A DNA stretch of 64,000 bases. Source: Nostoc edaphicum CCNP1411 (lineage in GTDB: Bacteria; Cyanobacteriota; Cyanobacteriia; Cyanobacteriales; Nostocaceae). The notes under the pieces were generated by a model. That model had not been told where the DNA came from. It searched no databases and worked only from the letters and a program-made list of their open reading frames with translations. The position numbers and the translations under genes are program-made. Location of the stretch: assembly GCF_014023275.1 (NCBI RefSeq), contig NZ_CP054698.1:4092001-4156000 (forward strand), written 5' to 3'. Positions 1 to 64,000 of the stretch are shown here, piece after piece. Position 1 is the stretch's first letter. Each line of letters begins with the position of its first letter.

Positions 1-10
1 ACCAAATACC

Positions 11-868
11 ATGCAAAACCGCAACTCAACAGCTACAAACATACTAGGAAAACCACTAGCCCCTGCAAGCACCAGCCGCAGACCTTTCCTAGAAATTAAA
101 GACGTTACCAAAGTCTACCCGACAAAGAAAGGCCCCTTCACTGTACTTGACGGCGTTAACCTCAACGTTGAACAAGGCGAGTTTATTTGCGTCATCGGCC
201 ACTCCGGCTGTGGCAAATCAACACTATTAAATATGGTATCCGGTTTTAACTTTCCCACCTCCGGACAAGTGTTACTCGAAGGAGAACCAATCACCAAACC
301 AGGCCCAGACAGGATGGTTGTCTTCCAAAACTACGCCTTGCTACCTTGGCGAACTGCTTTTGAAAACATCTACTTAGCTGTCAACGCCGTTTATCCCAAC
401 AAACCACAAGCTGAAAAAAGAGCGATCGTCCGCGATCATTTGGCAATGGTGGGACTGGCTGACGCAATGGAAAAGAAACCAATGCAAATGTCCGGCGGGA
501 TGAGACAACGGGTTTCTATCGCCCGTGCTTTGGCGATTCGTCCCAAAGTTTTAATTCTAGATGAACCTTTTGGGGCGCTGGATGCCATTACCAAAGAAGA
601 ATTACAGGAAGAATTGCTGAAAATTTGGGGCGATAACCGTTGTACAGTGCTGATGATTACCCACGACATCGACGAGGCACTATTTTTAGCGGACAAATTG
701 GTAATGATGACCAATGGCCCTCATGCGAAAATTGGTGAAGTTATGGAAATTCCTTTTTCTCGTCCGCGCGATCGCAGCCGCATCATGGAAGATCCACAAT
801 ACTACCAACTGCGTAACTATGCCTTAGACTTCCTCTTTAACCGCTTTGCCCATGATGACGTAGGGTAA
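11..868 (+). CDS. nrtD: Nitrate/nitrite ABC transporter ATP-binding subunit NrtD
   Basis: Cytoplasmic ATPase of the NrtABCD nitrate/nitrite importer. The 285 residues carry a complete ABC domain: Walker A GHSGCGKST at residues 63-71, the Q-loop FQNYALLPW, signature MSGGMRQRV, Walker B VLILDEPFG and the H-loop ITHDIDEA. The C-terminus (YALDFLFNRFAHDD) and the single-domain length fit NrtD; NrtC would carry an extra substrate-binding domain. It starts at the window edge, so nrtABC presumably lie upstream. A perfect 13-bp hairpin follows 34 bp downstream, suggesting the operon ends here; in Anabaena narB follows nrtD, but not here. A related taurine or cyanate transporter ATPase is less likely. 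Confidence 0.9.
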   Translation: MQNRNSTATNILGKPLAPASTSRRPFLEIKDVTKVYPTKKGPFTVLDGVNLNVEQGEFICVIGHSGCGKSTLLNMVSGFNFPTSGQVLLEGEPITKPGPDRMVVFQNYALLPWRTAFENIYLAVNAVYPNKPQAEKRAIVRDHLAMVGLADAMEKKPMQMSGGMRQRVSIARALAIRPKVLILDEPFGALDAITKEELQEELLKIWGDNRCTVLMITHDIDEALFLADKLVMMTNGPHAKIGEVMEIPFSRPRDRSRIMEDPQYYQLRNYALDFLFNRFAHDDVG

Positions 869-901
869 TCACCTTCATTTTTCCAGAATAATTCTTTGTT
901 C

Positions 902-932
902 CTCCCGCCACCATACCAGATGGTGGCGGGAG
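902..932 (+). terminator. Perfect hairpin downstream of nrtD
   Basis: A 13-bp inverted repeat (CTCCCGCCACCAT and its complement) with a 5-base loop starts 34 bp after the nrtD stop. No U-run follows, so it may stabilise the 3' end rather than act as a classical terminator. About 8 bp further on lies an AATTCATGAATT palindrome that resembles a dispersed palindrome at 56290-56311. Confidence 0.5.
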
Positions 933-1024
933 CAATCAGTAGGAGCAATTCATGAATTGCCCTTACAACTACGTCCACAAGTTATAAAGTATGTGTAGAG
1001 CGAGTATGTTGAGAAAAAATCTGT

Positions 1025-1504
1025 ATGGCAAGCTACCCAGAAACCGTAATTAGTAACGAATCCGTTAATGATTTAATTGGCGAGACGACAAGCATTAACC
1101 ATGTTGAGGTAATTGAAAATGTCATCGACTCTTTGGAACAAGATGATAGTGCAATGGTTAGCCACACTCCAGAGGCTGGTTATCTCTGGAAGTTTAAGTA
1201 CGGAAGTGTAGAAGTATTTGTCCAACTCAACGGGACAACCGATGAAGACACAATAACGGTTTGGTCTGCGGTGCTAAATTTACCTGCTAAAAATGAACCT
1301 AAGTTGATGCGGTATCTTTTGGAGTTGAACTGCTCAAGCACTTTTGAAGCACGTTTCGGTATTATTGAAAATCGGGTGGTTGTAATATCGACACGCACCT
1401 TAGCCGAGTTATCTCCTGGCGAAGTGTCTCGGCTAATTACCGTTGTGGCAACGATCGCTGATAATAATGATGAAGCCTTACAAACTGAATTTGGTGCGAC
1501 TTGA
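1025..1504 (+). CDS. YbjN-domain-like protein
   Basis: A soluble 159-residue protein with no signal peptide or membrane segment. The stretch from about residue 25 to 150 (WKFKYGSVEVFVQL, LMRYLLELNCSSTFEARFGI, VVVISTRTLAELSPGEVSRLI) has the alternating strand and helix pattern of the YbjN / type III secretion chaperone-like fold common in cyanobacteria. The molecular function of this group is unknown. It lies 157 bp after nrtD on the same strand, beyond the hairpin, and so probably has its own promoter. Family assignment is by pattern recognition only. Confidence 0.6.
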   Translation: MASYPETVISNESVNDLIGETTSINHVEVIENVIDSLEQDDSAMVSHTPEAGYLWKFKYGSVEVFVQLNGTTDEDTITVWSAVLNLPAKNEPKLMRYLLELNCSSTFEARFGIIENRVVVISTRTLAELSPGEVSRLITVVATIADNNDEALQTEFGAT

Positions 1505-1672
1505 CTAATCGCTTCACTTCAGTAGGAGTTATGAGTTGCACTATTTTCCCAGTGCGACCCATCAGTAAGTATGTATGGTTTGCTGCATGACTTGTTTTAG
1601 TCGATCAATCTTGATGATGAACTGAATTTGTTAAGTCAGTCGATTGAAATGACTTTTTCCTCTATACCAATT

Positions 1673-1719
1673 AAAAAGCGCCTGGGAGTGTTGCCGTGTT
1701 TCCACCCCAGACGCTTTTT
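1673..1719. terminator. Bidirectional terminator-like hairpin
   Basis: AAAAAGCG is paired with CGCTTTTT around a CTGGG/CCCAG stem. The A-run on one side and T-run on the other allow it to work on either strand. It closes the gene ending at 1504. The remaining gap (1505-1975) shows nothing else I can support. Confidence 0.6.
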
Positions 1720-1977
1720 ATTTTTAACTTGCTCCTCACACAACTAGATAGTATCACTGCTTCCATCAAAAGGCGAGTATAGTGAGTGACACTTTCAAAA
1801 CTGCACCACCAATTGAATTTGGGCTTATATTCCCTTGACTTGATCCTAGCTAAATTTTGGATTGCGATCGCTCCAGAAAGGCAGTTTTCTTGGACGTAAG
1901 TCATTACAATCTGTAACGCAATGAATTAAACAATTATTAATATTTTATACGTCCCTTAATTAATGTCTGAAACTCTA

Positions 1978-3113
1978 TAGGACTAATATTTGATTTCTGA
2001 AAAAGCTCCGTACATTTGAAGAGTCGCAAAATCAAAGGTAGTGTGCCGGATAAACCACTCAAACATCCATTTGAGATGTGAGAACGAAGGAATCAAGGCA
2101 CAGAAACGCCGCACCCAGGTTTTAGCTTGTAACCAAATATCCTCAATTGGATTTTGTGACGGGCAATTAGGAGCAAAGCGGACGCAGTGAATTTTCCACT
2201 CCTCTTGAGACAAATCTTGGTTTACCTCGCCTAAAAAGTTTTGAACCAGATGTGAACGATGGTAAGAAGCACCATCCCAAAAAAGAAGTAATCTTTGATT
2301 GGGGGACTGATCTAATAAATAACGTAGATAATCAATTGTATTTTCTGAGTTACCTGCGTTATACGCTTTTAGTAGTAAGCTTCCCTCCAGATAGTCAACT
2401 GCCCCGTAGTATGTCTGTTTGTCTCGTATATTAACAACTCTCACTGCTATTTCTTGGTCAGTTTTTCCCCAGACATACCCACTTAAATCTCCCCCACATT
2501 AAATGACACTCATCAAGCAGCAATACTCTCAACTTTCCTTCTTCAATTTCCTGCCGATGCCTTGCCAATAGTGTTTCAATCTCTTTTTTTTTTGCAGCAA
2601 CAGCGTCCTCGTCAGCTTTTGGATTTAAAGAAGTAGTTTTCTTCCAACTAATTCCTGCCGCATCAAATAAGTCATAATAGCTCCGCTTTGACTCATAAGT
2701 TACATCATATTCAAAAGCCAATTTATATTCGAGTTCACCAAGTTCCCAACATTCTTTTGTTTGCAACCAACTTAAAACTTCTTCTCGTTGTTGAGCAGTT
2801 AAGTAACTTTTTTTTCCCTTGTGGTTCAGGCGCAGTCCCGAAATTCCATCTTCCTCATAAGCTTGCTTCCAGCTTGTTATCGAACCCAGTGACACATCTA
2901 AAATTGTTTGAATTTCCTCATACTTGTAGCCTTGATAAACCAATTTGACTGCCAACGCTTTCCTCACCTCACGCGCATCTGGGCGATCATCTATAAATTC
3001 TTGTAGTTCTGCGATCGCGGCTTGTAGATGCTGGTTTATCATTGTTAGCTATTAGACAAATATTCTGTCCGTATTATCTCGTAGTTTTTTTCAGAAATCA
3101 AATATGATTCCTA
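1978..3113 (-). mobile_element. IS630-type insertion sequence
   Basis: An element of about 1,136 bp bounded by inverted repeats of roughly 27 bp (left end TAGGACTAATATTTGATTTC; right end the complement with two differences) and flanked by TA at 1976-1977 and 3114-3115, the TA duplication typical of the IS630/Tc1 group. It holds one transposase reading frame, broken by a single base. The transposase stop codon lies inside the left inverted repeat. The same terminal repeat bounds the 148-bp element at 20707-20854. Confidence 0.85.
1983..3042 (-). pseudogene. IS630 family transposase, one-base frameshift
   Basis: DDE transposase of the IS630 family. The upstream part (3042 to 2458, 194 codons) has a helix-turn-helix region and the first catalytic Asp in LLLDECHLMW. 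The downstream part (ending at 1983) has the second Asp in LLLFWDGASYH and the Glu in NPIEDIW. The frames join if one G is removed from the run of five (C-run at 2491-2495 on the plus strand), which restores WGDLSGYVWGKTDQEIAV. All three catalytic residues are present, so the break is recent, a sequencing error, or a site of programmed frameshifting. I call it a pseudogene provisionally. Confidence 0.8.
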
Positions 3114-3306
3114 TATCCCTCTTCTGTCACTCTCCGAAAACATTTGCCTTTTCTAAAATCTAGAGCTTTTGTATAACAAGCGATTGCGCGATTATTTTCT
3201 AATAACAAATACAAGTCCTATTTTTTTCTAATAGTATAGCTTGTATTGATTGCCTCATGAGGCTTCTAGCGATCACTTTCCCGGAAAGTGACAGAAGAGG
3301 GATATA
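3112..3306. mobile_element. 195-bp MITE-like element
   Basis: Ends in an inverted repeat of at least 20 bp (left TATATCCCTCTTCTGTCACT; right end its exact complement), with similarity continuing through TCCGG. It has no coding capacity. The IS630 copy sits exactly at its left end and shares the TA, so that transposon apparently inserted into the terminal TA of this element. Confidence 0.75.
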
Positions 3307-3333
3307 ATAATAAATCAAACTAATAAACAAATA

Positions 3334-3360
3334 TTAGCACTCAATGCTTGTTAGTGCTAA
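3334..3360 (+). promoter_or_regulatory. CIRCE-like operator (HrcA site)
   Basis: TTAGCACTC, 9 bases, TAGTGCTAA. The HrcA consensus is TTAGCACTC-N9-GAGTGCTAA, so 17 of 18 arm positions match with correct spacing. In cyanobacteria CIRCE is known before groESL and groEL genes; no chaperonin gene follows here. The next gene starts 131 bp downstream. Confidence 0.7.
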
Positions 3361-3491
3361 TTTATAACTGAGTTTAATGCTTATGATATAGACTAAAACT
3401 ATACTTTTTATAGATACTTTAGTTTCTTCCTAGATTTTTTTACAAAATACTAAATCTTTACCACAAGTAATTTAAAACTGGGAGTACTGAC

Positions 3492-3842
3492 ATGAAATAC
3501 ACTTTTGATATTGTAGGAGTATCTCCACTTTTACAGTTTTTTAATCACCAACAGAAAAATGGGCAAAAATCACTCCATCAAGGCGTGGAATATTTGGGAA
3601 TGCATAAGTGTACACTAGATACGTTTATAGAATCGGTGGAATCAGTTCCAGCAAAGTGGGGTTGGAATCTGGATCAAGTGGTAGATACCGTGATTCAGTT
3701 TTGGTTGAACAACTCAGAAAGTATTGGTTATTGGAAATCATGTTTAAGTGATGCTGGCAAGGATAATTTACTAGTTGCAAGATTGGCAGATATAACCGCC
3801 TTACAAGCTGAATTTGAATCCCTATTAGATAAGGAATGGTGA
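3492..3842 (+). CDS. Hypothetical 116-residue protein downstream of a CIRCE-like site
   Basis: I do not recognise this protein. It is soluble, with no signal peptide or transmembrane segment, rich in Leu, Gln and Trp (PAKWGWNLDQVV, FWLNNSESIGYWKSC), and ends with an acidic helix. The ATG is preceded by GGGAG at a good distance. The CIRCE-like operator 131 bp upstream suggests HrcA-type heat control (inference). The gene stands alone between mobile elements and a divergent-strand ligase gene. Confidence 0.6.
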   Translation: MKYTFDIVGVSPLLQFFNHQQKNGQKSLHQGVEYLGMHKCTLDTFIESVESVPAKWGWNLDQVVDTVIQFWLNNSESIGYWKSCLSDAGKDNLLVARLADITALQAEFESLLDKEW

Positions 3843-3949
3843 AGAGATAGGTAGAATTTAACAGGACTTACACAAACAATAGCCAAAAAAAAATGATTTT
3901 CAGATAGAGGTAATACCCTGTCGGTTCGCTGAAAGCGTTCTTATAAGAG

Positions 3950-4010
3950 TAGCCGCTTCTCTACGTTCGCGTAGCGTGTCGTAGACAGACGCTCCGCGTA
4001 GCTTGCTTTG
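3950..4010. repeat. Dispersed palindromic repeat (CTACGTTCGCGTAGCG type)
   Basis: An imperfect palindrome containing TACGTTCGCGTAGCG and GACGCTCCGCGTAGC, a kind of repeat frequent between Nostoc genes. A related copy (ACGCTACGCGAACGT) is found inside the coding region of the hybrid kinase near 9580. The rest of 3843-4112 shows nothing I can support. Confidence 0.6.
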
Positions 4011-4112
4011 ACCTAGGAGTATGCATCTATATGAATTGCCCTAGAGCGCATATAGTTTTGCATAAGTCCTATTTCAAAATAATTCGAGATTGGAACAACT
4101 CCTGCTTTACCT

Positions 4113-5120
4113 CTAGTCAAAATTTTCGTTTTCAAGTGCTTTGAGAACTTTGAGATATAAATTCTCTACTCTTTTCGTCTGAACTTCACCAAATGAAGCA
4201 TAGTGAGTTAAGCTAGGAGCGCCATTTATTTCAATGATCGTATAATCTACAATTGGTGATGTTATGTCACTAGTAAGAATATCCACACCTGCTAATCTCA
4301 ATTCCATATCTTTTGCAATACTTATTGCTAACTTTTGAAAATCAGGATGTATATTTTCAGTGAAGTCCACTGCTTCGCCACCAGTTGATAAATTTGCATT
4401 GTCTAAAAGGTAAACTATATTATTCTTGGGTATAACAGTATTAAAATTTAGCTTTCGTCTCCGCAAATTTTTTTTGATTCTGTAATCTTCAAAATCTATA
4501 ATTTCTTTTCTACCATTTTTGATAAAAGTCTCCTGTTTTTCTTGCATAAGTTCCAAAACATTAGATTGACCATCTCCCATTATAAATAAAGGAATTCTTT
4601 GATACGCCGAAATTACTTCATCATCAAGGACTACAATTCTATAGTCATTGCCACTATAGAATCGCTCAACAATAAATACTGATGTTTTTTGCAATATTTT
4701 CTTAGCTGCTTGATAATATTCTTGTTTGTTGTGAACCTTTGTAACAAATACTCCTTTACTGAGATTAATCGGCTTGACAATTACGGGAAATCCCAACTCT
4801 TTAGCATAATATAATCCTGTATCTATATTTCTAGTATTGGCTAACTCTTCGCATAATTCTTCACTAAAAAATGTTTGTCCTTCAGTAACTTTATAGCCAA
4901 ACTTATTCAGGAAAAAACTCGAAACCCCTTTATCTTTAGCTATTGCTACTGAACCAGAAGAATTAATACTAAATCTGCTACTACGAAAAAAGGTTTTATT
5001 ACCATTTCTAAACGTAATCAGTCCCACAAAGGTGCATTCTGGGTCTACTAAAACTACTGCTCCTATTTTCTCTGCTACTTTTTGAATGATTGATGTTACA
5101 AAGGGTGTTTCCATTATCAT
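4113..5120 (-). CDS. ATP-grasp ligase (cyanophycin-synthetase/RimK-like)
   Basis: 335 residues with an ATP-grasp fold from about residue 90: a KELGFPVIVKPINLSKG strand and lysine, FIVERFYSGNDYRIVVLDDEVI for nucleotide contact, and the metal-binding end IVDYTIIEINGAPSL. The middle NLSTGGEAVDFTENI resembles the ATP-grasp module of cyanophycin synthetase. Such enzymes join a carboxylate to an amine with ATP. It lacks the Mur-ligase half of CphA, so it is a stand-alone ligase of unknown substrate. No peptide precursor or partner gene is evident beside it. The 620-bp gap upstream (5121-5740) holds only an AT-rich stretch, a repeat start AAAATATAGCGCTCAGT near 5606 that recurs at 36366, and a weak hairpin. 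Confidence 0.75.
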   Translation of the reverse strand: MIMETPFVTSIIQKVAEKIGAVVLVDPECTFVGLITFRNGNKTFFRSSRFSINSSGSVAIAKDKGVSSFFLNKFGYKVTEGQTFFSEELCEELANTRNIDTGLYYAKELGFPVIVKPINLSKGVFVTKVHNKQEYYQAAKKILQKTSVFIVERFYSGNDYRIVVLDDEVISAYQRIPLFIMGDGQSNVLELMQEKQETFIKNGRKEIIDFEDYRIKKNLRRRKLNFNTVIPKNNIVYLLDNANLSTGGEAVDFTENIHPDFQKLAISIAKDMELRLAGVDILTSDITSPIVDYTIIEINGAPSLTHYASFGEVQTKRVENLYLKVLKALENENFD

Positions 5121-5740
5121 GAATATAAATATACCGACGAAATATTAACTATTCTATGGCAGTTAGTCAAGATATTTGAAATTAAACGATCGCACAATAT
5201 ATTTTGCCTAAAACTCTAGTGAAAGCCTGAGAAAAAATTCATTTTTTAATATCTAAAGAGACTATGAAAATTTAACTATTCTAAACTAACTATAAAAAAT
5301 GTAAATGCCTGCAATGTCGCTTTACTTTAGGCATCGCACTATAAAAAAAGTTAAGAGTGTGTCAGCGACCATTAATTCTAGGCACGTTATTATTCATTTT
5401 CTATTGAGTTTTTAATAGTATGCTTTTAGACCTTTATATTCATCTTGCCACTGATGCGGAATTTACTTATCTGTATGCATACAAATTATGCAAACCCAAT
5501 AATTGCCAAACTTTCTGCTTGAGCATTATTGTGTCCTGAAAACAATTGCTAATTAAGGCTTTGAGATTCATAACCACCTGAAATTTCTAACTTAGTTGGT
5601 CTAAAATATAGCGCTCAGTGTTGACAATTTATAAATAATCGAATAACAAGGTGGCAGCAGCATAAAAAAAAAGCGTTAGTGCATTCCTACCTAGAAACTA
5701 ATTAACGCCCTTCATTAAACTTCATACGGATAACATAATT

Positions 5741-5977
5741 ATGCCAGAAAATACGGATAACAAAGTTTCCAAATCAGACAATCAGCCTGTTGCTTATAAA
5801 GAACGCCTCAATTCTTGGGCGATCGCTCGTCTACTTCCTAATACGCAACGGGAGATTGTTGCCCGCTTCCGCAGCCGTTCTGATGCCGATGGCTATATGC
5901 GGCATCTCCCTCAGGAAATACCAAACGCTTCCTACATGGTTGTTTTTGATTGCCAACGCCAAGAAGCTGTAATTTAG
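5741..5977 (+). CDS. Small conserved-looking protein, 78 residues
   Basis: Soluble, hydrophilic N-terminus followed by a compact segment (SWAIARLLPNTQREIVARFRSRSDADGYMRHLPQEIPNASYMVVFD). The arrangement of a basic helix and a terminal strand looks like a real folded domain, and codon use (including HIP1 GCGATCGC within the frame) fits the genome. I cannot name a function. No convincing ribosome-binding site is visible. Confidence 0.6.
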   Translation: MPENTDNKVSKSDNQPVAYKERLNSWAIARLLPNTQREIVARFRSRSDADGYMRHLPQEIPNASYMVVFDCQRQEAVI

Positions 5978-6127
5978 AGTGCAAGTATAGGCAATAAACC
6001 TATCTTGAAAATAGGGAAAAGGTTAAGGGGTAAAGATGTATTTCAAACCTTTCCCCTTTGCCCTTTAACCGAAGCGTATTGAGCCATAGCCCGCCCTTAG
6101 ACATCGCTTACAACTCCAGATTTCAAT

Positions 6128-6286
6128 TCACGCTTCACTTAAAAATTCTGGATGTTGCCAAGGAGCATAGCTACTTTCGTATTGCAGCTTTGAAAATCCG
6201 AGTTTCCAAGCTACCCTTGCCAATTCAGCAAACTAGTAAGCCTTTATTCGTGTCAGTGGCACATTAGGGAATGCGAGTGCGTCTCA
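6128..6286 (-). pseudogene. Remnant of an unidentified gene
   Basis: Read on the minus strand from 6283 to 6128 the frame gives DALAFPNVPLTRIKAY, a TAG stop, then FAELARVAWKLGFSKLQYES followed by SYAPWQHPEFLSEA and a TGA stop. The aromatic, protein-like composition on both sides of one stop (probably a lost TGG) suggests the 3' end of a decayed gene. I do not recognise the family. The rest of 5978-6699 contains low-complexity GGAGGCAGA/TCTGCCTCC inverted stretches and no other gene. Confidence 0.35.
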
Positions 6287-6699
6287 TAGAGAAACCAAGT
6301 GCGGACAATTTGCGGCTCTCAAAAAAATGCTAATCATAACCAGAAATTATTAAGTTTTTCTGACAATATTAGATATAAATATTCTACTTAAAAATAAATT
6401 CGGTAATTATCCCCTTGCTATTGATATTTTAGATTACTTAAAAGTAAAAGTTAGTGCATTCAGGAGGGAGAAGGCAGGAGGCAGAAGTAACTTACGTTTA
6501 AAAGCGTGGGATTGAAGCAAGACTGGAGGCGAAATGCCTCGCCTGGGCGCTTTGTATCAAGACGCATAGCGCGAGATACAATTCTTCTTTTTAACCTGGG
6601 TAATAACCCAGAACTAAAGTTTTCATTCATAATTCTTTTCTCCTACTCTCTGCCTCCTATCTTCTCTGATAAGCCCTGAAAGTGCTGGAGGGTTAATAA

Positions 6700-9600
6700 G
6701 TGATCAAACAGCAGCGATATGACTGGTTCAAAGCTGTGAAATTTTTCCGCAAACGAGAATTACTAGCGCTGTTGCTAGGAATTTTCTTCTCAATCTCTGT
6801 AGTCCTACTCTGGCAGAGACTTTTAATCCAAATTCCGTGGTTATTAATACAAGTAGTATTGATTGCGTGCTTATTGGCTGTTATCACATTGATATTATCA
6901 ATCTATTGTGTCCTGGCAATGAAAGCAAGTAACCAAAAAATAACGGCAATAAATCAGGAATTAACTCATAGGATTTTTGAACAAAAACAGGTAGAAATTG
7001 CGCTCCTAACCAGTGAAAATCGTCTGCGGCAGTTGTTGGAAACTGTCAAAGTCATCCCTTGGGAATTAGACTTGAAGACTTGGCGATTTATTTATGTTGG
7101 GCCGCAAGCGGTAGACTTGCTAAAATATCCGATCGCAGAGTGGTATGAGGAAAAATTTTGGGTTAATCATCTGCATCCAGATGATAAGGAAAAGTCTGTT
7201 CATTTTTGTCAAGAAGCAACTGCTAAGTGCCAGAATCACGAATTAGAATACCGGATGTTAGCAGCCGACGGGCAAGTTATTTGGTTGCGAGACGTTGTTA
7301 GCGTAGTTGAGGAAGCAGGAACTCCTACTATGCTGAGAGGGTTTATGTTTGACATTACTGATTTAAAGTTGCTTGAAGAAACTTTAAGACTGAAGGAGAG
7401 GGCACTTGCTACTAACAGTAATGGAATTATTATTGCCGATGCCAGACTCGCTTATACTCCGGTTATTTACGTCAACCACGCCTTTGAGCAAATAACAGGT
7501 TACAAGGCTAGTGATGTGATTGGGCAAAACTGTCGATTTTTGCAACGCACAGATAACCAGCAACCAGCACTTAATGAATTGCGATCATCTATTCAAGCTG
7601 GAACAAGTTGCAAAGTTGTTCTCCGCAATTATCGCAAAGATGGTACTTTATTCTGGAATGAATTGAGTATTTCTCCTATCCATGACGAAAATGGCAAGTT
7701 AAGCCACTTCATTGGCATTCAGACAGATATTAGCTTACGCAAGCAAGCTGAAGCCATCCTGCGTCGGCAAGCCCTCACCTTTGAAAACATGCATGATGGC
7801 GTTATTATCACAGATTTAACTGGAAATATTGTTGACTGGAATGCTGCTGCTGAAAGTATGTTTGGCTATACTAAAGCCGAGGTTTTGGCTAAACATCCTA
7901 GTTTTTTGCATCAGCCGGAAGTCGCTGCAACCTTAAGCACCAAAATCTTGGAAAAAGTCAACCAGCAAGGACGCTGGTCAGGGGAAATACACTTTATTCG
8001 CAAAGATGGCAGTGAGGGAATTTGCGAAACAACCGTAGTTTCTTTACAGGATGAACAGGGAGAAACTGTTGCCACTGTTGGCGTCAATCACGATATCACC
8101 GAAAACAAACGAGCTAAAGAGGCACTGCAACGGCAATTGCATCGCACCCTACTACTTGAACAAATTACTCAGGAAATTCGTCAAAGTCTTGATGCCAGCA
8201 AAATCTTTGAGACGGCTGCTACCCAAATTGGACAAGCATTTGGGGCTGAACGCTGTTTGATCCACTCTTATATTAGCGACCCCACACCCAGAATTCCCTT
8301 AGTAGCAGAGTATAATATACTTCCTGGCTACTGCTCCATGTTGAAATTGGAAATTCCCATGACCAACAATCCTCATGCAGAGCAGATGATGGCACAAGAA
8401 ATAGCGATCGCTTCTCCAAATGTGTACGTTGATCCTTTACTCCAGGCAGCTGAACCGATCTGCCGAGAAGTTGGGTTGAAGTCTATGCTATCAATCCGCA
8501 CCTCCTATCAAGGAAAACCCAATGGTGCGATCGGCTTACACCAGTGCAGTTATTTTCGCCAGTGGACACAAGAGGAAATCGAATTACTAGAAGCCGTGGC
8601 AGCTCAACTGGGTATTGCTCTAGCACAAGCTCATTTACTGGAACAAGAAACGCGCCGACGTGAAGAACTTACTTTGAAAAACTTTGCCTTGGAGCGGGCA
8701 AAACGTCAAGCAGAAGCTGCGAATCGGGCAAAAAGCGAGTTTTTGGCGATGATGAGCCACGAAATTCGGACTCCAATGAATGCTGTGATTGCCATGACAG
8801 GTCTATTGCTGGATACTGACCTCACGCTTCAACAGCAAGACTTTGTAGAAACAGTTCGCAGTAGCGGAGATGCTTTACTCACCATCATCAACGACATTCT
8901 AGATTTCTCGAAAATTGAATCTGGCAAACTGGAATTAGAAGAACAGCCTTTTGATTTGAGAGCTTGTGTCGAGCAGGCTATTTCTCTATTAGCCCCTAAA
9001 GCTGCCCAAAAGGATATCGAGTTAGCTTACCTGATCCCACCGCAAGTTCCGACTCAAATCATTGGCGATATGACACGTCTGCGCCAAGTCTTGATGAATC
9101 TTCTCAACAATGCCATTAAGTTCACTGAAAACGGAGAAGTGGTACTCTCTGTTGAATTAGCGACTGGAGATCGGGGATTAGGGACTGGGGATCGGGGATT
9201 GGGGATTGGGGGTAATGAGGAGGAAACTTCTTCCCAGTCCCCAATCCCTAGTACCCAGTCCCCAGTCCCCAGTACCCAGTCCCCAGTCCAAATTCAATTT
9301 GCCATCAAAGATACAGGTATTGGCATCGCACCAGAAAAGATAGAGCGGTTATTTCAACCCTTCGCTCAGGCTGATGTCTCCATGACTCGACGATATGGGG
9401 GCACGGGGCTAGGACTAGTCATCAGCAAGCGGCTCAGTAAGATGATGGGTGGCACTCTTTGGGTAGAAAGTCAGGGGTTTGTCGGTGGTAATCCTAGCCC
9501 TAGATGGGAAAATGGACAATTATCAAGAAAGGTAGAAAGCACAGAGCTGGAGACAGAAGGAATGTCTGATGCTCTCGACGAGACGCTACGCGAACGTGGA

Positions 9601-11004
9601 CTCGCTAACACTGCGCTATCCTGCTTCCTGCCTTCTTCAACATCTGTTGCTTCTTTTCAAGGTTCAACATTTTACTTCACCATTACTACCAAAGTAGCTG
9701 CTCAGTCAGAACAAGTTGAATTAAGCACCTCGCCAGTACAGCTTGCATCCAAGCGGGCGTTGATTGTGGATGACAATTTCACCAATCGCCAAATTCTCAG
9801 ATTGCAAGCTGAGTCTTGGAAAATGGAAACTTATACTGCCAAATCTGGTAAAGAAGCTTTAGCTGAACTTGCCAAGGGAACGCAGTTTGATATTGGCATT
9901 TTAGATATGCAGATGCCGGAAATGGATGGCATCACCCTAGCTCGTCAAATCCGCAAGCAATCTGGTTGTCAAAATCTACCTTTGGTGATTCTGACCTCTT
10001 TGGGTAGAGTAGAAACTTTTTCTGACTTTCATGATGTCCAGTTTGCTGCCTCTTTGAGCAAACCCATCAAGCAGTCTCAACTCTACGATGTGATTACCCG
10101 TATTTTGGGTAATCAGCCGATCCAAGCCAGTATTTCTCATTCTCCCTTGGTTGATCAGCATTTGGCCCATCGACTGCCACTGCGAATTCTTCTGGCAGAA
10201 GATACGGTTGTCAATCAGAAAGTCGCTCTACTGATGCTACAGAAAATGGGTTATGGGGCAGATGTCGTCACCAATGGACTAGAAGTGCTCAAGGCTTTGC
10301 AAAAACAGTCCTATGACTTAGTGTTGATGGATGTCCACATGCCTGAAATGGATGGGTTAGAAGCAACTCGGAGAATTTGTCAAGAATGGGAAGTAGGTTT
10401 TCGTCCTCATATCATTGCTATAACTGCCAATGCAATGCGGGGCGATCGCGAAGTTTGTCTTGCTGCTGGTATGGATGACTACCTTAGCAAACCTATTCAG
10501 CTGCAAGAATTGGCTGAGGCACTCAGCAAATGCCGATCCCAAAGAAGTTCTGAATTCACTTCCATAGGAACACAAGGGAAAGTGATGTCTTTAGAATTGC
10601 AACCTTCGCCAAATGTTCTACAGGAAGGTCAAAACCAGACATTAAAAATCGCCAAAATTGATGCCAAAATTCTCCAATCGTTGCGGAATATCGTCAGAGG
10701 AGATCATGTGGCATTTGTTGAACTAATTGAGTGTTATCTTACAGAAACACCGAGACTGGTGCAAGATATTAGCACATCTATCACAACTCAGGATACGAAG
10801 ACTATATGGAAAACAGCCCACAAACTCAAGTCCAGCAGTGCTTCTGTTGGAGCGATGGACTTAGCGCAGCTTTGCAAGGTGTTAGAAGTACAGGGACGCA
10901 GCAGTAACTTAGAAAACAGTCGAGAATTGCTCTCACAACTATACCAGGAATATGAACAAGTTAAAACTGCCTTACAAAAAGAACTTGCGAAGGAAGTACC
11001 ATGA
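6700..11004 (+). CDS. Membrane hybrid histidine kinase: PAS-LOV-PAS-GAF-HisKA-HATPase-REC-REC-HPt
   Basis: GTG start with GGAGGG upstream. Two membrane helices (about residues 20-72), then PAS (105-225), a LOV-type PAS with GQNCRFLQ and its photoactive Cys at 278, a third PAS, GAF (490-650), HisKA with phospho-His 687 (SHEIRTP), HATPase (N-box NLLNNAIKF, DTGIGI, GTGLGL), two receiver domains (Asp 1069 and Asp 1211) and a terminal HPt (His 1374, TAHKLKSSS). It would sense blue light, plus possibly redox or ligand, and relay phosphate. Odd: about 41 residues (822-862) of translated heptad repeat sit inside the HATPase, and about 60 residues of extra sequence sit at 925-987. The next gene overlaps by 4 bp, so it is the likely output partner. 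Confidence 0.9.
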   Translation: MIKQQRYDWFKAVKFFRKRELLALLLGIFFSISVVLLWQRLLIQIPWLLIQVVLIACLLAVITLILSIYCVLAMKASNQKITAINQELTHRIFEQKQVEIALLTSENRLRQLLETVKVIPWELDLKTWRFIYVGPQAVDLLKYPIAEWYEEKFWVNHLHPDDKEKSVHFCQEATAKCQNHELEYRMLAADGQVIWLRDVVSVVEEAGTPTMLRGFMFDITDLKLLEETLRLKERALATNSNGIIIADARLAYTPVIYVNHAFEQITGYKASDVIGQNCRFLQRTDNQQPALNELRSSIQAGTSCKVVLRNYRKDGTLFWNELSISPIHDENGKLSHFIGIQTDISLRKQAEAILRRQALTFENMHDGVIITDLTGNIVDWNAAAESMFGYTKAEVLAKHPSFLHQPEVAATLSTKILEKVNQQGRWSGEIHFIRKDGSEGICETTVVSLQDEQGETVATVGVNHDITENKRAKEALQRQLHRTLLLEQITQEIRQSLDASKIFETAATQIGQAFGAERCLIHSYISDPTPRIPLVAEYNILPGYCSMLKLEIPMTNNPHAEQMMAQEIAIASPNVYVDPLLQAAEPICREVGLKSMLSIRTSYQGKPNGAIGLHQCSYFRQWTQEEIELLEAVAAQLGIALAQAHLLEQETRRREELTLKNFALERAKRQAEAANRAKSEFLAMMSHEIRTPMNAVIAMTGLLLDTDLTLQQQDFVETVRSSGDALLTIINDILDFSKIESGKLELEEQPFDLRACVEQAISLLAPKAAQKDIELAYLIPPQVPTQIIGDMTRLRQVLMNLLNNAIKFTENGEVVLSVELATGDRGLGTGDRGLGIGGNEEETSSQSPIPSTQSPVPSTQSPVQIQFAIKDTGIGIAPEKIERLFQPFAQADVSMTRRYGGTGLGLVISKRLSKMMGGTLWVESQGFVGGNPSPRWENGQLSRKVESTELETEGMSDALDETLRERGLANTALSCFLPSSTSVASFQGSTFYFTITTKVAAQSEQVELSTSPVQLASKRALIVDDNFTNRQILRLQAESWKMETYTAKSGKEALAELAKGTQFDIGILDMQMPEMDGITLARQIRKQSGCQNLPLVILTSLGRVETFSDFHDVQFAASLSKPIKQSQLYDVITRILGNQPIQASISHSPLVDQHLAHRLPLRILLAEDTVVNQKVALLMLQKMGYGADVVTNGLEVLKALQKQSYDLVLMDVHMPEMDGLEATRRICQEWEVGFRPHIIAITANAMRGDREVCLAAGMDDYLSKPIQLQELAEALSKCRSQRSSEFTSIGTQGKVMSLELQPSPNVLQEGQNQTLKIAKIDAKILQSLRNIVRGDHVAFVELIECYLTETPRLVQDISTSITTQDTKTIWKTAHKLKSSSASVGAMDLAQLCKVLEVQGRSSNLENSRELLSQLYQEYEQVKTALQKELAKEVP
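9160..9290 (+). repeat. Heptad repeats translated inside the kinase gene
   Basis: Units of the GGGGATT/GGGGACT type followed by complementary CCCAGTC/CCCAATC units, forming a large inverted repeat entirely within the open reading frame. It encodes Gly/Asp-rich then Ser/Pro/Gln-rich low-complexity protein between the N-box and the DTGIGI motif of the HATPase. Confidence 0.85.
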
Positions 11005-11969
11005 AAGCCAATGCTCAAGAAAGTCAATCTTTAGTTCTAATTGTTGATGATGAACCTTTTATTCGCTTGATATTGCGGCATTTCTTAGAGCGGGAAGGGT
11101 ATAAAATAGCAGAAGCTCAAAATGGCATAGAAGCTTTAACCGCTTTTAAGCAACTGCACCCCGATATAGTACTCCTTGATGCCATAATGCCGGATATGGA
11201 TGGGTTCGAGTGTTGTACTCAATTGGAGCTTCTTGATCGTAGCAAGCACACTCCGGTTTTAATGATTACAGGACTTGAAGATCAAGAGTCAGTTGACCGT
11301 GCCTTTGAAGTGGGGGCGATGGATTATGTTACCAAACCGATTCACTGGCCAGTTTTGCGACAACGGGTAAAACGTTTGATTCAGCAATCTCAGTTACAGC
11401 AAAAACTGGAAGCCGTCAATCTGGAATTGCAGCGATTAGTTACTATCGATGGATTAACTCAAGTAGCTAACCGCCGGCGGTTTGAAGAGTATTTTAACCA
11501 AGAGTGGCAGCGGATGAAACGGGAGCAACGGCCGCTTTCCCTGATTCTTTGCGATGTTGATTTCTTTAAATCATATAACGATACATACGGGCATCGGGTA
11601 GGCGATCGCTGTCTTCAGAAAATTGCTCAAGCCATCAAAGATATTATTAAACGTCCTGGAGACCTCCTTGCCCGTTATGGTGGGGAAGAATTTGCTGTGA
11701 TCTTACCTAACACAGATACGGAGGGGGCGACTTATGTTGCTGATAAAATTTGCCATGCTATCCGAACACTAGCAATTCCTCATCAAAATTCCCAAGTTAG
11801 TCCTCATGTAACTATTAGTGTCGGGTTTACGACAGAAATTCCTCAGTCTGATTCTGACTTGGAAGAAATGATTGCTGTAGCGGATCGGGCGTTGTATCAA
11901 GCAAAGGCCGCAGGACGCGATCGCTTTGTGCAAGATATTCTACTACCCACAAGTAAAAATTCCCGCTAA
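11001..11969 (+). CDS. REC-GGDEF response regulator (diguanylate cyclase)
   Basis: 322 residues: a receiver domain (1-125; VDDE, phospho-Asp in LLDAIMPDMDG, Lys in YVTKPI), a coiled linker and a GGDEF domain with active-site YGGEEF. The RPGD motif lies five residues before GGEEF, the position of the inhibitory c-di-GMP site. Predicted product is c-di-GMP, made in the cytoplasm when phosphorylated. Its ATG overlaps the kinase stop (ATGA), implying translational coupling and that the LOV hybrid kinase drives it. No DNA-binding domain is present. Confidence 0.9.
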   Translation: MKANAQESQSLVLIVDDEPFIRLILRHFLEREGYKIAEAQNGIEALTAFKQLHPDIVLLDAIMPDMDGFECCTQLELLDRSKHTPVLMITGLEDQESVDRAFEVGAMDYVTKPIHWPVLRQRVKRLIQQSQLQQKLEAVNLELQRLVTIDGLTQVANRRRFEEYFNQEWQRMKREQRPLSLILCDVDFFKSYNDTYGHRVGDRCLQKIAQAIKDIIKRPGDLLARYGGEEFAVILPNTDTEGATYVADKICHAIRTLAIPHQNSQVSPHVTISVGFTTEIPQSDSDLEEMIAVADRALYQAKAAGRDRFVQDILLPTSKNSR

Positions 11970-12010
11970 TGCCCCAAAATTTAGTTATCAGCCCAATGCC
12001 CTATTCCCAT

Positions 12011-13147
12011 TTAAAAATCTACCCCTCGTTTCAGTTCTACACCTTGATTAGCATAGTGTTTGTGGCAATAAACCTCTGAGTGGACACTAGCCAAGTCGAA
12101 GTATGCGGGTGGATTTTGGCAGCGACCAGTGATAATGATTTCGGTATCGCGGGGTTTGCGGAGTAAAGCTTGAACAATGGGTTCAACGGGGAGTAGTTCT
12201 AAATCAACGGTGGGATTGAGTTCATCGAGAATAATAGTTTTATACAACCCAGAGGCGATCGCAACTTTTGCAATTTCCCAACCTCGTTCGGCTTCTACAT
12301 AGTCTAATTCTTGCCGGGAATTTCGCCAGACGATGGCATCTCCACCGCAGCGCTGATGATCCACCACTTCTGGATATGACTGCTGTAAGGCGGCGATCGC
12401 AGCGTCTTCTGTGTAGCCACTACCACCTTTAAGCCACTGCATAATTAACACACGGGTAGACCCTGGATGATTAATGCCCCTACCAATAGCCTGTAAGGCT
12501 TTGCCTAAAGCACTAGTAGACTTGCCTTTACCAGCACCAGTATAAATTTCAATCCCTTCCAGGAAGAGGGCTTTAGCTGTTGGGTGGTGATGAGGTTTCA
12601 TTTCTGAGTGCAAATCTGCAATATCCAGCAACTTTTGCGGTGCAGCGCGTCCGGTGGCGATGATTTCCAACTCTTGGGGTTTGGATTTTAATGTCTTTAC
12701 CACTTCATCCACTGGTAGCAAACCTAAATCCAGAACCGGGTTAATTTCATCCAAGACGACAACTGAATATAAACCGCTGGCGATCGCACCTTTGGCGACA
12801 TCCCAACCCCGCATCGCTTCATCTCGGTCAAATGTGGTAATTTCTTCTGGGCCAAAAAATTCGGCTCTCCCAGTGCGAACCTGGTCAATTAAATGGGGAA
12901 ACCCGCGTTGCAAAGCTGCGATCGCCCCATCTTCGTCATAATCACGTTCGGGCCCTTTTAAAAACCGCAGTAGTAAAACGCGGTTAGAATTGCTAGGCGT
13001 ATTTATCCCCAAGCCAATGGAGCGCAAAACCACCCCTAAAGCCGCTTGGGACTTACCTTTACCCAAGCCATCATAGACGTGAATTTGACCAATGAGCCGT
13101 TCCTGACGCACTTGCGCCGTGCGAATACCGATACCGTTCCTTGTCAT
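12011..13147 (-). CDS. P-loop NTPase with two tandem CobO/BtuR-like domains
   Basis: 378 residues made of two similar halves. Each has a P-loop (GLGKGKSQAALG at about residue 28; GAGKGKSTSALG at about 208), a RVLxxxxLKG strand, an E-R/M-GWxxAKxAIASGLYxxxxLDE Walker B block and an IIATGR/IITGR end. This is the fold of corrinoid adenosyltransferases (CobA/CobO/BtuR), which adenosylate cobalamin precursors. Normal CobO is about 200 residues, so this is an internal duplication or fusion; whether both halves are catalytic is unclear. It faces the preceding cyclase gene tail to tail. Confidence 0.75.
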   Translation of the reverse strand: MTRNGIGIRTAQVRQERLIGQIHVYDGLGKGKSQAALGVVLRSIGLGINTPSNSNRVLLLRFLKGPERDYDEDGAIAALQRGFPHLIDQVRTGRAEFFGPEEITTFDRDEAMRGWDVAKGAIASGLYSVVVLDEINPVLDLGLLPVDEVVKTLKSKPQELEIIATGRAAPQKLLDIADLHSEMKPHHHPTAKALFLEGIEIYTGAGKGKSTSALGKALQAIGRGINHPGSTRVLIMQWLKGGSGYTEDAAIAALQQSYPEVVDHQRCGGDAIVWRNSRQELDYVEAERGWEIAKVAIASGLYKTIILDELNPTVDLELLPVEPIVQALLRKPRDTEIIITGRCQNPPAYFDLASVHSEVYCHKHYANQGVELKRGVDF

Positions 13148-13383
13148 CTCTCGAAAAGCTATAACTATGGCAGTCTTTAATCTTACCTAACCTCTTGTAC
13201 TCTCATCTTAGAAACTGCCCGTCTCGCACATTCGTACATAATCAGCTTGATGTATTAAAAATATCAATAAATGACTACTGACACACCAGCATAGTAAAGG
13301 ACAAGAACAATGCGATAATTTCCCCCATCACCCTCACTATCCCAGTTATACTCTCAACAGTTAACCCTTACCTTTGACCATTT

Positions 13384-13926
13384 ATGCCTGAAAATTGGAT
13401 GCTTCCCAGGATTTTTCCCATTGGTGGAATTCTGTTTGACTTTTTATTTGTACTGATTGCCATCCCCATCGAAGCGTATGTTTTGCACTTTCGATTAAAA
13501 TTTGACAAAAAGTCCAGTACTTTTTATGCGATTTCTATCAATCTATTTTCTAGTGTAATTGGTTGGTTCATATTTTTTGTATCAGAACCAATGTTGCCAA
13601 TTCAGGTAAAATCAGAATTAATTAATTATATGTTTTTTAATAATTTTAAATCGCCTGATACACAACCTTTAATTATCTTAACGGCCTGTATAATTTTCTT
13701 TACTACTTTTCTGATGAAGTTTTTTATTCTCAAGGTTTTGCTACTATCATTATTAAATGAACCACTAGCTAAAAAAGAAGAGGAACCGAAAACATCTCAG
13801 CGGCAGCGATGGCGTCGATTTAGCAGCATTAAATTACAAAATACTAATTTAGTTACTACCATATTGATAGCCAATTCTCTGAGCTATACAGCGATAACCA
13901 TTATTTTATTATTTCGCTCAAAATAG
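13384..13926 (+). CDS. fraC: Filament integrity protein FraC
   Basis: A 180-residue membrane protein with hydrophobic segments near residues 12-35, 45-70, 95-125 and 155-178, and a basic loop ([17 protein letters not shown]). Length, topology and the following two genes match fraC of the Anabaena fraC-fraD-fraE operon. FraC sits at the septa between cells, is needed to keep long filaments intact and supports molecular exchange between cells. The call relies on operon order as much as on sequence. It starts about 240 bp from the divergent CobO-like gene. Confidence 0.85.
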
Positions 13927-13989
13927 CAAGAACTTACTTGTTTAATTCAGAGGAATATTAGTGATTTATTAATCAGGTGTGGGGAGAAA

Positions 13990-14997
13990 ATGAATACGCT
14001 ACTTAAAGATGTATTTGGGATTTTTAAATTTGCTGAGGGGCTTTATGCGGGAATTAGAAAGGTATTAGTTCCACCCAAAGCTTATTCTTGGCAGACATTT
14101 ATTTATATGAGTGTTTTTTCTTGGGTACTTTCATATTTTGCTACAGGTTATATCAAAGATATAATTGCCTTTTTTGGTTGGTTATTTTTAATTGCCGGCA
14201 CAGCTTGGTATACAACTGAAGATCCTTTGAGAGTTCCTGGTACTTTTATGCCAGTTGGGGCGGTAATCACTGGATTCTTAGTGAGTGTTTTTGCTTTTGG
14301 AAGTCAAGAGGATGTAATTACACCCAGAACAATCATTTTTTGGCCGACAATTTCAGCACTAATTACGGCAATACCAGAATTTATTGAAGGAACTGACACC
14401 GACGCTAAAGCTCGCATTCCTAAGCCAGAAGACCGCCAAAAAATCATAGTTTTAGTTGCTAGTAGTATGCTACTAAGTTGCTGGATTCAGTTTTATTTTG
14501 TGATGAATAATTGGTTACAACAATATCCCAGTTTGCAAGCAGATACTTTTCAACGTAGTACCTTTGTTGTCAGAACAGAAGAACAAGCAAAAATCCCTAG
14601 AAATGGCGTTGTAATTCTAGAGGAACTTCAACCAATAGTAGTAGAACAGATAGCTGAAACACCTTGGTCGGAAGTAGAGAAATGGTTGCTAGATGCGAGA
14701 CAGCGCGTAGGAACTCTGGGTAGGGGAGTAATTCAAAAAAACCTAGCTAAATATGAAGAGAAGGAACTATGGCGTGTTGAACCGCGTGTAGCTAATACTA
14801 AGTCTGGATATATATTAGATTTACTAAGTATTTGGATAGGCCCAAGTTCTAACCCACGGGGATATTACTTGAAGAAATCTTGTCGCATTGAACCAGTTGC
14901 AGTAGGCAATAATTCAGAGAATAAGATTACAGTTGCAGAAATTGAATGCGATCGCGCCAGTAAGCTTATTGCTGGAACACCACCTCCGCAGCAGTGA
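13990..14997 (+). CDS. fraD: Septal protein FraD
   Basis: 335 residues, close to the roughly 340 of Anabaena FraD. The N-terminal half holds about five hydrophobic helices (residues 30-170). The C-terminal half is soluble, beginning with a polar stretch (residues 195-250) and ending in a conserved-looking domain (WRVEPRVANTKSGYILDLLS). In Anabaena the C-terminal part faces the periplasm at the septum and is needed for septal junction function. GGGGAG precedes the ATG. It lies 63 bp after fraC and is probably co-transcribed. Confidence 0.85.
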   Translation: MNTLLKDVFGIFKFAEGLYAGIRKVLVPPKAYSWQTFIYMSVFSWVLSYFATGYIKDIIAFFGWLFLIAGTAWYTTEDPLRVPGTFMPVGAVITGFLVSVFAFGSQEDVITPRTIIFWPTISALITAIPEFIEGTDTDAKARIPKPEDRQKIIVLVASSMLLSCWIQFYFVMNNWLQQYPSLQADTFQRSTFVVRTEEQAKIPRNGVVILEELQPIVVEQIAETPWSEVEKWLLDARQRVGTLGRGVIQKNLAKYEEKELWRVEPRVANTKSGYILDLLSIWIGPSSNPRGYYLKKSCRIEPVAVGNNSENKITVAEIECDRASKLIAGTPPPQQ

Positions 14998-15070
14998 AGA
15001 ATGGGGCAGAGGAGCAGGGGAGTAGGGAGAAGAATAATAAAATTACTTTTTTACCCTCTGTCTCTTCCCA

Positions 15071-15147
15071 ATGACCAATGACCAATGACCAATGACCAAT
15101 GACAAATGACCAATGACCAATGACAAATGACCAATGACAAATGACAA
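15071..15147 (+). repeat. ATGACCA heptad repeat leading into fraE
   Basis: Eleven consecutive 7-bp units (ATGACCA or ATGACAA). Each ATG opens a five-codon frame closed by a TGA that overlaps a later ATG. The eleventh ATG, at 15141, is the fraE start. Similar tracts occur at 15962-16010 and, as complement, near 16866-16915. Confidence 0.9.
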
Positions 15148-15920
15148 ACAACAGAATTTTTGTATTGGCAAAGAATGTATTTCAGGAAGTGGTACGCGAT
15201 CGCATCCTATATATTATTGGTTTTTATGCGCTAATACTCGCCACTGCCTTCCGCGTCCTTCCTGAATTTGCAGCTACGACTGAAGACAAAATGTTTTTAG
15301 ACTTTGGGATGGCGGCGATGAATGCCATCGGGTTAATTATCACGATATTTATTGGTACAGGACTAGTTAATAAAGAAATTGAAAAACGCACTATCTTGGT
15401 GTTAATTGCTAAACCTGTTAGTCGCAGCGAAATTATTGTCGGCAAATACTTGGGTTTATCCGCAGTCCTAGCTGTACTTGTCGCCATGATGACAGCAATT
15501 TATCTAGTATTTCTGCAATTTGGTAATATTCCTCATCCAACGGCGAGTATTCTAATTGCAGCAATTTTCTTATTTTTGCAGTTGTCATTAATCACCGCTG
15601 TGGCGATTACCTTCGGTGTTTTTACTGCTTCTCTGCTAGCGACTGTTTTAACCTTTGCGGTATATCTAATCGGAAATATTACTCAAGATTTAGTACAACT
15701 TGGTCGTCTTAGCCGTAACCCTGGTATGGAACGTCTAACTCAAGGTTTGTTTCTCATCTTGCCAGATTTATCTCGGTTAGATTTGAAAAATGATGCCGTT
15801 TATGGTTTGCAAGCACTACCTGACACAACTGCACTCATTACAAATGCTGGCTATGGCTTACTTTATAGTGCCATGTTATTAGCGATCGCTATTTTTATCT
15901 TTTCACAACGAGAATTTTAG
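15141..15920 (+). CDS. fraE: FraE, ABC-2 type permease of the filament integrity operon
   Basis: 259 residues, six hydrophobic segments, with the LVNKEIEKRTILVLIAKPVSRSEIIVGKYLG signature of ABC-2 permeases between helices 2 and 3. FraE is the third gene of fraCDE and is needed for filament integrity and heterocyst function in Anabaena; its substrate and ATPase partner are not encoded here. The start codon is the last ATG of a heptad repeat, with a TGA stop two codons upstream in frame, so no earlier start is possible. There is no ordinary ribosome-binding site. Confidence 0.85.
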   Translation: MTNNRIFVLAKNVFQEVVRDRILYIIGFYALILATAFRVLPEFAATTEDKMFLDFGMAAMNAIGLIITIFIGTGLVNKEIEKRTILVLIAKPVSRSEIIVGKYLGLSAVLAVLVAMMTAIYLVFLQFGNIPHPTASILIAAIFLFLQLSLITAVAITFGVFTASLLATVLTFAVYLIGNITQDLVQLGRLSRNPGMERLTQGLFLILPDLSRLDLKNDAVYGLQALPDTTALITNAGYGLLYSAMLLAIAIFIFSQREF

Positions 15921-15961
15921 CCATTGGGCATTGGGCATTAGAGCAAACAGAAAGTTCTTCC

Positions 15962-16010
15962 CTCTTAACAAATGACAAATGACAAATGACCAATGACAAA
16001 TGACAAATAA
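15962..16010. repeat. Second ATGACAA heptad tract
   Basis: About six units of ATGACAA/ATGACCA lie between fraE and the convergent pentapeptide gene, just past the latter's stop codon. It is of the same family as the tract before fraE. Confidence 0.75.
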
Positions 16011-16676
16011 CTAATAAATCACTATTTGAGGTTGCTCAATTGTGCCATCAGGCATTATAGTGTCGCGCAACTTCGCATAAGTCAGATTTGCCTTCCAAAG
16101 GTTTGCCTTACTCAAGTTTGCATTGGTTAAATTGGCCCATGTCAAATCTGCGCCAGTTAAGTTGGCTTCAGTCAAATTAGTTTCTAGTAATTTTGCTCCA
16201 CATAGCTTTGCTCCTGTGAGATTTGCAAAACTTAAGTTAGCTTCAATCAGTGATGCTTCAATTAATGTGGCTTCACTTAGGTCTGCTTCTCTCAAATCCA
16301 CATCACACAGAGAAGCACCCCAAAGATTACTACCTGTGAATTTCACCCGCCATAAGAAAGTTCCGCACAAATTTGCTTGTGTTAAATCAGCATTAATCAA
16401 ATTGGCTTCACACAAAGATGCTTCATACAGATTAGCTTCACGTAAACTAGCTTGCATCAAATTTGCGCCACTTAAATTAGCACGAGTGAGAACACAGCCA
16501 GATAAATTTGCACCACGCAAATCCGCTCCGATGAAATTAATACCACTTAAATCAATTCCTTTCAGGTCGATTCCACTCAAGTCACATCTACTGAAATCCC
16601 GGCGCTGAAAATATTTATTTGTGATTTGACTTAATATAAATTCCTGCTGTTGGGCATAATTTTTCATGGTATTCAC
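16011..16676 (-). CDS. Pentapeptide-repeat protein
   Basis: 221 residues, of which about 25-205 are uninterrupted A(D/N)LxX pentapeptides (for example ANLSGANLMQASLREANLYE), predicted to form a right-handed quadrilateral beta-helix. No signal peptide, membrane segment or other domain is seen, so a cytoplasmic location is likely. Members range from gyrase-protecting proteins to proteins of unknown role; nothing here decides. AGAGGTG precedes the ATG. It converges on fraE. Confidence 0.9.
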   Translation of the reverse strand: MNTMKNYAQQQEFILSQITNKYFQRRDFSRCDLSGIDLKGIDLSGINFIGADLRGANLSGCVLTRANLSGANLMQASLREANLYEASLCEANLINADLTQANLCGTFLWRVKFTGSNLWGASLCDVDLREADLSEATLIEASLIEANLSFANLTGAKLCGAKLLETNLTEANLTGADLTWANLTNANLSKANLWKANLTYAKLRDTIMPDGTIEQPQIVIY

Positions 16677-17084
16677 CTCTGGGTGTAATTTATCTCAAAG
16701 GTCGAGTGTGATAGTTACCGTATATTGAGAGTACACCTGAAATGGAGATCCGCTTAGTAAATAATCAAAAATAAATTGGCAAAAAACTGCCAATCGATTG
16801 AAAATACGCGTTTTTAGTGGTTTTTAAAACAAAAAATGCTGACATAAGTCATGAAATATTCATACAACAATAGTCATTTGTCATTAGTTATTTGTCCTTG
16901 GTCATTAGTACTAATGACTTCGATTTACCTACGGGTTTCATCTTATATGGGGTTTAAGATTCAAAATTTCCATCAGTACTGAGTACTTCTCCTCACTCAT
17001 CACCCATTATGTAGGCGTAGCCCGATTTAATCATCGCGTATTTTTTTGTTACTTATACCAATTTCGTATGAAGATGCACATAAT

Positions 17085-17462
17085 AATACTCCCCTGTAGT
17101 CCCCCCAAGGCATCGCTACGGTGTATACATAAGTCCTTCTCACCCCCTCTAACTCCCCCTTGTTAAGGGCTACGGTGTACACACAAGTAGAATTACCCCC
17201 CTTAATCCCCCCTTGCAAAGGGGGGAAACCGGAAAATCTTGTTCCCTCCCCAATGCATCGGGAGGGTTAGGGTGGGGTAATTCGAGGACTGGTAGTAATT
17301 CGATAACTTGTGTGTACACCGTAGCCCCTTTGCAAGGGGAGGGTTAGGGTGGCTAAAACCTTGATTAATTAGCTATTTCAGACTTGTGTGTACACCGTAG
17401 CAAGGCATCGGTGGGATGGCGATAGCCGGGGGGTGAATTATATGCAGCTTCACAAAAAAAAC
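17085..17462. repeat. Cluster of G/C-run and GTGTACAC dispersed repeats
   Basis: Contains four copies (both orientations) of a roughly 18-bp unit TACGGTGTACACACAAGT, alternating with CCCCCTTNNNAAGGGG-type palindromes. The same two repeats are combined again at 34735-35145. No credible gene lies in 16677-17495; a 63-codon frame here is made only of repeats. Confidence 0.75.
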
Positions 17463-17495
17463 GGTATTACCCATTAATTTCAACTTGACAGATTA

Positions 17496-19250
17496 CTATT
17501 GTGCTTTTTTATTTACTTGTAACCAAATTTCTAAACTAGCAAGCAACCACAACTTCACACCATAACGACTCCAAGTATCTCCTTGATAGTTTAACCAATT
17601 GCGAATTGGTAACTGGTTCAAATAAGGAGTGATAGCTGCATTCCGATTGAGCAATAAATCTCTGGCTTCTTGTTGCCAATATTTCCGAAATCCTAACTGC
17701 ACTGGCACCATCATGCCACTTTTGGGACGATGAATAATTGTGTCTGGTAAAATATCTATGATCGCGTGTTTTAAAACCGCTTTCTCTTCCACTCCAGAAA
17801 GCTTATACTCTGGAGGTATTTCCATGCTTAAGTCTACTACTCGTTGGTCAAACAAGGGCGAACGACCTTGCAAAAGGGCTGCTTGAGTCAAGTTACTCAC
17901 TTTCGTCAGAATTTGGTCAGCGCCTTTAAATTTGATATTCATAGCCATCAAACGATTGAGATAACTAGCTTGGGAATATAAATCTTTTTCAAAAACCCAA
18001 GGTGCGGTTTGTACTGCTTGCCAAACTTCTGGTTTTAAAAGTTGCGGTAAATCAACAGCGCACTTTTGGAAGGAAATTAAATAAGCTTGTAATGTATCCT
18101 GATTGGTGACAGAGCCATATAAACTATTAATTAACATTGGCTGATTTTTTGGCCCACCAAAACAGGGGTCGCCACCTTCACCATTTAAAACTACTTCTAC
18201 GCTTTCTCTCGCTAATCTTCCCAGCAAAAGGTTGGGAACAGTCAGTGGGTCGCCAATGGGGTCATCTAAATAGGCCATTGTTTCTGGTAGACGTTCCCAC
18301 ATATCCTTAAAAGTAATTTCCAAAATGTGGTGCTGTGTCTGACAATGGGATGCAACGAGACTGGAAAATTCTAATTCATTGGGACATTCAGAACCAAAAT
18401 GAATCGAGAAGGTGTGGACTGGTGCTTTGTGGAATTTTGACACTAAAGCAGTGATACCGCTAGAGTCCAAACCACCAGAAAGAAAAACGCCGACGGGTTC
18501 ATTTGCTGGTGGTAAATATTCTTGAACAACTTGGTTTAGCAATTCTCGCAAGCGATCGCCATGCCATACTAAGGGTTGATCTATTGCTGTAATCTGTTCT
18601 TGAAGCTGCCAATAAGCTTGAACTTTGTAGTCGGGAAGTTCTAAAACGGTTCCAGGTCGCAATTCCTGCACCTCTTCCCAAAGGGTTCGTTCTCCTGGAA
18701 TAAATGCACAACAAAGATAATCTCGTAACGCCACCAAATCTAAATCAGATGAACGATGGGGTGATAAAGTTCTTAGTTGAGGCGCAATCCAACGAACTGA
18801 ACCAGTGGTAGTGTAATAGAGGGTACGAACACCGATGCGATCGCGAACCAACCTCAAAACCTGTTTTTCTCTATCCCAAATCACTAGGGCAAACATCCCC
18901 ACAAGTTGCCTAAGACACTCAAAACCCCATCGTTCCCAAAGATTAGCCACCAGTTGCAGCGAACTTCCTTGAAAGCTATCCGGTTCAATTCCCAACTTTT
19001 GTAGCAACTGCACTTGGTTAGTTAACCAAACATCACCAACAACAACAAATCGTCCTCCAGAACTGATTGCTAATTTTTCCGTCAGAAATCCAGAAACCGT
19101 GTGTGGTAAAATTACAGAAATTTTTTCATCTCGCCAAGCTATATTTTCATAATTTTCATCAACTTTTCCCCACGCTACGCGCCAGGTTGGGTCAGTCTTG
19201 ATGAATTCGATTTTAGGAGATTTACGGTGTTTAAACGCATCAAATAGCAT
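17496..19250 (-). CDS. Asparagine-synthetase-like protein lacking the N-terminal Cys
   Basis: 584 residues. Residues about 60-200 resemble a class II glutamine amidotransferase fold (FALVIWDREKQVLRLVRDRIGVRTLYY), and residues about 240-580 carry a synthetase domain with the PP-loop SGGLDSS and NGEGGDPCFGG. The catalytic Cys normally at position 2 is absent (MLFDAF), so glutamine cannot be hydrolysed in the usual way. It may use ammonia or, like lasso-peptide cyclases of this fold, activate a carboxylate by adenylation; no precursor peptide is visible. It is divergent from the amidase gene, 77 bp apart, so the two may share a control region. Confidence 0.8.
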   Translation of the reverse strand: MLFDAFKHRKSPKIEFIKTDPTWRVAWGKVDENYENIAWRDEKISVILPHTVSGFLTEKLAISSGGRFVVVGDVWLTNQVQLLQKLGIEPDSFQGSSLQLVANLWERWGFECLRQLVGMFALVIWDREKQVLRLVRDRIGVRTLYYTTTGSVRWIAPQLRTLSPHRSSDLDLVALRDYLCCAFIPGERTLWEEVQELRPGTVLELPDYKVQAYWQLQEQITAIDQPLVWHGDRLRELLNQVVQEYLPPANEPVGVFLSGGLDSSGITALVSKFHKAPVHTFSIHFGSECPNELEFSSLVASHCQTQHHILEITFKDMWERLPETMAYLDDPIGDPLTVPNLLLGRLARESVEVVLNGEGGDPCFGGPKNQPMLINSLYGSVTNQDTLQAYLISFQKCAVDLPQLLKPEVWQAVQTAPWVFEKDLYSQASYLNRLMAMNIKFKGADQILTKVSNLTQAALLQGRSPLFDQRVVDLSMEIPPEYKLSGVEEKAVLKHAIIDILPDTIIHRPKSGMMVPVQLGFRKYWQQEARDLLLNRNAAITPYLNQLPIRNWLNYQGDTWSRYGVKLWLLASLEIWLQVNKKAQ

Positions 19251-19327
19251 GGGAAATTTTCAACGCATAATCAGTAATTTTAAGGTATTGCACAAACCTC
19301 TTTCCTGAAAATAGCTGTAATTGCAGT

Positions 19328-20731
19328 ATGAGATTGATTCATACTTTTTCCAACTTTTACAACATGGAAGCAGATTCTATCCCTAAAACGATCGCACAAG
19401 CAAGTCAGCAAATGCAAAGTGGTTCGCTGACTTCCAGGAAATTAGTCAAACATTATCTCGAAGGTATCCAAAAGTCAAATCCTATACTCAATGCTTTTAT
19501 TACAGTTATAGAGCAACAAGCCCTAGAAACTTCTACTAAACTAGATTTTGAGCGAAGCAACGGTCAAAAACACGGATTACTACACGGAATTCCTGTTGCG
19601 ATAAAAGACAATATTGATACAGCAGAAGTCAAAACTACAGTTGGCTCACAACTTTTTTGCGAACTGACACGCATACCATTATCTGATAGTGTAATTGTTC
19701 AAAAGTTAAAGGCAGCAGGGGCGGTAATTTTAGGTAAGACAAATTTAAGCGAGTTTGCGGCTGACCTTTCTGGAAACAATCTTTTTTATGGAAATACCTG
19801 CAACGTCTGGAACCACAACCATTCATCGGGAGGTTCTTCTAGCGGAAGCGCAGCCGCTATTGCTGCTCATCTTTGTTTAGCTGGAATTGGTACTGATACT
19901 GGTGGTTCAATTCGAGTTCCCGCCAGTTTTTCAGGAGTGGTGGGAATACGCCCAACTCAGGGACTACTTAGCAATGAAGGTATTTTTCCCCGTACTCTTA
20001 GTTTTGATACAGTTGGGTTTTTGACAAATTGTGTAGAAGATATTGCTATTTTACTTGATGCTGTACTCTTCCCGATATCTACAAATTTAAAACAATTATA
20101 CCCTCTACCAACCAATATCAAAGATTTAAAATTGGGCATAATTAGTAACTACACATTTCGTGGAATTGAAGGAGAAGTTGCCAAGGCAATTTATAACGCC
20201 ATATCCATTTTGAAACAACTAGGAGCGGAAATTGTCACTCTAAATTCTCCATTTTTAGTAGAAGAATTTGATGAGGCGACTTACTCCACCATTGCTCTTT
20301 ATGAATTCCATCAAGTTTTGCAATCAGAATACGCTACAAACCCCAACATATTTGGAGTTAAAGTACAAAGTGACTTATCCAAAGGAGTAAAAATTTCTCG
20401 TGACAGTTACAAAAAAGCAAAGGATAAATGGGAAAGATGCTTTCTGCAACGGCAAAAACTGTTTCAGCAAGTGGATATTCTGGTAACACCTACAACACCG
20501 ATGGTTGCACCTTTCATTGACGCCGATACTAAAATTTATCAATTAAATCGGCGATTTATGTTACCTTTCAGTTTTCTAGGTTTACCTGCAATATCTCTGC
20601 CTTGTGGCCGAAGCAATCAAGGTTTACCTATAGGAATGCAACTTGTTGGTAATTCTTATACTGAAGCTTTGATTTTGAGAGTTGCCTTTGCCTTCCAGCT
20701 TGCTACTACAGGACTCATATTTGATTTCTGA
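19328..20731 (+). CDS. Amidase-signature family amidase
   Basis: 467 residues with the Ser-cisSer-Lys triad: Lys in AIKDNIDT, SSGGSSSGSAAA and the nucleophile region GTDTGGSIRVPASFSG. It hydrolyses an amide or acts GatA-like; no GatB/C genes are near, so a free amidase is more likely. An alternative ATG lies at 19364. Odd: the last seven residues (TGLIFDF) and stop are encoded by the inverted repeat of a MITE, so the original C-terminus has been replaced. Confidence 0.85.
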   Translation: MRLIHTFSNFYNMEADSIPKTIAQASQQMQSGSLTSRKLVKHYLEGIQKSNPILNAFITVIEQQALETSTKLDFERSNGQKHGLLHGIPVAIKDNIDTAEVKTTVGSQLFCELTRIPLSDSVIVQKLKAAGAVILGKTNLSEFAADLSGNNLFYGNTCNVWNHNHSSGGSSSGSAAAIAAHLCLAGIGTDTGGSIRVPASFSGVVGIRPTQGLLSNEGIFPRTLSFDTVGFLTNCVEDIAILLDAVLFPISTNLKQLYPLPTNIKDLKLGIISNYTFRGIEGEVAKAIYNAISILKQLGAEIVTLNSPFLVEEFDEATYSTIALYEFHQVLQSEYATNPNIFGVKVQSDLSKGVKISRDSYKKAKDKWERCFLQRQKLFQQVDILVTPTTPMVAPFIDADTKIYQLNRRFMLPFSFLGLPAISLPCGRSNQGLPIGMQLVGNSYTEALILRVAFAFQLATTGLIFDF

Positions 20732-20854
20732 AAAACTCAGTATAACTAAGAAGCCTTCTTTCTTGTTGCCTATTGCCTATTGCCTATTGCCTATTACCTA
20801 TTACCTATTGCCTGTGTACGCAAATTAGTTCAGAAATCAAAGCGGATTCCTATA
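20707..20854. mobile_element. 148-bp MITE with IS630-type ends, encoding two C-termini
   Basis: Left end TACAGGACTCATATTTGATT and right end (minus strand) TATAGGAATCCGCTTTGATT match the terminal repeats of the IS630 copy at 1978-3113. The interior holds GCCTATT heptad repeats (20767-20812) and no gene. Both flanking convergent genes read into the element and stop inside its terminal repeats. Confidence 0.85.
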
Positions 20855-21961
20855 GTTTCTATGAAGATAGCCTTCTCTAACTAACGGTAAAACATTTCGC
20901 CCCACATTTTCGCACTCTTCTAAATGGGGATACCCAGACAGGATAAAAACTGTGATTCCCAAGTCTATGTATTGTAAAAGACGCTCCGCCACTTGTTGAT
21001 AACTACCAACAATTGCCATTCCCGCACCACTCCGCACCACAGAAATTCCAGCCCAAAGCAGTGGTTCAACATACCAATCTTCATCAGCATTTCCCCGTAA
21101 TTCCCATTGTCGGCTTTGACCGACACTTTCCCGTTTGGTATTGGGAAATTCGGTGGTTCGGGCTTTAGCTAATACTTTTGGAGAAACTTTTGTTAGCATT
21201 TCCTTTGCTGTTTCTCTGGCTTGAATTTCAGTTGGTCGAGCGATAATATTAATCCTCAATCCATAACGCACCTCATTTCTTCGTCCGCAATTAGTAACTA
21301 ATTGTTGCATCTGGTTGATTCTATCAGCAAGTTGTTGCTGTGCTTCTCCCCACATCAGATAAACATCTGCAAATTCTGCACCCACTTGTTGAGCCATTTC
21401 ACTCGCACCACCGAAATAAAATAGCGGCCCAGATGTTTGCAGAGGTAAAGTTTCTAACCGAGTTTGATGGAGTTGATAAAATTCTCCCTCATAGTTAAAG
21501 GGATTAGTGGTTGACCATAACTGCCGACAAATTTGCATAAATTCACGAGTCCGACGATAGCGGCTATCATGATCTAAATAATCACCATACATCGCCTGTT
21601 CGGTTGGTCGTCCACCTGTGACAATGTTAAGTGAAAGGCGGCCTTTACTGATGTGATCTAAGGTAACAGCCATTTTTGCCAAGATTGGGGCCGAATAGAA
21701 ACCTGGACGCACAGCTACCATCGCCCCAGCACTAATGGTAAGCGCTAAAACTGCTGTTGCTAAAGTCCAAGCTTCCATTATGTGGTGGTTGAAGCCCATA
21801 CCAATTAGAATCTGCTGGAACCCAAATCGTTCTGCTGTTTTAAAAATCTCAACAGTATACTCAAGACTGGGAGGACGTTCCCAAACAGGCAAACCCAAAT
21901 AGAATCCATCACCAGATACCGGAGCACACCAGTTAAATTCCAGTCTTTGTTTTGCAAACAT
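20837..21961 (-). CDS. LLM-class flavin-dependent monooxygenase (SsuD-like)
   Basis: A luciferase-like TIM-barrel protein of 374 residues from the ATG at 21961; an upstream TTG would add nine residues. Features: FNWCAPVSGDG start, SLNIVTGGRPTEQAMYGDYLDHDSRYRRT and ADVYLMWGE, as in FMNH2-dependent alkanesulfonate and sulfone monooxygenases. These release sulfite from organosulfur compounds using reduced flavin. No ssu transporter or flavin reductase gene is adjacent, so the substrate is open. Its last five residues (YRNPL) and stop come from the MITE. Confidence 0.85.
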   Translation of the reverse strand: MFAKQRLEFNWCAPVSGDGFYLGLPVWERPPSLEYTVEIFKTAERFGFQQILIGMGFNHHIMEAWTLATAVLALTISAGAMVAVRPGFYSAPILAKMAVTLDHISKGRLSLNIVTGGRPTEQAMYGDYLDHDSRYRRTREFMQICRQLWSTTNPFNYEGEFYQLHQTRLETLPLQTSGPLFYFGGASEMAQQVGAEFADVYLMWGEAQQQLADRINQMQQLVTNCGRRNEVRYGLRINIIARPTEIQARETAKEMLTKVSPKVLAKARTTEFPNTKRESVGQSRQWELRGNADEDWYVEPLLWAGISVVRSGAGMAIVGSYQQVAERLLQYIDLGITVFILSGYPHLEECENVGRNVLPLVREGYLHRNYRNPL

Positions 21962-22070
21962 TGATGCAAGTTTTAGATTGCGATTCAATTATGAAGCATA
22001 TTGTCATCAAACATAATATTGATAATTGATACAGCAGGAGCAAAAATTAGGGTACTTCACTCTATTACTT

Positions 22071-22164
22071 GCCTCTGCGACTAGAAGTCGCGGCTACACA
22101 TACAAAACCCGCCTATGCGGGTTATAAAACTCGATTTTCTGCTAGTCCACGCAGGTGGACTTAG
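22071..22164. repeat. 94-bp dispersed repeat, copy 1
   Basis: Two hairpins (CCCGCCTATGCGGG and AGTCCACGCAGGTGGACT) within a block nearly identical to 30205-30295. Between here and 22386 an open but startless plus-strand frame (GVDETFVLKDAKEGLKQRR) is seen that I cannot support as a gene. Confidence 0.85.
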
Positions 22165-22386
22165 ACTGTGTAAAATCTGCGATCGCAGATTTCCTTTGCC
22201 GCATCCAGAAATCGCAAGATTAACAAGCATCGCATATAGAAGCGTGGTCAAAAAATGCAAAAGCAATTGGAGTTGATGAAACCTTTGTCCTCAAAGATGC
22301 TAAGGAGGGTTTAAAACAAAGGCGATCGCAAGTGTTGCTGATTTCCCAACAAGCGATCGCTTCCCAGCAAGATGTAGCTCCAATGT

Positions 22387-22785
22387 CTATCTGTCGTTTC
22401 TGTTATATCTGTCGTTTCTGTTATATCTGTCGTTTCTGTTATATCTGTCGTTTCTGTTATATCTGTCGTTTCTGTTATATCTGTCGTTTCTGTTATATCT
22501 GTCGTTTCTGCGATCGCCAACTGAGAACTCGGCTCGGCAACCATTTTTCACCCAAATACGATTTCTCCTATAGCCCCAATTTCCTCTACAACTGGTGTTA
22601 GACAATTGCCTAACCAGTCTCACTCTGCCTCTAGTAGGTATTGAACAAGTATTCCTCTTATTATTCTGGCTTGAACAAGTGATTATCTCCTGAGCGGAAG
22701 CGGGAGCGACAACGCCCAAAAGTGTACCGATACTAACGGTGGCAGCCATGAAGGCGGCAGCAACTATCGGAAGACGCATAACCAT
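22387..22785 (-). CDS. Secreted DUF3011-like protein with NDRYNR hexapeptide repeats
   Basis: 132 residues from the ATG at 22785, chosen because GAGG precedes it; a TTG five codons earlier has no such site. A signal peptide (residues 1-32, cleavage near ASAQ) is followed by a Cys-containing domain (ITCSSQNNKRNTC, SCRGNWGYRRNRIWVKNGCRAEF) resembling DUF3011, then six perfect NDRYNR units encoded by identical 18-bp repeats (22391-22505) and a terminal NDR. It is exported and of unknown role. The repeat array should vary in copy number between strains. Confidence 0.75.
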   Translation of the reverse strand: MVMRLPIVAAAFMAATVSIGTLLGVVAPASAQEIITCSSQNNKRNTCSIPTRGRVRLVRQLSNTSCRGNWGYRRNRIWVKNGCRAEFSVGDRRNDRYNRNDRYNRNDRYNRNDRYNRNDRYNRNDRYNRNDR

Positions 22786-23027
22786 GTTAGACCTCTTCAA
22801 AAATTAAAAAATAAAAACTACAATAATTGTAGCAAACCGTATTAAGAGACAATTTTAAATCAGATTAAATGTAAAGAATATTTGCATTCTCAACAGCATT
22901 ATATACAAAGGTTTTCATGAAACGGATAGCCTGTATTGGAGTTTTAAGTTAGAACTTTAAAATATTTAATCTGGCTGCTGCCAGATTTTCAAAGTTTTAT
23001 TTAAAGTGTAAAAATGGCATTGATTTG

Positions 23028-23190
23028 AAAGGTTATCTGAAAAGTATTTTGCTTTGACTTTAGACACTTTTAGATCCCCCCTAACCCCCCTTCAAAAGGG
23101 GGGAACCGGAATCAAAGTCCCCCTTTTGAAGGGGGATTTAGGGGGATCAAAAACTTTTGATCCTGACAAAAGGACTTTTAAAACATCCTC
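23028..23190. mobile_element. MITE-like element at the trailer end of CRISPR array 1
   Basis: Left AAAGGTTATCTGAAAAGT and right ACTTTTAAAACATCCTCT are degenerate inverted ends. The interior has long CCCCCCTAACCCCCCTT / AAGGGGGATTTAGGGGG palindromes. Related elements lie at 30294-30460, 34675-34775 and 37430-37572. Nothing else is seen in 22801-23210. Confidence 0.65.
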
Positions 23191-23210
23191 TGATACTACT
23201 TCTTTGTGAA

Positions 23211-24669
23211 AGGGATTTTAAGTAATTGCAATCCCAAATTAGGACGTTTAAAACTCTATCTAATCTTGTTTCAATCCCTAATAGGGATTTTAAGTAATTG
23301 CAATAGCACTCGAAAATTTAGCGGCTGAGTCTGCTATGGGATTTCAATCCCTAATAGGGATTTTAAGTAATTGCAATAGGAGTCGTAAACCATTATCAGC
23401 ACGATATTCAATATTTCAATCCCTAATAGGGATTTTAAGTAATTGCAATTCCAATTGGATTGGGATTTGAGGCAGAAAGAAAATTATTTCAATCCCTAAT
23501 AGGGATTTTAAGTAATTGCAATGTGTTTCTGTAGAAGGTGGCGTAAAAATATCAGAATTTCAATCCCTAATAGGGATTTTAAGTAATTGCAATAACAGTG
23601 AGTTAATCAGCGCAAAAGAAGCGTCAAATTTCAATCCCTAATAGGGATTTTAAGTAATTGCAATGAGTTTTCCCTGTGGGTTGAGTCGGGATATCTACAT
23701 TTCAATCCCTAATAGGGATTTTAAGTAATTGCAATTCGCAAGCAGGGATTGTCAAATTTTATTGAAGAAGATTTCAATCCCTAATAGGGATTTTAAGTAA
23801 TTGCAATCCGACATACCTTTCATCTGCCAAGGAATAGCAGCATTTCAATCCCTAATAGGGATTTTAAGTAATTGCAATATTGATGGAAGCCATAGTGAAA
23901 CCTGCAATGGCAAATTTCAATCCCTAATAGGGATTTTAAGTAATTGCAATAGATTACCAACTAATCGATTTGTGAATAGAGCATATAATTTCAATCCCTA
24001 ATAGGGATTTTAAGTAATTGCAATAATGATGCATGGGATGCGATCGCTTCCAACATGGCTATTTCAATCCCTAATAGGGATTTTAAGTAATTGCAATAAA
24101 ACTGCCTCCACTTGGAAGCAGCGACTAAATATTTCAATCCCTAATAGGGATTTTAAGTAATTGCAATCATTCTAATAGTAACTGTGGTTGAGCTTCTAAC
24201 TATTTCAATCCCTAATAGGGATTTTAAGTAATTGCAATCTTTATCCAGGGGATCTGGTCGATGATTGAGTCTATTTCAATCCCTAATAGGGATTTTAAGT
24301 AATTGCAATTAGCTGGCAATCTTGCGCTCGAACTTTATTCTGATTTCAATCCCTAATAGGGATTTTAAGTAATTGCAATATATCGCCGTCATCCTGAGCA
24401 GTATCCACAGCTACATTTCAATCCCTAATAGGGATTTTAAGTAATTGCAATTGATGTTTGCACCCGTGCAGAGTAACGAGTAGTACATTTCAATCCCTAA
24501 TAGGGATTTTAAGTAATTGCAATCTTACTGCTCTGGGAAGTCAAAGGCTGTTATTGCTGTATTTCAATCCCTAATAGGGATTTTAAGTAATTGCAATCTA
24601 AATCTTCGGCATCTTCGGCATTTATAAAAAAAATTTCAATCCCTAATAGGGATTTTAAGTAATTGCAAT
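23211..24669 (-). CRISPR. CRISPR array 1: 20 full 37-bp repeats
   Basis: The plus-strand repeat begins ATTTCAATCCCTAATAGGGA and ends AATTGCAAT, with spacers of 33-37 bp. Twenty full repeats lie from 23268 to 24669, plus a truncated 22-base repeat at 23211-23232. The crRNA strand is taken as minus because the leader homology lies to the right, the degenerate repeat lies to the left, and the repeat then ends ATTGAAAT like other cyanobacterial repeats ending GAAAC. The oldest full repeat (23268) begins with G; the other 19 begin with A. No cas gene is in the window. Confidence 0.95.
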
Positions 24670-24915
24670 GGCTGGCGTCTGAAAGCCTTGTCTTATTTGG
24701 TTTTCAAGGTTCGGTTGCGCGGATGCGAAAATCATAACACGAGGAATTGTGATTTGGCTAGAGGCAAATGGCTGAAAACTATTCCCCATAAGGTGCGCGG
24801 ATAGTTTAGAAATGCGATCGCTCTCAAGTTCTTGCAGATAAGCCAATTCAGCCATTTTTGTAGTTACCTCTTCCCCAACACCTACCCATCCGCGCATTTG
24901 GCGAAAAAAACTAAT
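24670..24915 (-). promoter_or_regulatory. CRISPR array 1 leader
   Basis: About 240 bp homologous to 39893-40135, the sequence on the matching side of array 2. Shared features: GGCGTCTGAAA next to the array, a candidate minus-strand -10 box TATGAT (24731-24736), and three GCGCGGAT motifs (two in one orientation, one reversed near 24886). An 80-codon minus-strand frame overlaps the leader. Confidence 0.8.
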
Positions 24916-25025
24916 CCGATTGGAAAGCTACTTACTAGATATCCTACTCGATTAGGTTAGCTGAGTTCAGTGCTGTAACTGATTTGGGCTACGCCTACGC
25001 AATAGCAACACCCCTAACCAACTCT

Positions 25026-25349
25026 TTATTTGGCAACGTCTTCAAAGTCTGTTATCGCACAAGCAAATTCTCTAAAAGCTGTTTTAATCAGAACCTCTTT
25101 CGTTCCCCTTTCCAGCGAAGAATTGCGTATGAGGTCTGTTAATTCTATGAACAACAGAGAAAACATAAAACGATCTTGGCGGTCAACTTGTTTCAAGCAA
25201 GACGATATAAACTGATAAAGCTCTGTTTTTCGAGGTTTGGTTTGTTCTTCCCATATTTGTAACCCAAGTCGAAAAGTTCTCAAACGGATTTCATTGGTGT
25301 TGAAGGACGCGTCTTTGTAGCGGACTGATACGCGTTGGGGTATTTCCAT
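25026..25349 (-). CDS. Hypothetical 107-residue protein beside the array 1 leader
   Basis: I do not recognise it. It is soluble, mostly helical, with alternating charged and hydrophobic residues (TNEIRLRTFRLGLQIWEEQTK, DRFMFSLLFIELTDLIRNSS, VLIKTAFREFACAITDFEDV). Composition suggests a genuine protein. It reads toward the CRISPR leader on the same strand, about 110 bp away. No HTH or nuclease motif is visible. Confidence 0.55.
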   Translation of the reverse strand: MEIPQRVSVRYKDASFNTNEIRLRTFRLGLQIWEEQTKPRKTELYQFISSCLKQVDRQDRFMFSLLFIELTDLIRNSSLERGTKEVLIKTAFREFACAITDFEDVAK

Positions 25350-25626
25350 GAGTTTTAGCTATACATATTCAATGTAAAGTAATTATTCACTTATATTTTG
25401 GCTCAACCGGAAAAATCTGATATTTTGCACTAATCCCAACAGCGCCATAGGTTAGAAACGAATTACTTGGTGGACTGACAGGGAGGCACACAATACTTTT
25501 CGGGGAAAGGGCAAAGGGTAAAGGGAAAGGGTTTGAATTTACCTTTACCCGCAAGCCCATTAACTTTCCCCCAGACCAAAAGAAAGATTGTTGGGTTTAT
25601 CCGAAAAGTATTGGGGACGCACAGAC

Positions 25627-25835
25627 CATTGGTGTCAACTTAAGCCAAAAATAGCGTACTGATTGGGTGTTGTTCACCCGCCAGGGATTGTAAATCCCTG
25701 ACTAATTGCTCAAGTCTACTGAAGTAGACTGAAAATTTTTGCGCCTCTTTAGTCCTCTTCAGAGGACTTTAACTATGAGACAGGGATTTACAATCCCTGG
25801 CGGACGTGCGGTTTCGCGTTAAGTTGACACCAGTG
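25627..25835. mobile_element. 209-bp MITE with 9-bp target duplication
   Basis: 17-bp ends CATTGGTGTCAACTTAA / TTAAGTTGACACCAGTG (one mismatch), flanked on both sides by CGCACAGAC (25618-25626 and 25836-25844), a perfect 9-bp direct repeat. The interior has a second long inverted repeat (CCGCCAGGGATTGTAAATCC and its near complement). Non-coding. The rest of 25350-25866 has an AAAGGG/CCTTT low-complexity inverted stretch at about 25505-25570. Confidence 0.85.
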
Positions 25836-25866
25836 CGCACAGACTTGCCCCCATACCATCATCAAT

Positions 25867-26046
25867 TTAGAGAATGCCCCAGAAATGGAGTAAACCTTGA
25901 CCAGAAAAAGCTTCAATTAAAATCGCAGATAGAAAACCAATCATTGCAAGACGACCGTTCCAATTTTCACTCTGAGGGGTGAAACCAAAACGCACAGCAT
26001 TAGGATCTTCTGAAACAATAGGCGCAGGATTCTTAAAACCTGTCAT
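25867..26046 (-). CDS. High-light-inducible protein (HLIP, chlorophyll-binding family)
   Basis: 59 residues from the ATG at 26046 (GGAG eight bases upstream); an upstream TTG is less likely. The single membrane helix has the Hli signature [21 protein letters not shown] with Glu, Asn and Arg ligands for chlorophyll. HLIPs sit in the thylakoid membrane, dimerise, bind chlorophyll and carotenoid and protect photosystem II assembly and chlorophyll synthesis under strong light. An exact HLR1 site lies 45 bp upstream. Confidence 0.9.
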
Positions 26047-26090
26047 CAGTAAAACTCCAAATTTCAAGTGTTGTAGCAGTTGTAACTGTC

Positions 26091-26106
26091 TGTAAAGTAA
26101 TGTAAC
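26091..26106 (-). promoter_or_regulatory. HLR1 operator (RpaB site) before the HLIP gene
   Basis: On the minus strand GTTACATTACTTTACA exactly fits the HLR1 consensus (G/T)TTACA(T/A)(T/A)NN(G/T)TTACA bound by RpaB. A third GTTACA (26081-26086) and a weaker CTACAA follow at the same 10-bp period, so several half-sites are stacked on one helix face. Confidence 0.75.
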
Positions 26107-26328
26107 AGATGTTGAATAAAATGCAACATTGAGTGAATAAAGAAAATCTGAAGAAAAATCCGCTCAATGAAGAGGAATTAGGGCAAGCGGGAGAGTTTTC
26201 TCCTTTTCCCCCTGCTTCCTGCCCCAATATCCTGCTCCTTTGCTTCTTCATTCTGCGGTTTCCATAGCTTATTAGATTGAAAATTCCCAAACTAAAGCAA
26301 GAAACCGATAGAGTTCGATTCGCTCACA

Positions 26329-26586
26329 GATAGCCAACAAGAAGCTTTAGAGATGGCTGTCTTAAAAGCAGATCACATGACTCAGATTTTGCAAAACTTA
26401 TTGGATCTAGCACGAGTAAGTCACAGTATGATGCCATTACAACCTGAATTATTGCTACTCAATTATTTGGTTGCAGACATAGTTATAGATGATAGAGAAA
26501 TTTGAACATCAGGTATTGAAGGCAAAGTTGCCGTACTTTCAAAGCCAGGTTATGGTAGCACTTTTATCTCACATTACCTGCTTTAG
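26329..26586 (+). pseudogene. Remnant of a sensor histidine kinase
   Basis: One frame reads DSQQEALEMAVLKADHMTQI and on through LLDLARVSH to PLQPELLLLNYLVADIV, the dimerisation-helix end of a kinase. After an in-frame TGA (26503) it continues to SKPGYGSTFI, a relic of the last ATP-binding box. The H-box and most of the ATPase are missing. It ends 11 bp before the response regulator and was probably its partner kinase. Confidence 0.7.
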
Positions 26587-26596
26587 GAGCAAAAAT

Positions 26597-27271
26597 ATGA
26601 CAGCACATATCCTTTTGGTGGAAGATGAAGTCAAACTGGCGCGATTTGTCGAATTAGAGCTTAGTAGCGAAGGATACAAAGTAAGTGTAGCCCATGATGG
26701 CATTGCTGGTCTAACCTTGGCGCGAGACTCATCACCAGATTTAGCGATTCTGGATTGGATGCTACCAGGTTTAACGGGTTTGGAAATTTGTCGGCGTTTG
26801 CGAGCAACAGGCAGTACAGTACCAGTAATTTTGTTGACAGCAAAGGATGAAGTGAGCGATCGCGTGGCAGGATTAGATGCAGGAGCCGATGATTATGTAG
26901 TTAAGCCCTTCAGCATTGAGGAACTACTAGCTAGAATTCGCGCTCATCTCCGCCGCACACAAGAAACAGACGAAGATGTGCTGCAATTTGAAGACTTAAG
27001 CTTAAATCGCCGCACCCGTGAAGTTTTTCGGACAAAACGAAGCATTGAGTTAACAGCAAAAGAGTTTGACTTATTAGAATATCTCCTTTCACATCCTCGT
27101 CAAGTATTTACTAGAGACCAAATTTTAGAGAAAGTTTGGGGTTACGACTTTATGGGCGATTCTAATATTATTGAAGTCTATATTCGTTATTTGCGACTCA
27201 AGTTAGAAGAAAATAATGAAAAGCGTTTGATTCATACAGTCCGTGGTGTAGGCTATGCACTACGGGAGTAA
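26597..27271 (+). CDS. OmpR/PhoB-family response regulator
   Basis: 224 residues from the ATG at 26597, preceded by AGGAG; a longer frame from 26489 runs through the kinase remnant and is unlikely. Receiver domain 1-120 (VEDE, phospho-Asp in ILDWMLPGLTGLE, Lys in YVVKPFS) and a winged-helix DNA-binding domain 130-224 (ELTAKEFDLLEYLL, VYIRYLRLKLE, HTVRGVGYALRE). It resembles cyanobacterial regulators such as NrrA/Rre37, but I cannot assign it firmly. With its adjacent kinase decayed it is now an orphan regulator. Confidence 0.9.
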   Translation: MTAHILLVEDEVKLARFVELELSSEGYKVSVAHDGIAGLTLARDSSPDLAILDWMLPGLTGLEICRRLRATGSTVPVILLTAKDEVSDRVAGLDAGADDYVVKPFSIEELLARIRAHLRRTQETDEDVLQFEDLSLNRRTREVFRTKRSIELTAKEFDLLEYLLSHPRQVFTRDQILEKVWGYDFMGDSNIIEVYIRYLRLKLEENNEKRLIHTVRGVGYALRE

Positions 27272-27327
27272 TCATAATGACTTGGTAATTTCAATAAAAA
27301 GCAACATATTCAAGACAAAAGAGGATC

Positions 27328-27525
27328 ATGAATAAAAAATGGGCTGTTAAACGACTAACAGTAAATCTCACAATCGAGGAAATGAAAAAACTTGAATGCT
27401 ACTGTGCTTTGACGGGAAGACCAGCAACAGATGTAATTCGAGAATTGCTCCGAACTCTTGAGGTTGACAATGCTGAAAACTCTGAGATGAAAGCAGCAGA
27501 TTTAACTAGAACTGTTGGTAGTTGA
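27328..27525 (+). CDS. Small ribbon-helix-helix-like protein
   Basis: 65 residues: VKRLTVNLTIEEMKKLECYCALTGRPATDVIRELLRTLEV has the strand-helix-helix spacing of CopG/MetJ-type DNA-binding proteins, with a polar tail. GAGG precedes the ATG. It lies 56 bp after the response regulator on the same strand and may be co-transcribed. No toxin partner is seen. An AATCACAGTA...TACTGTGATT inverted repeat (about 27528-27586) follows and may end the transcript. Confidence 0.6.
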   Translation: MNKKWAVKRLTVNLTIEEMKKLECYCALTGRPATDVIRELLRTLEVDNAENSEMKAADLTRTVGS

Positions 27526-27810
27526 TCAAAATCACAGTAACTATTCACTCGAATATCCCGCCAAATCTCAGAAATCTGCTACTGTGATTTGCCACAATCT
27601 CGATTTTCCATCAATTATTTATTGACAGACTACTAGCTTAGTGGTGCGGGGCATAATAGCCCCCATCGACTCTACGCACTCCCGATTCAAATCTTTAAGG
27701 ATATCCAATCCCCAATTCCCTATTAAAGCTTTCAAAGTGGAGAGATAAAAGAGCGCGTGGAGTCAGCTAAACTAAAGAAGAATTGCTTAATAAGTTTTAA
27801 TAATTCTGTT

Positions 27811-28401
27811 ATGAGTACTGATTCACCTCTTAATTCTCCCGAAAAACCTGAATCCACATTTGGGAAACGTCTGAGAAATTTCTTAATTGTAATGGTAGCG
27901 ATCGCACTTAGCGTTTCCCTCGTCTTAGGATTGCGAACTGAAACAACCTCGGCAACTCTAGCTAAGTTAAGTGAGACTTCCACACCGTTAGAAGTAGCAA
28001 TCAGCAACGGCAAACCATCTCTAGTAGAGTTTTATGCTGATTGGTGTACTGTCTGCCAAAAAATGGCCCCAGATATCACTCAACTAGAAACAGAGTATGC
28101 TGACAAGATGAATTTTGTCATGCTGAATGTGGATAATACCAAGTGGCTGCCAGAAATGCTGAGATATCGGGTGGATGGGATTCCCCATTTTGTATTTTTG
28201 AGTCAGCAAGGAGAAACCATCGCCCAAGCCATCGGCGATCAACCCCGGACGATTATGGCAAGCAATTTAGAAGCTTTGGTTACTGGTTCGTCTCTGCCTT
28301 ATGCTCAAGCTAGCGGCAAAGTTTCCAAGTTTTCAGCCCCAGTAGCACCAACGACGAATCAAGATGACCCCCGCAGTCATGGCAGCCAAGTAGTAAATTA
28401 A
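27811..28401 (+). CDS. Thioredoxin-like membrane-anchored protein (TxlA/HCF164 type)
   Basis: 196 residues from the ATG at 27811; a GTG at 27757 would add 18 residues. One membrane anchor (residues about 25-45), then a thioredoxin fold with the redox motif WCTVC in VEFYADWCTVCQKMAPDI and cis-Pro in VDGIPHFVFL. Homologues (HCF164/TxlA) sit in the thylakoid membrane facing the lumen and pass reducing power to cytochrome b6f assembly. The C-terminal tail is Pro/Thr/Asp rich. Confidence 0.85.
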   Translation: MSTDSPLNSPEKPESTFGKRLRNFLIVMVAIALSVSLVLGLRTETTSATLAKLSETSTPLEVAISNGKPSLVEFYADWCTVCQKMAPDITQLETEYADKMNFVMLNVDNTKWLPEMLRYRVDGIPHFVFLSQQGETIAQAIGDQPRTIMASNLEALVTGSSLPYAQASGKVSKFSAPVAPTTNQDDPRSHGSQVVN

Positions 28402-28655
28402 GATAATTCGTAAGTCGTAATATGATGTCCGTCAAATTACCCATAATAAACAGTTTGTAGTGGGGACTTCAGTCCCCAAAGTCAGGACTAAAGTCTTTAC
28501 TACGAACATTTTTTATTCAGCTTGATTAGCCGGACGTAATGTAATACGTAATTCGCAATCAAAGATTATTATGTAAGGGATTTAGACTCTGATGGTTCCT
28601 GAGTCTGTCGTTTTCGTAGTGCATTACCTACCTAATCCCCACTTCCCTGTCCCCT

Positions 28656-29846
28656 TTATGTAAGAGATTGGCGCTTGAGACGCTTATGAGCGTACATTAA
28701 TTTGTCAGAACTGGCGATTAGCTGTTCTAGTGACATATTGCTTTCTGGTGAGTAACGCTCTATCCCCATACTCATTGAAAGTTCATAGCTACGGTTTTGC
28801 TGTTGATTAAAGTTGGCGATATTTGCTTGCAGATACTCTTGGATGCTATCAGCGTCCTTAAAGTAGCTGGAGATGAAAACAATAAACTCATCTCCACCCA
28901 AGCGGGCAACAATATCCGAGTTCCGAAAACTTTGCTTGAGTAATTGACCAGCATCAATAATTAAGGCATCTCCTATATCATGACCAAGGGTGTCGTTAAT
29001 CTGTTTTAGCCCATCTAAATCAATGAAGATCACCCAGCACAACGCTTTCATGCGGTGAGCAATTTTTAACTCTTGTTCAGCCATCAGAAAGAAACCACGT
29101 CGGTTATGCAAACCGGTTAATTCATCAGTCAGCGATGCTTGTTTGCGGTTGCGGACTTCCTGAATAAGTTCCATCTGAGCGATCGCCTGACGACTTAGGC
29201 GGCGCAGTGCATCTAACTGCTGGTAACTTAGATGATGAGGAATGGTATCCAAAACACACAACGTCCCAATAGGAAGACCATCGGGTGTAATTAGAGGAGC
29301 ACCAGCATAAAAACGAATTTTGAGATTACCTTTGACTAGGGGATTATTATTAAAGCGATCGTCATTGATGGCGTTGGGAACCACTAATATATCCTCTGGT
29401 TGAAGAATAGCATGGGCACAAAAAGCCAACTGTCTAGGTGTTTCCCTAACTTTTAGTCCAACCTTAGATTTAAACCATTGGCGATCGCTATCAACTAAGC
29501 TAATTAAAGCAATTGGAGTCTTACAAATGTAGGCAGCAAGAGCAGTTATATCATCAAATGCTTCTTCAGGCAGGGTATCTAAAATATTGTATTCCGCCAA
29601 TGCTTTGAGTCTTTCTGCTTCATTTTCAGGTAGAGGAACAGCTTGGGTTTTCACAGATGAGTGTCTGAGCCTTAGCCAGAAAAGTCTGGGACGCTGGAAA
29701 TTTTGCAACAACTGTAAGATTACCTCTCCAGCAGCAAGGCTGCATGACATAAACATCTCTGCAACGACAATCAACATTCGGTTGAATATACAGAAATATT
29801 GTATTACATGATGTTCTTCATGCCTTTGGTTTGCTCTGTTGTTCAT
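28656..29846 (-). CDS. GAF-GGDEF diguanylate cyclase
   Basis: 396 residues. The N-terminal about 70 residues are poorly defined and may include a false start extension (another ATG lies near 29777). A GAF domain spans about 75-225 (FDDITALAAYICKTPIALISLVDSDRQWF, FCAHAI) and GGDEF about 235-395, with active site LGGDEF and RNSD five residues before it, an intact c-di-GMP inhibitory site. It synthesises c-di-GMP in the cytoplasm in response to a GAF ligand. It stands alone. Confidence 0.85.
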   Translation of the reverse strand: MNNRANQRHEEHHVIQYFCIFNRMLIVVAEMFMSCSLAAGEVILQLLQNFQRPRLFWLRLRHSSVKTQAVPLPENEAERLKALAEYNILDTLPEEAFDDITALAAYICKTPIALISLVDSDRQWFKSKVGLKVRETPRQLAFCAHAILQPEDILVVPNAINDDRFNNNPLVKGNLKIRFYAGAPLITPDGLPIGTLCVLDTIPHHLSYQQLDALRRLSRQAIAQMELIQEVRNRKQASLTDELTGLHNRRGFFLMAEQELKIAHRMKALCWVIFIDLDGLKQINDTLGHDIGDALIIDAGQLLKQSFRNSDIVARLGGDEFIVFISSYFKDADSIQEYLQANIANFNQQQNRSYELSMSMGIERYSPESNMSLEQLIASSDKLMYAHKRLKRQSLT

Positions 29847-30204
29847 GTCACCCTAGCTTTCACTGTGCAAAATCCCTGAATATGTAGATGCTTACAAGGT
29901 CTTTTGCCCAAAGCCAGCTTGAAAATAATTAATTATAGCTAAAAATTATCAAAACTTATTATATCGTCAGGCTTCCTTCGTCAAAACTTGATAATTTTGA
30001 TACCGCTAATTTGTCTATGTACACGTAAGTTGCAAGGGTCAGCTTCCAACTCCTGCAACTTCTCTTTCTGGTCTACGGAGGCGATCGCTTAACTTTGTAA
30101 TCCCTCTCGATCATCTCTGCGTAGACGCGCAGAGATAGGCTCAAGAGTAGTTACAGCAGGAGTTCTAAGTTATGCAGAATTTTTCTCTATGACCAAACCA
30201 AGTT

Positions 30205-30295
30205 GCCTCTGCTAGAAGTCGCGGCTACACATACAAAACCCGCCTACGCGGGTTATAAAACTTGATTTTCTGCTAGTCTACGCAGGTGGACTTAG
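30205..30295. repeat. Dispersed repeat, copy 2 (matches 22071-22164)
   Basis: Nearly identical to the earlier block, including both hairpins, up to GGTGGACTTAG, where a MITE begins. The preceding gap (29847-30204) holds an AAAATTATCAA/TTGATAATTTT inverted repeat at about 29940-30000 and no gene. Confidence 0.85.
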
Positions 30296-30460
30296 AGGTT
30301 GTTTGAAAAGTCGCAAAGTATACTAGAAACCCCGCTTCCATTCCTCTCCCCGAAAAATCGAGAGGCTTTGAAACCCCCATTCCCTTGTAGGGAAGGGGGG
30401 CTAGGGGGGTTAGGTTTCCGAGATTTAGATGTTACCAAAAATACTTTTCAAACATTCTCT
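30294..30460. mobile_element. 167-bp MITE-like element (AGAGGTTGTTTGAAAAGT ends)
   Basis: Left end AGAGGTTGTTTGAAAAGT; right end ACTTTTCAAACATTCTCT, inverted with two mismatches. It abuts the 30205-30295 repeat. A further half-end (CTTTTTAAACATCCTCTAAA) lies near 30608, so a second element may be nested or degraded. 30641-30710 shows nothing. Confidence 0.7.
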
Positions 30461-30499
30461 TAGCGTGTGTAGTAGCGAATTATATTCCAATACGCTTGG

Positions 30500-30600
30500 G
30501 TTAAGAGCTAATTGTACAAAATTGTGGGTTTTCGAGACGCGATAAATCGCCGTCTCTACAAGTGTTTTGATCTTATCTGAACTGTATTGAATTATATTCG
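30500..30600 (+). repeat. Dispersed repeat with GAGACGCGATAAATCGC core, copy 1
   Basis: About 95 bp almost identical to the complement of 58351-58461. The core forms a hairpin around GACGCGATAAATCGCCGTC. Confidence 0.8.
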
Positions 30601-30710
30601 CCCAAAACTTTTTAAACATCCTCTAAATAAACTTTGCTGCTAAATCTCTAAACACAGTGGAATAATTTTCTTCTCCCTAGAGCAATTTCCAGTATCACAT
30701 CAGGCTTGAA

Positions 30711-30941
30711 TTACTCTTTATACGACTCCAAAATCCCACTACGAATCATTAGTTGTGGCCAAAACAACACAAAAAATCCCATCCATGTTACTACAGGGAT
30801 AGAGACGAGAACTGTTAGCCAGATAGTTTTAAATAGTAACCAGCTACCACCAATCAGTGTTATACCTGTGAGAACTATAGACCAGGGCTGACACCACCAA
30901 GGTTTGTAGTTCCAAGGACTTATGGGTTTTTGTTCAGTCAT
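30711..30941 (-). CDS. Small membrane protein, 76 residues
   Basis: Trp-rich N-terminus (SPWNYKPWWCQPWSIVLTG), then two hydrophobic helices (about residues 20-40 and 44-65) and a short charged tail. It resembles a small cyanobacterial membrane family (possibly DUF6737), but I cannot confirm that. It lies 59 bp downstream of the ABC exporter on the same strand and could be co-transcribed with it. Confidence 0.55.
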   Translation of the reverse strand: MTEQKPISPWNYKPWWCQPWSIVLTGITLIGGSWLLFKTIWLTVLVSIPVVTWMGFFVLFWPQLMIRSGILESYKE

Positions 30942-31000
30942 TAGTTTTATTTAGTAAAACTCCAAATATTCCTTTAACAATTATGAGTTACTTTGACAGA

Positions 31001-32620
31001 TTAAGTTTTGTCGTACTCTATTTTTCCATAGTCAAGTTTGATAATTCGGTCTGCTAAATGAAAATAGTGATCGTCATGGCTAATCACTAGCACTGTTTTG
31101 CCCCGCGATCGCAGTTCTGGCAAAAGTTGAGTGTAGAATATTTCCTTGAATACTGGATCTTGATCGGCTGCCCATTCATCAAATAGATAAATTGGTCGAT
31201 CTTCCAAGTAAGCTGTGAGTAAAGCTAGTCGTTTTCGTTGTCCTTGAGAAAGTGCCGTGGTAGAAAGTTGTCCATTTTCAACTTTCACTTTATGGTCTAG
31301 TTGCAGTTGTTGTAAATATTTTGTCGCTTGAGCATCCAAGAGGGAATTTTTTAATCCTAAAAGTTCTTCAAATAAATAAAAGTCGGAAAATACCACAGAG
31401 AAATGCTGGCGATACCATTCTCGATTCTTTTCTCTAATTAGCTCCTCATCGAAGATAATCTCGCCGTTCTCAGGGATGTAAAGTCCAGTAATTAGCTTTG
31501 CTAGGGTAGATTTTCCGCTACCATTCCCGCCGACAATGAAGACCAATTCTTGAGGATATAGTGTTAGATTGATGGGGCCAAAGATAAAGCTATTATCTTC
31601 TTGATCTGTGTAGTAAGTGTGGGTAACACTTTTAAATTTTAAGCTGTGCCAGTCAGATTTCAGGGCAGGTGGAACAGTGGATATTTCAGTTCGACTCGCT
31701 AGAGATAAACCCAGAGATTCGATTTTTTGAAAGGCAATGCTGGCTTTACTTAATAAAGGAAGTTTGCTGATGATGTTATCCATTGGTAACACCAAGTAAG
31801 TGAAGGTCAAAATGTAACCAGAGAGAGTTTCGGCATTGATGGTAAGCAGATTCGGCAGCGCAAACAATACAAAACCGAGGGCAAAAAAGAATATGAGTTG
31901 ACCCCAGCTTGAAGTCATGGCAAAAAGAGTTAGACCGTTCACGTTGTGATGACGGAACTCGGTAGCAGTTGATTTTAGTTTTTCTTCTAAAAAGTCTTGA
32001 CGCCGCTTATAATTCAGCTTGAGTTCCTTGACTCCTTCGGTAATGGTGCGAAAATGTTTAAATAGCTGATCTTCATCTTCACGAGCTAGGGCCAGCAATT
32101 TACCGCCTCTGTTGAGTAGCCACTGACAACTAGCGATCGCAACTACTGAAATCCCACAAACCATTAACAATACTAACCAAGAGAGCCAAGTTATATACGC
32201 AATACAACCCAAGACGATCGCTAAATTAATAAAGATGAAAGGCATCTGATAAACAGCATTGGCAACCGCCTGAATATCTTCTGTGAGAGTTGCCAATAAT
32301 CGAGGATTCCCCAAGCGTTCCAGATGACTCAACTCGGAAGCGAGAATCTGGCGACTCAAACGCATCCGTAATTGCAAAACTGCACTCTGAGAAAGGCGAA
32401 TCAGCATCACTTGAGAAATGATACTGGTAATCAGTGCAACTATTGCCAGTCCCGCAAAACCCCAAATTATCGATGTGAGGCGGGAAGCATTACCGCTACT
32501 AGCAGCACGGCTAATTAAGGCAATCAAACCAGCACTACTACCGCCACTCAAGAATCCAGTAGCGATCGCGATCGCTACCATTCCCCACGAAGAACGCAAA
32601 AGAAAATAAATCAAATTCAT
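31001..32620 (-). CDS. Cyclic-peptide/siderophore-type ABC exporter (PvdE/SyrD family)
   Basis: 539 residues: six membrane helices in 1-300 followed by a nucleotide-binding domain with Walker A GGNGSGKST, signature LSQGQRKRL and Walker B PIYLFDEWAADQDP. The DEWAADQDP form and the permease-ATPase order are typical of PvdE/SyrD-type exporters of peptides or siderophore precursors. It would act at the inner membrane. No NRPS or RiPP genes are adjacent. It is divergent from the radical SAM gene, separated by 375 bp of repeats. Confidence 0.85.
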   Translation of the reverse strand: MNLIYFLLRSSWGMVAIAIATGFLSGGSSAGLIALISRAASSGNASRLTSIIWGFAGLAIVALITSIISQVMLIRLSQSAVLQLRMRLSRQILASELSHLERLGNPRLLATLTEDIQAVANAVYQMPFIFINLAIVLGCIAYITWLSWLVLLMVCGISVVAIASCQWLLNRGGKLLALAREDEDQLFKHFRTITEGVKELKLNYKRRQDFLEEKLKSTATEFRHHNVNGLTLFAMTSSWGQLIFFFALGFVLFALPNLLTINAETLSGYILTFTYLVLPMDNIISKLPLLSKASIAFQKIESLGLSLASRTEISTVPPALKSDWHSLKFKSVTHTYYTDQEDNSFIFGPINLTLYPQELVFIVGGNGSGKSTLAKLITGLYIPENGEIIFDEELIREKNREWYRQHFSVVFSDFYLFEELLGLKNSLLDAQATKYLQQLQLDHKVKVENGQLSTTALSQGQRKRLALLTAYLEDRPIYLFDEWAADQDPVFKEIFYTQLLPELRSRGKTVLVISHDDHYFHLADRIIKLDYGKIEYDKT

Positions 32621-32734
32621 GATATTGGCTTGCCAACAAACTCAGTTCGCCCTTCTATGGGAAATTTTATATTTTACAGTTAAAAACCTCTGAAAGATCA
32701 CGGTAAGCTAGTTTGCATTACCAAAGAAGAATTC

Positions 32735-32935
32735 AGAATTCAGGAGCCAGAATCCAGAATGGATTCTGTGCGACTGGATGGAAAATCGAGGTTTAAAGCC
32801 CCCGATTTTAAGACGCTCAAGGATTCGCTACCGCTACGCTATCGTGGAGAAGAAAAAATTCTTTCCGATTGTTACCCCTGACTTCAGGCATGGGGTATTC
32901 TGAATTCTGAATTCTGTCTTCTGACTCCTTCTCAT
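32735..32935. repeat. Inverted AATTCAGAATTC-type repeat block
   Basis: Left AGAATTCAGAATTCAGGAGCC and right TTCTGAATTCTGTCTTCTGA are roughly complementary low-complexity ends around about 140 bp containing CTACCGCTACGCTATCG, related to the palindromic repeat at 3950-4010. Confidence 0.6.
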
Positions 32936-32995
32936 AGCTGATTGTGTCAATAAACTGTCAAATTAGCTGCTCAGTTTTCCAGGGTGAAATTTGCA

Positions 32996-34651
32996 ATGAC
33001 TGTGAATCTAAAGTCTTTAGAGAACCAAATTCATGTCGCGGCCGATTCCAAAACCGCTCCGATCACTCAAAGAACCCGCTACGTTCCTTCGCAACATCGA
33101 CGAATTCTGTGTATATTTCCGAAATACAGCCGCTCCTTTGGTACTTTTCATCATGCCTACCCACTCATGGGCAATGTCCGGGCTTTTATGCCACCCCAAG
33201 GTATTTTAATTGTGGCTGCCTACTTACCTCAAGAATGGGAAGTGCGGTTTATTGATGAGAATGTCAAATCAGCAACAAGGGCTGATTACCAATGGTGTGA
33301 TGTGGTGATTGTAAGTGGAATGCATATCCAAAAACCACAGATTAATCAAATTAATGAACTTGCCCATCGAGCCGGGAAAATTACAGTTGTGGGTGGCCCT
33401 TCGGTATCTGGGTGTCCAGAATATTATCCTGAATTTGACATTTTACACTTGGGTGAATTGGGAGATGCAAGCGATCGCATGATCGAATATCTAGACCAAA
33501 ATCTGGAACGTCCCCAAACGCAAATTCGCTTTGAAACCAAGGAACGTTTACCCTTAACAGAGTTTCCCACCCCAGCTTATCATTTGCTGAATATCAATGA
33601 TTATTTTCTAGCAAATGTCCAGTTTTCTAGTGGTTGCCCTTATCGTTGTGAGTTTTGTGATATTCCCGAACTCTATGGCAACAGTCCCCGGATGAAAACA
33701 CCAGAGCAAGTAGTCGCGGAGCTAGACGCAATGCGACAATCTGGCAATTTGGGAGCAGTGTATTTTGTCGATGATAACTTTGTTGGCGATCGCCGCGCTG
33801 CCATGAAGTTGCTTCCTCACCTGATTGACTGGCAAAAACGCAATGGCTACCCTATCCAGTTTGCCTGTGAAGCAACTCTCAACCTAGCTCAAAGTCCAAA
33901 GCTGCTGGAGATGATGCGCGAAGCTTATTTCTGCACAATCTTTTGCGGCATTGAAACACCTGAAGCAAATGCTCTCCATGCTATTTCCAAAGACCAAAAT
34001 CTGAGTATGCCAATCTTAAAAGCAATTCAGGTTTTAAATAGCTATGGCATGGAAGTAGTATCAGGAATCATTATCGGGTTAGATACAGATACACCAGAAA
34101 CAGCAGATCGAATTATCGAATTTATTCGGGCATCCCAAATTCCCATGTTGACAATTAACTTACTTCATGCTTTACCAAGAACTCCTTTATGGCGGAGATT
34201 AGAAGCAGAAGGACGACTTGTCTTTGATGAAAGCCGTGAATCAAATGTGGAGTTTTTAATGCCTTATGAGCAAGTTGTTGAGATGTGGCGGCGCTGCATC
34301 ACAACTGCTTATGAGCCAGAATTTTTATATCAGCGGTTTGCCTACAATATGGAACACACCTATCCAAACCGTATCGAAGTTCCTAACAGCCCGTCTCGAA
34401 CTTCTGGGGCTAATATTCGCAAAGGTTTAACTTATTTAGCTAATATTTTGTTGCGGATAGGCATATTTAGTAATTATCGTCAGACTTTCTGGAAAATGGC
34501 AAAGCCAGCACTAAAAGCAGGTAATATTGAAAACTTGATTCATGTTGGACTTGTCGGACACCATTTGATTAAGTTTGCCCAAGATTGTGCCAAGAATCAA
34601 GAATCGGCTTCGTTTTATTCCCAAAAAATTCTCACTAAAGTTCGTAGCTAA
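32996..34651 (+). CDS. B12-binding radical SAM enzyme (HpnP-like methylase candidate)
   Basis: 551 residues from the ATG at 32996, with AGGGTG just upstream; a GTG at 32984 is possible. A cobalamin-binding Rossmann domain (about 40-185), then a radical SAM barrel with the cluster motif CPYRCEFC and a GIETPEANAL strand, and a C-terminal DUF4070-like region. From memory the pattern (AFMPPQGILIVAAYLP, FVDDNFVGDR, HHLIKFAQ) is close to HpnP, the hopanoid C-2 methylase, but paralogues of unknown function exist in cyanobacteria and no hopanoid genes are adjacent. Confidence 0.8.
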   Translation: MTVNLKSLENQIHVAADSKTAPITQRTRYVPSQHRRILCIFPKYSRSFGTFHHAYPLMGNVRAFMPPQGILIVAAYLPQEWEVRFIDENVKSATRADYQWCDVVIVSGMHIQKPQINQINELAHRAGKITVVGGPSVSGCPEYYPEFDILHLGELGDASDRMIEYLDQNLERPQTQIRFETKERLPLTEFPTPAYHLLNINDYFLANVQFSSGCPYRCEFCDIPELYGNSPRMKTPEQVVAELDAMRQSGNLGAVYFVDDNFVGDRRAAMKLLPHLIDWQKRNGYPIQFACEATLNLAQSPKLLEMMREAYFCTIFCGIETPEANALHAISKDQNLSMPILKAIQVLNSYGMEVVSGIIIGLDTDTPETADRIIEFIRASQIPMLTINLLHALPRTPLWRRLEAEGRLVFDESRESNVEFLMPYEQVVEMWRRCITTAYEPEFLYQRFAYNMEHTYPNRIEVPNSPSRTSGANIRKGLTYLANILLRIGIFSNYRQTFWKMAKPALKAGNIENLIHVGLVGHHLIKFAQDCAKNQESASFYSQKILTKVRS

Positions 34652-34674
34652 CTGTCATTGATTAGTCTAGTCTC

Positions 34675-35145
34675 AGAGGTTGTTTGAAAAGTCTTCTTGT
34701 CGGAATCAAAAATTTTAGATCCCCCTAAATCCCCCTTAAAAAAGGGGACTTTGATTCCGGTTCCCCCCTTTTTTAGCTACGGTGTACACACAATAATGAA
34801 TCTAGATTTACCCCCCTTAGTCCCCCCTTGCAAAGGCTACGGTGTATACACAAGTCAAAAAAGTTTGATTTTTCATTGTTCTCTCGTTTATCTTGTTCCC
34901 ATGCTCTGCATGAGAATGCTCCTCGTTGAGGCTCTGTCTCCAATCTGGCATTGAGTCAGAGACTCAATGAATGCATTCCCAGTCGGAGACTGGGAACGAG
35001 GAAAGTCTTATCAAGCTAGGTTTTTAGGACTTGTGTATACACCGTAGCCTTGCAAAGGGGGGAAATATCCGGTTCTCCCCCTTTGCAAGGGGGAGTTAGA
35101 GGGGGTCATAAGTACTTGTGTATACACCGTAGGTCTACATAAAAT
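34675..35145. repeat. Repeat cluster: MITE end, GTGTACAC units, Nostoc palindromes
   Basis: Starts with AGAGGTTGTTTGAAAAGT (MITE end). It then holds CCCCCTAAATCCCCCTT palindromes, four TACGGTGTA(T/C)ACACAAGT-type units in both orientations (34776, 34835, 35030, 35114) and a CTGGGAACGAGG palindromic block (34890-35003). No gene is seen in 34652-35190. Confidence 0.75.
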
Positions 35146-35190
35146 TAGAGGCGGAGCAGAGTGGGGATTAGAAGAAGTTGCAACTGAATT

Positions 35191-36249
35191 TTAAGCCAAA
35201 GCAACTGCTGGTTGTTGCCAGCGTCCCACCGCCTTACCAATCACTGCTAATTCTTGCATCAAGTTGTCAAAACGGTCTGGTGTGAGAGATTGGGGCCCGT
35301 CGGATAAAGCTTTGGCAGGATTGGGGTGAACCTCTATCATCAGGGAATCTGTACCAGCTGCGATCGCAGCCATTGCCATTGAAGGCACAAACTCAGACCA
35401 ACCCACGCCGTGACTGGGGTCAATCATGATTGGCAGGTGAGTCAGCTTTCGCAACACTGGTACTACTGATATATCCAGCGTATTTCGCGTATACTGGCGG
35501 TCAAAGGTGCGTATTCCCCTTTCACACAAAATCACATTGGGATTGCCAGATGCCAAAATATACTCGGCTGCCATCAACCAATCTTCAATAGTAGCGGCCA
35601 TTCCTCGCTTCAACAGAACTGGTTTCGGCTGCGCTCCCACTTTTTTGAGCAAGGAGAAATTCTGCATATTCCTTGCCCCCACCTGGATTACGTCAGCAAC
35701 TTCTGCTATTTTATCCAGGTCGGCGGCATCCATAACTTCTGTAATAATACCTAGTCCGCTCACTTCCCGCGCCTTCGCCAACAAATCCAAAGCACTCTCG
35801 CCGTGTCCTTGGAAGGCGTAAGGTGAAGTCCGGGGTTTGTATGCCCCGCCGCGCAAAAACTTGGCTCCAGCCGTCTTGACGCGCCGTGCTGTTTCCACAA
35901 TCATTTCTTCATTTTCTACCGAACACGGGCCAGCAACGACTACTAAGGGGTGGTGTTCACCAAATACCACTGCTCCATTGGGAGTATTAACCACCACTTC
36001 TGAAGCTTCACCGTGGCGATACTGGCGGCTGGCTCGTTTGTAAGGCTGCTCTACCCGTAACACCTGCTCAATCCAGGGGCTAACTTCCTGAACTTGTAAT
36101 GGATCTAAGTTGGCGGTTTCACCTACTAGACCAATAACTACTTTGTGTTGACCAACGATTTTTTCTGGAGTTAGTCCCCAGCTAGTTAGTTCCTCATCAA
36201 TGCGGTTTATTTCCGCCTCTGGGGAACCACTTTTCATTACTATAATCAT
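35191..36249 (-). CDS. aroF: 3-deoxy-7-phosphoheptulonate synthase (DAHP synthase)
   Basis: First enzyme of the shikimate pathway: condenses phosphoenolpyruvate and erythrose 4-phosphate. 352 residues with an N-terminal ferredoxin-like ACT-type region (MIIVMKSGSPEAEINRI), then a TIM barrel with VVVAGPCSVENEEMI, LRGGAYKPRTSPYAFQG, VLLKRGMAATIEDWL, LCERGIRTF and PIMIDPSHGVG, which place the PEP and metal ligands. It is the AroF/KDSA-related class used by cyanobacteria. It is transcribed alone, downstream of pam68-rpsO but beyond a hairpin. Confidence 0.95.
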   Translation of the reverse strand: MIIVMKSGSPEAEINRIDEELTSWGLTPEKIVGQHKVVIGLVGETANLDPLQVQEVSPWIEQVLRVEQPYKRASRQYRHGEASEVVVNTPNGAVVFGEHHPLVVVAGPCSVENEEMIVETARRVKTAGAKFLRGGAYKPRTSPYAFQGHGESALDLLAKAREVSGLGIITEVMDAADLDKIAEVADVIQVGARNMQNFSLLKKVGAQPKPVLLKRGMAATIEDWLMAAEYILASGNPNVILCERGIRTFDRQYTRNTLDISVVPVLRKLTHLPIMIDPSHGVGWSEFVPSMAMAAIAAGTDSLMIEVHPNPAKALSDGPQSLTPDRFDNLMQELAVIGKAVGRWQQPAVALA

Positions 36250-36368
36250 GTGAAAGTTCCTGATTAATTGAGTAAAATTTTCTGTAAATGGGCTAACTTT
36301 ATTGTTGCTTATCAGCCTAATTACGAGTAGTTAAAAATAAAACTTATTTACAAAATAAATAGACAAAA

Positions 36369-36533
36369 TATAGCGCTCAGTCAGTAGTTTTACTACTAAA
36401 TAACTGCATGTACGGGTATAAAAAGTATTATATAAAATTTAATTAGCAATGTTGAAGTTATAAAATTTCAACTTCAACATTCACTTCTTTATTTACCCAA
36501 TACCGCAGTTATGTAATACCTGAGCGCCGTTTA
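36369..36533. repeat. Possible MITE with GCGCTCAG ends, containing a hairpin
   Basis: Left ATAGCGCTCAG and right CTGAGCGCCGT are inverted, with partial further pairing (ATAACTGCA / GCAGTTAT). The start AAAATATAGCGCTCAG is repeated near 5606. The element fills the gap between aroF and the PAM68-like gene. Confidence 0.5.
36448..36481 (-). terminator. Hairpin downstream of the rpsO-PAM68 transcript
   Basis: A perfect 12-bp inverted repeat AATGTTGAAGTT / AACTTCAACATT with a 10-base loop, 53 bp past the PAM68-like stop codon. Confidence 0.55.
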
Positions 36534-37004
36534 TTATGAGTTTTTTTGCCGAGTTTCGCGCCAAGCTGCCACCATTCGTCCCCAATTGGTGTTGAACTCA
36601 CCCAAACCCAGCAAACTTCCATCTTTTTCTTCATCCCAAGAGGCAGAGAGAACGCCATAAGTTATCCCTAAGACCCCCAAACCAAATAATCCCATATTCA
36701 CCAGTAGCACGGCGATGGGAGGTAGTCGGATGTCGGAGTAGATAGCAAGCAGATAGCTAACAACCAAGGCGCTAATGCCCAAAGCTGTTGGTACACCACA
36801 GAACCCAGCTACGCGTCTGATCATGCGTTCGCTGACTACTTGGGGAATTGCCATCTCTTGTTTGGTGTAAGGCACCTTTCTCTCAGCCTGTTTGACGGAT
36901 TCTTGTGGCTGTGCTGCTGGTTTACTTTGACCTTTTGCGGGTTTTTGGCGCTTTTTGTTTGGTTCAAAGGGCAAGCGACTGCGTTCAGATTCTTCAGCAG
37001 ACAT
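36534..37004 (-). CDS. PAM68-like photosystem II assembly protein
   Basis: 156 residues: a charged, Lys/Gln/Pro-rich N-terminus (1-65), two membrane helices (about 75-95 and 98-120) and a conserved C-terminus (WDEEKDGSLLGLGEFNTNWGRMVAAWRE) that marks the PAM68 / DUF3464 family. In plants and Synechocystis this thylakoid protein helps insert chlorophyll into CP43/CP47 during photosystem II assembly. It starts 11 bp after rpsO, the known cyanobacterial arrangement, so the two are surely co-transcribed. Confidence 0.9.
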   Translation of the reverse strand: MSAEESERSRLPFEPNKKRQKPAKGQSKPAAQPQESVKQAERKVPYTKQEMAIPQVVSERMIRRVAGFCGVPTALGISALVVSYLLAIYSDIRLPPIAVLLVNMGLFGLGVLGITYGVLSASWDEEKDGSLLGLGEFNTNWGRMVAAWRETRQKNS

Positions 37005-37015
37005 AAGCGGTAGTC

Positions 37016-37285
37016 CTATCCACGAATACCAAGGCGAGCAATCAAAGCTTGATATTTTTCGCGGCTTTCCTGCGATATATAAGCTAGAAGACGCTTGCGC
37101 TGACCAATTAGCTTTAACAGTCCCCGCCGGGAAGAATGGTCTTTTTTATTTGCCTGGAGATGTTCGCTGAGGCGGTTAATCCGCTCAGTGAGCATGGCTA
37201 CTTGGACATCGGCCGAGCCAGTGTCGGTTTCGTGAACTTGGTAATTGGAAATTATTTCTTGTTTCCGCAGTTGCGTCAGGGCCAT
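37016..37285 (-). CDS. rpsO: 30S ribosomal protein S15
   Basis: 89 residues from the ATG at 37285 ([20 protein letters not shown]), the normal S15 length; a longer upstream frame is ignored. It contains the conserved [21 protein letters not shown] and [20 protein letters not shown] regions that contact 16S rRNA helices 20-22 and S6/S18. It is the first gene of a two-gene unit with the PAM68-like gene. Confidence 0.97.
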
Positions 37286-37429
37286 GATCGATTCAGTTTC
37301 TAGTTTTTCTAAATGTATGCAGCAGTCTCCCATAATATCACAGCCCTCAAGCTGGATGTGGAATGACCTTATATAGCCTAAAGACTGTACTTTTTGATAC
37401 AAAGTAATCAAGAAGCAAAACTTTTATCA

Positions 37430-37572
37430 TACTCCTTGGTATCAAAAATTTTAGATCCCCCTAAATCCCCCTTAAAAAGGGGGACTTTGATTCCGGTTCC
37501 ACCCTTTTTAAGGGGGGTTAGGGGGGATCTAAAAGTGCCTAAAGTCACAGCGAAACACTTTTCAAACAACCT
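37430..37572. mobile_element. MITE-like element abutting CRISPR array 2
   Basis: The right end ACTTTTCAAACAACCTCT joins directly to the truncated outermost CRISPR repeat. The interior has CCCCCTAAATCCCCCTT / AAGGGGGGTTAGGGGGG palindromes and GGCACTTTTAGATC-type sequence (as complement) shared with 23028-23190. Confidence 0.65.
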
Positions 37573-39892
37573 CTAATAGGGATTTTAGTTGATTGCAATA
37601 ACAAGCGATCGCAGATACTTTTGCTCAAGCTGCGTTTCAATCCCTAATAGGGACTTTAGTTGATTGCGATTTATCTAACCAGTCGGCGTTATTGTAATTA
37701 ATCATGTTTCAATCCCTAATAGGGATTTTAGTTGATTGCGATAGGGTGTTTGTCCTTTGCTGTGGAATCATAAGCGTGTTTCAATCCCTAATAGGGATTT
37801 TAGTTGATTGCGATATCTACGGTTGATAAGAGGAATTGGTCTATTCGTTTCAATCCCTAATAGGGATTTTAGTTGATTGCGATTTGATTGTCCCCCTGGC
37901 GGGAATTTCAACATAACCGTTTCAATCCCTAATAGGGATTTTAGTTGATTGCGATGATGCTTTTAAACCCTTGGTAAAGAGCATCAATAGGTTTCAATCC
38001 CTAATAGGGATTTTAGTTGATTGCGATGGTTTTTAGCTTATTCCTCCTATAAACATAAGCTAGTTTCAATCCCTAATAGGGATTTTAGTTGATTGCGATG
38101 TTTAGCGATCGCGGACTCAGTAAACCTTGGATGTTTCAATCCCTAATAGGGATTTTAGTTGATTGCGATAAAAGACTAGGTTAATCAAGGATTTGGAGTT
38201 ATCTGTTTCAATCCCTAATAGGGATTTTAGTTGATTGCGATCGGTGGTTTTTTGTATACTGTTGATGGCAGTAAAAGTTTCAATCCCTAATAGGGATTTT
38301 AGTTGATTGCGATTCGCTCAGGTTGGGGAAGTCCCCACCGATGTTCAGTTTCAATCCCTAATAGGGATTTTAGTTGATTGCGATGAATCATTGGCTTTGC
38401 TCGTGTCAAAACGATTTGTTTCAATCCCTAATAGGGATTTTAGTTGATTGCGATATATTTTTGAATTATCCCAATATGAATAACGATCGTTTCAATCCCT
38501 AATAGGGATTTTAGTTGATTGCGATGCGGAATAACGATACTACAAGGCATAGCAGCAACAGTTTCAATCCCTAATAGGGATTTTAGTTGATTGCGATTGC
38601 ATAATAACACCAAGACCGATAAACGGATAAGAGTTTCAATCCCTAATAGGGATTTTAGTTGATTGCGATGGAAGGTCAGCAGCTAATTTTTCATCAGGAC
38701 AGAGAACGTTTCAATCCCTAATAGGGATTTTAGTTGATTGCGATGTTTTGTATATACCATTCAAATGGATCAAATTCTATGTTTCAATCCCTAATAGGGA
38801 TTTTAGTTGATTGCGATTCTTGCCAGCGCCGCTAGCTGAGGGTCTGTAGAAGTTTCAATCCCTAATAGGGATTTTAGTTGATTGCGATCTGGGATGAAAA
38901 TGAAACTGCCCCCCAACATCCCCGTTTCAATCCCTAATAGGGATTTTAGTTGATTGCGATTCCTCAATTTGACATATTAGCATTTAAGCAAATATGTTTC
39001 AATCCCTAATAGGGATTTTAGTTGATTGCGATATTTTTAGACCTACGACAAACCTACTACACGTAAAGTTTCAATCCCTAATAGGGATTTTAGTTGATTG
39101 CGATTAAAGATGCTGATGCTTCCAGGGCTATTACTGTCAGTTTCAATCCCTAATAGGGATTTTAGTTGATTGCGATTTTTAGAATATCTGAAAGAGTCAT
39201 GTTTTCCTATGTTTCAATCCCTAATAGGGATTTTAGTTGATTGCGATCAGATAGATATAGATTGTTACCACAGACTAAGAGGTTTCAATCCCTAATAGGG
39301 ATTTTAGTTGATTGCGATACGTTATAGCCTACAGAGTCATACTCATCAAGATGTTTCAATCCCTAATAGGGATTTTAGTTGATTGCGATATGAGATTGAT
39401 TACCCTACTCCTGAGAGTCTTTCTGTTTCAATCCCTAATAGGGATTTTAGTTGATTGCGATAGAAGATTTAATGATTCTAAAGGCGAGATTGATAGTTTC
39501 AATCCCTAATAGGGATTTTAGTTGATTGCGATACCGGAGCAAGCACCCGCGCCACATGCAGCGCGGAGTTTCAATCCCTAATAGGGATTTTAGTTGATTG
39601 CGATTGGCTTGTTTAAGGTGTTTGTAAGCACTGTTTTGTTTCAATCCCTAATAGGGATTTTAGTTGATTGCGATCTTTAAATTGCTTACTATTATCAATC
39701 AAATTTGGGTTTCAATCCCTAATAGGGATTTTAGTTGATTGCGATTGATCGCTGTAACCTGAGTAAGAATGCCAAACTCTTAGTTTCAATCCCTAATAGG
39801 GATTTTAGTTGATTGCGATGCTATAGGCAACTATGCCATCGCCACTAACGCCAGTGTTTCAATCCCTAATAGGGATTTTAGTTGATTGCGAT
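37573..39892 (-). CRISPR. CRISPR array 2: 32 full 37-bp repeats
   Basis: The plus-strand repeat begins GTTTCAATCCCTAATAGGGA and ends GATTGCGAT; spacers are 32-38 bp. Thirty-two full repeats lie from 37634 to 39892, plus a truncated 27-base repeat at 37573-37599 that ends GCAAT rather than GCGAT. The outermost full repeat (37634) has one interior change (GACTTT for GATTTT). It is transcribed on minus by leader position. The first about 25 bases match the array 1 repeat apart from the first base; the last 12 differ. No cas genes are near. Confidence 0.95.
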
Positions 39893-40135
39893 CGCAGGCG
39901 TCTGAAAAGCTTGTGTTATTTGGTTTTCAAGGTTCAATAGCGCGGATGCAGAAATCATAACATAAGGAGTGGCAATTGTGCTAACTGTAAATAGCTGAAA
40001 GTCAGTCTACATAAGGTGCGCGGATGGTTTAAAGATGCTGAATCCCTCAAACCCTTTGATATACGGCAATCTAGCCATTTTTGTAGTCACCCCTTCACCA
40101 ACACCTACCCATTCGCGCACTTCGCAAAAAACTAG
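39893..40135 (-). promoter_or_regulatory. CRISPR array 2 leader
   Basis: Homologous to the array 1 leader, with shared GGCGTCTGAAA, TTATTTGGTTTTCAAGGTTC, a minus-strand TATGAT (39954-39959), two GCGCGGAT motifs (39940, 40017) and a reversed variant ATTCGCGC near 40119. The array-leader junction forms GCGATCGC. Confidence 0.8.
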
Positions 40136-40144
40136 CTTGATTAT

Positions 40145-40912
40145 TTAAAAATTTTCCTTAGCAGCTAACATCTGTAAAATCTTTTCTACATGATCCAACT
40201 CTCCAACGATTCGGCGAATTGGGTGAGGCCAAACCTTGACAAGGGTAGGAGTTGCAGAAACCTGATTGAGTTCTGCTTGTTCTGGATGGCTTAAAACATC
40301 AATTACCTTCAGAGTATAAGGATGTCCGAGCGATCGCTCTAATAATTCGTGTAAATTTTGAAGGATGCGTTCGGTAGTGCTGCTGTGTCCAGCAACAAAC
40401 AAGCGGAGAACATAACCTTGTGTAATTGCTTCTTTTTTTTGTACTATAACTGGCTGGTGGTATTTTGGCACAGGTTCAGAAAGGTCTAGACGGACAATTA
40501 AATCGTGATCCTCCCAAAGCTGCGAAAATGAGGAACGATAAGTTGTTAACACCATGCGATCGCATAACCCATCCTGCCAAGGAGCTGGTTGCCATACTAA
40601 CTCTCCAGTACCAAAAATAGCATTCAGCAAAGTTTGATGTCTAATTACAGCCGGATAAGCTTCAGCAAAAGTTCGCACTTGTTGAGTACGCGGATCTAAC
40701 CAATTGTCAATAGTCGCAGTATAACAAGGCACTAAAAAGTGCGGCGGCTCTGGTAAATCTAGGATTTCCTGCAAAGCCGAGCATAAATGCAAGTGCCATC
40801 GACCTTGTTTGCTAGGGTCGATGCAGTAAATTAAATCTCCTCCAGGTGTAAATAGCGCAATGCCTTTAAACAACTGGGGTGTAGATAGTTTATTTGTCGT
40901 CAAGTTATTCAC
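40145..40912 (-). CDS. KaiB-fold protein with an N-terminal extension domain
   Basis: 255 residues, GTG start. The C-terminal about 90 residues (YVLRLFVAGHSSTTERILQN, TLKVIDVLSHPEQAELNQVSATPTLVKVWPHPIRRIVGEL) align by eye with KaiB, including the cis-Pro loop ATPTL and the PxRRIxG strand. The first about 160 residues form a separate domain (GIALFTPGGDLIYCIDPSKQGRWHLHLCSALQ) that I do not recognise. KaiB itself is about 100 residues and regulates KaiC; this fusion may interact with clock or kinase proteins (inference). It lies just upstream of the CRISPR leader on the same strand. Confidence 0.8.
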   Translation of the reverse strand: MNNLTTNKLSTPQLFKGIALFTPGGDLIYCIDPSKQGRWHLHLCSALQEILDLPEPPHFLVPCYTATIDNWLDPRTQQVRTFAEAYPAVIRHQTLLNAIFGTGELVWQPAPWQDGLCDRMVLTTYRSSFSQLWEDHDLIVRLDLSEPVPKYHQPVIVQKKEAITQGYVLRLFVAGHSSTTERILQNLHELLERSLGHPYTLKVIDVLSHPEQAELNQVSATPTLVKVWPHPIRRIVGELDHVEKILQMLAAKENF

Positions 40913-40916
40913 AGAG

Positions 40917-40965
40917 GCTAAGGAGCTAAAGGTAAAAAATTCTCTCTTTTACCTTTACCTTAGCT
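40917..40965. other. Hairpin upstream of the KaiB-fold gene
   Basis: GCTAAGGAGCTAAAGGTAAAA pairs with TTTTACCTTTACCTTAGC with a 3-base bulge. It may be a 5' leader structure. The rest of 40966-41308 shows nothing I can support. Confidence 0.4.
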
Positions 40966-41308
40966 ATAACCGCAACCAGGATCAGCTAGAAAATTGGAAA
41001 CCCATTAAAAATTAAAAATCGTGTAAATCTAGTTTTCAGTCTCTAAGGGACTTCCAAGAAATAAATTACTCTGTCTACCGCAGATTATGCCAATGCCTGG
41101 TGATTTTTATACTAAATCAGCGCGTTGGTGTAGACGGTTGTAAACATCGAATTTTCTCAGAAATCTTCTGACTAATTTTATTTTTTCTTAATTTCGCTAC
41201 CAGTAAAAACCTTTTGAAAGGTGGTGATATAAAATATACTAAGAATAAATACAGAGAGCAATTAAGTGATTCTCTGCAAATACTCATCTTTGCATATAAA
41301 GGAGCATT

Positions 41309-41899
41309 ATGGAATATCTTGCTTATTCTCACATGTTTATTGCTCAAGAAGAGGCATCTGGTAACACTAAATATCATCTCCCTAAACCTCAATTCAATTG
41401 GAAAAAACTACTTAAATCTTCGGCTTGGTTAGCTTTAGCAGGTGTTGGTGTGTTACTTGCGGCTGTTACCCAAATTCAAATGAGTTCAGCTGCTTATGTA
41501 AAAACTAACGGCAGTTGTTTACGTATCCGTACAGGCCCAAGCACTAACTATTCCTATGTAGATTGTGTACCAAATGGCACTACACTTCCAGCTATTGAAA
41601 GATATGAAAACGGTTTTGCTAGGCTTTCTACGGGTAGATACGTTTTTTCCCGATGGGTTGGTGATAGACCTAGCAATCCTCCTGTGACTAGACCTGGTGG
41701 CGTTGGTGGTTCGGTGATTCTTACCCCTGGTTCTAGAGGTCAGCTTGTTAGAGACCTTCAAACAGCTTTAGGTAATCTTAGAGTTGATGGAATTTACGGT
41801 CAACAAACTGTTAGCCGAGTCCGCAGCTTTCAGCAAAGTAAAGGTCTACTTGTAGATGGTGTTGTGGGCCCCGAAACTCGAGCTGCTCTGGGTATTTAA
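41309..41899 (+). CDS. SH3-like plus peptidoglycan-binding domain protein
   Basis: 196 residues. AAGGAG precedes the ATG. An N-terminal cytoplasmic stretch of about 33 residues is followed by one membrane segment (about 35-58, WLALAGVGVLLAAVTQI), a bacterial SH3-like domain (residues 60-115; CLRIRTGPSTNYSYVDCVPNGT), a Pro/Gly linker and a PG_binding_1 domain (about 140-196; SRGQLVRDLQTALGNLRVDGIYGQQTVSRVRSFQQ). It would be anchored in the membrane and bind the cell wall; no catalytic domain is present. Confidence 0.85.
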   Translation: MEYLAYSHMFIAQEEASGNTKYHLPKPQFNWKKLLKSSAWLALAGVGVLLAAVTQIQMSSAAYVKTNGSCLRIRTGPSTNYSYVDCVPNGTTLPAIERYENGFARLSTGRYVFSRWVGDRPSNPPVTRPGGVGGSVILTPGSRGQLVRDLQTALGNLRVDGIYGQQTVSRVRSFQQSKGLLVDGVVGPETRAALGI

Positions 41900-42091
41900 C
41901 CAGAAGTGAGAGGTCTTAAACTCTTGTTCTAAGCGCGTATTTTTCTGCCCTAGGGGAAGCAGAGGGTGATTTTCCGCTAGAACTGCCCTCTGCAAGAACT
42001 GCCTTTCTTGGTAAAAATTAAAAACCGGGATAAAAGCCGATTTTATGCACCTTGAAAAACAGAAATTTTGCATTTTGTTTAACCTAAGTTT

Positions 42092-43222
42092 CTAAGTTGA
42101 TGTTTCTGATGAAATACCCAAGTAATTTTGCACAATCTGCAAAATTCGCTCTGCTGCATGACCATCTCCAAAAGGATTGATTGCATTTGCCATTGCTTCA
42201 TAAGCATCTGGATTGCTGAGTAACTCCGCTGTAGCTGCAAAAATGTCCTCACTTTTGGTGCCTACAAGTTTGGCTGTACCGGCTGCAACCGCTTCTGGTC
42301 TTTCAGTGGTATCTCTCAAAACCAGTACTGGTTTTCCCAAACTGGGGGCTTCTTCTTGCAAACCACCAGAGTCCGTAAGCAAAAGATGCGATCGCTCAAT
42401 TGCTCCCACCAATTCGCCATAATCTAGAGGTTCTGTCAAGAAAATCCGGGGATGATTCCCTAAAAGTTCCTGCAACGGGACTCGCACTGTCGGATTGCGG
42501 TGCAATGGTAGCAGCAAAGCTGTATCAGGAAACTTGTCTAGAATTTGTAAAAAGCTCTGAGCGATCGCTTGTAGGGGTTCTCCCCAATTCTCCCGACGAT
42601 GAACAGTTGCTAACAGAACTCGATATGATTCCCAGTCTAAGCCTGGGACATTGCAAACTACTTGAGTTGCAGCGACACTTAACAACGCATCAATTACCGT
42701 GTTACCCGTCATGTGAATTTCACCCAAAACACCAGAACGATGCAAATTTTCCACAGCCCAAGGAGTCGGCGCAAAATGCAACTGAGTAATTTGAGAAATC
42801 AACCGCCGATTAGCTTCTTCTGGGTAAGGATTGAATATATCATCAGTTCTTAATCCTGCTTCTACATGGCCAACAGGAATTTTTTGATAAAAAGCTGCCA
42901 AAGCTGCGGCAAAAGCCGTGGTAGTGTCTCCCTGCACGATTACTAAATCTGGCTTTTCCACCTTGAATAACGCTTCTAACCCTTGTAAACTACGGCAGGT
43001 AATATCATTTAAAGATTGCTGAACCTGCATAATTTCCAAGTTATAATCTGACTTGATATTAAAGAGTTGCATAACTTGCTCAACCATCTCCCGATGCTGT
43101 CCAGTTAGAATTACTTGCAACTCAAAACCTGAAGATTTCTGGAAAACTTGAATGACTGGAGCTAGTTTAATGGCTTCCGGGCGAGTACCTAAGATAATGC
43201 AAACGCGTTTTTGATTAGTCAT
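42092..43222 (-). CDS. wecB: UDP-N-acetylglucosamine 2-epimerase (non-hydrolysing)
   Basis: Interconverts UDP-GlcNAc and UDP-ManNAc for surface polysaccharides. 376 residues with family marks: LGTRPEAIKLAPVI start, GQHREM, VQGDTTTAFAAALAAFYQKIPVGHVEAGLRT, HRRENWG, LTDSGGLQEEAPSLGKPVLVLRDTTERPEA. The catalytic Asp, Glu and His residues of the family appear present. It is transcribed alone. Confidence 0.93.
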   Translation of the reverse strand: MTNQKRVCIILGTRPEAIKLAPVIQVFQKSSGFELQVILTGQHREMVEQVMQLFNIKSDYNLEIMQVQQSLNDITCRSLQGLEALFKVEKPDLVIVQGDTTTAFAAALAAFYQKIPVGHVEAGLRTDDIFNPYPEEANRRLISQITQLHFAPTPWAVENLHRSGVLGEIHMTGNTVIDALLSVAATQVVCNVPGLDWESYRVLLATVHRRENWGEPLQAIAQSFLQILDKFPDTALLLPLHRNPTVRVPLQELLGNHPRIFLTEPLDYGELVGAIERSHLLLTDSGGLQEEAPSLGKPVLVLRDTTERPEAVAAGTAKLVGTKSEDIFAATAELLSNPDAYEAMANAINPFGDGHAAERILQIVQNYLGISSETST

Positions 43223-43344
43223 TAGTCATTAATCATCTGTAATTTGCCAATGGTTATAGTCAATGGTCTGTGATCAATAGTCAATAGTTGGCGGTCAATC
43301 ATCACATAAACCATAAATATAAATGGATAAATCACACAAAATAT

Positions 43345-43516
43345 AAAAAAACCCGGCTTAACCGGGCAGACGCACTGTTTGTCAAATTCAACTGTAATGA
43401 CTACTGAATCTCACAAGTTCAATATTATGTCTAAAGAGCATGAAAAAACCCGGCTTAACCGGGCAGACGCACTGTTTGTCGAATTCAACTGTAATGACTA
43501 CTTAATCTCACAAGTT
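43345..43516. repeat. Direct duplication of a terminator and gene end
   Basis: Two copies of a roughly 75-bp block (43345-43419 and 43443-43516), offset 97 bp, each with an AAAAAACCCGGCTTAACCGGG hairpin and the sequence of the last codons of the gene ending at 43498. On the minus strand each hairpin is followed by a U-run, so they act as tandem terminators. Confidence 0.8.
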
Positions 43517-43869
43517 AGAGGGCAAGCAGCGTAAACAGTAGTCTGCATTTGGTCTGCCTCTCCATGCAGCCAGCTTAACCATTTAACTTCACTAGGATGA
43601 ACTCCCTTAACAGTTAGCACACCCGCAGCCAATACAACTGCCATGACATTAAACATTATTAGAGCGCCTGCTACAAGCAAAACCGCACTAACAGGCATCA
43701 CAGATTGCAAGATAATCGACAACAGACATCCGACCGTAGCCATCAAGACAACTAGTGGAAAACCCACAACCAACAAGCATACTGCTAATGTAAAAGTCCA
43801 TATTAAAAAGCTTTTAATCATCAACAAGGAGTAGGTCTTTCCTAGATTAGAGCTTTGAGCAGAAACCAT
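43498..43869 (-). CDS. Small membrane protein, 123 residues
   Basis: Start at the ATG 43869, preceded by a strong AGGAGG; a longer frame lacks such a site. Three hydrophobic segments (about residues 20-43, 45-63 and 68-90) are followed by a soluble Cys-containing tail (GVHPSEVKWLSWLHGEADQMQTTVYAACPLTCEIK). I do not recognise it. It is probably a cytoplasmic or thylakoid membrane protein. Confidence 0.6.
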   Translation of the reverse strand: MVSAQSSNLGKTYSLLMIKSFLIWTFTLAVCLLVVGFPLVVLMATVGCLLSIILQSVMPVSAVLLVAGALIMFNVMAVVLAAGVLTVKGVHPSEVKWLSWLHGEADQMQTTVYAACPLTCEIK

Positions 43870-44598
43870 GACTTTTCCTCCTAAAATACAGAGCATATTT
43901 TAATTTCAGTCTTATCTCACTTTTTGCGAGTAAACTGAATTGTTTCAGTGAAATTCAGTATATAAAAACTAATCGGAAAAATGAGCATTTGTTTACTAAA
44001 GTTTACAGTTAATTTTTTGTAATTATGGATATAAAGTCAAGTTTCTATCTATTAAAAAAACTTCTTTTCTGCATCTATCTTCAGGCATATAACCTAAAAG
44101 GTATGAGCTTTTAACCTTGATCCCCAGGACATTACTCCTATTCAACTTAACATTTCTTATAAAAATTAGTAGTGGTTCTCATAATTCATAGATGGGCTGA
44201 ATAAATGATCTGCTAGTATTTGTGCTGTTATTTGCTGGTAATTCCTATCCATACCTGGGATAAATTTCTCATCTAAGGACTTAGAATATTTACTTCGTCT
44301 TTGCATGTATCAAGGAATACTTAAATATCTATGTATATTTATCAGGGTGTTTTGAGTCCCTACGTGTGTTAAACCAGGTTAGATAGGTTAAATAATTTAT
44401 CTAAATCTTCTGAATAGTGAAATCTCAGAAAAAAAAGATACCAGTTGAGGTGGATGAAATGCATTAATCGTCGTTCTAGACTTTCAATCGCCTCCCATCG
44501 CAGCTAGTGCTGACAGACAAGCATTCTCCAAAAGTCATCGAAGTAAGTGACTTGACTTTTCATTAATTCAACTTTTTAACTGCCAAATGTGAAGATAT
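43870..44598. other. Long non-coding gap before pilT
   Basis: About 730 bp of AT-rich sequence with no frame over 60 codons, no clear repeat and no recognisable pseudogene. It may hold the pilT promoter or a small RNA, but nothing specific is visible. Confidence 0.5.
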
Positions 44599-45870
44599 AT
44601 GACAGAATCACAGTCTCCATTAAATTCTAACTCTGCTGCCGGACGTAACGTGCCACCAATGCCGCCGCCACCACCCCCAACGCCAACCTTTAGTACACAG
44701 CGGCAGATGACACAAACATTGGATATGTCAACCATTCCTCCTGTCGCAGGTCATCGTCCGGGTAGTCCACCGCCAATACCGACTTCAGCCCGTCCTCAAA
44801 ATAGCGTTCCACAACTCACTTTAGCGAAGTTAATCAGAGAAGCTTACGATCAGGGATATTCTGACTTGCACTTGGGTGTAGGTGAAGTACCCCGCTTCCG
44901 CAGCCGAGGAGAAATTCAATCAACGGATTATCCAGAAACAGATAAAGAAGCTTTTATGAATTGGTTGCGGGAGGTGATGAGTGAAGGGGAAATTCAGCGC
45001 TTTGAAGAACATTTAGAATTTGACGGAGCAACTCAATATGATTTTGCTCGTGTGCGGATTAATGTTTTTGGCTCCCTCAAAGGGGCTGCAATGGTGTTGC
45101 GGTTGATTCCACTGAAAATTTTAACTATGGAACAGTTGAATTTACCGCCAGTTTTTCGGGATATTTGTCATCACCACAAAGGTTTAATTTTGGTGACTGG
45201 GCCCACTGGTTCTGGTAAATCCACCACAATGGCAGCGATGGTTGACTACATCAATAAGGAGATGGCCAAGCATATTATCACCATTGAAGACCCGATAGAA
45301 TTTGTCCATCAAAGCCGCAAGTCTTTAGTCAAACAGCGGGAAGTGGGAATGCATACCCGCAAATTTGACAATGCTTTGAAAGCAGCTTTGCGGGAAGACC
45401 CAGATTTGATTCTGGTGGGGGAAATGCGGGATAAAGAAACAGTTAACACCGCCCTAAAAGCCGCTCAGACAGGTCACTTAGTCATGGGAACTCTGCACAC
45501 TAATAGCGCTGTCAAAACCATTGAGCGGATTCTCAATCTCTACTCTGGTGACGAACAGGATGCAATGCGGGTGGCAGTTTCGGAGTCTTTAGTGGCAGTA
45601 ATTGCTCAAGGCTTGTGTCGCACAACTGACGGTAAGCGGGCTGCTTTCCACGATGTGCTGATCAATACTGAGGCGATTAAAGAATGGATCAAAGATGGTA
45701 AATATGATGAAATTGGCGAGTTGATGAAACAAGCTAGTTTTGACGGCATGATTACGATGAATCAGTCGTTGCTCAATCTCTATCAAGATGGTCGCATTAC
45801 TGAAGAAACTGCTTTAGAAATGTCGCCAACTCCTAACGAAATGGCGCAGTTTCTCCGAGGTCGGGTTTAA
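44599..45870 (+). CDS. pilT: Type IV pilus retraction ATPase PilT
   Basis: Hexameric cytoplasmic ATPase that depolymerises pili for twitching motility. 423 residues: a Pro-rich N-terminal extension (residues 18-75, with PMPPPPPPTPTF), a PAS-like N-domain (SDLHLGVGEVPRFRSRG) and the ATPase core with Walker A GPTGSGKST, Asp box TIEDPIEF, Walker B DLILVGEMRD and the His box MGTLHTN. GEMRD stands where PilT proteins have GEMRD/GELRD, separating it from PilB. The Pro-rich extension is longer than in proteobacterial PilT. Confidence 0.93.
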   Translation: MTESQSPLNSNSAAGRNVPPMPPPPPPTPTFSTQRQMTQTLDMSTIPPVAGHRPGSPPPIPTSARPQNSVPQLTLAKLIREAYDQGYSDLHLGVGEVPRFRSRGEIQSTDYPETDKEAFMNWLREVMSEGEIQRFEEHLEFDGATQYDFARVRINVFGSLKGAAMVLRLIPLKILTMEQLNLPPVFRDICHHHKGLILVTGPTGSGKSTTMAAMVDYINKEMAKHIITIEDPIEFVHQSRKSLVKQREVGMHTRKFDNALKAALREDPDLILVGEMRDKETVNTALKAAQTGHLVMGTLHTNSAVKTIERILNLYSGDEQDAMRVAVSESLVAVIAQGLCRTTDGKRAAFHDVLINTEAIKEWIKDGKYDEIGELMKQASFDGMITMNQSLLNLYQDGRITEETALEMSPTPNEMAQFLRGRV

Positions 45871-45926
45871 GATTGGGCATTGGAGATTAGGGATTGTCTC
45901 GTTCTCAGTCATCAGCTGGGAACGAG

Positions 45927-46946
45927 TTAGTTATGAATTAGGCTGATCACCACTTTACCGAAGTGAGCTGCACTTTTGAGGTAATGATAAGCCTCTCGTG
46001 CTTCAGTGAAGGGGAAAACTCGATCAATAATCGGTTTGATTTGATGCTGTTGCATCACCTGATTCATCGCCTCAAACATTTCCCGGCTGCCAACATAAAT
46101 TCCCTGAACGGTTAAACTCTTAAAAAGTATTGGCATGGGGTCAATCTCACTTCCTCTGTCTGACAATACGCCAATCAAGCTAATACGTCCTCCGATGCGG
46201 ACTGCTTGTAGCGATTTTGGCAGAGTACCTGCACCGCCTACCTCAACTACATGATCTACACCCGTGCGATTAGTCAATTGGTAAACTTGCTTTTCCCAAT
46301 CGGGTGTTGTTTTATAGTTGATTGTCTCATCAGCACCAAGCTGTTTCGCTCGCGCCAATTTTTCATCACTGCTGGAAGTAATAATCGCTCTAGCACCATG
46401 TATCTTGGCAAACTGGAGAGCAAAAATTGAAACTCCTCCAGTACCGAGTAATAAAATACTATCACCCGCGCGAATATTGCCTTTTGTCACCATTCCATGC
46501 CAAGCTGTGACTGCTGCACAGGGCAAAGTTGCACCTTCAATGTAGGATAAATAGTCTGGTAATATCACCAAACCATCTTGGTGTAATACGACATACTCAG
46601 CCAGCATTCCATCAATACCGCCTCCGAGATCAGATTTCATTTTCTCTTTGGTTAAAGAGCCATAAATCCAGTCTTGGAAGAAAGTACCCGCTACGCGATC
46701 GCCTATTTTGACCCGTGTCACACCTTCCCCTACCGCCACAACTTCTCCTGCACCGTCAGATACGGGAATTAACGGATATTTCTGTCCAGCACCGTAAGCT
46801 CCTTCAATGACAAGTAAATCGCGGTAATTTAAGGATATTGCTTTGACTTGAATGAAAACTTTTCCCGCTGCGGGTTTTAGTTCAGGGCGATCGACTAATG
46901 CAAGGGCATCAATCCCGGCGTTGCTTTGAATTTCGTAAGCTTTCAT
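45927..46946 (-). CDS. Medium-chain NAD(P)-dependent alcohol dehydrogenase / quinone reductase-like
   Basis: 339 residues: GroES-like N-domain (SLNYRDLLVIEGAYG, VGDRVAGTFFQDW) and a Rossmann domain with LLLGTGGVSIFALQFA. It lacks the four Cys of the structural zinc site, placing it with the quinone-reductase-like branch. It oxidises an alcohol or reduces an enone or quinone; substrate unknown. The gap to pilT holds a CTCGTTC/GAACGAG hairpin (45899-45926) that may serve both convergent genes. Confidence 0.85.
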   Translation of the reverse strand: MKAYEIQSNAGIDALALVDRPELKPAAGKVFIQVKAISLNYRDLLVIEGAYGAGQKYPLIPVSDGAGEVVAVGEGVTRVKIGDRVAGTFFQDWIYGSLTKEKMKSDLGGGIDGMLAEYVVLHQDGLVILPDYLSYIEGATLPCAAVTAWHGMVTKGNIRAGDSILLLGTGGVSIFALQFAKIHGARAIITSSSDEKLARAKQLGADETINYKTTPDWEKQVYQLTNRTGVDHVVEVGGAGTLPKSLQAVRIGGRISLIGVLSDRGSEIDPMPILFKSLTVQGIYVGSREMFEAMNQVMQQHQIKPIIDRVFPFTEAREAYHYLKSAAHFGKVVISLIHN

Positions 46947-47070
46947 AGAATTTATTTGTCAATAGCTCAAACAGTAAGGAGTCCCCTAACATATCTGTAT
47001 TCGCATTGGCAGTGCGAGGAATTACACTTCTGCCCCTCTGCCCCCTGCCCCCTGCCTCCTGCCTCCTAAG

Positions 47071-48012
47071 CTATCGCCAATCATCCAAGGCAAAAACATC
47101 TGGGCGATTGAATCCCGCTTCATTCGGTCTATGCATTGCAACTCCGATGATTTCACTGCGAAAACCACGAGCAAGCATTCTGCGGTAGGCTTCGTCTCGA
47201 CTCGTATTGACCCCAGCTATTAAACGTGACATTTTTTGAGCCGCAGTCAATGCTTCACACAAATCTAATAACTGCTCAAAACGTTGCCCTGCATCGTTGC
47301 CAGAATATACTGCCCCAAATCGGACAAAGCAAGTATTACTACCTGCCTCAGTACCCGCCCCATAGTGACAAACTGCAAATCCTGCCAAGCTTGCATCATC
47401 CCATAACAACACCGTATCACCCAGTTCTTGAGCCTGAACGGTGAGAACTTCCTGTGATAAATCTAGTCCTTCATAAATAGAATTAGTGAGTTGATCAATT
47501 GCTTTCAGACTTTGGATACGTTCATCCTCACTCATCTGTGAGTATCTAGTTCCTTGAGGTATTGGCTGTAATTGCTGTACTTGCTTTGCCAAAATCGCAG
47601 TGAGAAAACGCAGACGGAAGCCAAATTTTTGATATAGTACGTGATGCTTAGGACTTTGAGCAAAAGTAAACAGTCCTGTCATTGGAGTATTCCACTGGTC
47701 AAAGCAATTTGTGGCAGCTTCAACCAGACGTTGACCGACTCCTTGGTTCCAAAAGTCAGGATGAACGCTTAACGGCCCAAAATAGCCAAAGCTCCCCCAA
47801 TTCACCACCAAGTTAGACCCGATTAATTTTCCGTCTACCTCAGCAGCAAATGCCCTATTCGGATCAGTTTTCCAGCGATGGTGGATGTAAGCAGCATCCC
47901 CATAAAACTCGGTTGGTTCAGGTAGTCCTAACAAAGTGCCAAAGGCCAGCCGAAAAATATGGTCAGCCGCAGCTAACTCATTCTCTTGGAGTAATCGGAT
48001 AGAAACGTTCAT
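47071..48012 (-). CDS. GNAT family N-acetyltransferase
   Basis: 313 residues. The N-terminal GNAT domain (about 1-150) has the acetyl-CoA loop HPDFWNQGVGQRLVEAA and the strand YFGPLSVHP. The C-terminal half (about 155-313) looks like a second, degenerate GNAT fold (LAGFAVCHYGAG, LIAGVNTSRDEAYRRMLARGFR), so the protein is probably a tandem-GNAT type. Substrate unknown. Confidence 0.8.
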   Translation of the reverse strand: MNVSIRLLQENELAAADHIFRLAFGTLLGLPEPTEFYGDAAYIHHRWKTDPNRAFAAEVDGKLIGSNLVVNWGSFGYFGPLSVHPDFWNQGVGQRLVEAATNCFDQWNTPMTGLFTFAQSPKHHVLYQKFGFRLRFLTAILAKQVQQLQPIPQGTRYSQMSEDERIQSLKAIDQLTNSIYEGLDLSQEVLTVQAQELGDTVLLWDDASLAGFAVCHYGAGTEAGSNTCFVRFGAVYSGNDAGQRFEQLLDLCEALTAAQKMSRLIAGVNTSRDEAYRRMLARGFRSEIIGVAMHRPNEAGFNRPDVFALDDWR

Positions 48013-48114
48013 CTCTTTGTTGTGTTGAGAGCGCTAGGTTCTATCCTATTACTTAGAGTTATGCCAAGTTGCAAACTTTTTAGGACGCGGGGACACGCAG
48101 GTTAATTTGAAGTT

Positions 48115-48139
48115 AAAAGGGCGGTTTTTAACCGCCCTT
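48115..48139 (-). terminator. Terminator of the TPR gene
   Basis: AAGGGCGGTTTTTAACCGCCCTT, a perfect hairpin 7 bp after the TPR stop codon, with a T-run on the minus strand. Confidence 0.75.
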
Positions 48140-48145
48140 GTAAAG

Positions 48146-49168
48146 CTAAAGAGAATCTATGAACTGCTGCACTTTTTCCAGGAGTGGCTGATGTTCGATT
48201 TGCTCTGCTAACTCCTGGGCATTTTGGTAGCACGATCGCGCCAACTTTTTGCGTTTGGTTGTGGCGTAGAGGGTTCCCATATTCAGCAAGGTTGAAATTT
48301 CCCCAAGAGAATCACCCAGTTGTTGATAAATTGTCATGGCTTGTTTGTAGAACTTCATGGCTTGCCGGTGCTGTGCCAGGGAACTGTAGGTAAAACCAAT
48401 GTTGTGCAGGGTTGTTGCCTCGCCTGCGCGATCGCTAATTGCCTGACGTGTCAAAAGAACTTGATAATAAAGCAACAGCGCTTGTTTGGGTTTTCCTAAA
48501 TCATGATAAATAGAAGCAATGTTGTTTAAGGTGGTTGCTTCTCCAAGCAAATTCTTGACAGCTCGTTGAATTGGAAGTGCTGCTTCAAAAAATTCTAGTG
48601 CTTGCTCAAACTTGCCTAAGACATTGTAAGCAAACCCAATGCCATTTAGGGTTGTTGCCTCACCAGAAAAGTCACCTAACAATCGCCGCATCCTCAAAAT
48701 TTGATGTTGTAGCAACAGTGCCCCTTTCGGTTCTCCCAACCGCGTATAAATTAGCGCCACATCATTGAGAGTAGAAATTTCTCCTTGAGCATCTTGCAAT
48801 CGCCTAAAGATTGGTAGTGATTTGTCAAAATGTTCCAACGCTTGCGAAAAGCGTCCAAGACGGCTGTAGGTAGAACCCAAATTGCTAAGTGCAGTTGCTT
48901 GTGCTGGCGCGTTGCCAATTTCATTAGCAACCGAAAGCGCCTGATGAAAGCGCTCTAATGCTCTTTGAGGTTGCCAGCAACTGAGGTGGGCTAAACCAAG
49001 GTCGTTTAATGTATAACCTTCTCTGGCCCTGTCTGGAATTGCTCTAGCCAAGTGTAAATTCTTGGTTGCCAGGTCGAGATACTCTTGAAATTTCCCCCGC
49101 TGATAGTAGCGGTTTGCTTCATCACGACGTTGTTCCCACTCTTTGACTTGATTTAAAGGTTGCGTCAT
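48146..49168 (-). CDS. Tetratricopeptide-repeat protein, seven 40-residue repeats
   Basis: 340 residues. After a short charged N-terminus come seven units with an exact 40-residue period (each like GEATTLNNIGxxYxxLGxxxQALxxxxQxL), of the TPR_12/kinesin-light-chain type that follows CHAT or signalling domains in cyanobacteria. No enzymatic domain, signal peptide or membrane segment is seen. It is a scaffold for protein contacts; partner unknown. Confidence 0.88.
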   Translation of the reverse strand: MTQPLNQVKEWEQRRDEANRYYQRGKFQEYLDLATKNLHLARAIPDRAREGYTLNDLGLAHLSCWQPQRALERFHQALSVANEIGNAPAQATALSNLGSTYSRLGRFSQALEHFDKSLPIFRRLQDAQGEISTLNDVALIYTRLGEPKGALLLQHQILRMRRLLGDFSGEATTLNGIGFAYNVLGKFEQALEFFEAALPIQRAVKNLLGEATTLNNIASIYHDLGKPKQALLLYYQVLLTRQAISDRAGEATTLHNIGFTYSSLAQHRQAMKFYKQAMTIYQQLGDSLGEISTLLNMGTLYATTKRKKLARSCYQNAQELAEQIEHQPLLEKVQQFIDSL

Positions 49169-49416
49169 CTGACCTCAGTTGCACTCTGCGATAAATAGGC
49201 AGGATATCTTTTAGGAATGAACCTCTCTTAGGTTTCCCAAATTTTAACCTTTATCTTCTACCTTTAGATATAAGACGTAAACAGAGAAATATGGTATTAT
49301 TCCATACTTACAAAGATATATATGAAGCAATTAATACAAATAATCTAGTAAGAGCGTGCAACTATACGTTCCTACAAAATATTTAGATTCTAATTGTGAA
49401 TGGTAGGCTTTCCGGT

Positions 49417-49569
49417 TTAATACTTGTACAGGGCTTCTTTGACCTGATCTTTAGGTATAGGCCCTCTAAGTGAATACCTCATAACTGCTGGGTTACTCAA
49501 AATGGAAGCTAGTTCATCTAAATCTTGAGGAGTATAGGGTCTTAGTAGCAGTCTTGCGGTTTTTATCTC
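49417..49569 (-). pseudogene. Fragment of a RimJ/RimL-type GNAT acetyltransferase
   Basis: The minus strand reads EIKTARLLLRPYTPQDLDEL then ASILSNPAVMRYSLRGPIPK and DQVKEALYKY to a stop: the first about 50 residues of a ribosomal-protein-alanine-acetyltransferase-like protein. No in-frame start codon exists and the rest of the domain is missing. It lies in the gap 49169-49650, which holds nothing else. Confidence 0.65.
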
Positions 49570-49650
49570 AGCATGGTATCAGGGTAGGAAGACAAACACT
49601 ACTTTAAACAAGCGTGTTTTTTTCCAAACATTAAATATAATGCTCTTACT

Positions 49651-51531
49651 ATGAGCATCTACCAATCTCTCAAAAAATCTTATACCCAAGACCGACGGCG
49701 TGAGAATGACTGGCGGTTGTTTTTGCGTTTAGTGCCCTATGCCCGTCGTAGTGGACGACTATTGGCGCTGTCGATGTGCTTACTCGTACCGATCGCGCTA
49801 GCTAATGCCATACAACCGCTGTTGATTGGCCAAGTAATCTCTCTGATTCGCAATGAACCTAGCACTTACGAATTTCTCAGGAATCGCCCCTTATCTCAAG
49901 GTCTAAATATCCTGGAGGGATTATTGGTAATTGCGATCGCAATCCGATTGATTTTGACAGGCTATCAGGGTTACATAGTACAGAAGCTAGGGCAACAAAT
50001 CACCGCAGCAATTCGCCAAGACTTATTCCAGCACGTCACATCTCTAGCAGTACGCTTTTTTGACCGCACGCCCGTAGGTAAATTAATCACCAGAATCACC
50101 AGCGACGTGGAAGTGTTAGGCGATGTCTTTTCTACTGGGGCAATTGGCATTGTATCCAATTTGTTTTCCATGCTGGTGATTTTGGGTTTAATGTTTTCCA
50201 TCCAATGGCAACTTACCTGCTTGCTGCTATTGATGCTGTTACCAGTTACCTGGGTGATTGTTTACATTCAGCAACAGTACCGCAAAGCCAATTACAAAGG
50301 GCGGGAAGAACTTTCTATATTGAACTCACAGTTACAAGAAAATGTGGTTGGCATTAACGTAGTGCAGCTGTTTCGCAGGGAAAAATTTAATGCCGAATTG
50401 TTTCGCGCCACAAACAGCCGCTACACTCAGCAAATGGATCAAACCATCTTTTATGATTCATTTATTTCAGCAACCTTGGAATGGATTGGACTGATTGCGA
50501 TCGCAGGTGTTTTGTTGATGGGTGGTTGGTTACTCTTGGGAGAAAGGTTGACTTTTGGGATTTTATCTGCATTTATCTTGTATGCCCAGCGATTATTTGA
50601 CCCTTTAAGGGATTTTGCGGAAAAATTTACAGTAATTCAAGCTGGTTTTACTGCCATTGAACGCGTAGGAGATATATTAGATGAACCGATAGAAATCCGC
50701 GATCGCGCCAATGTCCGCTTCTCAATATTTGATGCAAAATTTGGCTACATAGACGAAATCGTTGCCAATCTCGAATCCCCAGACCTCACTTCCCCCCCAG
50801 AACTGGGAGAAATTCGCTTCGATCACGTCTGGTTTGCTTACAAAAATGATGATTACGTAATTAAAGACTTAGATTTCACCATTAATCCTGGTGAAAGAGT
50901 GGCATTAGTCGGCCCTACAGGTGCGGGTAAAACTTCTATTATCCGACTTTTGTGCCGCCTCTACGAACCCACCCAAGGACGCATTCTCATTGATGGCGTC
51001 GATATTCGGGAAGTGCCACAAGCAGAACTGCGGCGCTACATGGCAGTAATTTTACAAGAAGGCTTTTTATTTGCCGGCGATGTTAAAAGCAACATTTCTT
51101 TAGGAGATGGCTATACCATTGAACAGATTCAACAAGCAGCAGAAGAAACCAACATCGCCCAGTTTATAGAAGAACTACCCCAAGGCTATGATACTCAACT
51201 TCGAGAACGGGGTACAAATATTTCTAGTGGTCAAAAGCAACTTTTAGCCTTCGCACGGGCTGCCATTCGCAATCCCCAAATTTTGGTACTAGATGAGGCT
51301 ACCGCTAGCTTGGATGTTGGCACAGAAGCTTTAGTTCAAGAGGCATTAAACCAGCTTTTGCTTAGACGTACCGCCATTATTATCGCTCACCGCTTGTCTA
51401 CGATTCGGAATGTAGACCGGATTTTTGTTCTGAAGCGTGGCGAATTAATCGAACAGGGAAGTCATGATCAATTACTGCAAGAAGGAGGGCTTTATGCCAC
51501 TTTGCATAACTTGCAGATGTTGGGAAGTTAG
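49651..51531 (+). CDS. ABC multidrug/lipid exporter half-transporter
   Basis: 626 residues: six membrane helices (about 35-325) fused to a nucleotide-binding domain with Walker A GPTGAGKTS, Q-loop VILQEGFLF, signature SSGQKQLLAFARA, Walker B ILVLDEATASLD and H-loop IIAHRLST. It is of the MsbA/MdlB-like exporter class, acting as a dimer in the cytoplasmic membrane. Signature NISSGQKQ instead of LSGGQ is common in this subgroup. Substrate unknown. Confidence 0.9.
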   Translation: MSIYQSLKKSYTQDRRRENDWRLFLRLVPYARRSGRLLALSMCLLVPIALANAIQPLLIGQVISLIRNEPSTYEFLRNRPLSQGLNILEGLLVIAIAIRLILTGYQGYIVQKLGQQITAAIRQDLFQHVTSLAVRFFDRTPVGKLITRITSDVEVLGDVFSTGAIGIVSNLFSMLVILGLMFSIQWQLTCLLLLMLLPVTWVIVYIQQQYRKANYKGREELSILNSQLQENVVGINVVQLFRREKFNAELFRATNSRYTQQMDQTIFYDSFISATLEWIGLIAIAGVLLMGGWLLLGERLTFGILSAFILYAQRLFDPLRDFAEKFTVIQAGFTAIERVGDILDEPIEIRDRANVRFSIFDAKFGYIDEIVANLESPDLTSPPELGEIRFDHVWFAYKNDDYVIKDLDFTINPGERVALVGPTGAGKTSIIRLLCRLYEPTQGRILIDGVDIREVPQAELRRYMAVILQEGFLFAGDVKSNISLGDGYTIEQIQQAAEETNIAQFIEELPQGYDTQLRERGTNISSGQKQLLAFARAAIRNPQILVLDEATASLDVGTEALVQEALNQLLLRRTAIIIAHRLSTIRNVDRIFVLKRGELIEQGSHDQLLQEGGLYATLHNLQMLGS

Positions 51532-51541
51532 TATATTTTCA

Positions 51542-51661
51542 GGTAAGAATTTAGGAGTCAGAATAGTTAAATAATTAGGAGAAAATTTGATACATAAATG
51601 TAATGATCATGCTGCATTCCATTTAAATTCTGACTTCTGACTTCTGGGTGCTGAATTCTTA
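51542..51661. repeat. Low-complexity inverted repeat block (GTAAGAATT ends)
   Basis: GTAAGAATTTAGGAGTCAGAA pairs imperfectly with TTCTGGGTGCTGAATTCTTAC; the right arm includes TTCTGACTTCTGACTTCTG heptads. Confidence 0.55.
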
Positions 51662-51737
51662 CATTTTCAGAATCATCCCAAGTTTGAGATGAGATTATCA
51701 ATTTATTAGAAAATTCAGAAATCTTGTTATTTCCAAT

Positions 51738-51767
51738 AAAAAACCCTACTGTTGATTAACAGTAGGG
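51738..51767 (-). terminator. Terminator hairpin CCCTACTGTT/AACAGTAGGG
   Basis: A perfect 10-bp stem with a 4-base loop and an A-run on its left, so it terminates minus-strand transcription (from the gene ending at 52058), about 290 bp beyond that gene. No gene is seen in 51768-52057. Confidence 0.65.
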
Positions 51768-52057
51768 GAAATTTGTTAATTGTGTCGTTTTCTCAAGCTT
51801 GCTAATTAAGTCAACATTTAAATTTAAAAAATTACTAAATATTGCACGAGATAAACCATCTAATCTATCTCTTATAGTTTCAAGCGATCACTTTATGTTT
51901 GCTTTTTTAGGTATAGATATAGCTACAAAATAAAAGTGCCGCATTCCGGATTATGCCCTGAATATATTAAAAGCAACTTGAAATCAGACATTGCCTTCCT
52001 GTCAAATTTAACGCTGGTTACAGAGCAACTACCTTTAGGTATGGGTTAATCTAAAAT

Positions 52058-52705
52058 CTAAAATCTAAAATCCAAAATTGATTGACCTACCACTTTTGGC
52101 GCATCAACCTGCAAACTCATCTGCTCACAACGCACAGTTAACCAAGGCTGACCTAAACCCATTCCAGAAAAAGAACTTTCGGCGGGGATTTCTAACTTAG
52201 AACCAATTAAGCCCAACACAGACTCAAATTCAGCAGGGAATATCAGCAAATCAGCATCCTTGGCGCTGAAACTAGAGACACTTAACCTCTGTCTCCATGC
52301 CAAGCTTTGTTGATTGTACTTAAGACTACACAGCTTCCGGTTTTCCTGATGCACATTAACATACTTTCCTTGTTCCCAGGTAAACTCAGCTAGTTCCTTT
52401 GGTAGTCCCCAAATTTCTCGACCACCAGCCACCGAATCAGCATTATCTACATAAATGTGAGAAATCCAAGCGCCGATTTTTCTCTGGTAATTAACCAAAG
52501 CTGGGACAACAATTAACTCACTATACTCCAGTACCGAGCCTGACCCGTAATTAGATAAATACACGCTAGCAAGGGTTTTACCAGGCCATACAGAAATAAT
52601 TTCTAACTCTAAGGGAATCAAAGGGCGCACTTGGTCAATATTTACCAAATGCAGAGTTTGGATAGCATAACCATGAAGTGTCCAAGGTGCTTGTGGATAT
52701 GGCAT
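52058..52705 (-). CDS. Acetoacetate-decarboxylase-like protein
   Basis: 215 residues. The fold marks are RPLIPLELEIISVWPGKTLASVYLSNYGSGSVLEYSELIVVPALV and HIYVDNADSVAGGREIWGLPKELAEF, the conserved gating and active-site strands of the acetoacetate decarboxylase superfamily. True ADC uses a Schiff-base Lys; the Lys in WGLPKELA is well placed, but activity is not certain, since many cyanobacterial members are uncharacterised. It stands alone, upstream of the dnaK terminator region. Confidence 0.75.
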   Translation of the reverse strand: MPYPQAPWTLHGYAIQTLHLVNIDQVRPLIPLELEIISVWPGKTLASVYLSNYGSGSVLEYSELIVVPALVNYQRKIGAWISHIYVDNADSVAGGREIWGLPKELAEFTWEQGKYVNVHQENRKLCSLKYNQQSLAWRQRLSVSSFSAKDADLLIFPAEFESVLGLIGSKLEIPAESSFSGMGLGQPWLTVRCEQMSLQVDAPKVVGQSILDFRF

Positions 52706-52736
52706 AAGGGATTAACCAGACTTTATATAACTCCTA

Positions 52737-52804
52737 ATTCTTGTACAGACGCGATTTATCGCGTCTCTCCATTCTTGTACAGACGCGATTTATCGCGTCT
52801 CTCC
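52737..52804. repeat. Perfect 34-bp tandem duplication
   Basis: Two identical head-to-tail copies, each with the 20-bp palindrome AGACGCGATTTATCGCGTCT. The core is related to the dispersed repeats at 30534-30556 and 58381-58426. Confidence 0.9.
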
Positions 52805-52815
52805 TAACATCCTTT

Positions 52816-52851
52816 AAAAAAAATCCCCACTCAGGGATTTGCCTGAGTGGG
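52816..52851 (-). terminator. dnaK terminator
   Basis: CCCACTCAGG / CCTGAGTGGG stem with a 6-base loop and an A8 run to its left (U-run on the minus strand), 47 bp past the dnaK stop. Confidence 0.8.
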
Positions 52852-52897
52852 TAATATGAGGTGGAACAAGATCATCTTCCCAAAAGAAGTAAGGGAA

Positions 52898-54802
52898 TTA
52901 TTTGCTCTCTGTAAAATCAGCGTCAATCACATCATCGCCGCTACCAGAGCTAGATGTAGAACCGCTATCTTGAGGTTCAGCACCAGGTGCAGCACCGCCA
53001 CCAGCTTGTTGATAGATGTTGCTACCAACAGCGAATAGCGCTTGTTGCAATTCTGGAGTCAGCTTCTTGATTTGCTCATCGTCTTCTTTCGCAACTGCTT
53101 CCCGCAGTTCTTTCACTAAACCTTCGACTTTGGTCTTGTCAGCATCGGGAACTTTATCGCCCAATTCTTGTAACTGCTTTTCAGCTTGGTATGCCAAAGA
53201 ATCGGCTTGGTTCTTGCGTTCAATCTTTTCACGCCGTTCTTTGTCAGATGAAGCGTTCTGTTCAGCTTCTCTCACCATCCGGTCAACGTCATTTTTATCC
53301 AGGGTGGAAGCGCCAGTTATGCTGATGGACTGTTCTTTACCAGTGCCTTTGTCCTTAGCAGTGACGTTAAGGATACCATTAGCGTCAATATCGAAGACCA
53401 CTTCAATTTGAGGGACGCCACGTGGTGCAGGAGGAATACCATCAAGGCGGAAGGTTCCCAAGCTCTTATTATCGTTAGAGAATTCGCGTTCACCTTGAAG
53501 GACGTGAATTTCTACGTTGGTTTGACCATCTACAGCGGTGGAGAAAACTTCGGATTTTTTGGTGGGAATTGTGGTGTTGCGAGGGATAATTTTGGTCATC
53601 ACGCCGCCCAATGTTTCCACACCCAAAGATAGCGGTGTCACGTCTAACAGCAAGATGCCCGTTACATCACCAGCCAGTACCCCGGCTTGAATAGCTGCAC
53701 CAACTGCTACGACTTCATCAGGGTTCACGCTTTGGTTGGGGTCTTTACCCAATACCTGCTTCACAATCTGCTGTACAGCAGGAATGCGGGTAGAACCACC
53801 AACTAATACCACTTCATCAATATCGCCTTTGTTTAACTTGGCATCCCGAAGGGCGTTTTCCACAGGAACACGACAACGGTCGATTAAGTCAGAGCAAAGT
53901 TCTTCAAACTGAGCGCGAGTCAGGGTTGTATCCAGGTGCTTGGGGCCATCCTGGGTTGCGGTGATAAATGGCAGGTTAATTTCTGCTTGGGTGACGCTAG
54001 AAAGCTCAATTTTGGCTTTTTCTGCGGCTTCAGTCAGACGTTGTAAAGCTTGTTTGTCTTTCCGGAGGTCAATACCTTCGGCTTTCTTGAACTTATCAGC
54101 TAAGAAGTCAACTATTTTCTTGTCGAAGTCATCACCGCCAAGGTGGGTATCACCAGATGTGGCTAGTACTTCAAAAACTCCATCTCCTACTTCCAGTACG
54201 GATACGTCGAAGGTACCACCACCCAAGTCAAACACGAGAATGGTTTCGTTACTCTTCTTGTCAAACCCATAAGCCAAAGATGCAGCTGTAGGCTCGTTGA
54301 TAATCCGTAGAACTTCAATCCCGGCAATTTTACCAGCGTCTTTTGTCGCTTGCCGTTGGGAGTCGTTGAAGTATGCCGGAACGGTGATTACAGCTTGGGT
54401 TACGGTTTCGCCCAAGTATTTGCTGGCATCTTCAACTAGTTTGCGAAGAACTTTTGCAGAAATTTCTTCAGGAGCAAATGCTTTACCAGCGATTGGACAA
54501 TCTAATTTGACATTGCCGTTATTGCTGAGGACTTTGTAAGAAACTTCCGTAGCTTCGTTACTCACTTCGTCGTAGCGGCGTCCGATGAAGCGTTTGACTG
54601 AGTAAAACGTATTTTCTGTGTTCATCACCGCTTGGCGTTTGGCGATTTGACCAACCAAGTTATCGCCATTTTTAGCAAATGCCACTACTGAGGGTGTTGT
54701 CCGAAAACCTTCAGCATTAGCAATTACTGTGGGTTTACCACCTTCCATCACTGCCACGCAGGAGTTCGTTGTTCCTAAGTCAATTCCAACTACTTTTGCC
54801 AT
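52898..54802 (-). CDS. dnaK: Molecular chaperone DnaK (Hsp70)
   Basis: 634 residues, full length. ATPase domain: [70 protein letters not shown]. Then the substrate domain ([22 protein letters not shown]) and the acidic end [12 protein letters not shown] typical of the DnaK2-type main chaperone of cyanobacteria. It binds unfolded segments in the cytoplasm with DnaJ and GrpE. No dnaJ or grpE is adjacent. No CIRCE is visible in the 430-bp upstream gap (54803-55240), which holds only imperfect hairpins and a short heptad-like CCCAATGCCCCAT tract. Confidence 0.97.
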
Positions 54803-55240
54803 TTTAGGTGCTGGCTCCGTATAACTACAAATGAATGAATGAGAATATAAAGCACTAAATTTTCAACCAACAGGGTCAAGAAATCAGCCAGTTCAGCATG
54901 AATACCTTTGATTCGGCCTTCCTGGGGTTAAAACTCCAGACTAATGCTGATATATATACTGAACCTTAGTGGTAGCCAGTCCATGAAGGGTGGTTTCCCG
55001 AACCTTGCTTAGGACGGTTAAACTAACTAAATTGTGTTTTTAGTTGGTTCATGGATTTATTTGTCTTCACTCTGTCTAATGTATGAGAATTAATACTTTC
55101 AGCAATTAGGGTGAACCGTAACGTCCGAGTGGTGTTTGCCGTCTTTAGAGGCAACAAACTACAGAAACACTGAGGATTGGGCATGGAACATGGGGCATGG
55201 GGCATTGAATAAAATATGACACTCAGCACTTAGCAGTTAC

Positions 55241-56056
55241 TCAGAGTAAAGAAAAAAGAGTTTCCCAATCAATTACAGGTGGTCTTTGTCCTTGGTTGAC
55301 TATTTCAAAAATTTTCCTAGAACTAGTTGGGTAAAAAAGGCATTCCACACAAGCATTTGCTACATCAATCCGGCTGGTATCACCCGCAAGTGTATCCCCA
55401 GTACCTATGACCACTCCGTATTTACCCCCAGTTTTTGCCTTGAGGAGGGTGTTGAGGTCGTATGAGGTATAGGGGCCGTCAATGAGGCGTCCTGGGCGGA
55501 TAATAGTGTAGGGTAATCCTGAATTAATAATGGACTCTTCACCCTTTTGTTTGGCATCTAACACACCAAAAGCATTAAGAATACTAAAAGGAAACTGATT
55601 TTTACGGAGAATTCCACAAGAAGAGACGAAAACGAATCGCTGCAAATTTCGGGGTGCTGCTGCTACTAGGTTGCTTACACCTTGAGCATCGACCTTTTCT
55701 GGACTATTCTTTGCTTTTGCTTGACTAGATTTGGGGTTAAGGAAAGTGATGCCCCATTCAAGCAAGTTCGGGGATTGCTCAAATTCCCATCGCTCAGAGG
55801 GAAAGGCAGTGGTTCCGGTACAATTTATGATGTGGGTGACATCTGGCATTGCGGCTGGCAGTGTAGCTGGCTGGCGGATGTCACCAACGGCAATTTCCAC
55901 TCTTTGGTTAAACATCTCTTCAGCTTTGGCGGCATTGCGTGTCAGTACACGAACTTTCACGCCCTTTTCTAGTAACTTGCCTACCACCAGTTGCCCTACT
56001 CCACCAGTAGCACCAGCAACTAGTACCAAATCTTCAACTGAATCAAAAGAAGTCAT
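55241..56056 (-). CDS. Atypical short-chain dehydrogenase (NmrA/Ycf39-like NAD(P)-binding)
   Basis: 271 residues with the dinucleotide motif LVAGATGGVGQLVVGKLL near the N-terminus, GDIRQPATLPAAMPDVTHIINCTGTT, FVFVSSCG and GLPYTIIRPGRLIDGPY. It lacks the classical YxxxK catalytic pair, as in atypical SDR5-type proteins (Ycf39/NmrA-like) that bind NAD(P) for assembly or sensing roles in cyanobacteria and plastids. Exact role unknown. Confidence 0.8.
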   Translation of the reverse strand: MTSFDSVEDLVLVAGATGGVGQLVVGKLLEKGVKVRVLTRNAAKAEEMFNQRVEIAVGDIRQPATLPAAMPDVTHIINCTGTTAFPSERWEFEQSPNLLEWGITFLNPKSSQAKAKNSPEKVDAQGVSNLVAAAPRNLQRFVFVSSCGILRKNQFPFSILNAFGVLDAKQKGEESIINSGLPYTIIRPGRLIDGPYTSYDLNTLLKAKTGGKYGVVIGTGDTLAGDTSRIDVANACVECLFYPTSSRKIFEIVNQGQRPPVIDWETLFSLL

Positions 56057-56140
56057 AAAGTGCTTTTAAGATAGTCTATTGTTAATCTACTCAAAAAATG
56101 CAATGTCGATGATCGGCTACCCCTACGTACATCGCCGAAA

Positions 56141-56363
56141 TAGGACTTCCAATAAAAAAATATCCAATTACTTTGAGGGCAGGGGAGCAGGGGGAGGGAG
56201 CAGGGAGCAGGGGGAGGGAAAGTCATTTTGAACGAATGAAATTAGACATCTGGTGAAAATTAATTCTGCGTTGCTCGAAAGCCTTGGTAGGGACAATTTA
56301 TGAATTGTCCCTACATCATTTTTGGAGATGTCTATTGGATAATTTATTTTTTGAAGTTCCCAT
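56141..56363. mobile_element. MITE-like element of about 220 bp
   Basis: Left GGACTTCCAATAAAAAAATA and right (complement) GGGAACTTCAAAAAATAAAT, both followed by TATCCAAT-type sequence, form degenerate inverted ends. Inside are nested AGACATCT repeats, the palindrome GGGACAATTTATGAATTGTC (56290-56309) and a GGAGCAGGG tract (56181-56217). 56364-56591 shows nothing else clear. Confidence 0.55.
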
Positions 56364-56591
56364 AGCTGCGATCGCAATTCTTATCGGTCAAAATCAGCCT
56401 CAGCGTTTTTCAGCCCATAGCTGCGACGCCGAATAGCCCGTCGTAGACATCCGCCAAATAGCGGAAATTGCGCCCGAATTGTTCGGTTCTACCACTGTCA
56501 CCAGTACACAAATGGCTATAACCTCTTAGGTAGTAGTGAAATGTCTACCCTAGACGCTGTTAGTCGCTCTTGAATTAAGGGGTAAAAGCCT

Positions 56592-58064
56592 GTGTACAAA
56601 TGGATATTGCCAAGCCTGAGCGAAATCTTGGCTGAAAATCAATCAAGTATAGCTGAATGTTCACCTGCCAAAGCAGAGCGGCAGTGGCGTGTCAGCCTAG
56701 CAGCGACGGAACATTTGCTATTAAAGACTTTAGCAACTGCCTCGGTTAACACAACCCAAGGATTAGTTTTAGCTGCACCTGCACCCTTATTTAGTCAGCC
56801 AAAACTGACTCAAAGCTTAGAAACAGTAACTTTTACGGCAAAACCATTTAACCCCTTGGCGCTGATGCCATTTCAGATGCCATGTGCGATGCCTGGGTTG
56901 GACTACGCCAACGAATCTGTAAATGAAGAAATTCCTCCTCATGAATCGGTACTTCCCTTACTACCTGCCGATCCACTAGGTGCTGAACAGTTTTGCTTAG
57001 TTTTTACGGATAAATTTAGATTAGTGCTGGTTTTAGCAACCCACAAAAACGGTAAAAAAACCTTTTCATTTTCTTTTGAGCCAGATGTAGTACAGCAAGC
57101 TTGGCGATCGCTAGGCGCAAGGGTAATGCTAGCTAATCCAGAGTTCTTTGCCCGCCTGGATGCATTGGTAGAACAGTATTCCCCGGTAGCACCAGACTAC
57201 CGCATGATGATTGAGTTTAGCCAGTTGTTGCTTCAAGAAGTAACAGAACCAGAAGAGACTAGAGACTCTTTACTAGGAACTGGAGACAAGGAGAATAACC
57301 CATGCCCAATCCCCAATCCCCAATGCCCAATCCCCACTGCCCAATCCCCAAATCCTGATGTAGAATTGCTCCAAGCCTTCGCTCACGAAGTCCGCACACC
57401 TTTAACCACGATTCGCACTATGACTCGTCTGCTGCTGAAACGGCGAGACTTAGATGCTAGCGTGATCAATCGCTTAAAAATTATCGATCACGAGTGTACC
57501 GAGCAAATTGACCGCATGGAGTTGCTGTTTAAGGCAGCAGAACTGGAAACTACTACCTCAGCAAAATCCTCAAAAACTCAACTTACGCCGATGTCTTTAG
57601 ATCAAGTGTTGCAGCAAAGTATTCCCCGTTGGGAACAAGCAGCACATCGGCGGAACTTAACTTTAAATGTTGTTTTACCCCAGCAATTACCAACAGTGGT
57701 TAGCAATCCCATGATGCTAGATCAGGTACTCACTGGTCTAATAGAGAATTTCACTCGCAGCTTACCCTCTGGTAGCCATATTCAAGTACAAGTTATCCCG
57801 GCTGGAGATCAACTGAAGTTACAATTATCGCCCCAATTTGGGTGCAAAGATTCCAATAAAGCCGCCACACCTGCAACACCACCAATTCGCAAAGCCCTTG
57901 GTCAACTGCTGATGTTCCAACCAGAAACGGGTACGATTAGTTTGAATATCGCCGCAACCAAACATTTATTCCAGGCGATCGGTGGCAAATTGATTGTACG
58001 CCAGCGTCCACACTATGGGGAAGTTTTGACGATTTTCTTGCCTTTAGAAGTTAGCAATAAATAG
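56592..58064 (+). CDS. Histidine-kinase-like protein with degenerate ATP-binding domain
   Basis: 490 residues, GTG start. The N-terminal about 225 residues are of unknown type. There follow a heptad-repeat-encoded linker (about 233-259) and a HisKA segment with His 265 (FAHEVRTPLTTIRTMTRLLL), then a C-terminal region resembling HATPase (LDQVLTGLIENF, GGKLIVRQRPHYGEVLTIFLPL). The N-box Asn, DxGxG and GxGLG motifs are all absent, so ATP binding is doubtful; it may be a phosphotransfer or scaffold pseudokinase. No response regulator is adjacent. Confidence 0.75.
   Translation: MYKWILPSLSEILAENQSSIAECSPAKAERQWRVSLAATEHLLLKTLATASVNTTQGLVLAAPAPLFSQPKLTQSLETVTFTAKPFNPLALMPFQMPCAMPGLDYANESVNEEIPPHESVLPLLPADPLGAEQFCLVFTDKFRLVLVLATHKNGKKTFSFSFEPDVVQQAWRSLGARVMLANPEFFARLDALVEQYSPVAPDYRMMIEFSQLLLQEVTEPEETRDSLLGTGDKENNPCPIPNPQCPIPTAQSPNPDVELLQAFAHEVRTPLTTIRTMTRLLLKRRDLDASVINRLKIIDHECTEQIDRMELLFKAAELETTTSAKSSKTQLTPMSLDQVLQQSIPRWEQAAHRRNLTLNVVLPQQLPTVVSNPMMLDQVLTGLIENFTRSLPSGSHIQVQVIPAGDQLKLQLSPQFGCKDSNKAATPATPPIRKALGQLLMFQPETGTISLNIAATKHLFQAIGGKLIVRQRPHYGEVLTIFLPLEVSNK
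57300..57355 (+). repeat. CCCCAAT heptads translated inside the kinase-like gene
   Basis: Consecutive CCCCAATCC/CCCAATG-type units run in frame, coding for a Pro/Asn/Gln-rich linker directly before the H-box. It is the same repeat family as at 9160-9290. Confidence 0.85.
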
Positions 58065-58350
58065 AAACCAGGAGTAAAGTCGCTTCGCTCCAATTAAAAA
58101 TTAAAAATTATTAATTAAAAATTGCAATCAGTCGGGGCTTGAACCCCCCACTGAAATCAATTAAAAAAAAGGTCAACAGTTAGGAGGCATATCATATCTG
58201 CATCAAAATACTTAAATATATAGCTAAGTGCTGAGTGCTGTACATGGATAACATGGATAGCGGGGCGTTGAGCCAGTGCTAAGTAAAAACCCAGTTATTT
58301 CAAGACTTTGAGGAATCAACACCGTCCTAATTTGTGTGACTCTAATAGAT

Positions 58351-58461
58351 CAATACAGTTCAGATAAGACCAAAACACTTGTAGAGACGGCGATTTATCG
58401 CGTCTGTCGGCGATTTATCGCGTCTCAAGAACCCACAATTTTGTACAATTAGCCCTTAACT
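58351..58461 (-). repeat. Dispersed repeat, copy 2, with internal tandem duplication
   Basis: The complement of 30500-30600 with the core GGCGATTTATCGCGTCT present twice in tandem, where the first copy has it once. The 58065-58350 part holds AAAAATTA tracts and a CGGGGCTTGAACCCCC hairpin. Confidence 0.8.
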
Positions 58462-58514
58462 GAACCGTCTTGATTTATAAATAGGCTCTAAGATTTTCGT
58501 TTCCTTAAGGACAA

Positions 58515-59207
58515 TCACGAAACTTCTTTGACCAGATAACCATCTTCCATATGAATTATCCGATCTGCAATATCTAAAATTCTATTGTCGTGAGTGACCA
58601 TTAAGATAGCACAATTCTGTTCTTTAGCTAGTTGCTGCATCAAGGTGACAACATCTCGTCCTGTCTTACTGTCTAAAGCTGCTGTCGGTTCATCAGCTAA
58701 AACTAATTTGGGATGACTTACTAAAGCACGAGCAATGGCTACCCGTTGTTTTTGTCCTCCAGAAAGATCAGACGGATAATAATTTACTCTATTCTCCAAT
58801 TTCACAGCACCGAGTATAGCTTCTGATTTTTTGCGAGCTTCTAATTCAGGAATATTTTTGTGTAATTCAAGTGACATTTGAACATTCTGTCTCGCTGTTA
58901 AGAAATCTAGCAAGTTGTGAGCTTGAAAAATGTAGCCAATATGCCGACGTACTTGAACTAATTGCTGATTAGTAGCTCCATAAAGCTCCTGACCGATAAA
59001 TTTCAAACTTCCTTCTTGGACAGAACGTAACCCACCAATTAAAGTCAGTAAAGTTGTTTTTCCTGAACCTGATGGCCCAGTCATAATCACAATTTCTCCA
59101 TACTTGATATTAAAATTAATATCAGATAATACCTGACTTCGTATTTTTTTCTCCCCGAAGTAGTGATTAAGATTTTCTATGGTGACAATGAATTTTTGTT
59201 TAAGCAT
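58515..59207 (-). CDS. devA: DevA-type ABC exporter ATPase
   Basis: 230 residues, a single ABC domain: Walker A GPSGSGKTT, Q-loop YIFQAHNLLDFLTARQNV, signature LSGGQKQRVAIARAL, Walker B LVLADEPTAALD. It is the ATPase of a DevBCA-type efflux pump, which in Anabaena exports heterocyst glycolipids with TolC. Nostoc genomes hold several paralogues, so the substrate is not fixed. Third gene of the operon; it starts 23 bp after devC. Confidence 0.85.
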   Translation of the reverse strand: MLKQKFIVTIENLNHYFGEKKIRSQVLSDINFNIKYGEIVIMTGPSGSGKTTLLTLIGGLRSVQEGSLKFIGQELYGATNQQLVQVRRHIGYIFQAHNLLDFLTARQNVQMSLELHKNIPELEARKKSEAILGAVKLENRVNYYPSDLSGGQKQRVAIARALVSHPKLVLADEPTAALDSKTGRDVVTLMQQLAKEQNCAILMVTHDNRILDIADRIIHMEDGYLVKEVS

Positions 59208-59230
59208 TTTATTTATACACTAGATTTCAT

Positions 59231-60403
59231 CTAGAAAATATCTGCTGGATCTACATTTCGGAGTTTATTTGTAGATAAAAACCCCGAAGTTAAACACATT
59301 AATGTAGCTGAGATTAATACTAAGATGGCTTTATCTGTAGTCATGATAACTGGTAATTTAGTAGCATTTTTTGATACATCATATAGGGCTATAGATATAG
59401 CTAAACCCGGAACATAACCTAGAGATGCTAAAATTAAAGCTTGTTGAAAAACTACACTTAATAAATATTTATTTTTGAATCCCATTGCTTTTAAAGTTGC
59501 ATATTCAGTTAAATGACTAGAAATATTACTATAAAGTATTTGATAAACAACGATTACACCAACAACAAACCCCATTAAAACCATCAAATTAAATACGAAC
59601 CCAATAGGTGTTCTAAGAGACCAATAGTCTTTTTCCAAAGCAATAAAGTCTTTGCGGGTAATAACTCTTACATCTTTGGGTAACTTGGCTGATAAATCTG
59701 CTAAAACTTTTTGGGGGTTAGCACCAGGTTTTAGTTTAATTAATCCTATATCTATCTTTTGTACCGGACGATCTTGAAATATTCGCAGAAACGTTGAAGA
59801 ACTAACGATTAAATTTCCATCAACACCAAAAGAAGGCCCTAGTTTAAATAAACCACCAATTTTAACTCTGTAACCAACTAATCCGGTATAGCTAAATATT
59901 TCAACTTTTATATCTTTTCCTTGCTCAAAATCTTTAGCGATCGCACCAAATTCTGGTCGAGAATCGCGGTCGAACAAAACGATATTAGGGATTCTGATTA
60001 GATTGAGTTTTTCTTCGATATTTGGAAACTTAAAAATTGATCTAACTGGATCAAAGCCAAGCACATATAGTGGAAATTTCAGACCATTGTTAGGGTTTTT
60101 AAACTTAGCAAATTGTACATATAAAGGGCTAACTGATTCTACACTATCAAAACCTAACACCTGATATAAATTTGAACGAAAAAAACTTTGGTTTGATGTT
60201 AGAGATTTATACTGGGCACTAATTAAAAATAAGTCCCCTTCTAGATTTTTATGCAACTGGGTAGCACTATCATAGAGGGCAGCTTGGAAACCGATTTGCA
60301 TAAACATTAGAACTGCAACAAAAGCAATTCCAGCTAAAGCTACAAGAAAGCGAATTTTTTGTCGAGCTAATTGTAGCCAAGCTAAGGGGATATTGAGAAT
60401 CAT
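59231..60403 (-). CDS. devC: DevC-type ABC exporter permease
   Basis: 390 residues, MacB/FtsX-like topology: one N-terminal membrane helix (about 15-40), a large extracytoplasmic domain (about 45-270, including LGFDPVRSIFKFPNIEEKL and LGPSFGVDGNLIVSSSTFLRIF) and three C-terminal helices (about 275-385) with EYATLKAMGFKNKYL. It matches DevC in length and in its position between devB and devA. It forms the inner-membrane channel of the efflux pump. Confidence 0.85.
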   Translation of the reverse strand: MILNIPLAWLQLARQKIRFLVALAGIAFVAVLMFMQIGFQAALYDSATQLHKNLEGDLFLISAQYKSLTSNQSFFRSNLYQVLGFDSVESVSPLYVQFAKFKNPNNGLKFPLYVLGFDPVRSIFKFPNIEEKLNLIRIPNIVLFDRDSRPEFGAIAKDFEQGKDIKVEIFSYTGLVGYRVKIGGLFKLGPSFGVDGNLIVSSSTFLRIFQDRPVQKIDIGLIKLKPGANPQKVLADLSAKLPKDVRVITRKDFIALEKDYWSLRTPIGFVFNLMVLMGFVVGVIVVYQILYSNISSHLTEYATLKAMGFKNKYLLSVVFQQALILASLGYVPGLAISIALYDVSKNATKLPVIMTTDKAILVLISATLMCLTSGFLSTNKLRNVDPADIF

Positions 60404-60548
60404 TTGGTAAACCTCAAGGATAGAAATTAGACTAAATTGAGGGAAAGTGCTTTGTTTAAATCAAGATTTTTTAGCGTGTCTTAATTACAAATTAATCTTA
60501 GGCAATTTAGGAATATTTTGTGAGTTAAAAAAGCTCTCTTGAGAAGTA

Positions 60549-61754
60549 TTAAATATCAATCATTACCTCCACCTGCAAATCAGTAAAACCAGCGATTTGC
60601 TGGTTGTCTTCCATATCTTCAATACGAATTTTTACATCAACTATTTTGTTGTCAGTATCTGCTTGAGGATTGCTATTAAAGATATTTTGTTTGCCAATTT
60701 GCAAACCAATATCTGCGACTTTCCCTCGTAATTTCCCTGGCAACGCATCGCTAGTAATAATGGCAGACTGACCGAGACGCACTTTTTTAATATCAGTTTC
60801 ATAGACTTCTGCTACCACATACATCTGTTGTGTACGACCTAAATCAGCTATTCCTGTATTGCCGATAACTTCTCCAGGCCAAGCATTAATTTTCATGATT
60901 TGCCCGGTTATAGGCGATCGCACAATACTTAAATCCCACTCTGCCTTAGCCTGGTTAACTGAGGCTACTGCACTTTCAACATCAGCTTGGGCTGCTGCTA
61001 TATCGGTAGGACGAATCTCAGCAATACTTTTGAGTCTGGCTTTGGCCTCAGTTAACTGCTTTTGCAGACTTTCTACAGTGCGATTGAGAGAAGCCCTAGC
61101 TTCATTGAGTTGCTGTTGAACTGTATCTACTCGTAAACGTTTAGTATCTGCGTCGGAAGCTGAAATCGCTCCGTCTTTGTATAACTGTTGATATCGTTGA
61201 TTTTCGCTTTCAGCATTTTGCCACTCAGCCTCTAAACGAGCGATCGTTGCTTGTTGTGCAGAGGTTTCTCCACGCAACTCAGCTTCTAAACGAGCAATGG
61301 TTGCTTTTTGTGCAGAGATATCTCCAGCTTTTGCACCAGCTTTTACCTGGTTGAGACTAGCTTGGGCAACTAGGACTTGTTGCTGGGCTTTTTCTAGGGC
61401 TGCAAGACGAGGAAAATAACTGTCTAGAATTGCAACTACTTGCCCCTGTCGTACCCTATCTCCTTTATTTACCATGAGTTTTGTGACCCTTACACCCCCT
61501 TGGGATTCTGGGGCCGACAGACGAATAACTTCTCCTTGAGGTTCTAAACGTCCTAAAGCAGCAATAGCAGTCATTTTAGGAGAACTATTTGGGGTAGCTA
61601 AAGGCTCAACTTTCGAGGATAACTGAAATCGTGAAAATGTATAGAAAGTAACAGCACCAGTCGCTACAGCCATAGTAGTTGCTAACATGACCGGCCACCA
61701 ACCTACAGGTTTGATGAATGGTTTTATAAATGACTGTTTTTGTTTTTGTACCAT
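60549..61754 (-). CDS. devB: DevB-type membrane fusion protein (HlyD family)
   Basis: 401 residues: one N-terminal membrane anchor (about 18-38), a lipoyl half-domain (GGVRVTKLMVNKGDRVRQGQVVAILD), a long coiled coil (about 110-250) and the second lipoyl/beta-barrel half (IVRSPITGQIMKINAWPGEV). It bridges the DevCA complex to outer-membrane TolC across the periplasm. The coiled coil contains a direct internal repeat (AQKATIARLEAEL then AQQATIARLEAEW). First gene of the devBCA unit, 145 bp before devC. Confidence 0.85.
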   Translation of the reverse strand: MVQKQKQSFIKPFIKPVGWWPVMLATTMAVATGAVTFYTFSRFQLSSKVEPLATPNSSPKMTAIAALGRLEPQGEVIRLSAPESQGGVRVTKLMVNKGDRVRQGQVVAILDSYFPRLAALEKAQQQVLVAQASLNQVKAGAKAGDISAQKATIARLEAELRGETSAQQATIARLEAEWQNAESENQRYQQLYKDGAISASDADTKRLRVDTVQQQLNEARASLNRTVESLQKQLTEAKARLKSIAEIRPTDIAAAQADVESAVASVNQAKAEWDLSIVRSPITGQIMKINAWPGEVIGNTGIADLGRTQQMYVVAEVYETDIKKVRLGQSAIITSDALPGKLRGKVADIGLQIGKQNIFNSNPQADTDNKIVDVKIRIEDMEDNQQIAGFTDLQVEVMIDI

Positions 61755-62066
61755 AATTTTAATGAGGGAATGAAGCCCCCCTTCAAAAGGGGGGTCGAGG
61801 GGATCTTCCGAAGCCAGATATCACTAACACTAAGGGTATTGATTCATCAATCTATTAGTAGAATCAAACCCCTGTGCAAAGTCACTAATCATTAGTTATT
61901 AGTCCAAGATAAATCACACCCACTCCTGAAGGTGATTTGAATTAGTCCGATGAAAGACAAAGTTTTTCCACCCACAAGGAACGAGGTATGCACTAATGAC
62001 CAATGACTACTTAATCAACTTTCGGTAGAGCCATTTAGTACTTTATGCATCTAATCAGAGATAGAT

Positions 62067-62390
62067 CTATTTGTTTAGCACTACCTCTTTTTTATTTTTA
62101 ACGATCGCCAAGTATTCGCTGCGAGTTCCATCTATGCGATAGTGGTCGCAAATTTGGCAGAGCTTCAAAATATCCAATCGACTAAATACTTTTTGATGCT
62201 CAATGCCGTTGTCATTTCTCCATCGCCAGAAAGTTGTCCGATCAATGCGGCGATTACTTTCTGGCCATCTTCGTCTGGATAAAAAATCTACTAGTTCCTC
62301 TTCAAAAAACGAGTAGCCTTTTGGTAACTTCAGGAGTTCTTCTCTTAACTTAATTAGCGGTATGAGTGGATCTAGCTCAGATAGTCTCAT
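62067..62390 (-). CDS. Hypothetical 107-residue protein upstream of devBCA
   Basis: Soluble and rich in Arg and Leu. FLSRRRWPESNRRIDRTTFWRWRNDNGIEHQ could be a DNA-binding helix region and FSRLDILKLCQICDHYRI a following helix pair, but I do not recognise a family. Same strand as devB, 312 bp upstream; that gap holds a CCCCCTTCAAAAGGGGGG palindrome and a short heptad remnant. A regulator of the efflux operon is conceivable (inference). Confidence 0.5.
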   Translation of the reverse strand: MRLSELDPLIPLIKLREELLKLPKGYSFFEEELVDFLSRRRWPESNRRIDRTTFWRWRNDNGIEHQKVFSRLDILKLCQICDHYRIDGTRSEYLAIVKNKKEVVLNK

Positions 62391-63496
62391 GCCAGCAAGC
62401 CCTTATATTTTCGTGACAGTAAAATTATGCAGAACGCTTCATACAATACGGGTCATCGCATTAAATTGCATTGTCATACTGTGCGTTTATGAATATATAG
62501 AGGAACCAGCAAATCAGGTGAATTTATATTTATCTTCTCCCTATTGATCTATCTCTAGGCATTCTTAAACAAACAGTATTGAATTACATCATTTAATCAC
62601 TTACGATAAACGGAATGATACTCAATTGCAACCCACATGCAACATTGTTGATGATAAATGGCCAGTAATATTTTCGGCATAAATCATAAATAATGTTTGC
62701 AATTCTTTATCACTTTTTAACATTTTTATATCCTTTGTATTATTCAGCATATTGAAATAAGTCTTTGATTTGTGATTGATTTTTTGTTAACTAGAGTTTT
62801 TCATTCCTTAGATATAGCTACTAGTGGCTATTGTGACATTGTGGCAAATGTATTTTTTTTACACTAATAACTTTTGAAAAAATTAGCTTATTGATTAATG
62901 CATAATTTATTAAACAAATAAATCAACTTGTGGATAGATGTAAAAGCTATGGCAGCAATTCACAGATACCCAATTTTTGTAAGAAGATGATTACCTGTGT
63001 CTTTTAATACGCCAATAAATTACATACAGTCTAACTTGGTTGATCAATTAATGCTTTTTATTAGCACTTAACCTTCTTCTATCACTTTAGGCATAGTAAA
63101 CATTTGAAGATAAAATTCACATGCCTGATACGTAGAAAAAATAGCTGTTCACTTTAACTAGACTTCTCAAACTATAAAAGAAGTCTTACGTGAATGACGA
63201 AAAATTGAATTGGAGTCGCAACATCTTAAACAAGATGAACTATCAGGACAATATTTGACAGCGAATTAGACCTTGCTTATGCCGTAATCAATGGAATTAA
63301 AGCGAGGAGAGAAATAGGAAAATACAGTATATAACGTATTAAATTTAACTCTTGCTATCAGCTTTAACTTTTTGTTACATAGTTATAAAATTCTACACCG
63401 ACTTACTTAATTCAATGAGAATGATTGAAACGAAGATATATGCAATTTATATGCAATTTATAAAATGTATTTTTACTATGTGACATACTAATTGAA
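62391..63496. other. Long AT-rich gap
   Basis: About 1.1 kb without a credible gene. Near 63180-63334 two neighbouring frames give protein-like stretches (ELESQHLKQDELSGQYLTA, then ELDLAYAVINGIKARREIGK) separated by a shift, perhaps a decayed small gene. Otherwise I see nothing. Confidence 0.35.
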
Positions 63497-63838
63497 ATGA
63501 GTTTTAATAATTATGTGAGTGAAAGCGATCGCCCTCCAAAGACCCTAGATAAAATGAAACTACAGCGATTCATGCTCTCATTGCCAAGCTTTGATAACCA
63601 GCGACTGATTTTTCATTCAGCTCGCCAGACTCTTCGCAAAGCTGAAATGGCCCGCGTCGCGGTGCGTGAATGGCTCAATCAACATGATTGTGAGCTAGAA
63701 GAGTGGAAAAGTAAAAAAGCTTCTGAGTTGGGAATTAGTATTAGTAGACTTGAACAAAAGCTATTAGCTGCTGCTCAACATCAGGCGATAACAAGTAAAG
63801 GAGAAAACAATTCTAATCCAGACGAAGATTCTGCATAA
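63497..63838 (+). CDS. Hypothetical 113-residue helical protein
   Basis: I do not recognise it. It is predicted soluble and helical: a central amphipathic region (LQRFMLSLPSFDNQRLIFHSARQTLRKAEMARVAVREWLNQHDCELEEWKSKKASELGISISRLEQKLL) and a polar, acidic tail. There is HIP1 in the frame. No adjacent gene helps. 63839-64000 shows nothing. Confidence 0.55.
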   Translation: MSFNNYVSESDRPPKTLDKMKLQRFMLSLPSFDNQRLIFHSARQTLRKAEMARVAVREWLNQHDCELEEWKSKKASELGISISRLEQKLLAAAQHQAITSKGENNSNPDEDSA

Positions 63839-64000
63839 GTTAATGCTTAGATGCTGATTCACTTACCTGATGCTAGCTAATAAATGTGTAACCAAAACTA
63901 TAGTACTGTTAATTTGAAGTTGCCTACAAAGTTGTGTTTGACAATATTTCATGTGGTAACACTTATCTCGTCTTATGTAAGTTGCATATCAATTGAAATG

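Follow-up and report, generated by a model that had tools for sequence, protein, structure and literature searches.

RUP is a repeat of Streptococcus pneumoniae that carries stop codons in all six reading frames (PMC2229807) and is over-represented between convergent genes (PMC3049150). It is proposed to be mobilised by IS630-Spn1 and, like the element described below, is short and non-autonomous, has IS630-type ends, and targets TA (PMC2229807). RUP differs in one respect: the parts of these two accounts drawn on here describe no copy replacing both ends of two overlapping genes (PMC2229807, PMC3049150). In Coxiella burnetii, insertions of QMITE1 and QMITE2 overlap the 3' ends of functional genes, such as ubiB, pntAA, and nagZ, and tolerance of C-terminal change has been proposed as the reason (PMC5896051). 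Unlike the Nostoc MITE, each QMITE is described with one gene, and the word "convergent" is absent from the main text of that report (PMC5896051). In Erwinia carotovora, the MITE-like element RU-1 (ERIC) apparently removed the stop of the amidase gene ECA3499 and altered its C-terminus (PMC2759123). There, as that source presents it, one gene is affected and the protein is lengthened by ~35 residues, whereas the Nostoc MITE stops its incoming frames within 5-8 codons (PMC2759123). Among the cyanobacteria, 132 of the 147 MITEs of Anabaena sp. 90 are reported as intergenic and 15 as lying in disrupted ORFs (PMC3542288), and a review names Nezha as well as MITEb and MITEe of Anabaena PCC 7120 (PMC10969869). 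All of these are short inverted-repeat elements from the same order, and they are likened to the present element by the descriptions in those sources, not by sequence (PMC3542288, PMC10969869). No MITE that ends two genes or resolves an overlap was found in the open-licence PMC literature, judged by title or abstract start. Wolk et al. reportedly described, in 2010, contributions of Anabaena insertion sequences to ORFs. In other bacteria, MITEs are already known to form the tails of single genes; a MITE that does so on two sides and resolves an overlap is new within this literature.

The window is the whole 64,000-nucleotide stretch of Nostoc edaphicum CCNP1411 DNA that was analysed. It contains an amidase gene and a luciferase-like monooxygenase gene in convergent orientation, with a 144-bp MITE at their junction (Table 1). 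Almost certainly, this MITE inserted at a TA within a short overlap of the two gene tails, abolished both native ends, supplied both new stops, and was tolerated. A non-autonomous element of IS630/Tc1-mariner type would have landed at a TA inside the tail-to-tail overlap, with the loss of both native ends. Each reading frame now extends by a few codons into one of the two terminal repeats and meets a TGA there, because a repeat of this family together with the duplicated TA typically holds stops in all three frames (a border TAG, a TGA at +13, and a TGA at +20). Both proteins retain their whole domain and a short tail, near the old length. The mechanism is ordinary transposition combined with tolerance of changed tails. 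The locus offers a clean before-and-after picture in which a small transposon rewrites two protein ends and abolishes an overlap, yet breaks neither gene. An earlier, sequence-only reading had described an element encoding the C-termini and stops of both genes, and its interpretation is supported in the main: the coordinates, the residues, the use of two TGA triplets in different frames of one terminal repeat, and the TA duplications are all as it described. The ancestral gene overlap, which that reading missed, is the main point.

Table 1. Positions in the window of the two genes, the parts of the MITE between them, and the IS630-family copy with matching ends
Feature	Position	Strand	Remark
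Amidase gene	19364..20731	+	PF01425 at residues 27-438 of 455; start codon assumed; longest ORF from 19328
TA target-site duplication, left	20707..20708		single TA here in five of six empty-site relatives; TG in L067
MITE, 144 bp, IS630/Tc1-mariner-type ends	20709..20852		absent from all six orthologous loci found in the genus
Left terminal inverted repeat	20709..20732	+	encodes GLIFDF and the TGA of the amidase
Heptamer TTGCCTA	20766..20813		6.9 copies within the MITE
Right terminal inverted repeat	20829..20852	-	encodes (Y)RNPL and the TGA of the monooxygenase
TA target-site duplication, right	20853..20854		equals the TA of the monooxygenase TAG stop in L063, L064, and L065
Luciferase-like monooxygenase gene	20837..21961	-	PF00296 at residues 32-338 of 375; start codon assumed; longest ORF reaches 21988
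IS630-family copy 1978-3113 with TA duplications	1976..3115		matching ends; transposase reads in two frames (HTH_33 and DDE_3 parts)

Both Pfam matches stop short of the changed tails. The 375-residue monooxygenase query includes one residue ahead of the ATG. An artefact of gene prediction is ruled out, as the Pfam families are matched over most of both proteins and both genes are conserved and convergent in six relatives. Pairwise dN/dS values against those relatives, with the last 14 alignment codons excluded, are 0.19-0.30 for the amidase and 0.08-0.15 for the monooxygenase. They are much like those of five relative-relative pairs (0.17-0.36 and 0.12-0.16, respectively); such pairwise values can neither date the insertion nor exclude recent relaxation. 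Nothing in these comparisons suggests that either gene is dead.

The element is short, lacks a transposase gene, and has terminal inverted repeats flanked by a TA/TA duplication. Its arms are 82% complementary over 28 nt, a length that counts in the TA and two flanking bases. The TTGCCTA copy number varies among the six MITEs of the genome that have at least three copies. On the plus strand, the amidase frame crosses the border with ACA (20708-20710), composed of the A of the TA and the element's CA, and continues with GGA CTC ATA TTT GAT TTC to a TGA at 20729-20731, giving the C-terminus ATTGLIFDF. On the minus strand, the former TAG of the monooxygenase becomes TAT, composed of the TA duplication and the first element base. 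It is followed by AGG AAT CCG CTT and a TGA at 20839-20837, giving HRNYRNPL. Each new tail begins with a residue (T or Y) whose codon is made up jointly by the TA duplication and the element. The repeat contains TTTGATTTCTGA; its second TGA is the amidase stop in the left copy, and its first TGA is the monooxygenase stop in the right copy. The left end of the MITE begins with C and not T, by which the border TAG is lost there; the amidase frame is not affected. The two stops now lie 105 nt apart, so that an overlap has become a gap. The new tails are predicted to be translated. The filled site is known from one genome only; the TA duplications and the family ends argue against an assembly fault there.

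The state before the insertion is seen in relatives. With the amidase as query, 53 genomes of the genus yield seven close orthologues including the query itself; the six others share 79-88% identity, and all remaining matches share at most 41%. The monooxygenase is found in the same seven genomes, with 86-94% identity in the relatives. In all six relatives the two genes are adjacent and convergent, the element is absent, and the site is empty. Three further records, L098-L100, were not counted again, as equal identities indicate that they apparently represent the species of three relatives already included. In all six, the tails of the two genes overlap by 20-32 nt, with each stop lying inside the other gene; counted with the stops, the overlap is 29 nt in three, 32 nt in one, and 20 nt in two. 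The C-terminus of the amidase is FSKGSPL in the two more distant relatives and FSEDSLL or FSEDSFL in the others, and the amidase TAA lies inside the monooxygenase gene. The C-terminus of the monooxygenase is REGYLQRK, RESYLQRK, REGYLQRKY, or REGYL, with the TAG inside the amidase gene. None of the native C-termini shares the residues of the element-coded tails, and the native tails of both genes vary even where there is no element. An absence of the same C-terminal residues and an empty site are what the sequence-only reading had predicted for such orthologues.

In three of the closest relatives the insertion point is the TA of the monooxygenase's own TAG (Table 1). The stop lies one codon further on than the target TA in L062, whereas L066 and L067 carry an additional stop three codons earlier, which brings the overlap down to 20 nt with no element involved. 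The exact pre-insertion sequence is a reconstruction, as L067 lacks the TA and the monooxygenase of L062, L066, and L067 stops at a position other than the target TA. Empty sites occur in closer and more distant relatives alike, and the insertion is therefore the derived state. Across the taxonomic family, ten of 217 genomes encode the monooxygenase (E of at most 1e-150). Three of these relatives, which belong to another genus (L191-L193), carry an amidase-like gene of 53-56% identity convergent with it and without overlap. The tail-to-tail overlap itself may, on this comparison, be a trait of the present genus.

The repeat belongs to a large family. A relaxed pattern of its end has 149 matches in the 8.3-Mb genome as against one for the reversed control, as the sequence-only reading had anticipated in supposing other copies; this excess, with the 82% complementarity of the arms, shows that the repeat is not a product of chance. 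The census covers 149 distinct places pooled from pattern searches, perhaps not the same 149, and three more regions. Ninety regions around pattern matches were analysed, and a rescan of these yields 170 ends; TATA precedes the element at 157. Seventy-two complete elements are dispersed among them: 56 of MITE size (94-225 bp) and 16 IS630 copies (1134-1138 bp), with 26 ends unpaired. The TA/TA duplications are intact at 70 of the 72. With up to one mismatch allowed, every one of the 53 genomes of the genus searched contains the end pattern, at 1 to 84 places.

The MITE ends are common to all 16 IS630 copies of the same genome. In an alignment of 1144 columns, each of the other 15 shows 1-4 differences from the window copy. 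Eight of the 16 are open in one frame (seven of 354 codons, one of 355). Shifts or stops, some of which might be sequencing errors of the assembly, interrupt the remaining eight, which include the window copy. The sequence-only reading had named the copy at 1978-3113 as a possible source of mobilisation. Its ends do match, but its role is doubtful because its transposase reads as frameshifted, so that as sequenced this copy could not produce the complete enzyme by itself; the open sister copies may have mobilised the MITE.

The family ends close reading frames with regularity. Counted from the first element base, the incoming frames stop at 0, +13, and +20 in 165, 165, and 167 of the 170 ends, respectively, and in 65 of the 72 complete elements neither end leaves any of the three frames open beyond 26 nt from the TA. 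These counts bear on the proposal that the terminal repeats of the IS630 family have been selected for stops in all frames, which would keep 3'-end insertions harmless. Ends that stop every frame are a suggested reason why such insertions are nearly harmless, which would help such elements persist. The repeat read outward also encodes GAFSEIKY, the last residues of the transposase, and its stop in 16 of 16 IS copies. Selection for the stops is nevertheless unlikely. The copies derive from a common repeat and are hence not independent, and transposase binding alone could preserve the sequence. The 144-bp MITE is itself one of the seven exceptions, as its left end retains just two of the three stops, and the ends also truncate genes, as set out below. 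By sequence statistics a three-frame stop appears mildly unusual and cannot be called selected, because 2.2-13.5% of dinucleotide shuffles of the ends and 555 of the 8917 TA-starting 26-mers of the window (6.2%) have one. It is similarly doubtful that the ends are kept as three-frame stops in such a way that the MITEs serve as two-way stop cassettes, settling at gene tails and able to resolve overlaps. If this were true, two gene ends locked together in antisense would be freed by such MITEs to evolve separately. The idea of a portable stop cassette for both strands, put forward in the sequence-only reading, holds anatomically for most of the family, though this very MITE is an exception, and a recurrent two-gene effect does not hold, as just one of the 72 complete elements has ORFs of at least 60 codons that stop within it close to their natural ends on both sides.

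ORFs of at least 80 codons enter 17 of the 170 ends. At nine of these, the joined flanks show a loss of 32-459 codons, and these are probably disruptions. The ORFs ended 32-459 codons early are those at L107, L113, L118, L120, L145, L148, L160, L168, and L177; they include TonB-receptor, PvuII-type restriction, and Rep_1 replication genes. The loss is at most 15 codons at the other eight ends, which belong to seven elements. Six of the seven were compared with relatives; together they provide seven genes with stops, and each of those genes has another end in the relatives. The expectation that other copies end genes is thereby borne out, and the two-gene effect belongs to the amidase/monooxygenase MITE alone.

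The five other genes are ended as follows. In a plasmid PemK/MazF-type gene, a TAA was struck and the new tail is YRTNI (two plasmid records compared). A TAG was struck in a 126-codon gene, where the new tail is YRNPV; of the 11 relatives compared, nine terminate at precisely that position (with IDEL, IDDF, IEEF, or similar residues), one is a codon longer, and in one the frame stops early. A MobA-like gene has the tail YRTNI, and the 11 relatives compared end variously, the nearest a codon earlier. In a P5C-reductase (proC-like) gene, IGIRFDL replaces IS; nine of the 11 relatives compared end in IS or MS and two in GV or TL. In a protein matched in 52 of 53 genomes, IGIRFDF replaces TSASHIPIQF; two of the nine relatives compared align to that point and seven end otherwise. 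The seventh element, L152, lies at the end of a NACHT gene with 15 codons lost, as judged from the joined flanks alone. Candidate ends with 1-9 codons lost are seen for ORFs of 60-79 codons at the right end of L113 and at L114, L153, and L165. No second two-gene case was found among the 22 ends at which an ORF of at least 60 codons enters a paired element (72 complete elements); this paired census leaves out the 26 unpaired ends and ORFs of <60 codons. ORFs enter L113 at both ends, but one is shortened by 367 codons, and it was rejected as a two-gene case.

That several elements sit in stop codons could mean that stops are a preferred target of this TA-inserting family. Four of the 72 elements lie in the stops of ORFs of at least 100 codons where 0.55 are expected with all TAs of the window taken as equal (P 0.002), and seven lie in a stop or the last 15 codons against 2.6 expected (P 0.015). 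Once TAs inside genes are excluded, the expectations rise to 1.25 (P 0.037) and 5.9 (P 0.38), respectively. The test was chosen after the cases had been seen, its background is one 64-kb window, and the survival of harmless insertions is enough to explain the counts. An insertion preference for stop codons is therefore weak once selection against gene-interior insertions is allowed for, and as an explanation it is improbable, a little more so than selection for all-frame stops.

The MITE could also have been retained because it is useful between the two genes, for instance by insulating them in both directions and so ending their antisense overlap, or by terminating transcription. It does remove an overlap of 20-32 nt, and the segment 20700-20860 folds better than shuffles on both strands with its ends pairing (z -2.48 and -2.94). 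End pairing is expected of any MITE, however, no intrinsic terminator or terminator-like site was found in 20500-21060, and six relatives manage without the element; a useful role is about as improbable as a stop-codon preference. It is very improbable indeed that the element was ancestral at the site and was precisely lost in the relatives: the end pattern does occur throughout the genus, but this would require clean loss in all six, two distant ones included, and restoration of the overlapping ends in each, and no excision footprints are found at the site in any of them.

Arrival of the MITE in the overlap, followed by tolerance, accounts for the locus better. The insertion was probably harmless, and it would have been tolerated simply because the amidase and monooxygenase tails are free to vary. 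Annotators of these cyanobacteria should bear in mind that a transposon may encode short protein tails of the type IGLIFDF or YRNPL.

Two other repeats of the window lie beyond the monooxygenase gene. A perfect 18-bp tandem repeat with 6.8 copies (22388-22510) forms the 3' end of a minus-strand ORF at 22387-22800 and encodes a DRYNRN repeat tail. A CRISPR-like array at 23341-24691 contains 19 copies of a 37-nt repeat with a start-to-start spacing of 70-74 nt.
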